IMG/VR virus record: IMGVR_UViG_3300046002_005185
Location: 1 to 36,303 of that record
Length of the DNA: 36,303 bases
Strand: one strand, 5' to 3'
From: a virus
A program made the position numbers and the translations under genes. The notes below the pieces were generated by a model. The model saw only the letters and a program-made list of their open reading frames with translations, did no database searches and was not told where the DNA came from. Shown in pieces: positions 1 through 36,303 of the stretch (position 1 is its first letter; every line of letters starts with the position of its first letter).

Positions 1-1
1 G

Positions 2-1687
2 GATGCAACGGTAACACCAACAATTACACCAACATTGACACCGGCCCCAACATCAGATGTAACATCTACACCAACGGTTACGCCAACAAATACGGGTACA
101 CCGGCACCGACATCTGATGTAACATCTACACCAACACCTACAATAACACCTACGGTTGACTGTTCATTTGGTATTGGGGTTGTGGTATTGGGACCATCTC
201 AAACACCAACACCAACTCATACATCTGCAGTTACATCCACACCAACTGTAACACCAACCCCAACCACAACATCTGAGGTAACGTCTACCCCAACTGTAAC
301 ACCAACAACGGCAGCGACATCGACACCAGCACCAACATCGACACCAGCATCAACACCAACATTGCCAGCACTTTCAGTTTCAGTAAGTTCAGCAACATTA
401 CAAACTTGTTGGAATTCTAATGATGCGTCATTTACGTTAAGTGCTAGTGGTGGTAACGGAGCACCATATGAATATTCAAGAGATAATTCAAATTGGCAGT
501 CAAGTGATACATTTAGTGGTTTAGCTGGTACGTCATATACAGGATATGTTAGAAATGATGATCGTTTAGGTACTGTGGCAAGTACTGCAGTTGGTAGTTT
601 AGCTAGAAGTCAACCAGAAGTAAGTGTTTCAAGTGCCGGTTACCCATCTTGTTGGAATAGTAGTAATGGTTCATTAGTATTAAGTGGTTCTGGTGGTTCT
701 GGAACATTTTATTATAGTATCGATAATGGTGCTAATTATCAATATAATGATGCCTATTTCCCTAATTTAACATCTCAAACATATTACATTAGAGTTAAAG
801 ATACTAATAATTGTGAATCACAGTCATTAGTACCATATAACTTAACTACAGGAGAACCGTCAGCTGATTTTACACCTACAAATATATCATGTAATGGTGG
901 TTCAGATGGAACGATTGCGACTTCTGTAATTAATTCTAATGGAATTTATTACAGATACAATGCGGGTGCTGGATTCACAAACACAAGTGGAACTAGATAT
1001 AATGTTGGTACGTCTAGAGGAAGTTTAACCTCAGGTTCATATACTTTTAGAATTTATAACTCTAACGAATCATGTTATAAAGATTATACTATTACATTAA
1101 CACAACCAACTCTACAAACAGCATCTATCACAAGTATTGTAGGAGCCACAAGTGGTGACAATGGTTCATTAACAATATCTTCAGGTGGAGGTACTTGGAA
1201 TAAAACATATAGATTATACAAAGATAGTACAACACCATACAATGATTATCCTACCGATAATTTAATCGCAACTTACAGTAACGTAACTGCAGGTTCACCA
1301 TCATTTAATGTGACAGGATTAGCTTGTGGATATTATTGGTTACAAGTTACTGACGCAAATGGATGTCAAACAAATACAATAGCATATCAAGTTACATGTC
1401 CAACACCTGCAGTAACATACTATCCTGTTGAATTACGTACAGGTCAAGCTGGTGATAACAGTGATTTTGGTAGTGCATGTTACAACTTGGCTAATGGTGC
1501 TTTGATGGATGTTGTAATATACACAGAAACGGGATATTTTGATGATGGATATCAAGCATATACTAACAGTGGTACACTTTATACGGGTCTTGGTTATTAT
1601 ACTGACGGAATAAATTATGGAAGAATAATAGGAGGAACTATAACCCTTCAAAATTCATGTACCGGTGGACCAGTAACTCGGTATTAA
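2..1687 (+). CDS. Adhesin-like tail fibre, 5' partial, with Thr/Pro spacer and SprB-like repeats
   Basis: The frame is open from base 2 with no start codon, so the gene begins upstream of the window; an internal TTG at 35 is not a convincing start. The visible 561 residues open with about 115 residues of Thr/Pro-rich spacer built from near-repeats such as TSDVTSTPTVTPT, interrupted once by a short Cys-containing patch (DCSFGIGVVVLG). After this come several beta-rich modules of about 80-90 residues with the pattern SCxGGSDG or SCWNSSNGS, followed by YSID or RYNAG strands. This pattern resembles the SprB repeats of gliding-motility adhesins of Bacteroidota. A Cys-containing tail domain ends in TRY. 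I infer a receptor-binding or fibre role from this architecture and from the virion genes that follow. The spacer codons are richer in G and C than the rest of the gene. Confidence 0.6.
   Translation, partial: DATVTPTITPTLTPAPTSDVTSTPTVTPTNTGTPAPTSDVTSTPTPTITPTVDCSFGIGVVVLGPSQTPTPTHTSAVTSTPTVTPTPTTTSEVTSTPTVTPTTAATSTPAPTSTPASTPTLPALSVSVSSATLQTCWNSNDASFTLSASGGNGAPYEYSRDNSNWQSSDTFSGLAGTSYTGYVRNDDRLGTVASTAVGSLARSQPEVSVSSAGYPSCWNSSNGSLVLSGSGGSGTFYYSIDNGANYQYNDAYFPNLTSQTYYIRVKDTNNCESQSLVPYNLTTGEPSADFTPTNISCNGGSDGTIATSVINSNGIYYRYNAGAGFTNTSGTRYNVGTSRGSLTSGSYTFRIYNSNESCYKDYTITLTQPTLQTASITSIVGATSGDNGSLTISSGGGTWNKTYRLYKDSTTPYNDYPTDNLIATYSNVTAGSPSFNVTGLACGYYWLQVTDANGCQTNTIAYQVTCPTPAVTYYPVELRTGQAGDNSDFGSACYNLANGALMDVVIYTETGYFDDGYQAYTNSGTLYTGLGYYTDGINYGRIIGGTITLQNSCTGGPVTRY
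38..360 (+). repeat. Imperfect direct repeats encoding the Thr/Pro spacer
   Basis: Near-identical units such as GATGTAACATCTACACCAAC recur at about 56 and 116, with more diverged copies (GAGGTAACGTCTACCCCAAC) further on to about 360. All keep frame and encode TSDVTSTPT-like units. Such tracts commonly vary in copy number. Confidence 0.7.
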
Positions 1688-1728
1688 TTTGACATAAAAA
1701 AAGATTTAAAATGAAACAAAATAAACAT

Positions 1729-1737
1729 ATATTTATA
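1729..1737 (+). promoter_or_regulatory. ATATTTATA box, candidate phage late promoter
   Basis: ATATTTATA stands 17 bases before the ATG at 1755, inside the short gap after the fibre gene. The same box recurs before other virion genes (2516, 3152, 6566) at comparable short distances, with no obvious -33 element. This fits a single-box late promoter of the T4 kind, by inference. Confidence 0.4.
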
Positions 1738-1754
1738 AATAAACATAATTAATT

Positions 1755-2462
1755 ATGCCAGGCGCACTTATACAAACACAGGTCTCAATAAATCTAACAG
1801 GAAATTCTTCAGTTCCAGATAATTTTACAATTAAAATATATCCTTGGGATTCCGCAACTGATGCGGTTTCAACGACTAGTAGAACCTACGCCACAGGAGT
1901 TTCAAGATCTACAACCTCAGCAATAAATGGTGGAACATTAATTAGTGGATATGGAATTTCACCCATTTATCAAACTGACTATCAAATTGAATTAATTAGT
2001 ACAACAACCTGTACAACGTCAGCAACTATTACTGTTGAAGGTGACCCCGATTTCTTAGAACAAATTAAATCAATTTATCAACCAAGTACTTTCACCATTA
2101 GTGAAAATTTCCCAAATACTGGACAGGTTGATACTGTCAATAATAATGGGATGTACTTAATTGGAGGATTTTCAACTTTAGCTACCGTAGAAATATTACC
2201 ATATTTAGACGCGGCAGATTTTACTGTAAATGCTGGACAACAACGATTTGGGGACGATATGCCAGTGTATGATCAATATCAATATGGGCCATTTAGTTCT
2301 TTTATTATAACCAAAGTGGGTAAAATACTTACACTTAAAGGAAACCCAAATCAATCGCTACAAACTTCAAATAATACTTATAAGGGATCGTTTACATTAA
2401 CATACGTTCCATCTAATGAAGATTTAAATTTTACATATTGTTATACTGCGGGAATGATTTAA
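1755..2462 (+). CDS. Unassigned virion-type protein, 235 aa
   Basis: I do not recognise a family. The protein is Ser/Thr-rich and beta-strand-rich, has no signal peptide or membrane segment, and ends in a Tyr-containing strand (LNFTYCYTAGMI). Residues 1-95 look like one beta domain (ending near ATITVEGDPDF) and residues 105-235 like a second. It lies between a fibre-type gene and baseplate-type genes on the same strand, so a virion role such as a fibre-attachment or adaptor protein is likely but not shown. The ATG start has an A/T-rich leader without a Shine-Dalgarno sequence, as for most genes here. Confidence 0.5.
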   Translation: MPGALIQTQVSINLTGNSSVPDNFTIKIYPWDSATDAVSTTSRTYATGVSRSTTSAINGGTLISGYGISPIYQTDYQIELISTTTCTTSATITVEGDPDFLEQIKSIYQPSTFTISENFPNTGQVDTVNNNGMYLIGGFSTLATVEILPYLDAADFTVNAGQQRFGDDMPVYDQYQYGPFSSFIITKVGKILTLKGNPNQSLQTSNNTYKGSFTLTYVPSNEDLNFTYCYTAGMI

Positions 2463-2515
2463 TATTGACTTTATATAGTTCCTAAAATTAATTACATTAG
2501 ATAAACCTTATAAAG

Positions 2516-2524
2516 ATATTTATA
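2516..2524 (+). promoter_or_regulatory. ATATTTATA box, candidate phage late promoter
   Basis: ATATTTATA stands 16 bases before the ATG at 2541, in a 78-base gap between two virion-type genes. Sequence and spacing match the box at 1729 almost exactly. Confidence 0.4.
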
Positions 2525-2540
2525 GGTGTAACTAAATAAT

Positions 2541-3146
2541 ATGGCGGATTCCTTAGGTTCAATAACATTTACAATTCCTTATACTTCAAGTGAGATTACA
2601 CAAACTTACTTGAATGACTATGATTATTCAAAAACGGGGTTTACCGCCACATCCACAGGATATACGTTTATTGCTATTGGTACAAGTAGATTATCAGAAT
2701 TAAAAAAATATGGTTCAGGTGGTTATACTCAATCATTAACGTCAGGTTCAATGAGTGACGGAACAACATACACTGGATATACGATTGATACACTTAATTT
2801 TCAAGATTTTTCGGATGGTACCACTCAAATTATAGGAACCACACCAAATTTTAGACATACAACAACAGGTTTCACTATGAGTGGTGCAACCGACGGGTTT
2901 TCTACCAAATTTGGATACACCACAGGTAATACTACAAATTTTGCAACTGAATACGTAATAAATAATATGTTAACTCGAAACGAACATTTCTTGGGATTTG
3001 TGGAACAACCTACCGTTTATTCGGATGTTTTTGTGGAGAGGGGAAAACAAGGAGTGATGGAGAATAACCTTCGTTTGGGGGAGATTGACAACATGGGAGA
3101 ATTAAGCGTTTATGGAAATAAATTCTTTACGATTAAAAAACAATAA
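2541..3146 (+). CDS. Unassigned virion-type protein, 201 aa
   Basis: No family is recognised. The first 140 residues are Thr/Ser/Gly/Tyr-rich and look like repeated beta strands (SGSMSDGTTYTGYTIDTL, TTTGFTMSGATDGF). The last 60 residues differ: they are charged and ordered (RNEHFLGFVEQPTVYSDVF, then ERGKQGVMENNLRLGEI, ending YGNKFFTIKKQ), which suggests a C-terminal docking domain. Its place in the virion gene run suggests a structural role. No membrane segment or signal peptide is seen. Confidence 0.5.
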   Translation: MADSLGSITFTIPYTSSEITQTYLNDYDYSKTGFTATSTGYTFIAIGTSRLSELKKYGSGGYTQSLTSGSMSDGTTYTGYTIDTLNFQDFSDGTTQIIGTTPNFRHTTTGFTMSGATDGFSTKFGYTTGNTTNFATEYVINNMLTRNEHFLGFVEQPTVYSDVFVERGKQGVMENNLRLGEIDNMGELSVYGNKFFTIKKQ

Positions 3147-3151
3147 GATTT

Positions 3152-3160
3152 ATATTTATT
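3152..3160 (+). promoter_or_regulatory. ATATTTATT box, candidate phage late promoter
   Basis: ATATTTATT stands 11 bases before the ATG at 3172, in a 25-base gap. It is a one-base variant of the 1729 and 2516 boxes and has the same spacing as the box before 29905. Confidence 0.35.
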
Positions 3161-3171
3161 AATAAAAGAAA

Positions 3172-4092
3172 ATGGCAGTAGGATCATATGGTATAATTAG
3201 ACCGGCGGACGTTTCACCATCAGATGTGGAGATTTTATATCATTACACAGCTAATAGAACATCCACGGCCGAAGTAACATTAAAGAAATTAGTATCTGAG
3301 GATATATTGACACCTGTGTATCATAATGATGCAACCACAGATTCAACAACCGCACCTAATAATGAAATTATTGGGGGATTGTATAATTTGAAATTAAAAT
3401 CTGCGGATTTCTCAGAATTGGGAATTTACACATTACATATTAGACCAAAACAAATTAGAACTTCAATTACGGATTGTGGTGTTTTAGCGGCATTACCATC
3501 GGTTAGGGGTTTGGTTATTGATTTAACAAATGTACCTTCACTTGATAAAAATAAGTTTACACCACAGGGTTTAGTGGGATATAGAGTTGAGTATATTAAT
3601 AGTGCAAACAATCAAAAAGTACCCAATTTTTACAGGGTGGTCACATCTTCTTTCTTTTGTGAACCGGTTGTTTCTAACTTAACAACCACAACAGAAAAGG
3701 CTATAAGATATCGTTATAAGGATTCAGCAACAAACTTAATGTTTTTAACTTTAACACCATCTTCAGCACCTTCAAGTAGACCAAACGTGGTTCCATTTAT
3801 TGGTGAACCAAGTCAAAAAATTATATTAACAAATACCTTCTTTAATCCAACAACAGTTGAGGTTGAAATGGTTGAACATGATTCATCAACATTGGCACAC
3901 GCACTTTACGGTAATCAATCTAAGGCGGTTGCCCCTGGTATATACACAATTTACGATGAGGCTAATAACATCTATAAACAATATAACTTATTTGAAATTA
4001 AGGATGAGTTTAATAATAGTCTTTTCGAGGTTAGAGAAGAAAGAACAAATATTGATGAGACTTTAAATTTAGATAATATCACTAACGCATAA
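3172..4092 (+). CDS. Unassigned virion-type protein, 306 aa
   Basis: No family is recognised with confidence. The protein is soluble and beta-rich and contains a conserved-looking core (GIYTLHIRPKQIRTSITDCG, residues about 84-103) followed by GLVIDLTNVPSLDKNKF and a hydrophilic C-terminus (NSLFEVREERTNIDETLNL). Its TAA overlaps the next ATG by one base (TAATG), so it is translationally coupled to the large tail/baseplate-type gene at 4092. A partner of that protein in the tail or baseplate is a reasonable inference. Confidence 0.5.
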   Translation: MAVGSYGIIRPADVSPSDVEILYHYTANRTSTAEVTLKKLVSEDILTPVYHNDATTDSTTAPNNEIIGGLYNLKLKSADFSELGIYTLHIRPKQIRTSITDCGVLAALPSVRGLVIDLTNVPSLDKNKFTPQGLVGYRVEYINSANNQKVPNFYRVVTSSFFCEPVVSNLTTTTEKAIRYRYKDSATNLMFLTLTPSSAPSSRPNVVPFIGEPSQKIILTNTFFNPTTVEVEMVEHDSSTLAHALYGNQSKAVAPGIYTIYDEANNIYKQYNLFEIKDEFNNSLFEVREERTNIDETLNLDNITNA

Positions 4093-6557
4093 TGACAGTA
4101 GTAAAAAGAAGAGTTCCAAGTTTGGCCGCAAGCGGTAATCAAACCTTTAGTGATAGTTTAGTCGGTGTACAAATTACCGACGGAAGCTCACAACTGGCGA
4201 ACACGAACTTTGCTGTTGATAAAATTATACCAGAAAAAGATAGTAAAAATTTTAAAACATCACCATTTTCTGAATTTTTAACATTAGATAATTTAAAGAC
4301 TGAAGAAGATGTTCCATCAACTCAAGATGGTAGTATTCAAAAAGATGAAAAGATAAAGTTTAAAGGTGGAATTGATGATGCAGGTAAATCACTTTATGGT
4401 TCATTAAAACAAAGATTAAATGTTTCTGTTGGTAAAATTATTACAAAATTTCCAGCATCAATTTTAGTTGATAGTGATAGTCTTGTTAAATCATCAGATT
4501 ATACCGCATCAGGAATTACATATAGTGCTATTACAACAAGTACAGATTTTTATGTTCAAAAATCAATCTTATATAACCCGTTTGATGTTGTTTTAGTTAC
4601 ACCAAGTAGTAACACAACACCAGCAACTAAAAATAAAATTAGAAATTTTTATTCCTCATATAAAAAATATGTGGTTGATTATAGTGGTCAAACTTATAAT
4701 ATATTAAGTTATACTGAACCTGACGCAAACAATTTAATAAAATTAAGAGTATCGGGAAAACCATTTGGTACAGGTTCAACAATTAATGATAATTTTTTAA
4801 TAAGACCGAACGATACGATTAATGAGGAGTTCTTTAAAAATTTAGATGACTTAGAAGAACTATTATTAAATAGAGAATCTAATCCTAAATTTACTGCATC
4901 ATTTAAAGTACCAAGAGATAGTTTTGACCAAACCACAACGGATATTATTTCTGTTGACGTTTCATGGCCATTATCAAGAGACGGATGGAACCCACAAATT
5001 ATTGGAACCAACTACGAATATTATGTTAGTAAGTTAAGTGACCTCGCTGATGAGATTGATGATTATAAATCAAATTTAATTGTTAGATTTTTAACATCAC
5101 CACAACTATTTGAATTTGATACCGAAGACCGAAAGGCGGAAGCGGTATTTCAATTATACGGACAATCTTTTGATAGAGTTAAAAAATATATAGATAACAT
5201 CGCCTTCATGAGGAATGTTAGTTATGATGGATTAAATAATGTTCCCGATATTTTATTAAAAAATTTATCAGAAACATTAGGTTTATCTACCGTTAATTTA
5301 TTTAACGAGAAAAGTTTAAAAGACACAATACATACAAGAACAGACACACAATATTCGGGAGTATCGATTGGTAAAACATTAATTGAAGCTGAATATGAAT
5401 TTTATAGGAGACTATTAACAAATTTAGCTTACCTATATAAATCAAAAGGTACAAGACAATCTTTAGAATTCTTTTTAAAATTTTTAGGAGCACCAAATCA
5501 GTTAATTAGAATTAATGAATTTGTATATGATGTGAAATCTAAAATTAATTTAAATTATTCTGGTGACACATATGAAACAGTACAAGGAACAAAAATAGAT
5601 ACCGTTATAACAGGAACAACTGCAGTTACGGGAAGTACTTTCATATATTATAGTGAGGGAACAACAGGATTAACAAGTGGTAACACTTTTAACACAGGTT
5701 CAATAACAGGGTCAACAAATCTAACATTAGATGAATATCCGATTGATGAGGACGGTCTACCAAGAAAAGTTACAAGTTTAAATTCTGACATTTATTTCCA
5801 AAAAGGTTCGGGTTGGAATAATATCACGTTAGACCATAGGTCATCAAATATTATTGATACGGACTTATCAAGTGGTTCATTTGTTGATGGGGTTTTTCAA
5901 TTAACAGGTAGAACTAAAACAATAAAAACAAAACCAAAAGATTATACGTATGGTGAAGACTATTTTGATAGTTTTAGAACTTTAGATGGTCTTGATTATG
6001 GATTTGAATTAGAAAAAAGAATTGATAATAAGAAAGTTAGTGTTAGTGATGATGAAACATTATCTAAATTTATTTTAAATAGAAAAAACATTGAGGTTTA
6101 TTTGGTACCGTCACAAGGAATTGAATATGACATATATAGACAAGGTAGAAATTTAGAATTAACATTTGGTAATTTAATACCACAAACCGGAAGTACATTT
6201 GACAACTATATTGACACCGTATTGGGTCAAGTAATTACTAATTCAAATAGTGCTAAATTTAGTAAATCATATAGTGGACTAACAAAAGTCTTTTATGATT
6301 ACACAACCAACACAAACACAGGGTTTACTCCTTATAATTTTACATCAGTAAATGAATTCATTAATAAGATGAGTCCATATTGGATTCAAGTTGTTGAACA
6401 ATTTGTTCCAGCAACTACGTTATGGACGGGTGGAAATTTAATTGGAAATAATATTTTCAATAGGTCAAAATACGATTATAGAAAACCAAGATATGGTGTT
6501 CCTGTGGTTAGTACAACTTATGATAGTGTAACATTTAATTGTGAAGAAATAGAATAA
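4092..6557 (+). CDS. Large tail/baseplate-type protein, 821 aa
   Basis: This is the largest complete virion gene in the window. Residues about 435-470 read EFYRRLLTNLAYLYKSKGTR then SLEFFLKFLGAP. The pattern of a helical pair with YKSKGTR followed by a short hydrophobic helix and GAP is typical of phage tail proteins of the P2 gpI and related baseplate type. The N-terminus (residues 1-110) is polar, and the middle (residues 330-400) holds a helical segment (DRKAEAVFQLYGQSFDRVKK). The C-terminal 300 residues are beta-rich, ending with a YWIQVVEQFVPATTLW motif. I infer a baseplate or tail-completion role; the exact T4 equivalent cannot be named. Translation is coupled to the upstream gene by TAATG. 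Confidence 0.6.
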   Translation: MTVVKRRVPSLAASGNQTFSDSLVGVQITDGSSQLANTNFAVDKIIPEKDSKNFKTSPFSEFLTLDNLKTEEDVPSTQDGSIQKDEKIKFKGGIDDAGKSLYGSLKQRLNVSVGKIITKFPASILVDSDSLVKSSDYTASGITYSAITTSTDFYVQKSILYNPFDVVLVTPSSNTTPATKNKIRNFYSSYKKYVVDYSGQTYNILSYTEPDANNLIKLRVSGKPFGTGSTINDNFLIRPNDTINEEFFKNLDDLEELLLNRESNPKFTASFKVPRDSFDQTTTDIISVDVSWPLSRDGWNPQIIGTNYEYYVSKLSDLADEIDDYKSNLIVRFLTSPQLFEFDTEDRKAEAVFQLYGQSFDRVKKYIDNIAFMRNVSYDGLNNVPDILLKNLSETLGLSTVNLFNEKSLKDTIHTRTDTQYSGVSIGKTLIEAEYEFYRRLLTNLAYLYKSKGTRQSLEFFLKFLGAPNQLIRINEFVYDVKSKINLNYSGDTYETVQGTKIDTVITGTTAVTGSTFIYYSEGTTGLTSGNTFNTGSITGSTNLTLDEYPIDEDGLPRKVTSLNSDIYFQKGSGWNNITLDHRSSNIIDTDLSSGSFVDGVFQLTGRTKTIKTKPKDYTYGEDYFDSFRTLDGLDYGFELEKRIDNKKVSVSDDETLSKFILNRKNIEVYLVPSQGIEYDIYRQGRNLELTFGNLIPQTGSTFDNYIDTVLGQVITNSNSAKFSKSYSGLTKVFYDYTTNTNTGFTPYNFTSVNEFINKMSPYWIQVVEQFVPATTLWTGGNLIGNNIFNRSKYDYRKPRYGVPVVSTTYDSVTFNCEEIE

Positions 6558-6565
6558 TAATATAA

Positions 6566-6574
6566 ATATTTATA
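6566..6574 (+). promoter_or_regulatory. ATATTTATA box overlapping TATAAATA, candidate late promoter
   Basis: The 21-base gap before the ATG at 6579 contains TATAAATATTTATA (6561-6574). This is a palindrome that includes the T4-type late box TATAAATA (6561-6568) and the local ATATTTATA form. The distance to the ATG is only 4 bases for the second box and 10 for the first. Confidence 0.35.
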
Positions 6575-6578
6575 ACAT

Positions 6579-8096
6579 ATGAGCTTTTTAAAAACAGAAT
6601 ATTCAGCAACGGTCGCAGCGAGATTAACACAAAAGGGTAGAAACTCTATTGCAAAAGGTAATTTTGTTGTAAGTTACTTTGCGGTGGGAGATTCTGAATA
6701 CAATTATAACGGAACCGCAAGTCAAAATACATTATCACCATTCGATAAAGACAGTCATGTAAAATACCCATTGTGGTATACAAGTGGAAGTACATTTTTT
6801 GGAATACCAATAGACGGTTCAAATACTACAATATGTAAGAATTTAGTTACTGCAAATAGTGATTGGACATTGAGTACAGTTTGGGATAAAAATCCAATCG
6901 GATTAGCAAATTCGTATACAACTAACGCATATGTAGGTGTTAAAAATTTATTAGGTTATTCATCATCTTCAGGACAAACATATAATACTGGCACAACAAT
7001 ATATGACACTTTTGGAACTGGAGTAACCATTTCACCTGAAGAACAAAAAGCAATTGCAATATTACATTATACACAGAGCGGAACCACTGGTGACCCTTAT
7101 AGATTTTTTAAGTATGATGATTACATCTGTATAGATAACACAACAGGTCAAACATCGTTTAATGTTACATTGACCTCAATTATGTATCACAGATCATCAT
7201 TGGGAACATCTGGTGCAACATTTACAATGGGAACCGTTGATAAAAAAATGGTATCTAATTATAATTCAAGATATGAATTACCATATAGAGATTTAGTAGA
7301 TTCACAAACTAATAGAGTTGGTAAAATATTTCACAATCAAAAACTTGTAGTATTTGATGATGAGGAAATTGTTGCAGCATTAGACACATCATCATCAAGA
7401 AATTACACATTAACAGCACCAAAAGTTGATGTACTTGTTACAAGTAATAGTCCAATTACAGATTTAACCGTTGGTAAAACTATGTGGGTTACCTATAAAT
7501 TTGGAGGAGGAACAGTATCGGACGACTTACCTTGTAATTATTTTATGAAAGTCACAGGGTCAACTAATGATGAGAATGTTACTGTTAAATTTAATAGTGG
7601 TGGATTTAAACATTTAAATAGTGGTTATACCGCAACAGAATTTCATATATTAACTCAAATTAATACAGGACAAACACCTTCAAGTAGTTTGTGGTACAAA
7701 AGAGATTATACACTCGATTTAGGTGGAGATATTAATAATATTAAAACTGGACATACATTTACAATTAATCAAACCAAAATTGCCGAAGCAATTGCTGGTG
7801 GAACTTATTCATCAGGTCTATCTTCTTTTGGAACAGATAGGGCATTGACAGGAGCCACAATATCTGGTACAGTTGCATTGGTAAGATCAAGTGATATTGA
7901 AGAAATGGTGTTTAATTTAAACTTACCTACTAACACATTCAAAACATCTCAAAACCCAACGTATGTTTCAGGGAACCCAAAGATTACAGAAGTTGCATTA
8001 CTTAATTCCAATAAAGAAACATTGGCGATGGGTAAATTAGCTTCTCCAATACCAAGAGATGGTAATCAAGTAATCCAAGTTAAAATAGATTTCTAA
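6579..8096 (+). CDS. Tail/baseplate-associated structural protein, 505 aa
   Basis: The N-terminus reads FLKTEYSATVAARLTQKGR then GNFVVSYFAVGDSEY. The pattern of an Arg-Leu-Thr-Lys-Gly-Arg helix followed by a strand pair ending in GDSE is shared by many phage tail-tip and baseplate proteins. The C-terminus (ITEVALLNSNKETLAMGKL, then PIPRDGNQVIQVKIDF) is a common closing strand of such proteins. The middle is Thr/Ser-rich beta structure. It closes the plus-strand virion block. No enzymatic motif is visible. Function within the tail is inferred from these end motifs and the neighbours. Confidence 0.55.
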   Translation: MSFLKTEYSATVAARLTQKGRNSIAKGNFVVSYFAVGDSEYNYNGTASQNTLSPFDKDSHVKYPLWYTSGSTFFGIPIDGSNTTICKNLVTANSDWTLSTVWDKNPIGLANSYTTNAYVGVKNLLGYSSSSGQTYNTGTTIYDTFGTGVTISPEEQKAIAILHYTQSGTTGDPYRFFKYDDYICIDNTTGQTSFNVTLTSIMYHRSSLGTSGATFTMGTVDKKMVSNYNSRYELPYRDLVDSQTNRVGKIFHNQKLVVFDDEEIVAALDTSSSRNYTLTAPKVDVLVTSNSPITDLTVGKTMWVTYKFGGGTVSDDLPCNYFMKVTGSTNDENVTVKFNSGGFKHLNSGYTATEFHILTQINTGQTPSSSLWYKRDYTLDLGGDINNIKTGHTFTINQTKIAEAIAGGTYSSGLSSFGTDRALTGATISGTVALVRSSDIEEMVFNLNLPTNTFKTSQNPTYVSGNPKITEVALLNSNKETLAMGKLASPIPRDGNQVIQVKIDF

Positions 8097-8135
8097 AGCT
8101 TTACATTTAAACTTATTAGGTTTAAATTTTATATT

Positions 8136-8744
8136 ATGATTACAGATGTAAAATTTAAAAACAAACCAAAAATTCTTGGTTTGGATATAAGTACAAAAAC
8201 CATAGGTTTTGCTTTATTTGATATAAGTGGTTCTAAATTATTGGAATTAACTCACTTCTCCCCAAAAATTAAGCCTCAACCAGAAGATAAGTTAGAAGAA
8301 CTTATGATGAAAGCAAATGCATTTCAGAAAGTTTTAGATAACTATAAAGACATGGGTATAACTCGTGTTATCATTGAAGAACCATTATTGAATTCAAATA
8401 ACGTTTATACCGTAGGTACATTACTAAGATATAACACATTAATTTGTAAACTTATTTACGATAATTTTCAAATCGTACCAACATTCATATCAACATATAA
8501 CGCAAGAAAATTTGCATTTCCTGATTTGGTTGGACCAAATGATAAAGGACGTAATGTATTATTTGGAGGTTATCCAAAAGATATCGACAAGAAAAAAGTA
8601 ATATGGGAACATGTTAATGATGTTTGTCCTGATATTAATTGGTTAAAAGGAAAGAATGATGTTTTGAAGAAAGAAAATTTTGATATGGCGGATGCGGTAA
8701 CTTGTGTTATTGGTTATTTCAACATGATTAAACAAGAAAAATAA
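8136..8744 (+). CDS. RuvC-like Holliday junction resolvase
   Basis: This is a 202-residue protein of the RNase H-fold RuvC family, close to the usual length. It has the expected acidic catalytic set: GLDIST with Asp17, IIEEP with Glu81/Glu82 on the second strand, and the C-terminal NFDMADAV with Asp183 and Asp186. It would cut branched recombination intermediates during phage DNA replication and packaging, a job done in T4 by the unrelated gp49. It sits between the virion block and the replication operon and is followed within 2 bases of its stop by a 12-base motif repeated at 12033. A more distant RNase H-like nuclease role is the alternative. Confidence 0.82.
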   Translation: MITDVKFKNKPKILGLDISTKTIGFALFDISGSKLLELTHFSPKIKPQPEDKLEELMMKANAFQKVLDNYKDMGITRVIIEEPLLNSNNVYTVGTLLRYNTLICKLIYDNFQIVPTFISTYNARKFAFPDLVGPNDKGRNVLFGGYPKDIDKKKVIWEHVNDVCPDINWLKGKNDVLKKENFDMADAVTCVIGYFNMIKQEK

Positions 8745-8746
8745 TA

Positions 8747-8758
8747 TCCGGCAACTCA
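8747..8758 (+). repeat. 12-base motif TCCGGCAACTCA, copy 1
   Basis: TCCGGCAACTCA begins 2 bases after the resolvase stop codon. An identical copy begins at 12033, also just after a stop codon. In both places a TATA-rich -7-like box follows 36-38 bases downstream (TATACTTA at 8785; TATATTTT at 12069). It may be an activator or operator site of a promoter. It also forms an inverted repeat here, CAACTC (8752-8757) with GAGTTG (8772-8777). Confidence 0.45.
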
Positions 8759-8797
8759 TATTTCATTATAAGAGTTGTTTGTGTTATACTTATTAAT

Positions 8798-8872
8798 AGG
8801 ACGGGACAGAGCGTAAAAAACTTTGTTTGGTTGGTAGGGAGTCGATGTGGTGGTCGGCTCCCATTTTTTTTT
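8798..8872 (+). ncRNA. Possible small RNA or structured leader ending in a terminator
   Basis: The 157-base gap between the resolvase and the primase has no convincing frame but contains ordered structure. A -7-like TATACTTA lies at 8785, with TTTC 20 bases upstream of it. A first hairpin pairs ACAGAG (8806-8811) with CTTTGT (8821-8826), and the terminator hairpin follows at 8837. A transcript of about 75 bases would result. It could be an independent small RNA or a terminated leader of the primase operon. It resembles no RNA family I can name and is not a tRNA. The 5' end is a guess from the promoter-like box. Confidence 0.35.
8837..8872 (+). terminator. Rho-independent terminator upstream of the primase
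   Basis: GGGAGTCGA (8837-8845) pairs with TCGGCTCCC (8854-8862) through nine pairs including one G-U, with the 8-base loop TGTGGTGG, and is followed by A and nine T. It ends 29 bases before the primase ATG, so it insulates or attenuates the replication operon. Confidence 0.8.
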
Positions 8873-8901
8873 ATCATATTTTTTTCTTATAATTCTACTG
8901 T

Positions 8902-9843
8902 ATGAACAATCAAGAAGTAGATTATACCGCAATTTTTGAGATACTAGAAGATATTTTTGGTGACTATAAAAATCATAGTGACTATAAATCTCAGGTTAGT
9001 TTTGATTGTCCGGTTTGCTCATATGATATTAAAAGTTTAGACCACGGAGATGGAAAGGGTAATTTAGAAATCAATTATAGGTATGGGGTTTATAAATGTT
9101 GGGTGTGTGCTGAATCACATGAAACACATGGGTCTATCTATAAACTAATTAAAAAATATGGTAATCCTAAACAACTCAAAAAATATCTTTTATTAAAACC
9201 CGAAGAACAACACGACGGAGTAAAAAAAGTATATAATCAAATTAAGTTGCCGTCAGAATTTATTCCATTCAAAGATGCAAGTTTTGGAATGAAATTAACT
9301 CCCGGTTATAAACAAGCTTACAACTACATTAAAAGAAGAAACATTACTGATTTAATGTTACAGATTTATAATATTGGATTTTGTGCTACGGGAATATATG
9401 AAAATAGAATTATTATTCCATCTTATGATGAGAACAATAGAATAAATTATTTCATTGCTCGTTCATACTTGAACAATACAAAAATGAAATATAAAAATCC
9501 ACAGGCACAAAAAGAGATTATAATATTCAACGAGAAATTAATTGATTGGAATGAAACTGTTTATATAGTTGAAGGCGCATTCGACAGTATATTCATTCCA
9601 AATGCAATTCCAATGTTAGGTAAATTTATGAGTGAACATTTATTCAATAAACTTTACAATAACGCAAAAAAAATTATAATAGTGTTAGACCCTGATGCAT
9701 ATAACGACCAAGAGAGATTGTATCATAGATTGAATTGTGGTAAGTTAATGGGTAAGGTGTGGTCAATAAAATTAGAGGGGGATAAAGATATTGCCGATTT
9801 AAAAGGTGATTTAAGTGAGTATAAAATAAAAAAAATAGAATAA
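8902..9843 (+). CDS. DNA primase, zinc-finger and TOPRIM type
   Basis: This 313-residue protein has an N-terminal zinc motif of the bacterial/T4 gp61 primase type, Cys36-x2-Cys39 and Cys66-x2-Cys69 (DCPVC and KCWVC). The TOPRIM core follows: Glu224 in VYIVEGAFDS, then IIIVLDPDAY with Asp264 and Asp266. It would synthesise RNA primers at the phage fork with a helicase that is not in this window. It opens an operon in which the next ATG directly follows its TAA. The start is the first ATG after the terminator at 8837-8872. No helicase domain is fused, so this is not a T7-type bifunctional protein. Confidence 0.85.
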   Translation: MNNQEVDYTAIFEILEDIFGDYKNHSDYKSQVSFDCPVCSYDIKSLDHGDGKGNLEINYRYGVYKCWVCAESHETHGSIYKLIKKYGNPKQLKKYLLLKPEEQHDGVKKVYNQIKLPSEFIPFKDASFGMKLTPGYKQAYNYIKRRNITDLMLQIYNIGFCATGIYENRIIIPSYDENNRINYFIARSYLNNTKMKYKNPQAQKEIIIFNEKLIDWNETVYIVEGAFDSIFIPNAIPMLGKFMSEHLFNKLYNNAKKIIIVLDPDAYNDQERLYHRLNCGKLMGKVWSIKLEGDKDIADLKGDLSEYKIKKIE

Positions 9844-10713
9844 ATGAATTTAAAAGACATCTCATTAGAGATTAATGACTTATTAGAAAAAAGAAGAAAA
9901 GAATTAGAGTTAACCTTTATTGAAGAGGAACACATCTATTATATGAAAGATGTTGATGGTGAAATTAAAAAGAACTTCCCATCGGTATCTAAAATTATAA
10001 AAAAATTCTATAAACCATTTGACGCTGACGGTATGGCATTGAAGATGTCTAAAGGTGATCCTGAAGGGCAAGCAAATTTGCTTGCGGAATGGAAACAAGC
10101 TGGTGACCTATCAACCAATATGGGTAGTAGAGTTCACTTTGAATTGGAATCTGATTTGATTGGTCGTTTTGATAACTACAAAGAAGTTAGACAACCATTA
10201 TTTGATATCAATGAAGAACAACAACGTAAGAGTGATAACATGATTGTTGCGGGAAAACAATTTCTTGATTTAATGTTAGAGAGAGGTGGGGTGTTATTAG
10301 ATACTGAAATTGTATTAGGTGACCCTAATGAACAATATACAGGACAACCTGATAAAGTTTGGTTAATGGAAAATAAAACTAAAGATGATTTTGGATTTGT
10401 TATAACAGATTGGAAGACGAATCAACCAAAGAACTTTGAGGTACATCATTATACTGGTAAATTATATCCACCATTTAGTGAATATCACGATAACGCACTA
10501 AGTCATTATTATTTACAACTACCATTATATGGAAGATTATTACGTAAGATGTTAGAAGGTACGAAATATAACGACACCAAATTATTAGGTAATGTGGTTG
10601 TTTTATTAAAAGAAGACGGAACATTTGTTGAATATAAAGTTCCACCACAAATTAACAACACAATCCAAACAATGGATTTAACAAAATATATTTCAAGATG
10701 GTCAAAAAAATAA
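9844..10713 (+). CDS. PD-(D/E)XK nuclease, RecB/Cas4-like
   Basis: The protein of 289 residues carries the ordered motifs of RecB-family nucleases: His98 in GSRVHFELE, Glu155 in DTEIVLG, Asp170 in GQPDKV, Asp189-Trp-Lys191 in ITDWKTN, and the QxxxY motif Gln225-Tyr229 in YLQLPLYG. This set marks the RecB/AddB/Cas4 group of single-strand or end-processing exonucleases. No Cys cluster for an iron-sulfur site is obvious. It lies directly between primase and gp47-like genes (ATG immediately after the primase TAA; 16-base overlap with gp47-like), so a role in recombination or degradation of host DNA is inferred. Confidence 0.8.
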   Translation: MNLKDISLEINDLLEKRRKELELTFIEEEHIYYMKDVDGEIKKNFPSVSKIIKKFYKPFDADGMALKMSKGDPEGQANLLAEWKQAGDLSTNMGSRVHFELESDLIGRFDNYKEVRQPLFDINEEQQRKSDNMIVAGKQFLDLMLERGGVLLDTEIVLGDPNEQYTGQPDKVWLMENKTKDDFGFVITDWKTNQPKNFEVHHYTGKLYPPFSEYHDNALSHYYLQLPLYGRLLRKMLEGTKYNDTKLLGNVVVLLKEDGTFVEYKVPPQINNTIQTMDLTKYISRWSKK

Positions 10714-11522
10714 TTCACATTGCAGATTTACATATTCGTACAATTCAAATGCATGATTTATACAAAGAACAGTTTCAAAAACTGTTGGATGAATTAAGTG
10801 TAAAATTTTTAGAATGGGCAGATGAAAATATATCGCATAACGAAATTAGAATTGTTGTTGCGGGTGATATCGCACATCAAAAAATTAATATTTCAAATGA
10901 ACAATTATTATTAACGAGTTGGTTTTTAAAAGAGTTAACTCGTTTTGGTAAGGTTGTAATAATACCAGGTAATCACGACTTCTTGGAGAATAATACACAA
11001 CGTATGGATAGTATAACACCAGTCGTTCAATTATTAGACAATCAACATATCACATACCTAAAAGATAGTGGTGATTATGTTGATACCGATGGTAGCGTTC
11101 AATGGGTTGTTTATTCATTATATCAACACAACGTAAGACCTGAATTTACAAAACAAGAAGGTTTATTAACGGTTGGACTGTTCCATGGACCGATTATGGG
11201 GTTATCGACAGACTTAGGTTTTGAGTTTGAAGATGCGTATGACCAATTAAACTTTGTCGATTTGGATTTATTGTTATGTGGTGACATTCATAAGAGACAA
11301 CAATTCACATTACCTAGTGGTGGTAAAGCAATTATGGTCGGTAGTCTTATTCAGCAAAACTTTGGTGAAACAGTTAAACATCATGGTTACGGAGTTTATG
11401 ACGTAGAGACAGATGGATATACATTTCACGATTTACCAAATGAACAATCATTTCTTCATTTTACAATAAACGATATTAAAGACATAGAAAATGGAGAAGA
11501 AGTTCACGTTAACATTGGATAA
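10698..11522 (+). CDS. gp47/Mre11/SbcD-like recombination nuclease subunit
   Basis: All five metallophosphoesterase motifs are present: IADLHI (Asp10, His12), VAGDIAH (Asp57), IPGNHDF (Asn92, His93), LFHGP (His163) and CGDIHKR (Asp196, His198). This is the calcineurin-like nuclease of the SbcCD/Mre11-Rad50 complex, gp47 in T4. It acts with the gp46-like ATPase encoded at 14004 in end resection and recombination-dependent replication. At 274 residues it is shorter than T4 gp47, with only about 75 residues after the last motif. The gene overlaps the upstream nuclease by 16 bases and the downstream coiled-coil gene by 32 bases, and is separated from its partner by about 2.5 kb of unrelated genes. 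Confidence 0.9.
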   Translation: MVKKIIHIADLHIRTIQMHDLYKEQFQKLLDELSVKFLEWADENISHNEIRIVVAGDIAHQKINISNEQLLLTSWFLKELTRFGKVVIIPGNHDFLENNTQRMDSITPVVQLLDNQHITYLKDSGDYVDTDGSVQWVVYSLYQHNVRPEFTKQEGLLTVGLFHGPIMGLSTDLGFEFEDAYDQLNFVDLDLLLCGDIHKRQQFTLPSGGKAIMVGSLIQQNFGETVKHHGYGVYDVETDGYTFHDLPNEQSFLHFTINDIKDIENGEEVHVNIG

Positions 11523-12030
11523 TGAATTTTCGCAGTATTGTGAATTAAATAACATTAAAGATGTTAATAAATTGGGTAAGGAAACATTCAATAGAGGGTT
11601 CTCACTGTTGAAATATGGAGAAACACCATACGGACAAAGAACTAAAGAAATTGTAGAGGTACCTAAAGAAACCATTAAAGAAATTATCGTTGAAAAGATT
11701 GTAGAACGAATTGTAGAGGTGCCGGTTGAAGTCATTAGGGAGGTTATTAAAGAAGTAAGAATAGAGGTACCTATTGAGGTGATTAGAGAGGTTATTATTG
11801 AAAAACAAGGTAAGACTAAGACGGTAACAAAAGAGGTCATTAAAGAGGTTCCTGTTGAAAAGATAGTTGAAGTTACAAGGGAGGTTTTTAACAATTCGGA
11901 AATTGATAAACTTAAGTCTGAAAATGAAAAATTGAGAAATGAATTGGATAAAATAACCAGTTCCTTAAATAACTTAGGTAAAGGGAGGATGATGAAGAAG
12001 AGTGATTTATCAAATTTATATGACGAGTAA
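11491..12030 (+). CDS. Unassigned protein with Val-Glu-Pro repeats and coiled coil, 179 aa
   Basis: No function is recognised. Residues 1-45 form a compact domain (FTLTLDNEFSQYC, then FNRGFSLLKYGETP) of a kind I believe recurs in phage hypothetical proteins. Residues 52-130 are a run of degenerate units such as EVPVEVIREVIKEV and EVPIEVIREVIIE, and residues 133-160 form a leucine-type coiled coil (IDKLKSENEKLRNELDKI). The DNA under the repeat is itself repetitive (GTAGAGGTACC-like units). It overlaps the gp47-like gene by 32 bases and is followed by the second copy of the 12-base motif. A scaffold or oligomerisation role is a guess. Confidence 0.55.
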   Translation: MEKKFTLTLDNEFSQYCELNNIKDVNKLGKETFNRGFSLLKYGETPYGQRTKEIVEVPKETIKEIIVEKIVERIVEVPVEVIREVIKEVRIEVPIEVIREVIIEKQGKTKTVTKEVIKEVPVEKIVEVTREVFNNSEIDKLKSENEKLRNELDKITSSLNNLGKGRMMKKSDLSNLYDE

Positions 12031-12032
12031 TT

Positions 12033-12044
12033 TCCGGCAACTCA
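12033..12044 (+). repeat. 12-base motif TCCGGCAACTCA, copy 2
   Basis: This is an exact copy of the motif at 8747, starting 2 bases after the stop codon of the coiled-coil gene. It is followed by a run of T (12046-12053) and a -7-like TATATTTT box at 12069, 27 bases before the ATG at 12096. Motif-to-box spacing (36) nearly equals that of copy 1 (38), which supports a promoter-linked site. Confidence 0.45.
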
Positions 12045-12095
12045 CTTTTTTTTACGGAATGTTTTCTCTATATTTTAAATAATAAACTAATAATT

Positions 12096-12404
12096 ATGAT
12101 ACTACTATTTTGGGTTTTAGCGGCATACGGGATGACATCAATTCTTGTTTGGGGTAAAATTTTCGACAATCAAAGAGAATGGATTAAGAAACATTCTAAA
12201 TTTTTTGGTGATTTAATTAGTTGTACACTTTGTACATCGACATGGGTTGGTTTCTTTATGTCACTTGTTTTAGGTGGATTAACTAAAAATTATTTTAACA
12301 CGCCATGGTTCATGTCTTTATTTTTTGATGGGATGTTTACTGCTGGTTCAGTATGGGCAATCAACGCCATAATCGAATTTTTCGAAGAGAATAGAATTAA
12401 ATAA
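12096..12404 (+). CDS. Small membrane protein, DUF1360-like
   Basis: This 102-residue protein has three likely membrane segments: residues 2-20 (ILLFWVLAAYGMTSILVW), about 50-64, and about 76-94. Just before the second segment is CTLCTSTWVGFF, a Cys-x2-Cys followed by Trp-x-Gly-Phe. This resembles the signature of DUF1360 proteins, which also occur in large phages. The function of that family is unknown. It begins the cassette between gp47-like and gp46-like genes and lies 4 bases before the putative restriction endonuclease gene. Confidence 0.5.
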   Translation: MILLFWVLAAYGMTSILVWGKIFDNQREWIKKHSKFFGDLISCTLCTSTWVGFFMSLVLGGLTKNYFNTPWFMSLFFDGMFTAGSVWAINAIIEFFEENRIK

Positions 12405-12408
12405 TCAC

Positions 12409-13203
12409 ATGGCAATTACTAAAAAAGAGAAAGGGTATTTGAAAAGACAGTTAAATTTATTTCAAGAGGAAGTTTTTATTGATATTCCTTTAAAGAACGC
12501 AGTTAATAGAAAATCTAAGAATTCATCATATAGAAGATTTTTTCCTAACAACACCATATTTGATAAAGTATTTGATTTAGTAAGTGATATTGGCACGGCA
12601 ATGCAATCCTTAGCGATATCAGAAGGTATTAAGTTAGAAACATATATTTTTGATGAATTTAAGGGAGAAAAACATGAAGACATTAAATTTGAAAATGTTA
12701 TTAAAATAATTAACAATAAACCAAATGAAACCATTTTATTTAAAAGAGTTAAAATAACTAAAAATATTTTAAATGAAAATACAACATATACACATAACAG
12801 ATCTAAATCATTACATTTAGATTTATTAATTTTACATGAAAATGAATTATATATTGATGAAGTAAAAGATGGTATGAGTTTAGACACCAAAAAAAGTGAT
12901 GCGGAAATTACTGAAATAAAAATGGTAAAAGAATTATGTGAAAATAAAACAAACTTAAAATGTAAATCAAGTATTATATTATGGACATGTCAAGATTTAT
13001 CAAATGCATCGATTAAAAGTGACGAAGCGAGTGATTATATTGTAATAGGTAGGGATTTATGTGAAATTTTAAATGTTAGTTTTGATGATATTGAAAATAA
13101 AAGATACCAATCAAATCGACATAATGGAGAATTTGCCATGAATTATATAAAAGAAATAAATGAAGAAATTATAAAAATAGAAAAAAATGAAACCACTCTG
13201 TAA
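12409..13203 (+). CDS. Putative type II restriction endonuclease
   Basis: The 264-residue protein has a PD-(D/E)XK-type core: SLHLDLLIL with Asp138, then ELYIDEVKDG with Glu151 and Lys153, i.e. D-x12-E-x-K. A helix follows (EITEIKMVKELC) and then a hydrophobic strand with Trp-Thr (SSIILWTCQDL), as in many restriction enzymes. No specific enzyme family is recognised. The strongest support is context: the gene overlaps a DNA adenine methylase gene by 17 bases, the usual layout of a type II restriction-modification pair. It is notably A/T-rich and lysine-rich compared with the recombination genes around it. The alternative is another PD-(D/E)XK nuclease not tied to the methylase. Confidence 0.55.
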   Translation: MAITKKEKGYLKRQLNLFQEEVFIDIPLKNAVNRKSKNSSYRRFFPNNTIFDKVFDLVSDIGTAMQSLAISEGIKLETYIFDEFKGEKHEDIKFENVIKIINNKPNETILFKRVKITKNILNENTTYTHNRSKSLHLDLLILHENELYIDEVKDGMSLDTKKSDAEITEIKMVKELCENKTNLKCKSSIILWTCQDLSNASIKSDEASDYIVIGRDLCEILNVSFDDIENKRYQSNRHNGEFAMNYIKEINEEIIKIEKNETTL

Positions 13204-14011
13204 ATGGTCGGGAGGCAAAAGAAATGAAATAAAGTTGTTTCAAAAATACTATCCACAAGAATTTAATGTTTATATTGAACCATTTATCGGAGGAGGAGCC
13301 GTTTATTTTGATTTGAATTTTAAAGGTAAAAATGTTATTAATGATGTTCATCCAGATTTAGTTAATTTTTATAAAATGATTGCAGATGGTCATAGTAAAG
13401 AAATTTACGATTTAGCTAGTTCTTGGGGAACTACTGAGATTGATTTTTATATTGTGAGAGGGGGTAGTAAACAAAAATTAAAAAACGGTGAACTACCTTT
13501 TGTTCCAAAAAACGATATTGAAAGAGCCGCACAATTTTATTATTTAAGAAAAACTTGTTTTAGAGGAATGATTAGATATAACGATGAAGGTAAATTCAAT
13601 ATCCCATGGGGAAGATATAAAACAGTTAATTTTGAGGATTTATTAGTACCGGATTACAATCATCTTTTAAATAGAACTGATGTAAGTTTAGGTGATTACA
13701 AACATATCTTTGAAAAATACAATTCACCTGATAATTTTGTTTTTTTAGACCCACCGTACGATTCTGAATTTAATGATTATGGTTTTGATGATTTTAATAG
13801 ACAATCTCAAATAGAGTTGGCTGAAATTTTTAAAACAACTAAAAATAAATGTTTAATGGTGATATCCGAAACTGATTTTATTAAAAATCTTTATAAGGAT
13901 TTTATTGTTGGAACATACCCTAAAAAATATGCATTCAAAATATATAAAGGTAGAATTGGTGATGAAATCGATAAAAATCATCTTATTATAATGAATTATA
14001 AAAATGAGTAA
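13187..14011 (+). CDS. D12-class DNA N6-adenine methyltransferase
   Basis: This is a 274-residue Dam-type enzyme. The N-terminal KWSGGKRNEI and FIGGGAVYF (residues 33-41) form the S-adenosylmethionine site, and the catalytic DPPY is at residues 188-191. FYYLRKTCFRGMIRYNDEG lies between, as in Dam and DpnM relatives. It transfers a methyl group to adenine N6 in a short target that cannot be read from the sequence. It overlaps the putative endonuclease gene by 17 bases and the gp46-like gene by 8 bases. As half of a restriction-modification pair it would protect phage DNA while unmodified DNA is cut. A second, more diverged D12 enzyme is encoded at 29038. Confidence 0.85.
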   Translation: MKPLCKWSGGKRNEIKLFQKYYPQEFNVYIEPFIGGGAVYFDLNFKGKNVINDVHPDLVNFYKMIADGHSKEIYDLASSWGTTEIDFYIVRGGSKQKLKNGELPFVPKNDIERAAQFYYLRKTCFRGMIRYNDEGKFNIPWGRYKTVNFEDLLVPDYNHLLNRTDVSLGDYKHIFEKYNSPDNFVFLDPPYDSEFNDYGFDDFNRQSQIELAEIFKTTKNKCLMVISETDFIKNLYKDFIVGTYPKKYAFKIYKGRIGDEIDKNHLIIMNYKNE

Positions 14012-16340
14012 TCCTTTTATTAAAGTTACGTGGCAGGATGTTCCTGAAAATTTCACCCCTGAGAAAATCAGAAGGGTGAAATCTTATTTTGAGAAAAAGT
14101 ATGGTGCGAAGTCAGTTCAAGTTATTACTAAAACATTGGCCAACGTAAATCAAACACGTTTAGAATCCTTAGAGGCATCTGATAATATTTTAGACCATCA
14201 GTATCAAAAGAAACTGATGAAAGATTTCCTTAGAGATAACAACATTGTTATTAAAGAGGAACTGATGGAAAGACTAGATAATAAAGTCAACACTCAAATA
14301 GATAAGTTAAATGAAAATAAAGTTAGATATAACAAATGGTACATCAAGAAAGTTGAATTCTCAAACTTTTTATCATTTGGTGATAATAATGTTATTGATT
14401 TTACAGGTTTGGACGGCATTACTGTAATTGAATCCACACCCAAAAATTTTGGTGGTAAATCAACATCATCAGTTGACCTTTTAATGTTCTTATTTTTTAA
14501 TGCAACAACCAAAACTAAAACCAACGGTGAAATCTTTAACAGATTTACAGATAAAAATGAGGTAAGTGTTCGAGGTGAAATTACTATTGACGGAGAAGAT
14601 TATGTAATTGAAAGAAAGACTTCTCGTAAAATGAGTAAGTCGGGTGAATATACAATTAAAAACGAATTAGAATTCTTTAAGAAAGATGAAGATGGGACTA
14701 TCGTCAATTTATCTGGTGAACAAAGAAGGGAAACCGAAGCGTTTATAACTTCAGCAATTGGAACCCAAGAAGATTTCTTGTCAACCATTTTAACAACAGG
14801 ATATAATTTAGAAGAGTTAATTGAATCTAAACCAACTGCTCGTGGACAAATTTTAACAAAGTTCATGGGATTAGAAAGTCTTAAATTAAAAGAGGAAATT
14901 GCTAAAGAAATTTTCAACGATTGGAGTAAAAAATTAATTTCTAACACACACGACAAAGTTAATTTAGAATCTGATAATCAAACATATAAAGAAAGTATCA
15001 CTAACTCCGAAAGTGATATTGTTAGATTAACAAAAGACTTAGGTAAGTTTGAAAAGGATTTAGAAAAGTTAGAAAAGAAAAGAGACGAAGTATTCTTAAA
15101 AAGAAACAATGATGTTGATAAAGAATTATTGAATACAAACCCAACTTTATTACAAAGAGAAGTTACTTTTTTATTAACTCAAAAAAACGTAAGTCAAACA
15201 AACGCGGATAATATTTCAGTTATAGAACCATCACAATATTATCATGAGGACCAACACAAAGAGTTAAGAGGTGAGATGGCCAATCTTCAAGGAATTGATG
15301 TTGTATGCAAACACGAAAAAAGTGACAGAGAAAAACTAATAAAGAAATTTGAAGAAGGGACAGTTTGTCCAACTTGTAATAGAGCGTTAGATGAGGTAGA
15401 CCACACAGATGAAATCAATAAAATTAAAAAAGAAATTGAAGACATCATCAAGTCAATGGAAGAAAATCAAATTCAATTTGATTTATTAAAAGAACAATCC
15501 GAATCGTTTGACACATTAAAGACTGAGTTTGAAACTTACGAAAAGAATAAACTTCGTAAAGAAAGATATGAATTGGAGGTTGAACAAAAACAACTTGAGA
15601 TTGATACTAAACAAACAAGACTAGATAATTACGAAAGTAATAAAAAGAAACTTGAGGATAATCAAAAAATAGATGCTGAAGTAATATCCCTTAAGACTAA
15701 AATTGAAACGGCAAACGGAGACATAAGACAAACAAATACTAACATTGAAAAACATACCAACAATATCACTAACATGAATGATAAGATTGGTATCAATGAA
15801 GAGTTGATTAAAAAAATAACAGCCGAAGAAGAGTTGTTGTCTGTGTTTAAAATATACCTAACTGTTTATGGTAAGAATGGTATTTCAAAAATCATACTTA
15901 AAAATATGGTACCGTTAATCAACCAAGAGTTATATCGTTTGTTAGTGGATAGTTGTCATTTCATTTTAGAGATGAATATAAACGATAAGAACGAGGTTGA
16001 ATTTATAATGATAGATACTGAGACACGAATTGTTAAACCTCTTAATGCGGGGTCTGGTTACGAAAGAACCATATCCTCTTTAGCACTTCGTAGTGTGTTA
16101 ACTAAAATTTCATCATTACCTAAACCAAACATTGTGGTAATGGATGAAGTATTTGGTAAGATAGCGGATGAGAACTTAGAAATGGTAGGGGAATTCTTTA
16201 AGAAAATTAAAAATTACTTTGACCACATACTTGTTATATCACACAATTCTTTAATACGCAACTGGTCAGATAATATTATCATGATTAAGAAAGAAGAAAA
16301 CGTTTCATCAATAGATTTTATCACTACCAAGATTTCTTAA
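14004..16340 (+). CDS. gp46/Rad50/SbcC-like recombination ATPase
   Basis: This 778-residue SMC-type ATPase has FSNFLSFGDNNVIDF then the P-loop region (TPKNFGGKSTSS, about residues 145-156), two long coiled coils separated by a zinc hook (CPTC, Cys455-Cys458), a signature segment (NAGSGYERTISSLALRS), Walker B (IVVMDEVFG, Asp714-Glu715) and the H-loop (VISHNS). It pairs with the gp47-like nuclease. Two oddities stand out. The first glycine of the P-loop is replaced by Ser/Thr, although GGKST remains. About 115 residues precede the ATPase domain, where T4 gp46 has almost none. Its last 33 bases overlap the convergent epimerase gene. Confidence 0.9.
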   Translation: MSNPFIKVTWQDVPENFTPEKIRRVKSYFEKKYGAKSVQVITKTLANVNQTRLESLEASDNILDHQYQKKLMKDFLRDNNIVIKEELMERLDNKVNTQIDKLNENKVRYNKWYIKKVEFSNFLSFGDNNVIDFTGLDGITVIESTPKNFGGKSTSSVDLLMFLFFNATTKTKTNGEIFNRFTDKNEVSVRGEITIDGEDYVIERKTSRKMSKSGEYTIKNELEFFKKDEDGTIVNLSGEQRRETEAFITSAIGTQEDFLSTILTTGYNLEELIESKPTARGQILTKFMGLESLKLKEEIAKEIFNDWSKKLISNTHDKVNLESDNQTYKESITNSESDIVRLTKDLGKFEKDLEKLEKKRDEVFLKRNNDVDKELLNTNPTLLQREVTFLLTQKNVSQTNADNISVIEPSQYYHEDQHKELRGEMANLQGIDVVCKHEKSDREKLIKKFEEGTVCPTCNRALDEVDHTDEINKIKKEIEDIIKSMEENQIQFDLLKEQSESFDTLKTEFETYEKNKLRKERYELEVEQKQLEIDTKQTRLDNYESNKKKLEDNQKIDAEVISLKTKIETANGDIRQTNTNIEKHTNNITNMNDKIGINEELIKKITAEEELLSVFKIYLTVYGKNGISKIILKNMVPLINQELYRLLVDSCHFILEMNINDKNEVEFIMIDTETRIVKPLNAGSGYERTISSLALRSVLTKISSLPKPNIVVMDEVFGKIADENLEMVGEFFKKIKNYFDHILVISHNSLIRNWSDNIIMIKKEENVSSIDFITTKIS

Positions 16341-17138
16341 TTTTAAAATATAATCTTTAAGACCATTTTCTAAATTCCATTTAGATTTCCAACCAAACAT
16401 CCATTTATGTGGTTTACTTTCAGTATGGAATTGATATCCATTAGGAATATCTTTTTCATCATGATATGTGTATGGTATGTTTAAATTATCTAACACATCT
16501 TCAAAGGTTCTTGCAACACCATTACCAACTTCATACCAATCACCTGCGTTTTCTTTGTAATTTTCCATTGCAAATATGTTGGCACTTATAATGTCTTTTA
16601 CATAAACAAAATCTCGTTTAGGTTTAAGTGGAAATAATTTAATTTCCAAACCTTCTTCTTGTTTTTGTAACATTTGATATGCAACTGAAGCCATCTTTCC
16701 TTTATTATGTTCTAAAGGACCATAGACATTAAAATAACGTAAAGCAATCCCACCATTTTTAATTACTAATTGTTCCGCAACGTACTTACTCCAACCATAT
16801 AGGTTAGATGGGTGTATACCATTAGTTCCGTAATTTGCTGCTGACGATGAATATATGAGTTTACTGTTCATTGTGTTTGACCATTCAGATAAACAACGTG
16901 TAAATTCGTAGTTTCTGGTCATCATATAATTGACATCTGTTTCCAAAGTATCGGAACAAGCACCTACGTGAAATATGACATCAGGGACAAAATCGTCTAA
17001 TAAATCAAATATTTCATCATACCATTTAGGTAGGTCAAAAATGTCTTCATTTATTTCTAAAATTACATGGTTATTTACAAGTTCATTTAATAGGTTTTTT
17101 CCAATAAAACCATTTGTTCCTGTTATTAAAATTCTCAT
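16308..17138 (-). CDS. ADP-heptose epimerase-like SDR enzyme (HldD/RfaD-like)
   Basis: The 276-residue protein is an extended short-chain dehydrogenase/epimerase. The NAD site is TGTNGFIG (residues 6-13). HVGACSDT (57-64), MMTRNY, SSSAANYG (97-104), NLYGWSK with Tyr114 and Lys118, RYFNVYGPLEHNKGKMASVA and KRDFVYVKD follow in the order and wording typical of ADP-L-glycero-D-manno-heptose 6-epimerase. Bacterial HldD is somewhat longer. It would convert the D,D to the L,D form of ADP-heptose, a lipopolysaccharide-core precursor. It lies one base downstream of the HldE-like kinase gene in a minus-strand operon. Another nucleotide-sugar epimerase activity is the alternative, but the GACSDT and GKMASVA motifs favour HldD. 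Confidence 0.8.
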   Translation of the reverse strand: MRILITGTNGFIGKNLLNELVNNHVILEINEDIFDLPKWYDEIFDLLDDFVPDVIFHVGACSDTLETDVNYMMTRNYEFTRCLSEWSNTMNSKLIYSSSAANYGTNGIHPSNLYGWSKYVAEQLVIKNGGIALRYFNVYGPLEHNKGKMASVAYQMLQKQEEGLEIKLFPLKPKRDFVYVKDIISANIFAMENYKENAGDWYEVGNGVARTFEDVLDNLNIPYTYHDEKDIPNGYQFHTESKPHKWMFGWKSKWNLENGLKDYILKLRNLGSDKIY

Positions 17139-17139
17139 A

Positions 17140-17904
17140 TTATTTTTTTTTTCTAATTATTGGAACACTAACACCTCTTTTTTGAACAACGATAGATGCC
17201 ATTTCATTTGCGTATATTATTGACTCCTCAATATTTTTTGTTTCTAAATATTTTACGGTAAATGATGCGGTAAAAGTATCACCAGCACCACTCACATCAA
17301 TGGTTTCACGTGGATCAGGTGATGGATATATATTATCCATATATTTTGCACCTTTTGAACCTAACGTTACAATTAACTTATTTGGATAAAGTTTCTTAAC
17401 ATCATCACTAAAATTACGATACTCATGTTCATTTAATTTAATAAAATTAAAATTAGATACGAGGTCAGGTGAGATTTGTTTTTTTGTATCCATAACAATA
17501 AAACGAGAATGATAAGCAATCTCTAATAGTAATTTTTCATTTAAAAATCCTTTATTATAATCACTCACAATAATTGCATCCGAATCTTTTATCTCATCGA
17601 TGACACTATCAGTTAATTCCAAGGGTGTAATTGTCTCCTCACCCTCATCAACCCTAATAAACATGTGGTTAGATTTATCGTCCACATATCTTGTTTTCTT
17701 AATTGGTTGAAATTGATGTATATGTTTTATTATAATATCATAGTTTAACGATTTCAAATTTTCAATTACATTCCCACCCATTCCAAAATTTCTCTCCACG
17801 TATAATGGATTAAAAACGGGGACAGGAGCTTCAGGACTTAATCTTTTAGTTTCACCATATACGAATATATCCGTACATATCTCACCTATTACAGTTATTT
17901 TCAT
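17140..17904 (-). CDS. Heptose kinase of the HldE/RfaE N-domain type (PfkB family)
   Basis: This is a 254-residue PfkB-family sugar kinase. It has RLSPEAPVPVF (residues 21-31), a hallmark of HldE/RfaE heptose-7-phosphate kinases, then GMGGNV (41-46), KKTRYVDDKSNHMFIRVDEGE-like substrate region (69-89), SDYNKGFL (114-121) and the catalytic DVSGAGDTF (203-211, Asp209). It would phosphorylate D-glycero-D-manno-heptose 7-phosphate at C1. The nucleotidyltransferase domain fused in many bacterial HldE proteins is absent, and the protein is shorter than the usual kinase domain. ATG begins at 17904. It is transcribed away from clpP across an 87-base divergent region and is followed by the HldD-like gene. 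Confidence 0.8.
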   Translation of the reverse strand: MKITVIGEICTDIFVYGETKRLSPEAPVPVFNPLYVERNFGMGGNVIENLKSLNYDIIIKHIHQFQPIKKTRYVDDKSNHMFIRVDEGEETITPLELTDSVIDEIKDSDAIIVSDYNKGFLNEKLLLEIAYHSRFIVMDTKKQISPDLVSNFNFIKLNEHEYRNFSDDVKKLYPNKLIVTLGSKGAKYMDNIYPSPDPRETIDVSGAGDTFTASFTVKYLETKNIEESIIYANEMASIVVQKRGVSVPIIRKKK

Positions 17905-17962
17905 AATAAAATATAAAATAAATAATTAACAGTTTCAATTTTTTATTCTAAATAAAATTCCA

Positions 17963-17970
17963 TATATTTG
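17963..17970 (+). promoter_or_regulatory. TATATTTG -7 box of a Bacteroidota-type promoter, clpP
   Basis: TATATTTG matches the Bacteroidota TAnnTTTG -7 element, with TTTT 20 bases upstream as a -33 candidate. It ends 21 bases before the ATG at 17992. The presence of the box makes a TTG start at 17968 very unlikely. Confidence 0.55.
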
Positions 17971-17991
17971 TCACATACAAATAAACTTATT

Positions 17992-18666
17992 ATGACACCA
18001 AAAGATTATCAAAGTTTCGGTCTTTACGCTAAAGATCAAGGGATTAGTTCGTTAAAGTTACATCACTACAATAAACGGATTGAGGATAGTCTAACCCCCT
18101 ATATATTAGAGGAAAGACAAATGAATGTAACCATTATGGATGTGTTTTCACGTTTAATGATGGAACGAATTATATGGGTTGCTGGTGGGGTTGATGACCA
18201 TATGTCAACAATCTGTCAAGCACAATTAATGTTTTTAGATAGTTTAGATAATAATGACATTACAATGCACATCGATTCTCCGGGTGGTAGTGTTAAGTCT
18301 GGGTTATCTATTGTAGATGTTATGGATTATATCTCATCGGATATTAGAACCATTAACACAGGGATGGCGGCATCAATGGGTTCGGTTTTATTAGGTGCGG
18401 GAACTAAAGGAAAAAGAGGTTCTTTAAGATTTTCACAAACCATGTTACATCAATCTTCAGGTGGGGCAGTCGGTAATATCCAAGACGCTGAAATTAGTAT
18501 GGTTGAGTGGAGAAAGGTAAATGACACCTTATTTACCCTTTTAGGTGAGTATTGTGGTAAAACAGCCGAACAGGTTAAAACTGATGCAACTAGAGATTTA
18601 TGGTTAAATGCGGAGGATGCACTTTCATATGGTATTATTGACGAAATAGTTAAGAAAAAGAAATAA
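17992..18666 (+). CDS. ClpP-like serine protease
   Basis: This 224-residue protein carries the ClpP triad: Ser128 in GMAASMGS, His153 in MLHQSSGG and Asp202 in ATRDLWL, plus the oxyanion segment DSPGGSV (95-101). It would form the proteolytic barrel that works with a Clp ATPase. No Clp ATPase is in this window, so it may use a host one or act in capsid maturation, as ClpP-like proteases do in some phages. The first 45 residues are longer than the mature N-terminus of bacterial ClpP. I chose the ATG at 17992 over a TTG 24 bases upstream because that TTG lies inside the -7 box. A terminator follows the gene. Confidence 0.9.
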   Translation: MTPKDYQSFGLYAKDQGISSLKLHHYNKRIEDSLTPYILEERQMNVTIMDVFSRLMMERIIWVAGGVDDHMSTICQAQLMFLDSLDNNDITMHIDSPGGSVKSGLSIVDVMDYISSDIRTINTGMAASMGSVLLGAGTKGKRGSLRFSQTMLHQSSGGAVGNIQDAEISMVEWRKVNDTLFTLLGEYCGKTAEQVKTDATRDLWLNAEDALSYGIIDEIVKKKK

Positions 18667-18669
18667 GTA

Positions 18670-18691
18670 AAAGGGAACAAAAGTTCCCTTT
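18670..18691 (+). terminator. Terminator-like hairpin after clpP
   Basis: AAAGGGAAC (18670-18678) and GTTCCCTTT (18683-18691) form a perfect nine-base stem around an AAAA loop, 4 bases after the clpP stop. The downstream T run is short (CTTCATATTT), so termination may be partial. The symmetric sequence could act on either strand. Confidence 0.6.
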
Positions 18692-18695
18692 CTTC

Positions 18696-18704
18696 ATATT
18701 TATA
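18696..18704 (+). promoter_or_regulatory. ATATTTATA box, candidate phage late promoter
   Basis: ATATTTATA stands 13 bases before the ATG at 18718 and directly after the clpP terminator, so it would restart transcription for the three-gene membrane cassette that follows. Its sequence equals the virion-gene boxes. Confidence 0.45.
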
Positions 18705-18717
18705 ATAAACACATAAT

Positions 18718-19053
18718 ATGAAGATTGATAAAACAAACGTACTATTAGTTTTAATCGCTTGTTTGGCCGCATACACAATATTTCAGAATCAAGGTATAAA
18801 AACCGACGTTGCTGGTTATAATGCGAAAATTGAATCCCTACAAAAAGAGATAGATTCGGTTTATGTTGCAAACAAAAAGATTGATAATCAAATTGAAAAG
18901 GTTGATAACCACATCGTTAACGTAGATAAAGAAATTGACAATGTGACTAAAAACATAACTATTATTAAAAACAACACAGATGAAAAAGTTAATTCTATTA
19001 CTACTATTGGTAATGTCGAGCTTGAGCAGTTATTCACAAACAGATACAACTAA
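18718..19053 (+). CDS. Membrane-anchored coiled-coil protein, possible inner-membrane spanin
   Basis: The 111-residue protein has one N-terminal membrane segment (residues 8-21, VLLVLIACLAAYTI) with the rest predicted outside the membrane. Residues 35-95 form a repeated coiled coil with heptad-like units (KIDNQIEKVDNHIVNVDKEIDNV). This is the plan of an i-spanin (Rz-like) protein, which joins the two membranes at lysis. The next gene starts inside it, out of frame, as Rz1 does within Rz. The family is not recognised by sequence and phage tail or secretion accessory proteins can have the same plan, so the lysis role is a hypothesis. Confidence 0.45.
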   Translation: MKIDKTNVLLVLIACLAAYTIFQNQGIKTDVAGYNAKIESLQKEIDSVYVANKKIDNQIEKVDNHIVNVDKEIDNVTKNITIIKNNTDEKVNSITTIGNVELEQLFTNRYN

Positions 19054-19405
19054 AATTATCGTTTCTGATACAAATAAGGTCACCTTACCAACAAGAGTTG
19101 CTAGATTAGCATTTCAAGATTTACTTCGTTACGACGGTGCCAAATTAGAGATTAATGAGTTAAATAAGGTAATAACACTTAAAGACGAACAAATTGGTTT
19201 GTTTAAACAAAAAGATTCATTAAAGGACCAAAAAATTGGAAATTTAGAATTAATCATCAATAAAAAAGATGAACAATTTGGATTAGAAAGACAAAAATCT
19301 GAAAGTTTATTAAAAGAACTTAAAGGTCAAAGAGCTAAAACATTCCTTTATAAAGTTGGGTCCTTTGTTGGAATAATTGCAACTTCATTATATCTTCTTA
19401 AGTAA
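18980..19405 (+). CDS. Signal-peptide coiled-coil protein overlapping the upstream gene
   Basis: The 141-residue protein starts with a clear signal peptide (MKKLILLLLLVMSSLSSYSQ). The SYSQ end is a style common in Bacteroidota exported proteins. There is no lipobox Cys, so it is not an obvious lipoprotein. A coiled coil covers about residues 55-115, and a C-terminal hydrophobic segment (VGSFVGIIATSLYLL) follows. Its first 74 bases lie in another frame within the 3' end of the preceding gene, a large overlap for this genome. Together with its neighbours it may form an envelope-disrupting complex. The start is supported by the well-formed signal peptide. Confidence 0.5.
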   Translation: MKKLILLLLLVMSSLSSYSQTDTTKIIVSDTNKVTLPTRVARLAFQDLLRYDGAKLEINELNKVITLKDEQIGLFKQKDSLKDQKIGNLELIINKKDEQFGLERQKSESLLKELKGQRAKTFLYKVGSFVGIIATSLYLLK

Positions 19406-19407
19406 AG

Positions 19408-20055
19408 ATGAAAAAATATTTAAACGTCAAGAATTTTACGATTGTTATTCTGATAATACTATTATTCTTGGCATTTTTTAATCCAGGAGGATACCTACCT
19501 AATAGGACAAATATAATGGTTGATTCAATACCATATGCGGTTCATGATACCATCTCTGTTGATAATTTAGTTGAGGTTGAAGTAGAAGTCGAGGTTCCTG
19601 TTGAGGTTGAAGTTGAGAAAAGGGTTGAGGTACCCGTTCTAACTCCTGTTGATACTAATGAAATATTGAAAGTTTATTTTGCAAAAATCCAACACAAGGA
19701 AGTATTAACGTTACCTAACAATCAAGGGATTGTAACTATAACTGACACAATTTCGAAAAACAACATAGTCAATCGTAAGTTTATTGCAGATATAAAACGT
19801 ATGATTGTTAAAGATACTATCTACACACAAATACCAAGAAAAACTGAGGCTTATTTAGGTATTGATGCTAAATTTGATAAACCTAATGTTGTGAATATCA
19901 TTGGATTGAGCATGTTATTTAAAAATAAAGATGATAATCACATGTATAGATTGGGTGTCGGGGTCACAAATAGAACTGATGACCAAGGAAGTACAGGTAA
20001 ATTAACACCGTTTATTGGAGGGGGAGTTTATTGGAAAGTTAAATTAAGAAAGTAA
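19408..20055 (+). CDS. Membrane-anchored protein with Val-Glu-Pro tract, 215 aa
   Basis: A single membrane segment lies at residues 10-26 (FTIVILIILLFLAFFNPGG). Residues 50-75 form a Val/Glu tract (EVEVEVEVPVEVEVEKRV), and the C-terminal 60 residues look like a beta domain (FIGGGVYWKVKLRK). The gene starts 2 bases after the previous stop, so the three genes from 18718 are one transcription unit. No family is recognised. The Val/Glu/Pro tract resembles that of the protein at 11491. An envelope-spanning role fits the layout but is not shown. Confidence 0.5.
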   Translation: MKKYLNVKNFTIVILIILLFLAFFNPGGYLPNRTNIMVDSIPYAVHDTISVDNLVEVEVEVEVPVEVEVEKRVEVPVLTPVDTNEILKVYFAKIQHKEVLTLPNNQGIVTITDTISKNNIVNRKFIADIKRMIVKDTIYTQIPRKTEAYLGIDAKFDKPNVVNIIGLSMLFKNKDDNHMYRLGVGVTNRTDDQGSTGKLTPFIGGGVYWKVKLRK

Positions 20056-20079
20056 TTCACCAACCAATATTTTATTTAA

Positions 20080-20520
20080 ATGAAGACATATATTTTATTC
20101 ATATTTGGAATGTTCGACGACCATGAAGATATTGAATTTTTCTGTACCCAAGTTCTTGCTGAAAGTAAAGTAATTGAATCTGTTAGGTTTGTAATTGAAA
20201 ATTCCCAAAACATTATTGTCATTTTTGACTCAGAATTTGACCATAAAAACATATCAAATGAACTTTTTGGTTTACTGATAAATGATAATATTAAATTTTA
20301 CTTTATATTTGATAGGGAGAATTTAGTAACAGCACACTTACCTGCCGAGGTAAAAGATTTTATATTTAAACCATCAAATGCTAATCACATAGTTAGAGTT
20401 GAATATGAAAAAACAAGTCCTATTTTGGATTTAGACCAACTACTTGAAAAAATAGAAGAATCAGGAATTGCTAGTTTAACTTCCGAAGAAAAAAAATTCT
20501 TAGATAATTTTGATAATTAA
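20080..20520 (+). CDS. Unassigned protein with DUF6576-like C-terminal tail, 146 aa
   Basis: The N-terminal 110 residues alternate short strands and helices (TYILFIFGMFDD, NIIVIFDSEF, IKFYFIFDREN) and may be a small Rossmann-like domain. The C-terminus reads LDLDQLLEKIEESGIASLTS then EEKKFLDNF. That pattern (LLxKIxxSGxxSLTxEEKxFL) is a tail found on rhomboid-family and other proteins of Bacteroidota. It is soluble, with no catalytic motif seen. It precedes the sigma-factor gene by 44 bases; the sigma promoter -33 box lies inside its last codons. Confidence 0.5.
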   Translation: MKTYILFIFGMFDDHEDIEFFCTQVLAESKVIESVRFVIENSQNIIVIFDSEFDHKNISNELFGLLINDNIKFYFIFDRENLVTAHLPAEVKDFIFKPSNANHIVRVEYEKTSPILDLDQLLEKIEESGIASLTSEEKKFLDNFDN

Positions 20521-20540
20521 TCAAAAAATTCGTATCTTAG
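20508..20540 (+). promoter_or_regulatory. Bacteroidota-type promoter of the sigma-factor gene
   Basis: TTTTG (20508-20512), 20 bases of spacer, then TATCTTAG (20533-20540), close to the TTG-N19/20-TAnnTTTG consensus of Bacteroidota. It ends 24 bases before the ATG at 20565. It is the best-matched promoter in the window by eye. Confidence 0.55.
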
Positions 20541-20564
20541 TCCTACACTAACAATAACTTACCA

Positions 20565-21380
20565 ATGAAGAAATCCATCTTAGTCAACGCCGACGAACTA
20601 ACAAACTACATCAAAGATTTACGTAAAATTCCTGTAATCACACACGAAAGACAGGAAATTATTTTTAATTTGTTGAATAATAAAAATACAACAAAGGAAG
20701 ATAAAAAGAAATTACATGATGAGTTAATTGTTGGTAATCTTAGATTTGTAATATCCGTATCAAAAGCGTATCAAAATCAAGGGATGGATTTACTTGATAT
20801 CATATCTGAAGGTAACATAGGATTAATTAAAGCGGCCGAAAGGTTTGACCCTACAAGTGGGTTAAAATTTATATCTTATGCGGTGTGGTGGGTTAGACAA
20901 TCAATCATGGCATTTTTAAATGAAAATGCTAGAACAATTAGAATCCCTTCAAATTTAGTTCAAGAGGCTCAAAAGAATAAAAAATTAGATTTAAGCGACG
21001 AGGATAAATTCTACACAAATAATTCAGAAGAAAGTACACCAATAGGAACACAATTACCATATTGTGTTGGTCTATATCGTGAAATTAATGAGGATGGGGA
21101 CCAACTAATTGATGTAATTCCAAATAGAGAAGTTATAAGTCCTGATGAAATATTAAACACACCTGAAGAAATAAAAAAGAAAGTGTCTTTAATGTTGGGG
21201 GTTTTAGACGAAAGAGAAAAAACAATTATTGAAAAATATTACGGATTAACTGGTATAGAATCCAATTTAGAAGATTTGGGTGATGAATTTGGATGTACAA
21301 AAGAACGTATCCGACAACTAAGAGATAAAGCAATAAAGAAGCTCAGAAACGAGAGTTTTGGGTTATTAAACTATTTATAA
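20565..21380 (+). CDS. Sigma-70 family sigma factor
   Basis: This is a 271-residue sigma factor close in length and wording to the short primary sigma (RpoD) of Bacteroidota. Region 1.2 is degenerate. Region 2 covers residues about 57-115 (NLRFVISVSKAYQNQG, DLLDIISEGNIGLIKAAERF, KFISYAVWWVRQSIM). Region 4 covers residues 213-261 (LDEREKTIIEKYYGLTG, FGCTKERIRQLRDKAIKKL). The central region is shortened and diverged. It would direct host RNA polymerase to phage promoters. A T4 gp55-type late sigma is much shorter and lacks such conserved regions, so this was probably acquired from a host-like rpoD. Target promoters may be the ATATTTATA boxes, by inference. Confidence 0.9.
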   Translation: MKKSILVNADELTNYIKDLRKIPVITHERQEIIFNLLNNKNTTKEDKKKLHDELIVGNLRFVISVSKAYQNQGMDLLDIISEGNIGLIKAAERFDPTSGLKFISYAVWWVRQSIMAFLNENARTIRIPSNLVQEAQKNKKLDLSDEDKFYTNNSEESTPIGTQLPYCVGLYREINEDGDQLIDVIPNREVISPDEILNTPEEIKKKVSLMLGVLDEREKTIIEKYYGLTGIESNLEDLGDEFGCTKERIRQLRDKAIKKLRNESFGLLNYL

Positions 21381-21392
21381 AAATATAACATT

Positions 21393-21686
21393 ATGAAAAA
21401 GTTAATCGAATTAATAAAAACATATAAACTACAGATACTGATTTTTTTAACAGTCATATTCTTTTTTCGCTCTTGTAGTAATTCAAGTAAAGTGACTAAA
21501 TTAGAAAAAATTGTAAAACAACAGGTTACCATTAATGATAGTCTTAAAATCACACATAAAAACGAAAAAATAGCAATTCACGGTTTTTATGATAATTGGA
21601 TTACACAAAAAGATAGGGGACCACAGTTAATGGAACTACATTTCATTGTTAAAGAAAAACTAAAAAAAGAACAAGAATCTAAATGA
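21393..21686 (+). CDS. Small membrane-anchored protein, 97 aa
   Basis: One N-terminal membrane segment (residues 12-25, LQILIFLTVIFFFR) is followed by SCSNSSK and a short coiled coil (SSKVTKLEKIVKQQVTINDS). No family is recognised. The gene starts 12 bases after the sigma stop and ends in an ATGA overlap with the four-helix membrane protein gene, so the two are coupled and may form a complex. TATTTATA (21372-21379) in the last codons of the sigma gene lies 13 bases before its ATG and could be another late-type box. Confidence 0.5.
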   Translation: MKKLIELIKTYKLQILIFLTVIFFFRSCSNSSKVTKLEKIVKQQVTINDSLKITHKNEKIAIHGFYDNWITQKDRGPQLMELHFIVKEKLKKEQESK

Positions 21687-22636
21687 AACATTGGTTAAAC
21701 CAAAATTTTAAAACATTAATTATTGCTGCATTTTTGATTCCAATCATTACTGTGGCAATTGTTTCTATTTCACACGTTACAAAATGGTATGGTATATCTA
21801 ATCCTGTAAGTTGGGCTGTTTATTTGTCAATTGGAATTGAGATTGCCGCATTATCAGCATTGGCAGCCATTTCCGCAAACATGGGTAAGAAAGTTTATTT
21901 TCCATTTGCGGTTGTGACATTAATTCAATTTATTGGTAACATATTTTTCGCATATACATATATCGACATCAACGGACAATCATTTAAAGATTGGGTTGAT
22001 TTGGTATCCCCATTAACAGAATTAATGGGAGTTGACCCCACAGATATGATAGGTAATAAAAGATTTTTGGCATTTTTTGCTGGAGGTATGTTACCAATCA
22101 TTTCATTATCTTTTCTACATATGTTAGTTAAATTTACCGAAGAAGATAGATTAAAAGAGAATGGATTAATTCAAAATAAAGAACCTATATCTAATCCAGA
22201 AGAACTAAAAGATTTTGTTGATGAGACAACAAGAATACGTTTAAGTGAAAATGATTTAAAGAAACTTGAAGAAGTGTTATTAAATCCACCCCCACCAAAT
22301 GATGAATTAAAGAAGGCGGCGGAAGAATATAAAAGACGTGGAGAGTTATTGGCGGAGATAATGAAGAATGATGAAGAATTGGGTTTATATAACGAACCAT
22401 TTGATAATCCATTAATTAAAGTAGAAGAAATTCATCAAATAAATGAAGATAGTGGAAAAAATTCATCAAACAAGGAAGAATCTGAAGTTATAGTGGAAAA
22501 TAAAACACTAACCGCTAAATTAGGGGAACTTAAAAAAAACGGGTATAAGGTCAGTCAACTTGAAGAAGAAGATATAACACCTGAAACTACAATTGAAACT
22601 ACGTTACCTGAAAAGGAAGACGAAAAAAAAAAATAA
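21683..22636 (+). CDS. Four-helix membrane protein with acidic cytoplasmic tail
   Basis: The 317-residue zero-frame product has four membrane segments at about residues 11-33, 42-64, 72-93 and 127-150, with conserved-looking patches (SIGIEIAALSALAAISANMG, FFAGGMLPIISLSFLHML). A long charged tail (160-317) is rich in Glu and Lys and ends at KKK. The stop codon comes directly after an A11 run (22623-22633). The -1 frame stays open for a further 71 codons beyond that stop without its own start codon, so a longer frameshifted form is likely. The family is unknown to me; holin or membrane-complex roles are possible. It is coupled to the upstream gene by ATGA. Confidence 0.55.
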   Translation: MKHWLNQNFKTLIIAAFLIPIITVAIVSISHVTKWYGISNPVSWAVYLSIGIEIAALSALAAISANMGKKVYFPFAVVTLIQFIGNIFFAYTYIDINGQSFKDWVDLVSPLTELMGVDPTDMIGNKRFLAFFAGGMLPIISLSFLHMLVKFTEEDRLKENGLIQNKEPISNPEELKDFVDETTRIRLSENDLKKLEEVLLNPPPPNDELKKAAEEYKRRGELLAEIMKNDEELGLYNEPFDNPLIKVEEIHQINEDSGKNSSNKEESEVIVENKTLTAKLGELKKNGYKVSQLEEEDITPETTIETTLPEKEDEKKK

Positions 22637-22848
22637 AAAGGTCAACATCCAAGAACCGCAAAAAAGAAATCTCAGAATTTCCAGAGATTTTTAATCTCAA
22701 CCCTACTTTACAAAGTCAAGAAGAAGAATTATATTGGGAAAAGGACGATATTAATCCAAATCAAATAATATATGATTTGGAAAATAATAAAACCATAATC
22801 CCAACTTCCGATGAAGAATTAATTGGACCATCAACGGATGATAATTAG
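22612..22848 (+). other. -1 frame continuation of the four-helix membrane protein after A11
   Basis: Reading in the -1 frame from the A11 run gives KKKIKRSTSKNRKKEISEF and goes on to NPTLQSQEEELYWEKDD and GPSTDDN, ending at TAG (22846-22848). The frame opens after a TGA at 22609 and has no ATG, GTG or early TTG, yet its composition (acidic, coding-like, no low-complexity DNA) looks like protein. A -1 ribosomal slip or an extra A added by polymerase slippage on the run would fuse it to the upstream protein, giving about 388 residues. A sequencing error in the homopolymer would give the same picture. Confidence 0.6.
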
Positions 22849-22869
22849 TTTTAAATTTTGATATATTAA

Positions 22870-23487
22870 ATGTTAGTAATAAATGATATTGAAACCTTAG
22901 ATAAGGACAAATTAAATATTGTTAAAAGGAAATCCAAGAAAACACAAATTTTTCTTTACGACACTCAGAGAAGAGTTGATGATTTTGTTAATAAAATAAA
23001 ACATAGAAAAAATGGTACATACGATGATGTACCACATTTTATAATTTCAAAATTGGGTTTGGTGTATCAGTTATTTGATACCGATTACAGTTCAAACACT
23101 TTTAATAACCCCAATAACGATAAGAAACAGATTAAAATTGCCATCGAGAATTTGGGGTGGTTAAATAAAAATACAATCACTGGTGTCCTTAATAATTGGA
23201 TTGATGACCCATATAGGTCCGAACCTTATGTTCGTAATTGGAGAAATTACTATTTTTGGGATAGATATGGAGAAGACCAATTAAAATCATTATCTGAATT
23301 GTGTACCTACCTCACGGAAAAACACAATATATACAAACAAGTCGTACCGTCCCAAGGATATATGGAAAAGGTATCTAATTTTAAGGGAATTGTTTGTAAA
23401 TCCAATTTTTCAAGTATTTATACAGATATAAACCCGTCCTTTAATTTTAAGGTATTTTTCAATGATGCAAAAGAAAATGAAAACTGA
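22870..23487 (+). CDS. N-acetylmuramoyl-L-alanine amidase-like protein
   Basis: The 205-residue protein has the outline of an Amidase_2/AmpD-type fold: VPHFIISKLGLVYQLFD (residues 54-70, His56 as first zinc ligand), IKIAIENLGWL (88-98), SLSELCTYL (140-148), and FKGIVCKSNF then TDINPSFNF (171-193). In active amidases the second ligand is a His in the GH motif; here the position reads Cys176-Lys-Ser, and Asp186 matches the third. It could be a peptidoglycan hydrolase using His, Cys and Asp, or a structural relative that has lost activity. It overlaps the next gene by 26 bases and sits next to virion-assembly-like genes, so a virion-bound role is possible. Confidence 0.5.
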   Translation: MLVINDIETLDKDKLNIVKRKSKKTQIFLYDTQRRVDDFVNKIKHRKNGTYDDVPHFIISKLGLVYQLFDTDYSSNTFNNPNNDKKQIKIAIENLGWLNKNTITGVLNNWIDDPYRSEPYVRNWRNYYFWDRYGEDQLKSLSELCTYLTEKHNIYKQVVPSQGYMEKVSNFKGIVCKSNFSSIYTDINPSFNFKVFFNDAKENEN

Positions 23488-23998
23488 TGAGTATGACGTA
23501 ACAAAGAACATGTTAAAGACTATTAGAACTTTAACTGAGTCTAAGGTATCGTCCAATATCATCAATGAAAACCAAACTGAACTCCAAACCCCTCAGGTCA
23601 ACACCACTAACGATGAAAATCAAAAAAATGATATTGATGTGATTAATGATGTTGACGTTAAGTTATTATCAAGTGATCAAAACGACTTGAAATTAACTGA
23701 TCAACAAAAAACCGCCATTTCTGAATTAATTGATGGATTTAAACAACAAGTTAGTCAAATTGTAGAATTTGAACCAGGAATGACATTAACCAGAGAACAA
23801 ATAAGGTTAGATGGTTATTTACCTGATGAGGATATTAACTTTGTTTTTATCTCAGGTAAAGAAAGTGGGGTATATATTAACGCAGATATGTTAAAGTTAG
23901 AACAAGATGTTGCTACATCATTAGAAAAATTGGCAAAATTTGAAATAACATTTAAATCCGCGATGGACCCAATAATACAAGAAAGAACTAATAACTAA
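23462..23998 (+). CDS. Unassigned acidic protein, 178 aa
   Basis: No family is recognised. Residues 1-30 form a short amphipathic helix (TKNMLKTIRTLTESKVSS) of a style repeated in the protein at 25117. Residues 31-75 are polar and probably disordered. Residues 80-178 look folded (QQKTAISELIDGFKQQ, then VEFEPGMTLTREQIRLDGYL, with a final helix). It starts inside the amidase-like gene (26-base overlap) and is followed by the next ATG 1 base after its stop. The position suggests a head or assembly role. Alternative ATG starts exist at 23465 and 23477. Confidence 0.5.
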   Translation: MMQKKMKTDEYDVTKNMLKTIRTLTESKVSSNIINENQTELQTPQVNTTNDENQKNDIDVINDVDVKLLSSDQNDLKLTDQQKTAISELIDGFKQQVSQIVEFEPGMTLTREQIRLDGYLPDEDINFVFISGKESGVYINADMLKLEQDVATSLEKLAKFEITFKSAMDPIIQERTNN

Positions 23999-23999
23999 A

Positions 24000-24239
24000 A
24001 TGGCATTAACAGATCAAGATAGAAGAGATATTGAAAAAATCACCAAAAAGGAGATTAAAGACTTTATGGATTCAACTCAAGCAACCAAAATTGTTGTTAA
24101 AATGATTCAAGATGAATTGGGTACTAAAAAGATTGATGACAAAATTGTAGATTTGTCCACTAAGGTTGTGGTTGAGTTATTTAAAACCTTATGGCAAAGA
24201 AAGTCATTTTGGGAGAGCGCATTAAAGAATGTTAAATAA
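24000..24239 (+). CDS. Small helical protein, 79 aa
   Basis: No family is recognised. The protein is all-helical and charged, with TDQDRRDIEKITKKEIKDFM at the start and a conserved-looking ending LFKTLWQRKSFWESALKNVK. There is no membrane segment. Its stop overlaps the next start by one base (TAATGG), and it starts 1 base after the previous stop, so it is co-translated with both neighbours in the block from 22870 to 26511. A small virion or assembly factor is likely by context only. Confidence 0.5.
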   Translation: MALTDQDRRDIEKITKKEIKDFMDSTQATKIVVKMIQDELGTKKIDDKIVDLSTKVVVELFKTLWQRKSFWESALKNVK

Positions 24240-25114
24240 TGGATAAAAAACTAATAGCAGATGAAATTGATGAATTACAAAGAGTAGTTCAAGACCTCAA
24301 AAGAAATGAGGACCTTGATATTAGTCTTGGTAAATTAGTCACCGCTTTTAGTAAATCTAAAGAAGTTGAATTAAGTAAAGATATTTGGGATAAATTAGAA
24401 AACACGGAATCAAACGACGTTGAGAAGGGTCAAATGAATTTGGTTAAAAAAATCGCCAAAAGATATGGTAAAACCGACCCCGAAATATTATCTAAGTCGT
24501 TAGAAAGTGGAGAATATCACCGTCCATTAATAGTTAAGTTAGATGGTGACAGATACCATTTAGTTGCGGGTAACACAAGATTGTGTACCGCCAAAGCAAT
24601 GGGAATGATACCTAATGTGTTTATTGCGGACATATCAGGAAATAAAGAAGAGACCAAAGAATCCACAGACGCTGGTTCATCTGGTTCATCTGAAGGTCCT
24701 CTATTTGGTAAATCGAGTACAATTAAAAGAAGAATCTCTAAAATCCCTAATATGAACCTAAATGAGGTTACTACAGGGGATGCGGGTGAATATGATGTCC
24801 CATTATTTGGAACGTCACCAAAGGGTCGTAAAAACCCATTAAAGATAGATGGTCCTGATAGTATCTATAAGGGTAGGGCGGTAAAAGATAGGGATTTCCC
24901 AAAATGGGGTGGTCCTGATAGTGTTTTTGTTAAGGTAAAGGAAAAATGTAAAAAATTCCCTTATTGTAACCAAGGAGATATGAATGCGTTAGAAATCATA
25001 AAAGAAGACGATGAATTGATATTAACAATTAAAGAAACGGCTAAAAAATACGGAATTTCATATAAACATATGGAATCTATCGTATTAAATGAGATTAACA
25101 AGATATTTATTTAA
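24239..25114 (+). CDS. ParB-like domain protein, 291 aa
   Basis: Residues about 75-125 carry a ParB/sulfiredoxin-type nucleotide-binding core: YHRPLIVKLDGDRYHLVAGN then TRLCTAKAMGM, where the usual GxxR(H/R) turn reads AGNTRL. The middle (130-210) is Gly/Ser/Pro-rich and probably flexible. The C-terminal part has CKKFPYCNQGDMNALEI, a paired-Cys motif, and ends in a helix (YKHMESIVLNEINKIFI). There is no HTH domain as in chromosomal ParB, so plasmid-type partition is unlikely; phage ParB-like domains are often nucleases or CTP-binding switches. The surrounding genes look like assembly genes, and the exact job is unknown. Confidence 0.6.
   Translation: MDKKLIADEIDELQRVVQDLKRNEDLDISLGKLVTAFSKSKEVELSKDIWDKLENTESNDVEKGQMNLVKKIAKRYGKTDPEILSKSLESGEYHRPLIVKLDGDRYHLVAGNTRLCTAKAMGMIPNVFIADISGNKEETKESTDAGSSGSSEGPLFGKSSTIKRRISKIPNMNLNEVTTGDAGEYDVPLFGTSPKGRKNPLKIDGPDSIYKGRAVKDRDFPKWGGPDSVFVKVKEKCKKFPYCNQGDMNALEIIKEDDELILTIKETAKKYGISYKHMESIVLNEINKIFI
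25103..25111 (+). promoter_or_regulatory. ATATTTATT box at the end of the ParB-like gene
   Basis: ATATTTATT lies within the last codons of the ParB-like gene and ends 5 bases before the ATG at 25117. It equals the boxes at 3152 and 29885. Because it also encodes Ile-Phe-Ile, chance cannot be excluded. Confidence 0.2.
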
Positions 25115-25116
25115 TT

Positions 25117-26511
25117 ATGAAAGTAAGTGAACTAAACACCATTATTGAAAATATTTTATCTGAAGAAGTTAAGAGAGCAATCCTTAATGAATCTAAAGGT
25201 AAATCTAAAGAAGTATTTCACATAATTTGTGATGGGGAACCATATATGAATTGCGACACTCAAAATGAGGCTGAAGAACACTTAGATAAATTAAAAAAAG
25301 AACATCCAGGTAAACAATTTATCATCGAAAAAACAATGTACGAATCTCATGAAGATATGTTACATAAATTAGATAAAATGGGTGAACAATTAGAAGAAAA
25401 AGAAAATACAAATATGGAAAATCAAGAACCAATGGAAGGTAACTCTTTCGGTCAAGCGGTATTAAACGCAAAAGAAAAGGGAGAAAAGACTTTTGAATTT
25501 GACGGAGAACAACATGATGTTGAGGAATGTTGGAAACAATTAGAAGAAGAAGAGATGGTTGGCACAATGGAAGAAAAGAAAGAAGAAGATGAAGAAGATG
25601 AAGAAGACGAAGGACCATATAGTGATTGTTGTGGTGCACATACCGATATGCCAGAATATGGAATTTGTCCTGAATGTAGAGAACATTGTGGTTGGGTGAA
25701 CGGAAATGGTGATGAGATTGATATTTCAGAAGAAAAAGAATGTAAAGAATGTGGACAACCTATGGAAGAAGAGGGTGTCGATTTTGAAAAAATATTAAGA
25801 GGTAAAAAAACTGAAGTTGCTGAAGAAAAAACTACATGTGAAAGCGGAGGAATGTATGAGTCTAAAAAGAAAACTGTACGTTTAACTGAAACTGAACTAA
25901 CTAATTTAATTGCTAAGATGGTTAGTGAATCTGTACCAGGATTAGAAGTTACAAAAAAATCACATACTGAAAGTGGTAAAGAAAATTCATCACATTTAAA
26001 AGATGTTGATAAGAAAATGAAAGATTACTTATCATTTGATGGTAATGACAATCCTGAGTTTCCTAAACCAATAGGTAAAGGAGAAAAGGTTGCAAGAAAA
26101 AATACACAAAAACAAGAAGACGAAATTAAGAAAAATTTTGCAGGTTTAGAAAATTTAGATTACGATATTGAGCCAGATGAAAACTTTAAGAAAAGATTGA
26201 AGATGGCAATAGATGGTGATAGATTAATGGGTAATGCTCCTACCACAGAAAAAACTAATGTAGTTCCATCTAATGGTTCTAAATTAGGAGAAGAACCTAA
26301 AGATAAAGATGGTAATAGTATCCCAACACCTGAAACCGCAAAGAAGATTGAAAAACAAGTTAAGGATAGAGGAGAAGATAAAAAGAACAGAGTATTGTAT
26401 AAAAAAGAAAAAGTTCCAGTTAGTGAATCTAAAACAACATTAAATAGTGTTCTTTTAGAAGAAATAAACAAAATGAAGAAAATTTCGGAATACAACAAAA
26501 AAACTCAATAG
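25117..26511 (+). CDS. Acidic scaffold-like protein with zinc-ribbon motifs, 464 aa
   Basis: No family is recognised, but the protein is strongly acidic, lysine-rich and mostly disordered, like phage prohead core or scaffold proteins. It has Cys clusters, SDCCGAH and GICPECREHCGW (about residues 169-190), and ECKECGQPM (208-216), which could bind zinc. Three short amphipathic helices of one style occur at the N-terminus (SELNTIIENILSEEVKRAIL), near residue 252 (TVRLTETELTNLIAKMVSES) and near the C-terminus (LNSVLLEEINKMKKI). An internal Asp/Glu tract lies at about 154-167. It ends the gene block from 22870. A scaffold or packaged internal-protein role is an inference. Confidence 0.5.
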   Translation: MKVSELNTIIENILSEEVKRAILNESKGKSKEVFHIICDGEPYMNCDTQNEAEEHLDKLKKEHPGKQFIIEKTMYESHEDMLHKLDKMGEQLEEKENTNMENQEPMEGNSFGQAVLNAKEKGEKTFEFDGEQHDVEECWKQLEEEEMVGTMEEKKEEDEEDEEDEGPYSDCCGAHTDMPEYGICPECREHCGWVNGNGDEIDISEEKECKECGQPMEEEGVDFEKILRGKKTEVAEEKTTCESGGMYESKKKTVRLTETELTNLIAKMVSESVPGLEVTKKSHTESGKENSSHLKDVDKKMKDYLSFDGNDNPEFPKPIGKGEKVARKNTQKQEDEIKKNFAGLENLDYDIEPDENFKKRLKMAIDGDRLMGNAPTTEKTNVVPSNGSKLGEEPKDKDGNSIPTPETAKKIEKQVKDRGEDKKNRVLYKKEKVPVSESKTTLNSVLLEEINKMKKISEYNKKTQ

Positions 26512-26538
26512 TGTCTTTTTTTTATTTTGATTTATCCT

Positions 26539-26546
26539 TATATTAG
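26539..26546 (+). promoter_or_regulatory. TATATTAG -7-like box
   Basis: TATATTAG ends 15 bases before the ATG at 26562, with a T-rich stretch about 20 bases upstream. It resembles the sigma-gene box TATCTTAG and the Bacteroidota TAnnTTTG form. Confidence 0.35.
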
Positions 26547-26561
26547 TAATATTATAAGGTT

Positions 26562-27017
26562 ATGGAAAATAAAGAGGACTACTTAGATTTTATCTCATCT
26601 GAGAATTACAAAAATCAAATCGACATTTGGTATCGAACTTACAATATAAGTCGTGAAAAAATAGAACTTTTTCACGATTTTGTCGTTTCATTATATTCAA
26701 TAATAGATGAAACATATTTGGGACCTGATATTTTATTCACGGAAGTAGACCAAAAAAATCATTTTACATGGTGTTGGGACAAAATCATCAATAACTTCAG
26801 CAAAGAAAAAATATTCTTTAAAGAAAGGGGTAATTGTTACGAATACTGTTGGAACTTCTTTTTGGAAGCGTTCTATTTTGCACAAATGGATGGTAATCAA
26901 TTAAGAATAAGTGATTACTTCTTTAACTTATTCAATTTTAAGCATAGAAAAACAAGGTCGGAATTAGACATGTTAACCGAAGTTTATAAAATGTTTGAAC
27001 AAAACTTGAAAAAGTAA
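26562..27017 (+). CDS. Unassigned soluble protein, 151 aa
   Basis: No family is recognised. The protein is helical and rich in aromatic residues (FTWCWDKIINNFSKEK, NCYEYCWNFFLEAFYF), with no membrane segment long enough to be confident and no catalytic motif. It has its own promoter-like box at 26539. A run of genes of unknown function follows, beginning with the H1-like gene behind a separate -7-like box. Confidence 0.5.
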   Translation: MENKEDYLDFISSENYKNQIDIWYRTYNISREKIELFHDFVVSLYSIIDETYLGPDILFTEVDQKNHFTWCWDKIINNFSKEKIFFKERGNCYEYCWNFFLEAFYFAQMDGNQLRISDYFFNLFNFKHRKTRSELDMLTEVYKMFEQNLKK

Positions 27018-27028
27018 AATTTTTTTCA

Positions 27029-27036
27029 TATATTAC
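27029..27036 (+). promoter_or_regulatory. TATATTAC -7-like box before the H1-like gene
   Basis: TATATTAC ends 19 bases before the ATG at 27056, with CTTG about 20 bases upstream (27005-27008) as a -33 candidate. This spacing agrees with the clpP and sigma-gene promoters. Confidence 0.4.
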
Positions 27037-27055
27037 TATTAAAAACCGAGATATT

Positions 27056-27235
27056 ATGGAAACTTTAAAAAAAATAAAGGACCTAGTTGAGAGAATGTCC
27101 GTCGATACACAAAAGGTATACGATAAAGGAAATCGAAGTGCATCCATTAGGGCTAGAAAATATGCACAGGAAATAAAAATCCTTATTGCGGTATATCGTA
27201 GGGATATTTTAGAAGAAATTAAAAAACATGATTGA
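27056..27235 (+). CDS. Histone H1-like (Hc1-type) DNA-binding protein, 59 aa
   Basis: This short gene encodes a basic helical protein: METLKKIKDLVERMSVDTQ, then KVYDKGNRSASIRARKYAQE and a C-terminal helix ending KKHD. The central KGN(R/K)xAxxRARKxxQEIK pattern is that of the small histone H1-like Hc1 proteins common in Bacteroidota and named after the chlamydial nucleoid protein. It would bind DNA without sequence specificity and may condense phage or host DNA. The length of 59 residues is normal for the Bacteroidota form. The gene overlaps the next start by 8 bases. The match is by motif reading only. Confidence 0.7.
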   Translation: METLKKIKDLVERMSVDTQKVYDKGNRSASIRARKYAQEIKILIAVYRRDILEEIKKHD

Positions 27236-27407
27236 ACAAATTAAACTTTTTTTATTCGTGATGAGTATTATATACACATTACGATTTGTTGTTGAGTTTG
27301 TGGTAAGGCTCACACAAGAAAATCCTGAACCTATGACAATGTCAAAATTAGATCAGGTGTTTCAAATTATATCATTATCATACATAATAACCTACATTTT
27401 AATTTAA
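27228..27407 (+). CDS. Small membrane protein, 59 aa
   Basis: The protein has two hydrophobic segments, residues 7-26 (LFLFVMSIIYTLRFVVEFVV) and 44-59 (VFQIISLSYIITYILI), joined by a polar loop. It starts 8 bases inside the H1-like gene, in another frame, and ends 4 bases before the GTG of the next gene. No family is recognised; the tight packing in the operon supports that it is real. Confidence 0.5.
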   Translation: MIEQIKLFLFVMSIIYTLRFVVEFVVRLTQENPEPMTMSKLDQVFQIISLSYIITYILI

Positions 27408-27411
27408 AAAC

Positions 27412-27867
27412 GTGTTTGAAAATATAAAATCATTAAGGCCTCATTTTCATTCTTTAAGAGAAATTGAAGGTAATGTTAGTTTAGACATTAAGTTACCATT
27501 GAATTGGAAATTTGAGGAAATAATAAAACCATATAGGTCAATTAAAGTTAAACTACAAGATAAGAATGAGAAATATACTTTATTATCTTTAGTAACTAAC
27601 GCCACGCAAGAAGGTTACGATGTTATTTTTGCATGTGCGTTAGAAGTACTTACACAAAACAAAGAGGAAGAAGAAAAACAAAAGTTGTTTCAACAAAAAG
27701 TTAAAGAGTTACAACAATTATTTCAAAACGAAAAGTTAGATAAATTAAAAGATATAAACCTACTTGAGGATTATGGACAAGAGATTACAACAAGGACTGA
27801 ATTGGTTGACGAAGGAGACGGAGAAGGACAAACTGGAGATACAGACGCACAAGAATCAGTTGATTAA
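27412..27867 (+). CDS. Unassigned protein with GTG start, 151 aa
   Basis: GTG at 27412 follows the previous stop by 4 bases and gives a product beginning with FENIKSLRPHFHSLREI. Residues 1-85 look folded (NVSLDIKLPLNWKFEEI, VIFACALEVLTQN), residues 85-120 form a coiled coil (EEEEKQKLFQQKVKELQQLF), and the last 30 residues are acidic and low-complexity (DEGDGEGQTGDTDAQESVD). The acidic tail is encoded by DNA that is also read in another frame by the next gene. No family is recognised. Confidence 0.55.
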   Translation: MFENIKSLRPHFHSLREIEGNVSLDIKLPLNWKFEEIIKPYRSIKVKLQDKNEKYTLLSLVTNATQEGYDVIFACALEVLTQNKEEEEKQKLFQQKVKELQQLFQNEKLDKLKDINLLEDYGQEITTRTELVDEGDGEGQTGDTDAQESVD

Positions 27868-27976
27868 GGAATTAAAACAACTTGATAAAAGTGAAATGTT
27901 TAAACCAGAAATAAAAAAGAAGATATCTATAATAGATAAGATATTAAAGATATTAGGATATGGAAAAAAAAGGTGA
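27773..27976 (+). CDS. Small basic helical protein overlapping the upstream gene, 67 aa
   Basis: The ATG at 27773 gives MDKRLQQGLNWLTKETEKDK, then NQLIKELKQLDKSEMF and a basic ending (KKKISIIDKILKILGYGKKR). It overlaps the preceding gene by 95 bases in another frame; a TTG at 27764 and an ATG at 27896 are alternative starts. The part after 27867 is the only coding possibility for that stretch, and the next gene overlaps its end by 17 bases, so at least the C-terminal half is real. Confidence 0.5.
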   Translation: MDKRLQQGLNWLTKETEKDKLEIQTHKNQLIKELKQLDKSEMFKPEIKKKISIIDKILKILGYGKKR

Positions 27977-28193
27977 CATATTAAATCAACTCGCAATCAT
28001 TAGCGATTTATTAGAAAAAGTTAATGTTAAAGTTGAATCCAAAACTATTGTTTTTGAATTATCAAAAATTGAATACGAAAAGGTATTGACTACTCTTCAA
28101 AAGAAATACGGAAAACGAATGGATGCACCCGACGGTAAATTCAACATATCTATTGGTGAGGTTGAAATTGTTTTTAATATGAGTAATGTCTAA
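27960..28193 (+). CDS. Unassigned small protein, 77 aa
   Basis: No family is recognised. The N-terminal helix (DILNQLAIISDLLEKVNVK) is followed by a strand-helix-strand pattern (KTIVFELSKIEYEKVLTTLQ, then a final FNISIGEVEIVFNM). It is soluble. The gene starts 17 bases inside the preceding gene and ends 20 bases inside the convergent minus-strand gene, so its end marks the boundary of this plus-strand operon. Confidence 0.5.
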   Translation: MEKKGDILNQLAIISDLLEKVNVKVESKTIVFELSKIEYEKVLTTLQKKYGKRMDAPDGKFNISIGEVEIVFNMSNV

Positions 28194-28812
28194 ATAATTC
28201 TCTACGTTTAAATCCTTTTAATTCTAATAAATTATAAAGTAACGTTCTTTGATGGGTTGTAATATCTTTTACAAATATAAAATTACCCTTTTTTCTTCTT
28301 ATTAAATCTTCTTTTATTATATTGAATAATCTTTCAGAGTCATCTTTATTTTTATTACCATATAATTTAACATCCTCTTCTATTTGAACAAAAATTTTAT
28401 TGTTTAATGTAAAAATTTGAGCAATTTCAGTTATCGGTGTAATTTTATCCATCATCTCATGATAACGAATTCTTTTTTTAGTTTGAAAATCGTATATCAG
28501 TTCTTCTTGCCAATATGTTATAATTTCCTTTATTCTAAATTTATCCCCCTCAATGAGAGCGGGTTCATTTCTGCCCAAACTATCTTTAACCCAAGTCGTG
28601 GTTGCCCATCTATTATTTGGAAACACCAATGCTAATTCAAATACCAATTCTTGATTTCTTTTTCCCCCTTGTTGTTTTACGTAAGGTGGTTTTTTTTCTG
28701 TCTTAAACTCCCTCCAATATTCATATACGGTGTTACGAGTCATACATCTGTATAATATTTTAACTCTTTTTTTGTTACTAAAAAGAACTATAAAATATTT
28801 CCCGTTTTTCAT
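28174..28812 (-). CDS. Unassigned protein, 212 aa, minus strand
   Basis: I choose the ATG at 28812 (MKNGKYFIVLFSNKKRVKIL) over a TTG at 28863, because ATG overlaps the stop of the small upstream gene as ATGA, a normal coupling. The first 100 residues are beta-strand rich and basic (YREFKT-like patches, KQQGGKRNQELVFELALVF), and the remainder alternates charged helices and strands (YHEMMDKITPITEIAQIF). There is no membrane segment and no recognised catalytic motif. It lies alone with its small partner on the minus strand, between plus-strand operons. Confidence 0.55.
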   Translation of the reverse strand: MKNGKYFIVLFSNKKRVKILYRCMTRNTVYEYWREFKTEKKPPYVKQQGGKRNQELVFELALVFPNNRWATTTWVKDSLGRNEPALIEGDKFRIKEIITYWQEELIYDFQTKKRIRYHEMMDKITPITEIAQIFTLNNKIFVQIEEDVKLYGNKNKDDSERLFNIIKEDLIRRKKGNFIFVKDITTHQRTLLYNLLELKGFKRRELFRHYSY

Positions 28813-28964
28813 AAGATATTGGTTATTAAAGAATAAAGACCATATATCGCCAATCCAGACCAAATAATAACAAAAATAACAACCCCTTTTGGAAAGTCAT
28901 TTGTTTTATCATAAACGTCCTTATACGATTCGGAACTATTCTTTTTACAATTTGTACATGCCAT
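28809..28964 (-). CDS. Very small CxxC membrane protein, 51 aa
   Basis: ATG at 28964 encodes MACTNCKKNSSES, a polar stretch, then one membrane segment at about residues 27-47 (GVVIFVIIWSGLAIYGLYSL). The N-terminal Cys-x2-Cys could bind metal or be redox active. Its TGA overlaps the ATG of the next gene by 4 bases, and TATATTTG lies 3 bases upstream of its ATG. The two genes therefore form one operon. The product resembles the small CxxC plus single-helix proteins often found next to secretion or phage genes, but no family is named. Confidence 0.55.
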   Translation of the reverse strand: MACTNCKKNSSESYKDVYDKTNDFPKGVVIFVIIWSGLAIYGLYSLITNIL

Positions 28965-28967
28965 AAT

Positions 28968-28975
28968 CAAATATA
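28968..28975 (-). promoter_or_regulatory. TATATTTG -7 box of the minus-strand operon
   Basis: On the minus strand TATATTTG lies 3 bases before the ATG at 28964, with TTTT 20 bases upstream (plus-strand 28996-28999). It equals the clpP box. The transcript would be nearly leaderless. Confidence 0.45.
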
Positions 28976-29020
28976 TACCATTTATTTCTTTTTGTAAAAT
29001 TTTTTAGTTATATTTTTTAA

Positions 29021-29028
29021 TATAAATA
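29021..29028 (+). promoter_or_regulatory. TATAAATA box before the orphan methylase
   Basis: TATAAATA, the T4-type late box and near-complement of the local ATATTTATA form, lies 9 bases before the ATG at 29038. It is in the divergent region shared with the minus-strand operon. Confidence 0.3.
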
Positions 29029-29037
29029 AAAATAAAG

Positions 29038-29880
29038 ATGATATCTTATATTGGTGGTAAAGCACGTATTGGTAAGTGGATAGTTCCACAAATACCAACT
29101 GACATTGAAACATATGTTGAAGGATTTTCAGGAATGTTTTGGGTCTTTTTTAATATGGATTTAAGTAAATTCCCGAATTTAAATAAAGTTGTTTATAATG
29201 ACTTTAACAGATTGAATGCCAATCTGATGAAATGGTCAAAACAATATGATATATTATGGAACGAATTGGCAAAATATCCATGTCAACAATTAGGAGTTGT
29301 AGATACACCACCAGAATATGCTGAGATGTTTAAACAATATCAGAAAGAAGTTTTTAATGATGATTTAGTTATAACAGAAGAAAATAGTTTGGAAATTGCG
29401 GGTAAGTATGTTTATGTCTTATGTCAAGTATTTTCAGGTTCAAAACCCGAAACTGCGGCTTACACCGACTACAAAGGAAAATATCGTTGTAAAGTTCTTA
29501 TCTTTATGGATAAGTTAAAGAACCCAAAATACCGTGAACATTTTGATAAGTTAACATTTGTCGAGAACATGGATTTTGAGGCGGTCGTTGAAAAATACGA
29601 TTCACCAACAACTTATTTCTATATGGACCCACCATATTGGAAAACTGAAAATTACTATTCAAATCATGACTTTGATGTGAATGATCACACACGATTGGCG
29701 GAATGTATTAAAAATATCCAAGGTAAATTTAGTTTATCGTATTATGATTTTCCTAAATTGGTTGAATGGTTTCCAAAAGATGAATATAAATGGAATCAAA
29801 AAGATTTCGCAAAGGCGGCTGCAGCTAAAAAAGACGGTAAACAAAATATGGGCACCGAACTTTTAATTATGAATTATTAA
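29038..29880 (+). CDS. D12-class adenine methyltransferase-like protein, orphan
   Basis: The 280-residue protein starts SYIGGKARIGKWIVPQI, has GFSGMFWVFFNM where Dam enzymes have FxGxGxVxF, VVYNDFNR for the second cofactor motif, and DPPY at residues 197-200, followed by YYSNHDF and a SLSYYDFPKLVEWF strand. It is a D12-class enzyme with a diverged cofactor loop and is distinct from the enzyme at 13187. No endonuclease gene is adjacent. Such orphan phage methylases typically protect phage DNA from host restriction. Whether the altered GFSGMF loop still binds S-adenosylmethionine cannot be told here. Confidence 0.75.
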   Translation: MISYIGGKARIGKWIVPQIPTDIETYVEGFSGMFWVFFNMDLSKFPNLNKVVYNDFNRLNANLMKWSKQYDILWNELAKYPCQQLGVVDTPPEYAEMFKQYQKEVFNDDLVITEENSLEIAGKYVYVLCQVFSGSKPETAAYTDYKGKYRCKVLIFMDKLKNPKYREHFDKLTFVENMDFEAVVEKYDSPTTYFYMDPPYWKTENYYSNHDFDVNDHTRLAECIKNIQGKFSLSYYDFPKLVEWFPKDEYKWNQKDFAKAAAAKKDGKQNMGTELLIMNY

Positions 29881-29884
29881 AATA

Positions 29885-29893
29885 ATATTTATT
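29885..29893 (+). promoter_or_regulatory. ATATTTATT box before the NusG-like gene
   Basis: ATATTTATT lies 11 bases before the ATG at 29905, in a 24-base gap. The spacing and sequence match the box at 3152. Confidence 0.35.
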
Positions 29894-29904
29894 AAAAAAA
29901 GAGT

Positions 29905-30432
29905 ATGGAATTAAGTTGGTATGTGGTAAAAGTTTTACCCGGAAAAGAAAGGTCATTAACCGAAGAATTTAATAAACAAATTTTATTAGGTAAAATGAAA
30001 AACATAAATCGTTTTGTTTGTCCAACCGAAAAGGAGTTTAAGGTGGTAAAAAACAAAAAAGTTTTAAGAGAAAGGGTTTTATATAGTGGGTACCTTTATT
30101 TTGAATCCCCATCAAAATTAAGTGAATCCGATTTAAAAACAATCTCATTAACACCAAATATTATGGGAATGATGGGAGATAGAATTCCAGTATTATTAAG
30201 GGAAAATGATATTAAACGAATTTTAAAAGACGATTCTTTAGATGAACATATAGAATCTAAAAAATTAAAATATATTGTTGGTGAAGTTGTAAGTGTTATT
30301 GAAGGACCATTTTCATCGTTTGAAGCAACTATTTCAGAAATTAAGGGAGAAAAAGTTGATCTTGAAATTAAAATATTTGGCAGAAACACACCAGTATCAT
30401 TAACGATAAATCAAATTGAAAAATTAAAATGA
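29905..30432 (+). CDS. NusG-like transcription factor with KOW domain
   Basis: This 175-residue protein is a full NusG. The NGN domain has WYVVKVLPGKER (residues 5-16), VCPTEKEFKVV, LYSGYLYFES (59-68) and TPNIMGMMGDRIPVLL (83-98). The KOW domain has VGEVVSVIEGPFSSFEATI (125-143) and ends in LTINQIEKL. It would bind the RNA polymerase clamp and increase processivity or couple to host factors; a phage copy suggests antitermination at long late operons. It starts an operon of which the next gene overlaps by ATGA. Relative to host NusG the N-terminal part is compact, with no inserted domain. Confidence 0.9.
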   Translation: MELSWYVVKVLPGKERSLTEEFNKQILLGKMKNINRFVCPTEKEFKVVKNKKVLRERVLYSGYLYFESPSKLSESDLKTISLTPNIMGMMGDRIPVLLRENDIKRILKDDSLDEHIESKKLKYIVGEVVSVIEGPFSSFEATISEIKGEKVDLEIKIFGRNTPVSLTINQIEKLK

Positions 30433-30746
30433 AATTATCCCCCGAAGTATTAACATATATCCAAACAGTTAAAAATTATTTAAAAAAGAATGATGAAGCC
30501 CGAAAATATTTTTTAACGGGTGTTGATGAAGATTTTTTTTTCCAACATTTAAGTGAAATCTCTCAAAAAAATTTCAACTCATTAGGTGAAGCGATGTTAA
30601 ATAAAGAACAATTTGATTTATTAAGAAACACAATGAAGGCAATCTCAATCGTAAATAAATCAAAAATAGAAGATACACAAGTTATTAATCCTGAAGAAAA
30701 TATCTTTATAGATATGAGAGGTTTAAGTAAAATTTGTCTTAACTAA
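30429..30746 (+). CDS. Unassigned helical protein, 105 aa
   Basis: No family is recognised. The protein is helical and charged (LTYIQTVKNYLKKNDEARKY, EAMLNKEQFDLLRNTMKAIS) and ends in MRGLSKICLN. Its ATG overlaps the NusG-like stop (ATGA), so it is translated with NusG and may act with it, a guess from context. A 35-base gap with a -7-like TATATTAC (30766-30773) separates it from the AAA ATPase gene. Confidence 0.5.
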   Translation: MKLSPEVLTYIQTVKNYLKKNDEARKYFLTGVDEDFFFQHLSEISQKNFNSLGEAMLNKEQFDLLRNTMKAISIVNKSKIEDTQVINPEENIFIDMRGLSKICLN

Positions 30747-30781
30747 CTTTATTTTTAAATTTAAATATATTACATTATACC

Positions 30782-31852
30782 ATGTCAAGAAAATTACCAG
30801 AAAATTATCCTATGTACGATACGGTATATGGAAGTGAAGTACCAACCGAGCAATATTATGTTGTGTTATTCGATAGGTTACCATCAAAATATGTTAATAC
30901 GTCTAACTACGACCCAATAATAAATGAATTCCTAACCTCATTGGGGTTTATTGAGGAAATTAATATTTTTTCATCAAATAGAAGATACGATTTGTCGTCA
31001 CAATCATTATACGTTAATTTTGATATGAAGATGATGATTAGGATTTCAGGAAACACAAATAAAACAAAAGATAATTTAGTACAACTTGATATTGTTTACG
31101 ATATTTCACAAGGTCCATTAAGTAAACAATTAGATTTAGATAAGATTAAAACATTTGAACGAACAAAAAAGAAAGCAAATATTCAGTTAGTTAAAAGTGA
31201 AATGGGTCATTTAGATACTGAAGAATATGATTTATTAGTACCCCCAATTAATTTAAAATTAAATTATGGTGAATCATTTATTAAAGTTAATGATGCAATT
31301 GTAAAAAAATTAAATGAAAATAATGGTAAAGGAATTATTTTGTTACATGGTGATCCTGGAACAGGGAAGACATCCTATATAAAATACTTAACAACATTAA
31401 TTAAAGAAAAAGATATTTTATTTATTCCACCATCTATGGCGGAAATGTTATCCGAACCATCAATTATACCATTCTTAATGGACCATAAAAATAGTATCCT
31501 TATTATTGAAGATGCTGAACGTGTAATTTCAGATAGAGAAGGTAATGGTTCCCCCGCTGGTGTTTCTAATATTTTAAATTTAACCGACGGTATATTGGGG
31601 GATTGTTTAAGTATTCAAATAGTGGCCACTTTTAACATGAAAAGGGAAAAAATAGACCAAGCTTTACTCCGTAAGGGTCGATTAATTGCGGAACATAAAT
31701 TTGAAAAATTAACAGTAGAGGAAAGTAATAAACTATTAAAACACATAAAAAAAGACCATAAAGTTTCGGAAGGGTTAACATTAGCAGATATATATAATAT
31801 CGATGTTGAAGTTCACAGACCAACAAAAGAAAAAAGTAAGTTAGGGTTTTGA
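30782..31852 (+). CDS. AAA-type ATPase, BCS1-like
   Basis: The 356-residue protein has an N-terminal domain of about 175 residues of unknown type and a C-terminal AAA core: Walker A HGDPGTGKTS (residues 189-198), Walker B ILIIEDAE (239-246), sensor ATFNMKRE with Asn285, and arginine-finger-type LLRKGRLI (296-302). The order and the RxGR ending resemble BCS1/YjoB-like AAA ATPases. These act as protein or complex remodelers. The substrate in this phage is unknown. It lies between the NusG operon and the thioredoxin pair. Confidence 0.8.
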   Translation: MSRKLPENYPMYDTVYGSEVPTEQYYVVLFDRLPSKYVNTSNYDPIINEFLTSLGFIEEINIFSSNRRYDLSSQSLYVNFDMKMMIRISGNTNKTKDNLVQLDIVYDISQGPLSKQLDLDKIKTFERTKKKANIQLVKSEMGHLDTEEYDLLVPPINLKLNYGESFIKVNDAIVKKLNENNGKGIILLHGDPGTGKTSYIKYLTTLIKEKDILFIPPSMAEMLSEPSIIPFLMDHKNSILIIEDAERVISDREGNGSPAGVSNILNLTDGILGDCLSIQIVATFNMKREKIDQALLRKGRLIAEHKFEKLTVEESNKLLKHIKKDHKVSEGLTLADIYNIDVEVHRPTKEKSKLGF

Positions 31853-31904
31853 TTAGTCAAATAAATTTAAATTGGTCGATATTTAATATAAAAGAAAACA
31901 CAAT

Positions 31905-32210
31905 ATGGAAAATGTAACTGCGGAATACGTAAAACAACTACAATTAGAAGGAAAGAAAATTTTGGTGGATTATTGGGCAACTTGGTGTGGACCATGTCAA
32001 GCGTTAATTCCTAGATTAGAACTATTAGAATCTGATTATCCTAATGTTACATTTGTAAAGGTTAATGTGGATGAGAATATGGATAGTGCATTAGAATTAG
32101 GAGTAAGAACGGTACCAACTATTATGATATATGATGGTGAAAATCTTATCAATCGTTCTATGGGTGCCAATGTTGATAGTGTTTATACTAAAATATTAGA
32201 TACGTTATAA
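31905..32210 (+). CDS. Thioredoxin
   Basis: This is a 101-residue thioredoxin with the active site WCGPC (Cys28 and Cys31), VDYWATWCGPC context and the cis-proline Pro71 in RTVPTIMIYDG. It reduces disulfides and can serve phage ribonucleotide reductase, which is not in this window. Length is typical. ATATTTAATA (31879-31888) is 16 bases upstream. The glutaredoxin gene follows after 1 base, giving a redox pair, and a strong terminator ends the operon. Confidence 0.93.
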   Translation: MENVTAEYVKQLQLEGKKILVDYWATWCGPCQALIPRLELLESDYPNVTFVKVNVDENMDSALELGVRTVPTIMIYDGENLINRSMGANVDSVYTKILDTL

Positions 32211-32211
32211 T

Positions 32212-32484
32212 ATGTCAAATAATGTTATTGTTTTTACATTAAATGGTTGTGGCCATTGTGTTGAGTTAAAAAAAGAACTTAAAAAACAACAAATAACATT
32301 TAATGAAATTGAAGTTGGTAATAATAAAGAGATATGGGATAAAGTCGTTGAACAAACAGGACATAATTCACTACCAACAGTGTTTATAGCATTAGATGGT
32401 TCCGATGAAGGACCTGTCTATGTACCCGGAAGAGACTACGATAATCGAGATGACTTGATTAAAAAGATAAAAATTTACGTTTAA
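32212..32484 (+). CDS. Glutaredoxin-like protein
   Basis: This 90-residue protein has the CGHC redox centre (Cys13 and Cys16 in LNGCGHCVELKKEL) and the cis-proline Pro56 in NSLPTVFIALDG, the glutaredoxin and T4 NrdC-type pattern. In phages these proteins usually supply electrons to ribonucleotide reductase. It lies 1 base after the thioredoxin gene and 6 bases before the terminator, so it closes the operon. CGHC is less common than CPYC and is also seen in thioredoxin-like oxidoreductases. Confidence 0.85.
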   Translation: MSNNVIVFTLNGCGHCVELKKELKKQQITFNEIEVGNNKEIWDKVVEQTGHNSLPTVFIALDGSDEGPVYVPGRDYDNRDDLIKKIKIYV

Positions 32485-32490
32485 CTATAA

Positions 32491-32519
32491 GAGGATTTAA
32501 AATAATCCTCTTTTTTTTT
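32491..32519 (+). terminator. Rho-independent terminator after the redox pair
   Basis: GAGGATT (32491-32497) pairs perfectly with AATCCTC (32504-32510) around TAAAAT, followed by nine T. It begins 6 bases after the glutaredoxin stop and separates the early/redox genes from the tail-fibre gene. Confidence 0.9.
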
Positions 32520-32539
32520 ACAAACTATCGAAATAAAAG

Positions 32540-32566
32540 TATTTATGTAAAAGACATTACTTTTAC
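32540..32566 (+). promoter_or_regulatory. Late-type box and start-codon hairpin of the tail-fibre gene
   Basis: TATTTATG (32540-32547) is a variant of the late-type box. GTAAAAG (32547-32553) and CTTTTAC (32560-32566) form a perfect seven-base stem with loop ACATTA, and the ATG begins at the very next base. A hairpin in this place could restrain initiation. Confidence 0.35.
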
Positions 32567-35500
32567 ATGGCCTTACAAAGAATAAATTGGACACAGATTG
32601 ATAGTGAGAACGTCCCTTCGGGGTCGATTATTGATTTAGGTTCATCCTCCAACCCTCTTCATGCGGTATATGCCGAAAATTTATACATTTCCGGTGTAAG
32701 TGTATCTTCATTAATTACTTATGGTACAAGTGGAACTGGTGGAAGTGGTTCTAACGGAACGTCAGGTTCATCAGGTTCTAGTGGTGTGGGTTCTTCAGGA
32801 ACGGCCGGTTCTTCAGGAACATCAGGACAAGCGGGTACTTCAGGAACTTCGGGAACTTCAGGTGAGGCGGGAACGTCAGGTTCTTCAGGTTCTAGTGGTG
32901 TTGGTTCTTCAGGTTCTTCGGGAACTTCAGGTGAGGCGGGAACGTCAGGTTCATCAGGTTCAAGTGGTGTTGGAACAAGTGGAACTTCAGGAAGTAGTGG
33001 TACATCACCATTAGGGTTTTCATCAGGAACTTCGGGAACTTCAGGTGAGGCGGGAACGTCAGGTTCTTCAGGTTCTTCGGGGTTAGCCGGAACTTCAGGC
33101 TCTTCGGGAACTTCAGGTGAGGCGGGAACGTCAGGTTCATCAGGATCTAGTGGTGTGGGTACTAGTGGAACTTCGGGTTCAAGTGGTACAGGTTCATCAT
33201 TATCAATTACACAATCAGGAGGGTCAACATATACTGCGGTTTCAGGAATAACATTTAGTGGTGCAACAATCGTTGACCAAGGAAATGGTAGTATTACTGT
33301 TAATATTATTGGAGGTGGAACTTCAGGTACAGGTGGTACAGGTTCATCGGGAACTTCAGGAATTGATGGTTACGAAGGACATTTAGCAATTTGGAAATAT
33401 AGTGGAAACACAAACACATCTCTTGACCCTGGTACAGGATATTTTAATTTAGATTCGGCAGCTTGGGGAACATCAACAACAAGTATCACATTAGATAATT
33501 TTGCTTATTCACCAAATACAAATTTTTCAGCTTACTTAGACGGATTAACTATAGGTACCATTTTAAAATTGGTAAAAGTAGGTGACGCATCAACATTTAA
33601 GTTATTAAAAATTGATTTAGTATCACCACTTGATAGTGGATTTGAGAATTATACTGTTAGTCAATTATCATCAGGTGGAACAGACCCGAATGATAATGAC
33701 CAATTTTTAATTATACCATTAGGTATACCAGGTTTAACGGGTACTGCCGGTACTTCGGGTTCATCAGGTTCTAGTGGTTCATCGGGTTCTAGTGGTTCTT
33801 CAGGAACGGCTGGAACTTCAGGAACTGCCGGAACATCAGGTTCTGACGGTACTTCGGGAACTAGTGGTTCTTCAGGAACAGCTGGTTCTAGTGGTTCTTC
33901 AGGTTCATCAGGAAGTACAGGTACTTCGGGAACTAGTGGTTCTGACGGTACAAGTGGCACTTCAGGGGATTCAATTTTTACATTAACGGGTTCTAATTGG
34001 TATACTAATGAAAACGTTATAATTGACGGTAAATTAACTGTAAATGAATTGATAGTATCATCTTCAATTACAAATATGACCGTACAATATTCTAGTGGGT
34101 CAACTAAATTTGGAGACACATCGGATGATACTCATACATTTACAGGGTCTGTTAACATATCAGGTTCAATAGTTGCAACTGGCACGTCATTAGTTTCAGG
34201 TTCATCACAAGTTATACTTTCAGGAGTTACAGGATTTTCAGATTTTAGTAGTTCAATTTCAACATCATTAGCGGGATTAACAACAACATTAAATGATAGT
34301 AATATTTGGCAACAAACCGGTAGTTACTATTCAGCTAATCAAAATATTCAAATTACAGGTAGTGCTGGTTCATTAATGAAATCACCTGATGGAGCGACTG
34401 ACGAAAAATATGCATTGGCAATTTCACAATCAATTCATGCTAGTAATATTAATGTTGGTATACCAACTTCAAATGATTGGGGTTCGAATTTAAATGGTTC
34501 TTATTTTAATAATTTTAATAAAAACACAGACGTTTCTGAAATATTGAGATTTGTTGCGGGTTTATTATCATCTTCAGCACCTGACGCAGCACCTAATACA
34601 AAAACATATAGTACTGCAACTAGAAATATTGTTAATACAACAGCGGGTAGTGTATCAACAACAGTACCCGGTAGTGTTCCACAAAGTTCTACTAACACAA
34701 CAATTACTTATTTAAATGGTAAAGGATTTGCTAACACAGGACAACCATTATTTAGTGGAATTACTATCAATACAAACGCATCTTACGGACATACATTTAC
34801 AAGTGTGTCAGCTGGGTCTACCAACGTATCATCTTCAGTTGATGCACAATTATTTGGTTTAGGTCAATTAAGTAGTGGTACACCAACAAATTTTAGAGTA
34901 TCGGGTTCATTTACATTTAAATTTAAAGATAGTAGTTTAAAAACGGACACCGCAACATCAAGTTCAAATCATTTAATAACACAAACAGGTGCTGGTACAA
35001 CAAGTGGTGTTACGTTAGCAAAAATAACAACAGCAAATCCTGCGGTTATTCCAGCAGCTTATCAAGATGGTAAATTTGTTTCAGTATTTTCACCTACAAT
35101 ATATAATGGTGGTTTAAGTGGAATAAGTGGTAGTGGTTATTATAACATAACATCATCTATTTCAATATCAAGTGGATCTGCAACAACATATACAACCCCT
35201 GTTACAAGTGATATTGAAGTATTCTATGCTCCTCTTTCTACTATTGCAACAAACATACCGGCACAAACACCAACATTTAGTGGTGTAAGTGTTAATGCAA
35301 TATCAGCCGTTTCTCGTTCATTGAGTGGAGCGCCTTTCTTAACAAGTGCAACATATAATATTTCAGGTTCTGTTACAGGATTGTTTAATCCATTATATTA
35401 TGCAGGCACTGGTATTGCAACAATAGGTGTTAGTGGAACAGGTTTAGTTGCAACATCTGGAACAAATACAGTATCAACATTGGGTGGTACAATACAAACA

Positions 35501-36303
35501 TCAAATGCGGTTTATGATTCAACAGGTGTAACTGTAAGAAGTACATCTACAGTTCCTTATGAAACAGATATTGTTAAAGTAAATGGACTTTATACATTTA
35601 CAGCACCGGCATCATCAAACGTAGTTTCGGCTTCGGGTTCGACAACACCAACAACATTTACATTAACAGTTAACGGTTTAAATAAAGCTGGTACAACAAG
35701 TACAAATACGTCAACAGTATCATATCATACTGCGGGAAATTTTAGTCAACTAAGTGCGAGTGGTAGTTTGGCCTATTATGGTAGAGTACAAGGAACAGAT
35801 TCAGGAACAAACTCGGGAGCGTCAAACTTAGAACCATTTACTGGTGAAAGTAATAGAATACAATTAAGTGATAATATATTATCATTCACAGGAACAGCTT
35901 GGGATACGGCATTTGGTTTATATAATTTAGGCGAAAAAGATTTACAAGTTAAACCTGGTTTCTTAGTTAAACCTGGCGGAGCTTACAAGTATTGGTTAGA
36001 AAATCCAAGTGATACAAGTGATTACAAATATTATGTTAGAAAAGTTACAACCAACGCAGGTGTAAAGGGAACAATGACTTTAAACATGGGATCTACCCTT
36101 GTGAATTGGAATTCAACAACAAGTAATTCTGTTTCATGTTTAATTTTATTTGAATCAACAAAGAGTGGTTTATATACACCACCAAGATTTTTTGACCCAT
36201 CAAACGCTTTAACAAACTTAGGTACGATTACTGCAAATACTGACGGAACAAATCCATTTGGTTCAAGTATATATGTAAATCGTTGTAACACAAGTAGTGT
36301 CTC
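32567..36303 (+). CDS. Giant collagen-like tail fibre, 3' partial
   Basis: ATG at 32567 opens a frame with no stop to the window edge, at least 1245 residues. Residues 1-52 are a conserved-looking attachment head (ALQRINWTQIDSENVPSGS, AVYAENLYISGVS). Residues 53-210 and about 391-468 are collagen-like GTSGSSG/GEAG/GVG tracts. Between them is a beta module (GHLAIWKYSG, LDNFAYSPNTNFSAYLDG). After the second tract come strands typical of phage fibres (HTFTGSVNISGSI, GSSQVILSGVTGFSDFSSSI) and long Thr/Ser/Gly beta repeats. This is a receptor-binding side or tail fibre by architecture and by its place next to other virion genes across the circular map. The C-terminal tip lies beyond the window. 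Confidence 0.85.
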   Translation, partial: MALQRINWTQIDSENVPSGSIIDLGSSSNPLHAVYAENLYISGVSVSSLITYGTSGTGGSGSNGTSGSSGSSGVGSSGTAGSSGTSGQAGTSGTSGTSGEAGTSGSSGSSGVGSSGSSGTSGEAGTSGSSGSSGVGTSGTSGSSGTSPLGFSSGTSGTSGEAGTSGSSGSSGLAGTSGSSGTSGEAGTSGSSGSSGVGTSGTSGSSGTGSSLSITQSGGSTYTAVSGITFSGATIVDQGNGSITVNIIGGGTSGTGGTGSSGTSGIDGYEGHLAIWKYSGNTNTSLDPGTGYFNLDSAAWGTSTTSITLDNFAYSPNTNFSAYLDGLTIGTILKLVKVGDASTFKLLKIDLVSPLDSGFENYTVSQLSSGGTDPNDNDQFLIIPLGIPGLTGTAGTSGSSGSSGSSGSSGSSGTAGTSGTAGTSGSDGTSGTSGSSGTAGSSGSSGSSGSTGTSGTSGSDGTSGTSGDSIFTLTGSNWYTNENVIIDGKLTVNELIVSSSITNMTVQYSSGSTKFGDTSDDTHTFTGSVNISGSIVATGTSLVSGSSQVILSGVTGFSDFSSSISTSLAGLTTTLNDSNIWQQTGSYYSANQNIQITGSAGSLMKSPDGATDEKYALAISQSIHASNINVGIPTSNDWGSNLNGSYFNNFNKNTDVSEILRFVAGLLSSSAPDAAPNTKTYSTATRNIVNTTAGSVSTTVPGSVPQSSTNTTITYLNGKGFANTGQPLFSGITINTNASYGHTFTSVSAGSTNVSSSVDAQLFGLGQLSSGTPTNFRVSGSFTFKFKDSSLKTDTATSSSNHLITQTGAGTTSGVTLAKITTANPAVIPAAYQDGKFVSVFSPTIYNGGLSGISGSGYYNITSSISISSGSATTYTTPVTSDIEVFYAPLSTIATNIPAQTPTFSGVSVNAISAVSRSLSGAPFLTSATYNISGSVTGLFNPLYYAGTGIATIGVSGTGLVATSGTNTVSTLGGTIQTSNAVYDSTGVTVRSTSTVPYETDIVKVNGLYTFTAPASSNVVSASGSTTPTTFTLTVNGLNKAGTTSTNTSTVSYHTAGNFSQLSASGSLAYYGRVQGTDSGTNSGASNLEPFTGESNRIQLSDNILSFTGTAWDTAFGLYNLGEKDLQVKPGFLVKPGGAYKYWLENPSDTSDYKYYVRKVTTNAGVKGTMTLNMGSTLVNWNSTTSNSVSCLILFESTKSGLYTPPRFFDPSNALTNLGTITANTDGTNPFGSSIYVNRCNTSSV
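32723..33196 (+). repeat. First collagen-like tract with four copies of a 36-base unit
   Basis: A 36-base unit beginning TTCGGGAACTTCAGGTGAGG occurs exactly at 32848, 32917, 33031 and 33103. The offsets are 69, 114 and 72 bases, all multiples of three, and each unit encodes SGTSGEAGTSGS. Shorter GGTTCTTCAGG-type repeats fill the rest. Identity at third codon positions points to recent duplication or gene conversion. Confidence 0.85.
33739..33969 (+). repeat. Second collagen-like tract
   Basis: GGTTCTAGTGG, GGTTCTTCAGG and GGAACTAGTGG-type units repeat in frame and encode GSSG, GTSG, GTAG and GSDG. Units are shorter and more mixed than in the first tract, and the 36-base unit is absent. Confidence 0.8.

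Follow-up and report, generated by a model that had tools for sequence, protein, structure and literature searches.

Described slippage and frameshift sites

Productive transcriptional slippage is, to our knowledge, documented in only a handful of bacterial genes. In phages, the tail-assembly chaperone of lambda (G/GT) yields a C-terminally extended minor product by a -1 shift. The locus described here is likewise a phage gene with a predicted extended product reached by a -1 shift, whereas in lambda the ribosome shifts on a short heptamer within a tail gene, and the site does not combine an A10 run with an upstream hairpin.

In Citrobacter rodentium, tssM1 encodes an inner-membrane protein and has an A11 run directly before the 0-frame stop; RNAs with 10-15 A's were measured, and a short and a long form, the latter at ~20-25%, are both needed (PMC4256274). 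The phage site resembles tssM1, where the polymerase adds A's, in being a membrane protein gene with A11 followed by a stop. It differs in that tssM1 is a bacterial secretion gene near whose run the authors saw no mRNA structure, and for which we found no description of an overlap with the following gene (PMC4256274). For the transposase of a Roseiflexus insertion sequence (Penno et al.), slippage of the RNA polymerase is stimulated by a stem-loop that the nascent RNA forms immediately 5' of the run, and the phage site has a stem-loop in the same position. In contrast, the Roseiflexus site is T5C5 and undergoes a one-base deletion, whereas the phage runs are pure A9-A11 and need the gain of one A (or the loss of two) (PMC5009743). 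In Shigella spa13/spa32, slippage produces a C-terminal extension whose end overlaps the beginning of the following gene, with an effect on how that gene is expressed. The predicted phage extension also ends at or near the start of the next gene, but spa13 and spa32 are secretion-system genes, and the review mentions no conserved hairpin for them (PMC5009743). The tau and gamma forms of dnaX arise by polymerase slippage in Thermus and by a ribosomal shift in E. coli; dnaX has two isoforms, as predicted for the phage gene, and shares with it a species-dependent polarity, A9-A10 runs and nearby off-frame stops (PMC5009743, PMC3711429), although dnaX encodes an unrelated protein, a DNA polymerase subunit. 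Our search of a library of open-access papers found no description of the phage cassette, nor of any DNA phage in which transcriptional slippage is programmed; the class of mechanism is already known, while the phage cassette appears to be undescribed.

The locus and the conservation of the A-run

The window is a stretch of 36,303 nucleotides, IMG/VR record IMGVR_UViG_3300046002_005185. The following features, all on the plus strand, surround the site:

21393..21686, plus strand: upstream small gene, 97 aa, with a charged stretch and one segment predicted to lie in the membrane
21683..22636, plus strand: 0-frame ORF, 317 aa, the short isoform, with a conserved four-helix membrane domain (about residues 1-160) followed by an acidic tail
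22602..22622, plus strand: RNA hairpin CGUUACCU-GAAA-AGGAAGACG, -4.7 kcal/mol, its 3' arm abutting the A-run
22623..22633, plus strand: A11, the putative slippage run
22634..22636, plus strand: 0-frame TAA stop, directly 3' of A11
22633..22848, plus strand: -1 frame tail of 71 residues, which would form the C-terminal part of the long isoform, with TAG at 22846-22848
22870..23487, plus strand: downstream gene of the Amidase_2/PGRP fold, lacking both zinc-ligand histidines

The 3' end of the 317-aa ORF reads GAC GAA AAA AAA AAA TAA, and the -1 frame tail contains YWEKDDINPNQIIYDLENNKTIIP. The original prediction had located the A11 run, the TAA behind it and a -1 frame open for 71 residues to the TAG, and all of these coordinates are right. 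It had also described the tail frame as devoid of a usable start codon; the sole ATG, GTG or TTG is indeed a TTG 143 nt past the run. At its 5' end, the membrane gene overlaps the TGA of the 97-aa gene as ATGA in the window, an arrangement shared by 20 of the 56 relatives counted, window included. A role of the membrane gene as a holin was considered and dropped: the membrane domain had no Pfam or PHROG support and no PDB sequence match, and a domain model of moderate confidence gave no fold match. Within the charged tail, residues 177-217 (22211-22333) match the Pfam TacA1 antitoxin family (PF08681) above the cut-off, with an E-value of 2.7e-6; the same match is present in L013 and absent in L022.

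Phage relatives of the four-helix protein, gathered by scans of IMG/VR with the membrane gene, the tail and alignments of them, numbered 86 once redundancy was removed, and many lie on contigs of 100-335 kb. No relative of the membrane domain occurred in GTDB genomes and plasmids, and INPHARED contained a single one (LR756500, 33% identical), which lacks the run within its ORF and lies beside a different gene. The membrane domain is well conserved, with a mean column identity of 80% across 45 relatives. A sister clade of 40 short relatives has neither tail nor site; three of its members (L191, L239 and L275) have an A9 run elsewhere in the gene, near codon 152 in the latter two, which is a different site.

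The layout of the window, with a 0-frame stop at or just past an A9-A11 run and a -1 frame open across it, was found in 42 of the 86 relatives, hereafter called split. All 42 retain the run (A10 in 32, A11 in eight and A9 in two), and the 0-frame stop lies 0-12 nt past it. A group of large freshwater phages has thus kept the A9-A11 run, and the conserved run with a conserved -1 tail that the original prediction had named as support is present in these relatives. Their +1 frame closes after ~7-115 nt, whereas the -1 frame reaches or adjoins the start of the downstream gene in all 41 that could be scored, L078 being truncated ahead of the next gene. For L019 an opposite (+1) shift was entertained and rejected, since a systematic frame count gave -1. 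Together, the run and the open -1 frame are far above chance, because A runs of at least 10 number 44 over the 59.7 kb of the membrane gene family but only two over the 253.6 kb of the remaining ORFs from the same loci. The window itself has a second in-gene A10 (17143-17152, minus strand) at the end of a sugar-kinase-like gene (17140-17904), before the ATG of the next gene; it has no upstream hairpin and is probably due to chance.

The tails themselves are conserved. Many share the motif YWE.DD.NPNQ.IYDLENN, and most have the basic end RNV.N..RR..R. The pooled pairwise pN/pS is 0.46 for the tail and 0.13 for the membrane domain, where the pairs overlap and an alignment made from proteins favours low ratios. 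These motifs speak against reading the tail as an independent small gene with a start codon to itself, or as a mere spacer before the amidase-fold gene, as its overlap with the start of that gene in most relatives might suggest. Moreover, the tail frame lacks a conserved start codon, with several relatives having none at all, and in four relatives the tail belongs to the reading frame of the membrane protein. We therefore regard a separate gene or spacer as highly improbable.

Poly-A tracts are prone to both replication and sequencing slips, and the run could in principle be a tract for phase variation at the DNA level, or the window contig could contain an indel or a sequencing error, the latter a possibility that the original prediction had also raised. 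Either is extremely improbable here, because the run length does not vary among 21 assemblies of two lineages, being A10 in 8/8 and 13/13 where 7-15 was allowed, and because the window differs from L011 by a substitution (A11 versus A10-T) with no indel. Close relatives also share run lengths, and the -1 relation is the same in 41/41 split relatives. Since both run and tail are conserved, comparison of the relatives strongly supports programmed frameshifting into the -1 frame. One consequence is that gene finders truncate the membrane protein across the whole group of large phages.

The upstream hairpin and the proposed slippage

The 32 nt before the run were folded in 29 non-redundant split relatives, and in 26 of these the 3' arm of a stem ends 0-3 nt from the first A. 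A few of these stems are weak (L018, L052), and no convincing abutting hairpin was found in L014, L019 and L074. The arms vary between lineages yet pair within each: they are CATCATC/GATGATG in L003, CAATTAACTC/GAGTTAGTTG in L062, CTTTATCTG/CAGATGAAG in L083 and CTTCGTCA/TGACGAAG in L097. Between L003 and L011, the stem has one compensatory change from a C-G to a U-A pair, a formal pair count from few rows.

The mean folding energy peaks exactly at the run, at -5.9 kcal/mol compared to about -2 elsewhere within 120 nt on either side. When 3' arms were swapped among relatives, the mean fell to -3.05 +/- 0.32 as against the observed -5.92, and none of 5000 swaps folded as well. Permutation of synonymous codons within the gene gave a mean z of -1.8 and a combined p of 6e-12, which is indicative in that individual values are floored at 1/201 and the 29 sequences share ancestry. 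The hairpin of the window has a z of -2.4 against dinucleotide shuffles. Other A runs of at least 9 in these loci have no hairpin (n=18, mean -0.8, none below -5). Downstream of the run there was no signal of RNA structure (mean z -0.31, control -0.30), and an Rfam search returned nothing above threshold.

These data bear on which machine slips. A programmed -1 ribosomal frameshift on A AAA AAA/N within the run would make the same two proteins. An in-phase A AAA AAN heptamer is present in every run and the direction is always -1; in reporter cassettes, longer A-runs shift more, with an efficiency of 10% for a run of 7 A's and 63% for one of 11 (PMC3711429). Runs of Lys codons promote slipping of the ribosome too, and polymerase and ribosome could both act. 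On the other hand, no run is shorter than 9 although 7 would do, and the hairpin is immediately upstream, in the path of a translating ribosome, which would melt it. Elsewhere, 99 of the 103 in-phase A_AAA_AAA heptamers are in A7-A8 runs, whereas the slippage site is never below A9. The lack of a stimulatory structure downstream also counts against the ribosome; some known cases of ribosomal frameshifting need no stimulator.

A further argument comes from four relatives (L013, L022, L051 and L060) in which tail and membrane domain share one frame. The original prediction had held that homologues with both parts in one frame would speak against a programmed shift; such homologues exist, but they do not refute it, because each retains one or two A9-A10 runs with reversed polarity. 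In L013, L022 and L051, both off-frames stop 0-9 nt past the first run, so that slippage in either direction would yield the short form; in L060, only one off-frame does so. L022, L051 and L060 each have two A9-A10 runs in the tail and may have several truncation points. The hairpin is weaker or absent in the fused relatives, with means of -1.7 versus -6.3 in the split ones (Mann-Whitney p 1.5e-4, the sequences being non-independent). In a quick tree of the membrane domain, the fused relatives are scattered among the split ones, fused L051 pairing with split L052 with strong support, and the 10 short relatives sampled form one supported group; many inner forks are weak. From this scatter and the persisting runs, the long clade is seen to retain the run regardless of which isoform is the default.

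The original prediction had offered polymerase slippage and a ribosomal slip as two routes to a -1 shift. The programmed shift stands, and the first route is favoured over the second: the runs are always at least 9 long where 7 suffices for a heptamer, the hairpin is directly upstream with none downstream, and the run is retained in relatives whose tail needs no shift. A ribosomal shift is thus unlikely to be the explanation. Two features expected of homopolymer slippage are present, namely a conserved run of at least 9 A's at the frame change and conserved coding sequence in the shifted frame, and so is the feature expected of stem-loop-stimulated slippage, a hairpin that the nascent RNA would form immediately 5' of the run. 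An RNA-DNA hybrid of 9-10 bp that is all rA:dT, with a hairpin just behind it, would have the geometry described for that type of slippage (PMC5009743).

We consider it likely that the A-run and the hairpin in front of it form a programmed transcriptional slippage cassette, which yields two membrane-protein isoforms and probably feeds ribosomes to the next gene. A bacterial-type RNA polymerase would copy 9-11 A's, leaving a hybrid entirely of rA:dT, and the nascent hairpin would form right behind it, pausing the polymerase or pulling on the transcript. The RNA would then realign, and a presumed fraction of the mRNAs would gain one A (or lose two). Faithful mRNAs would give the short membrane protein, and shifted ones the long form with the -1 tail. 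What argues against polymerase slippage is that the change needed is +1 A, while the known hairpin-driven case is a base deletion (PMC5009743); the direction of a hairpin effect is for this reason tentative. A more specific proposal, which we find evenly balanced, is a programmed slippage element of a new kind in double-stranded DNA phages, in which a hairpin abutting the A9-A11 run drives the insertion of an A and sets both the isoform ratio and the expression of the next gene, with a polarity that has flipped repeatedly. With dozens of diverged natural variants of hairpin and run, what stimulates and directs RNA polymerase slippage becomes testable by comparison. The hairpin, the reversal of polarity and the link to the next gene are additions to the original prediction.

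The downstream amidase-fold gene

The protein encoded downstream has an Amidase_2/PGRP fold, assigned by Pfam in 28 of 28 cases at E <= 0.01, with the window's own score just under the cut-off; its best PDB fold match is an amidase (E 1.6e-5). Both zinc-ligand histidines, their positions assigned by motif search and not by structure, are gone in 45/45 scorable members of the clade with tail and run, whereas of the 40 members of the short clade 34 have the first and 35 the second. An annotation as endolysin was dropped on account of the two histidines absent in the window's clade, and only the term amidase fold was kept. From its sequence, the protein may be non-catalytic and peptidoglycan-binding. 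The loss of the histidines probably goes back to a single event inherited by the clade, and a functional link between this loss and the tail and run site is therefore only suggested.

With the downstream start placed by alignment, the -1 frame ends 32-41 nt inside the amidase-fold gene in 36 of the 41 scorable split relatives; the other five, namely the window and L099-L102, fall short of the start by 1-21 nt, and in the window the start lies 21 nt past the tail TAG. Ribosomes translating the long isoform would terminate at the start of the amidase-fold gene or a short way into it, and this arrangement suggests that they probably raise its translation. A single site may thus act as an isoform switch, and it may also provide a link to the next gene. 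Further along the window, a long ORF with collagen-like GTSGSSG repeats occupies 32567-36301 and continues open past the window end.
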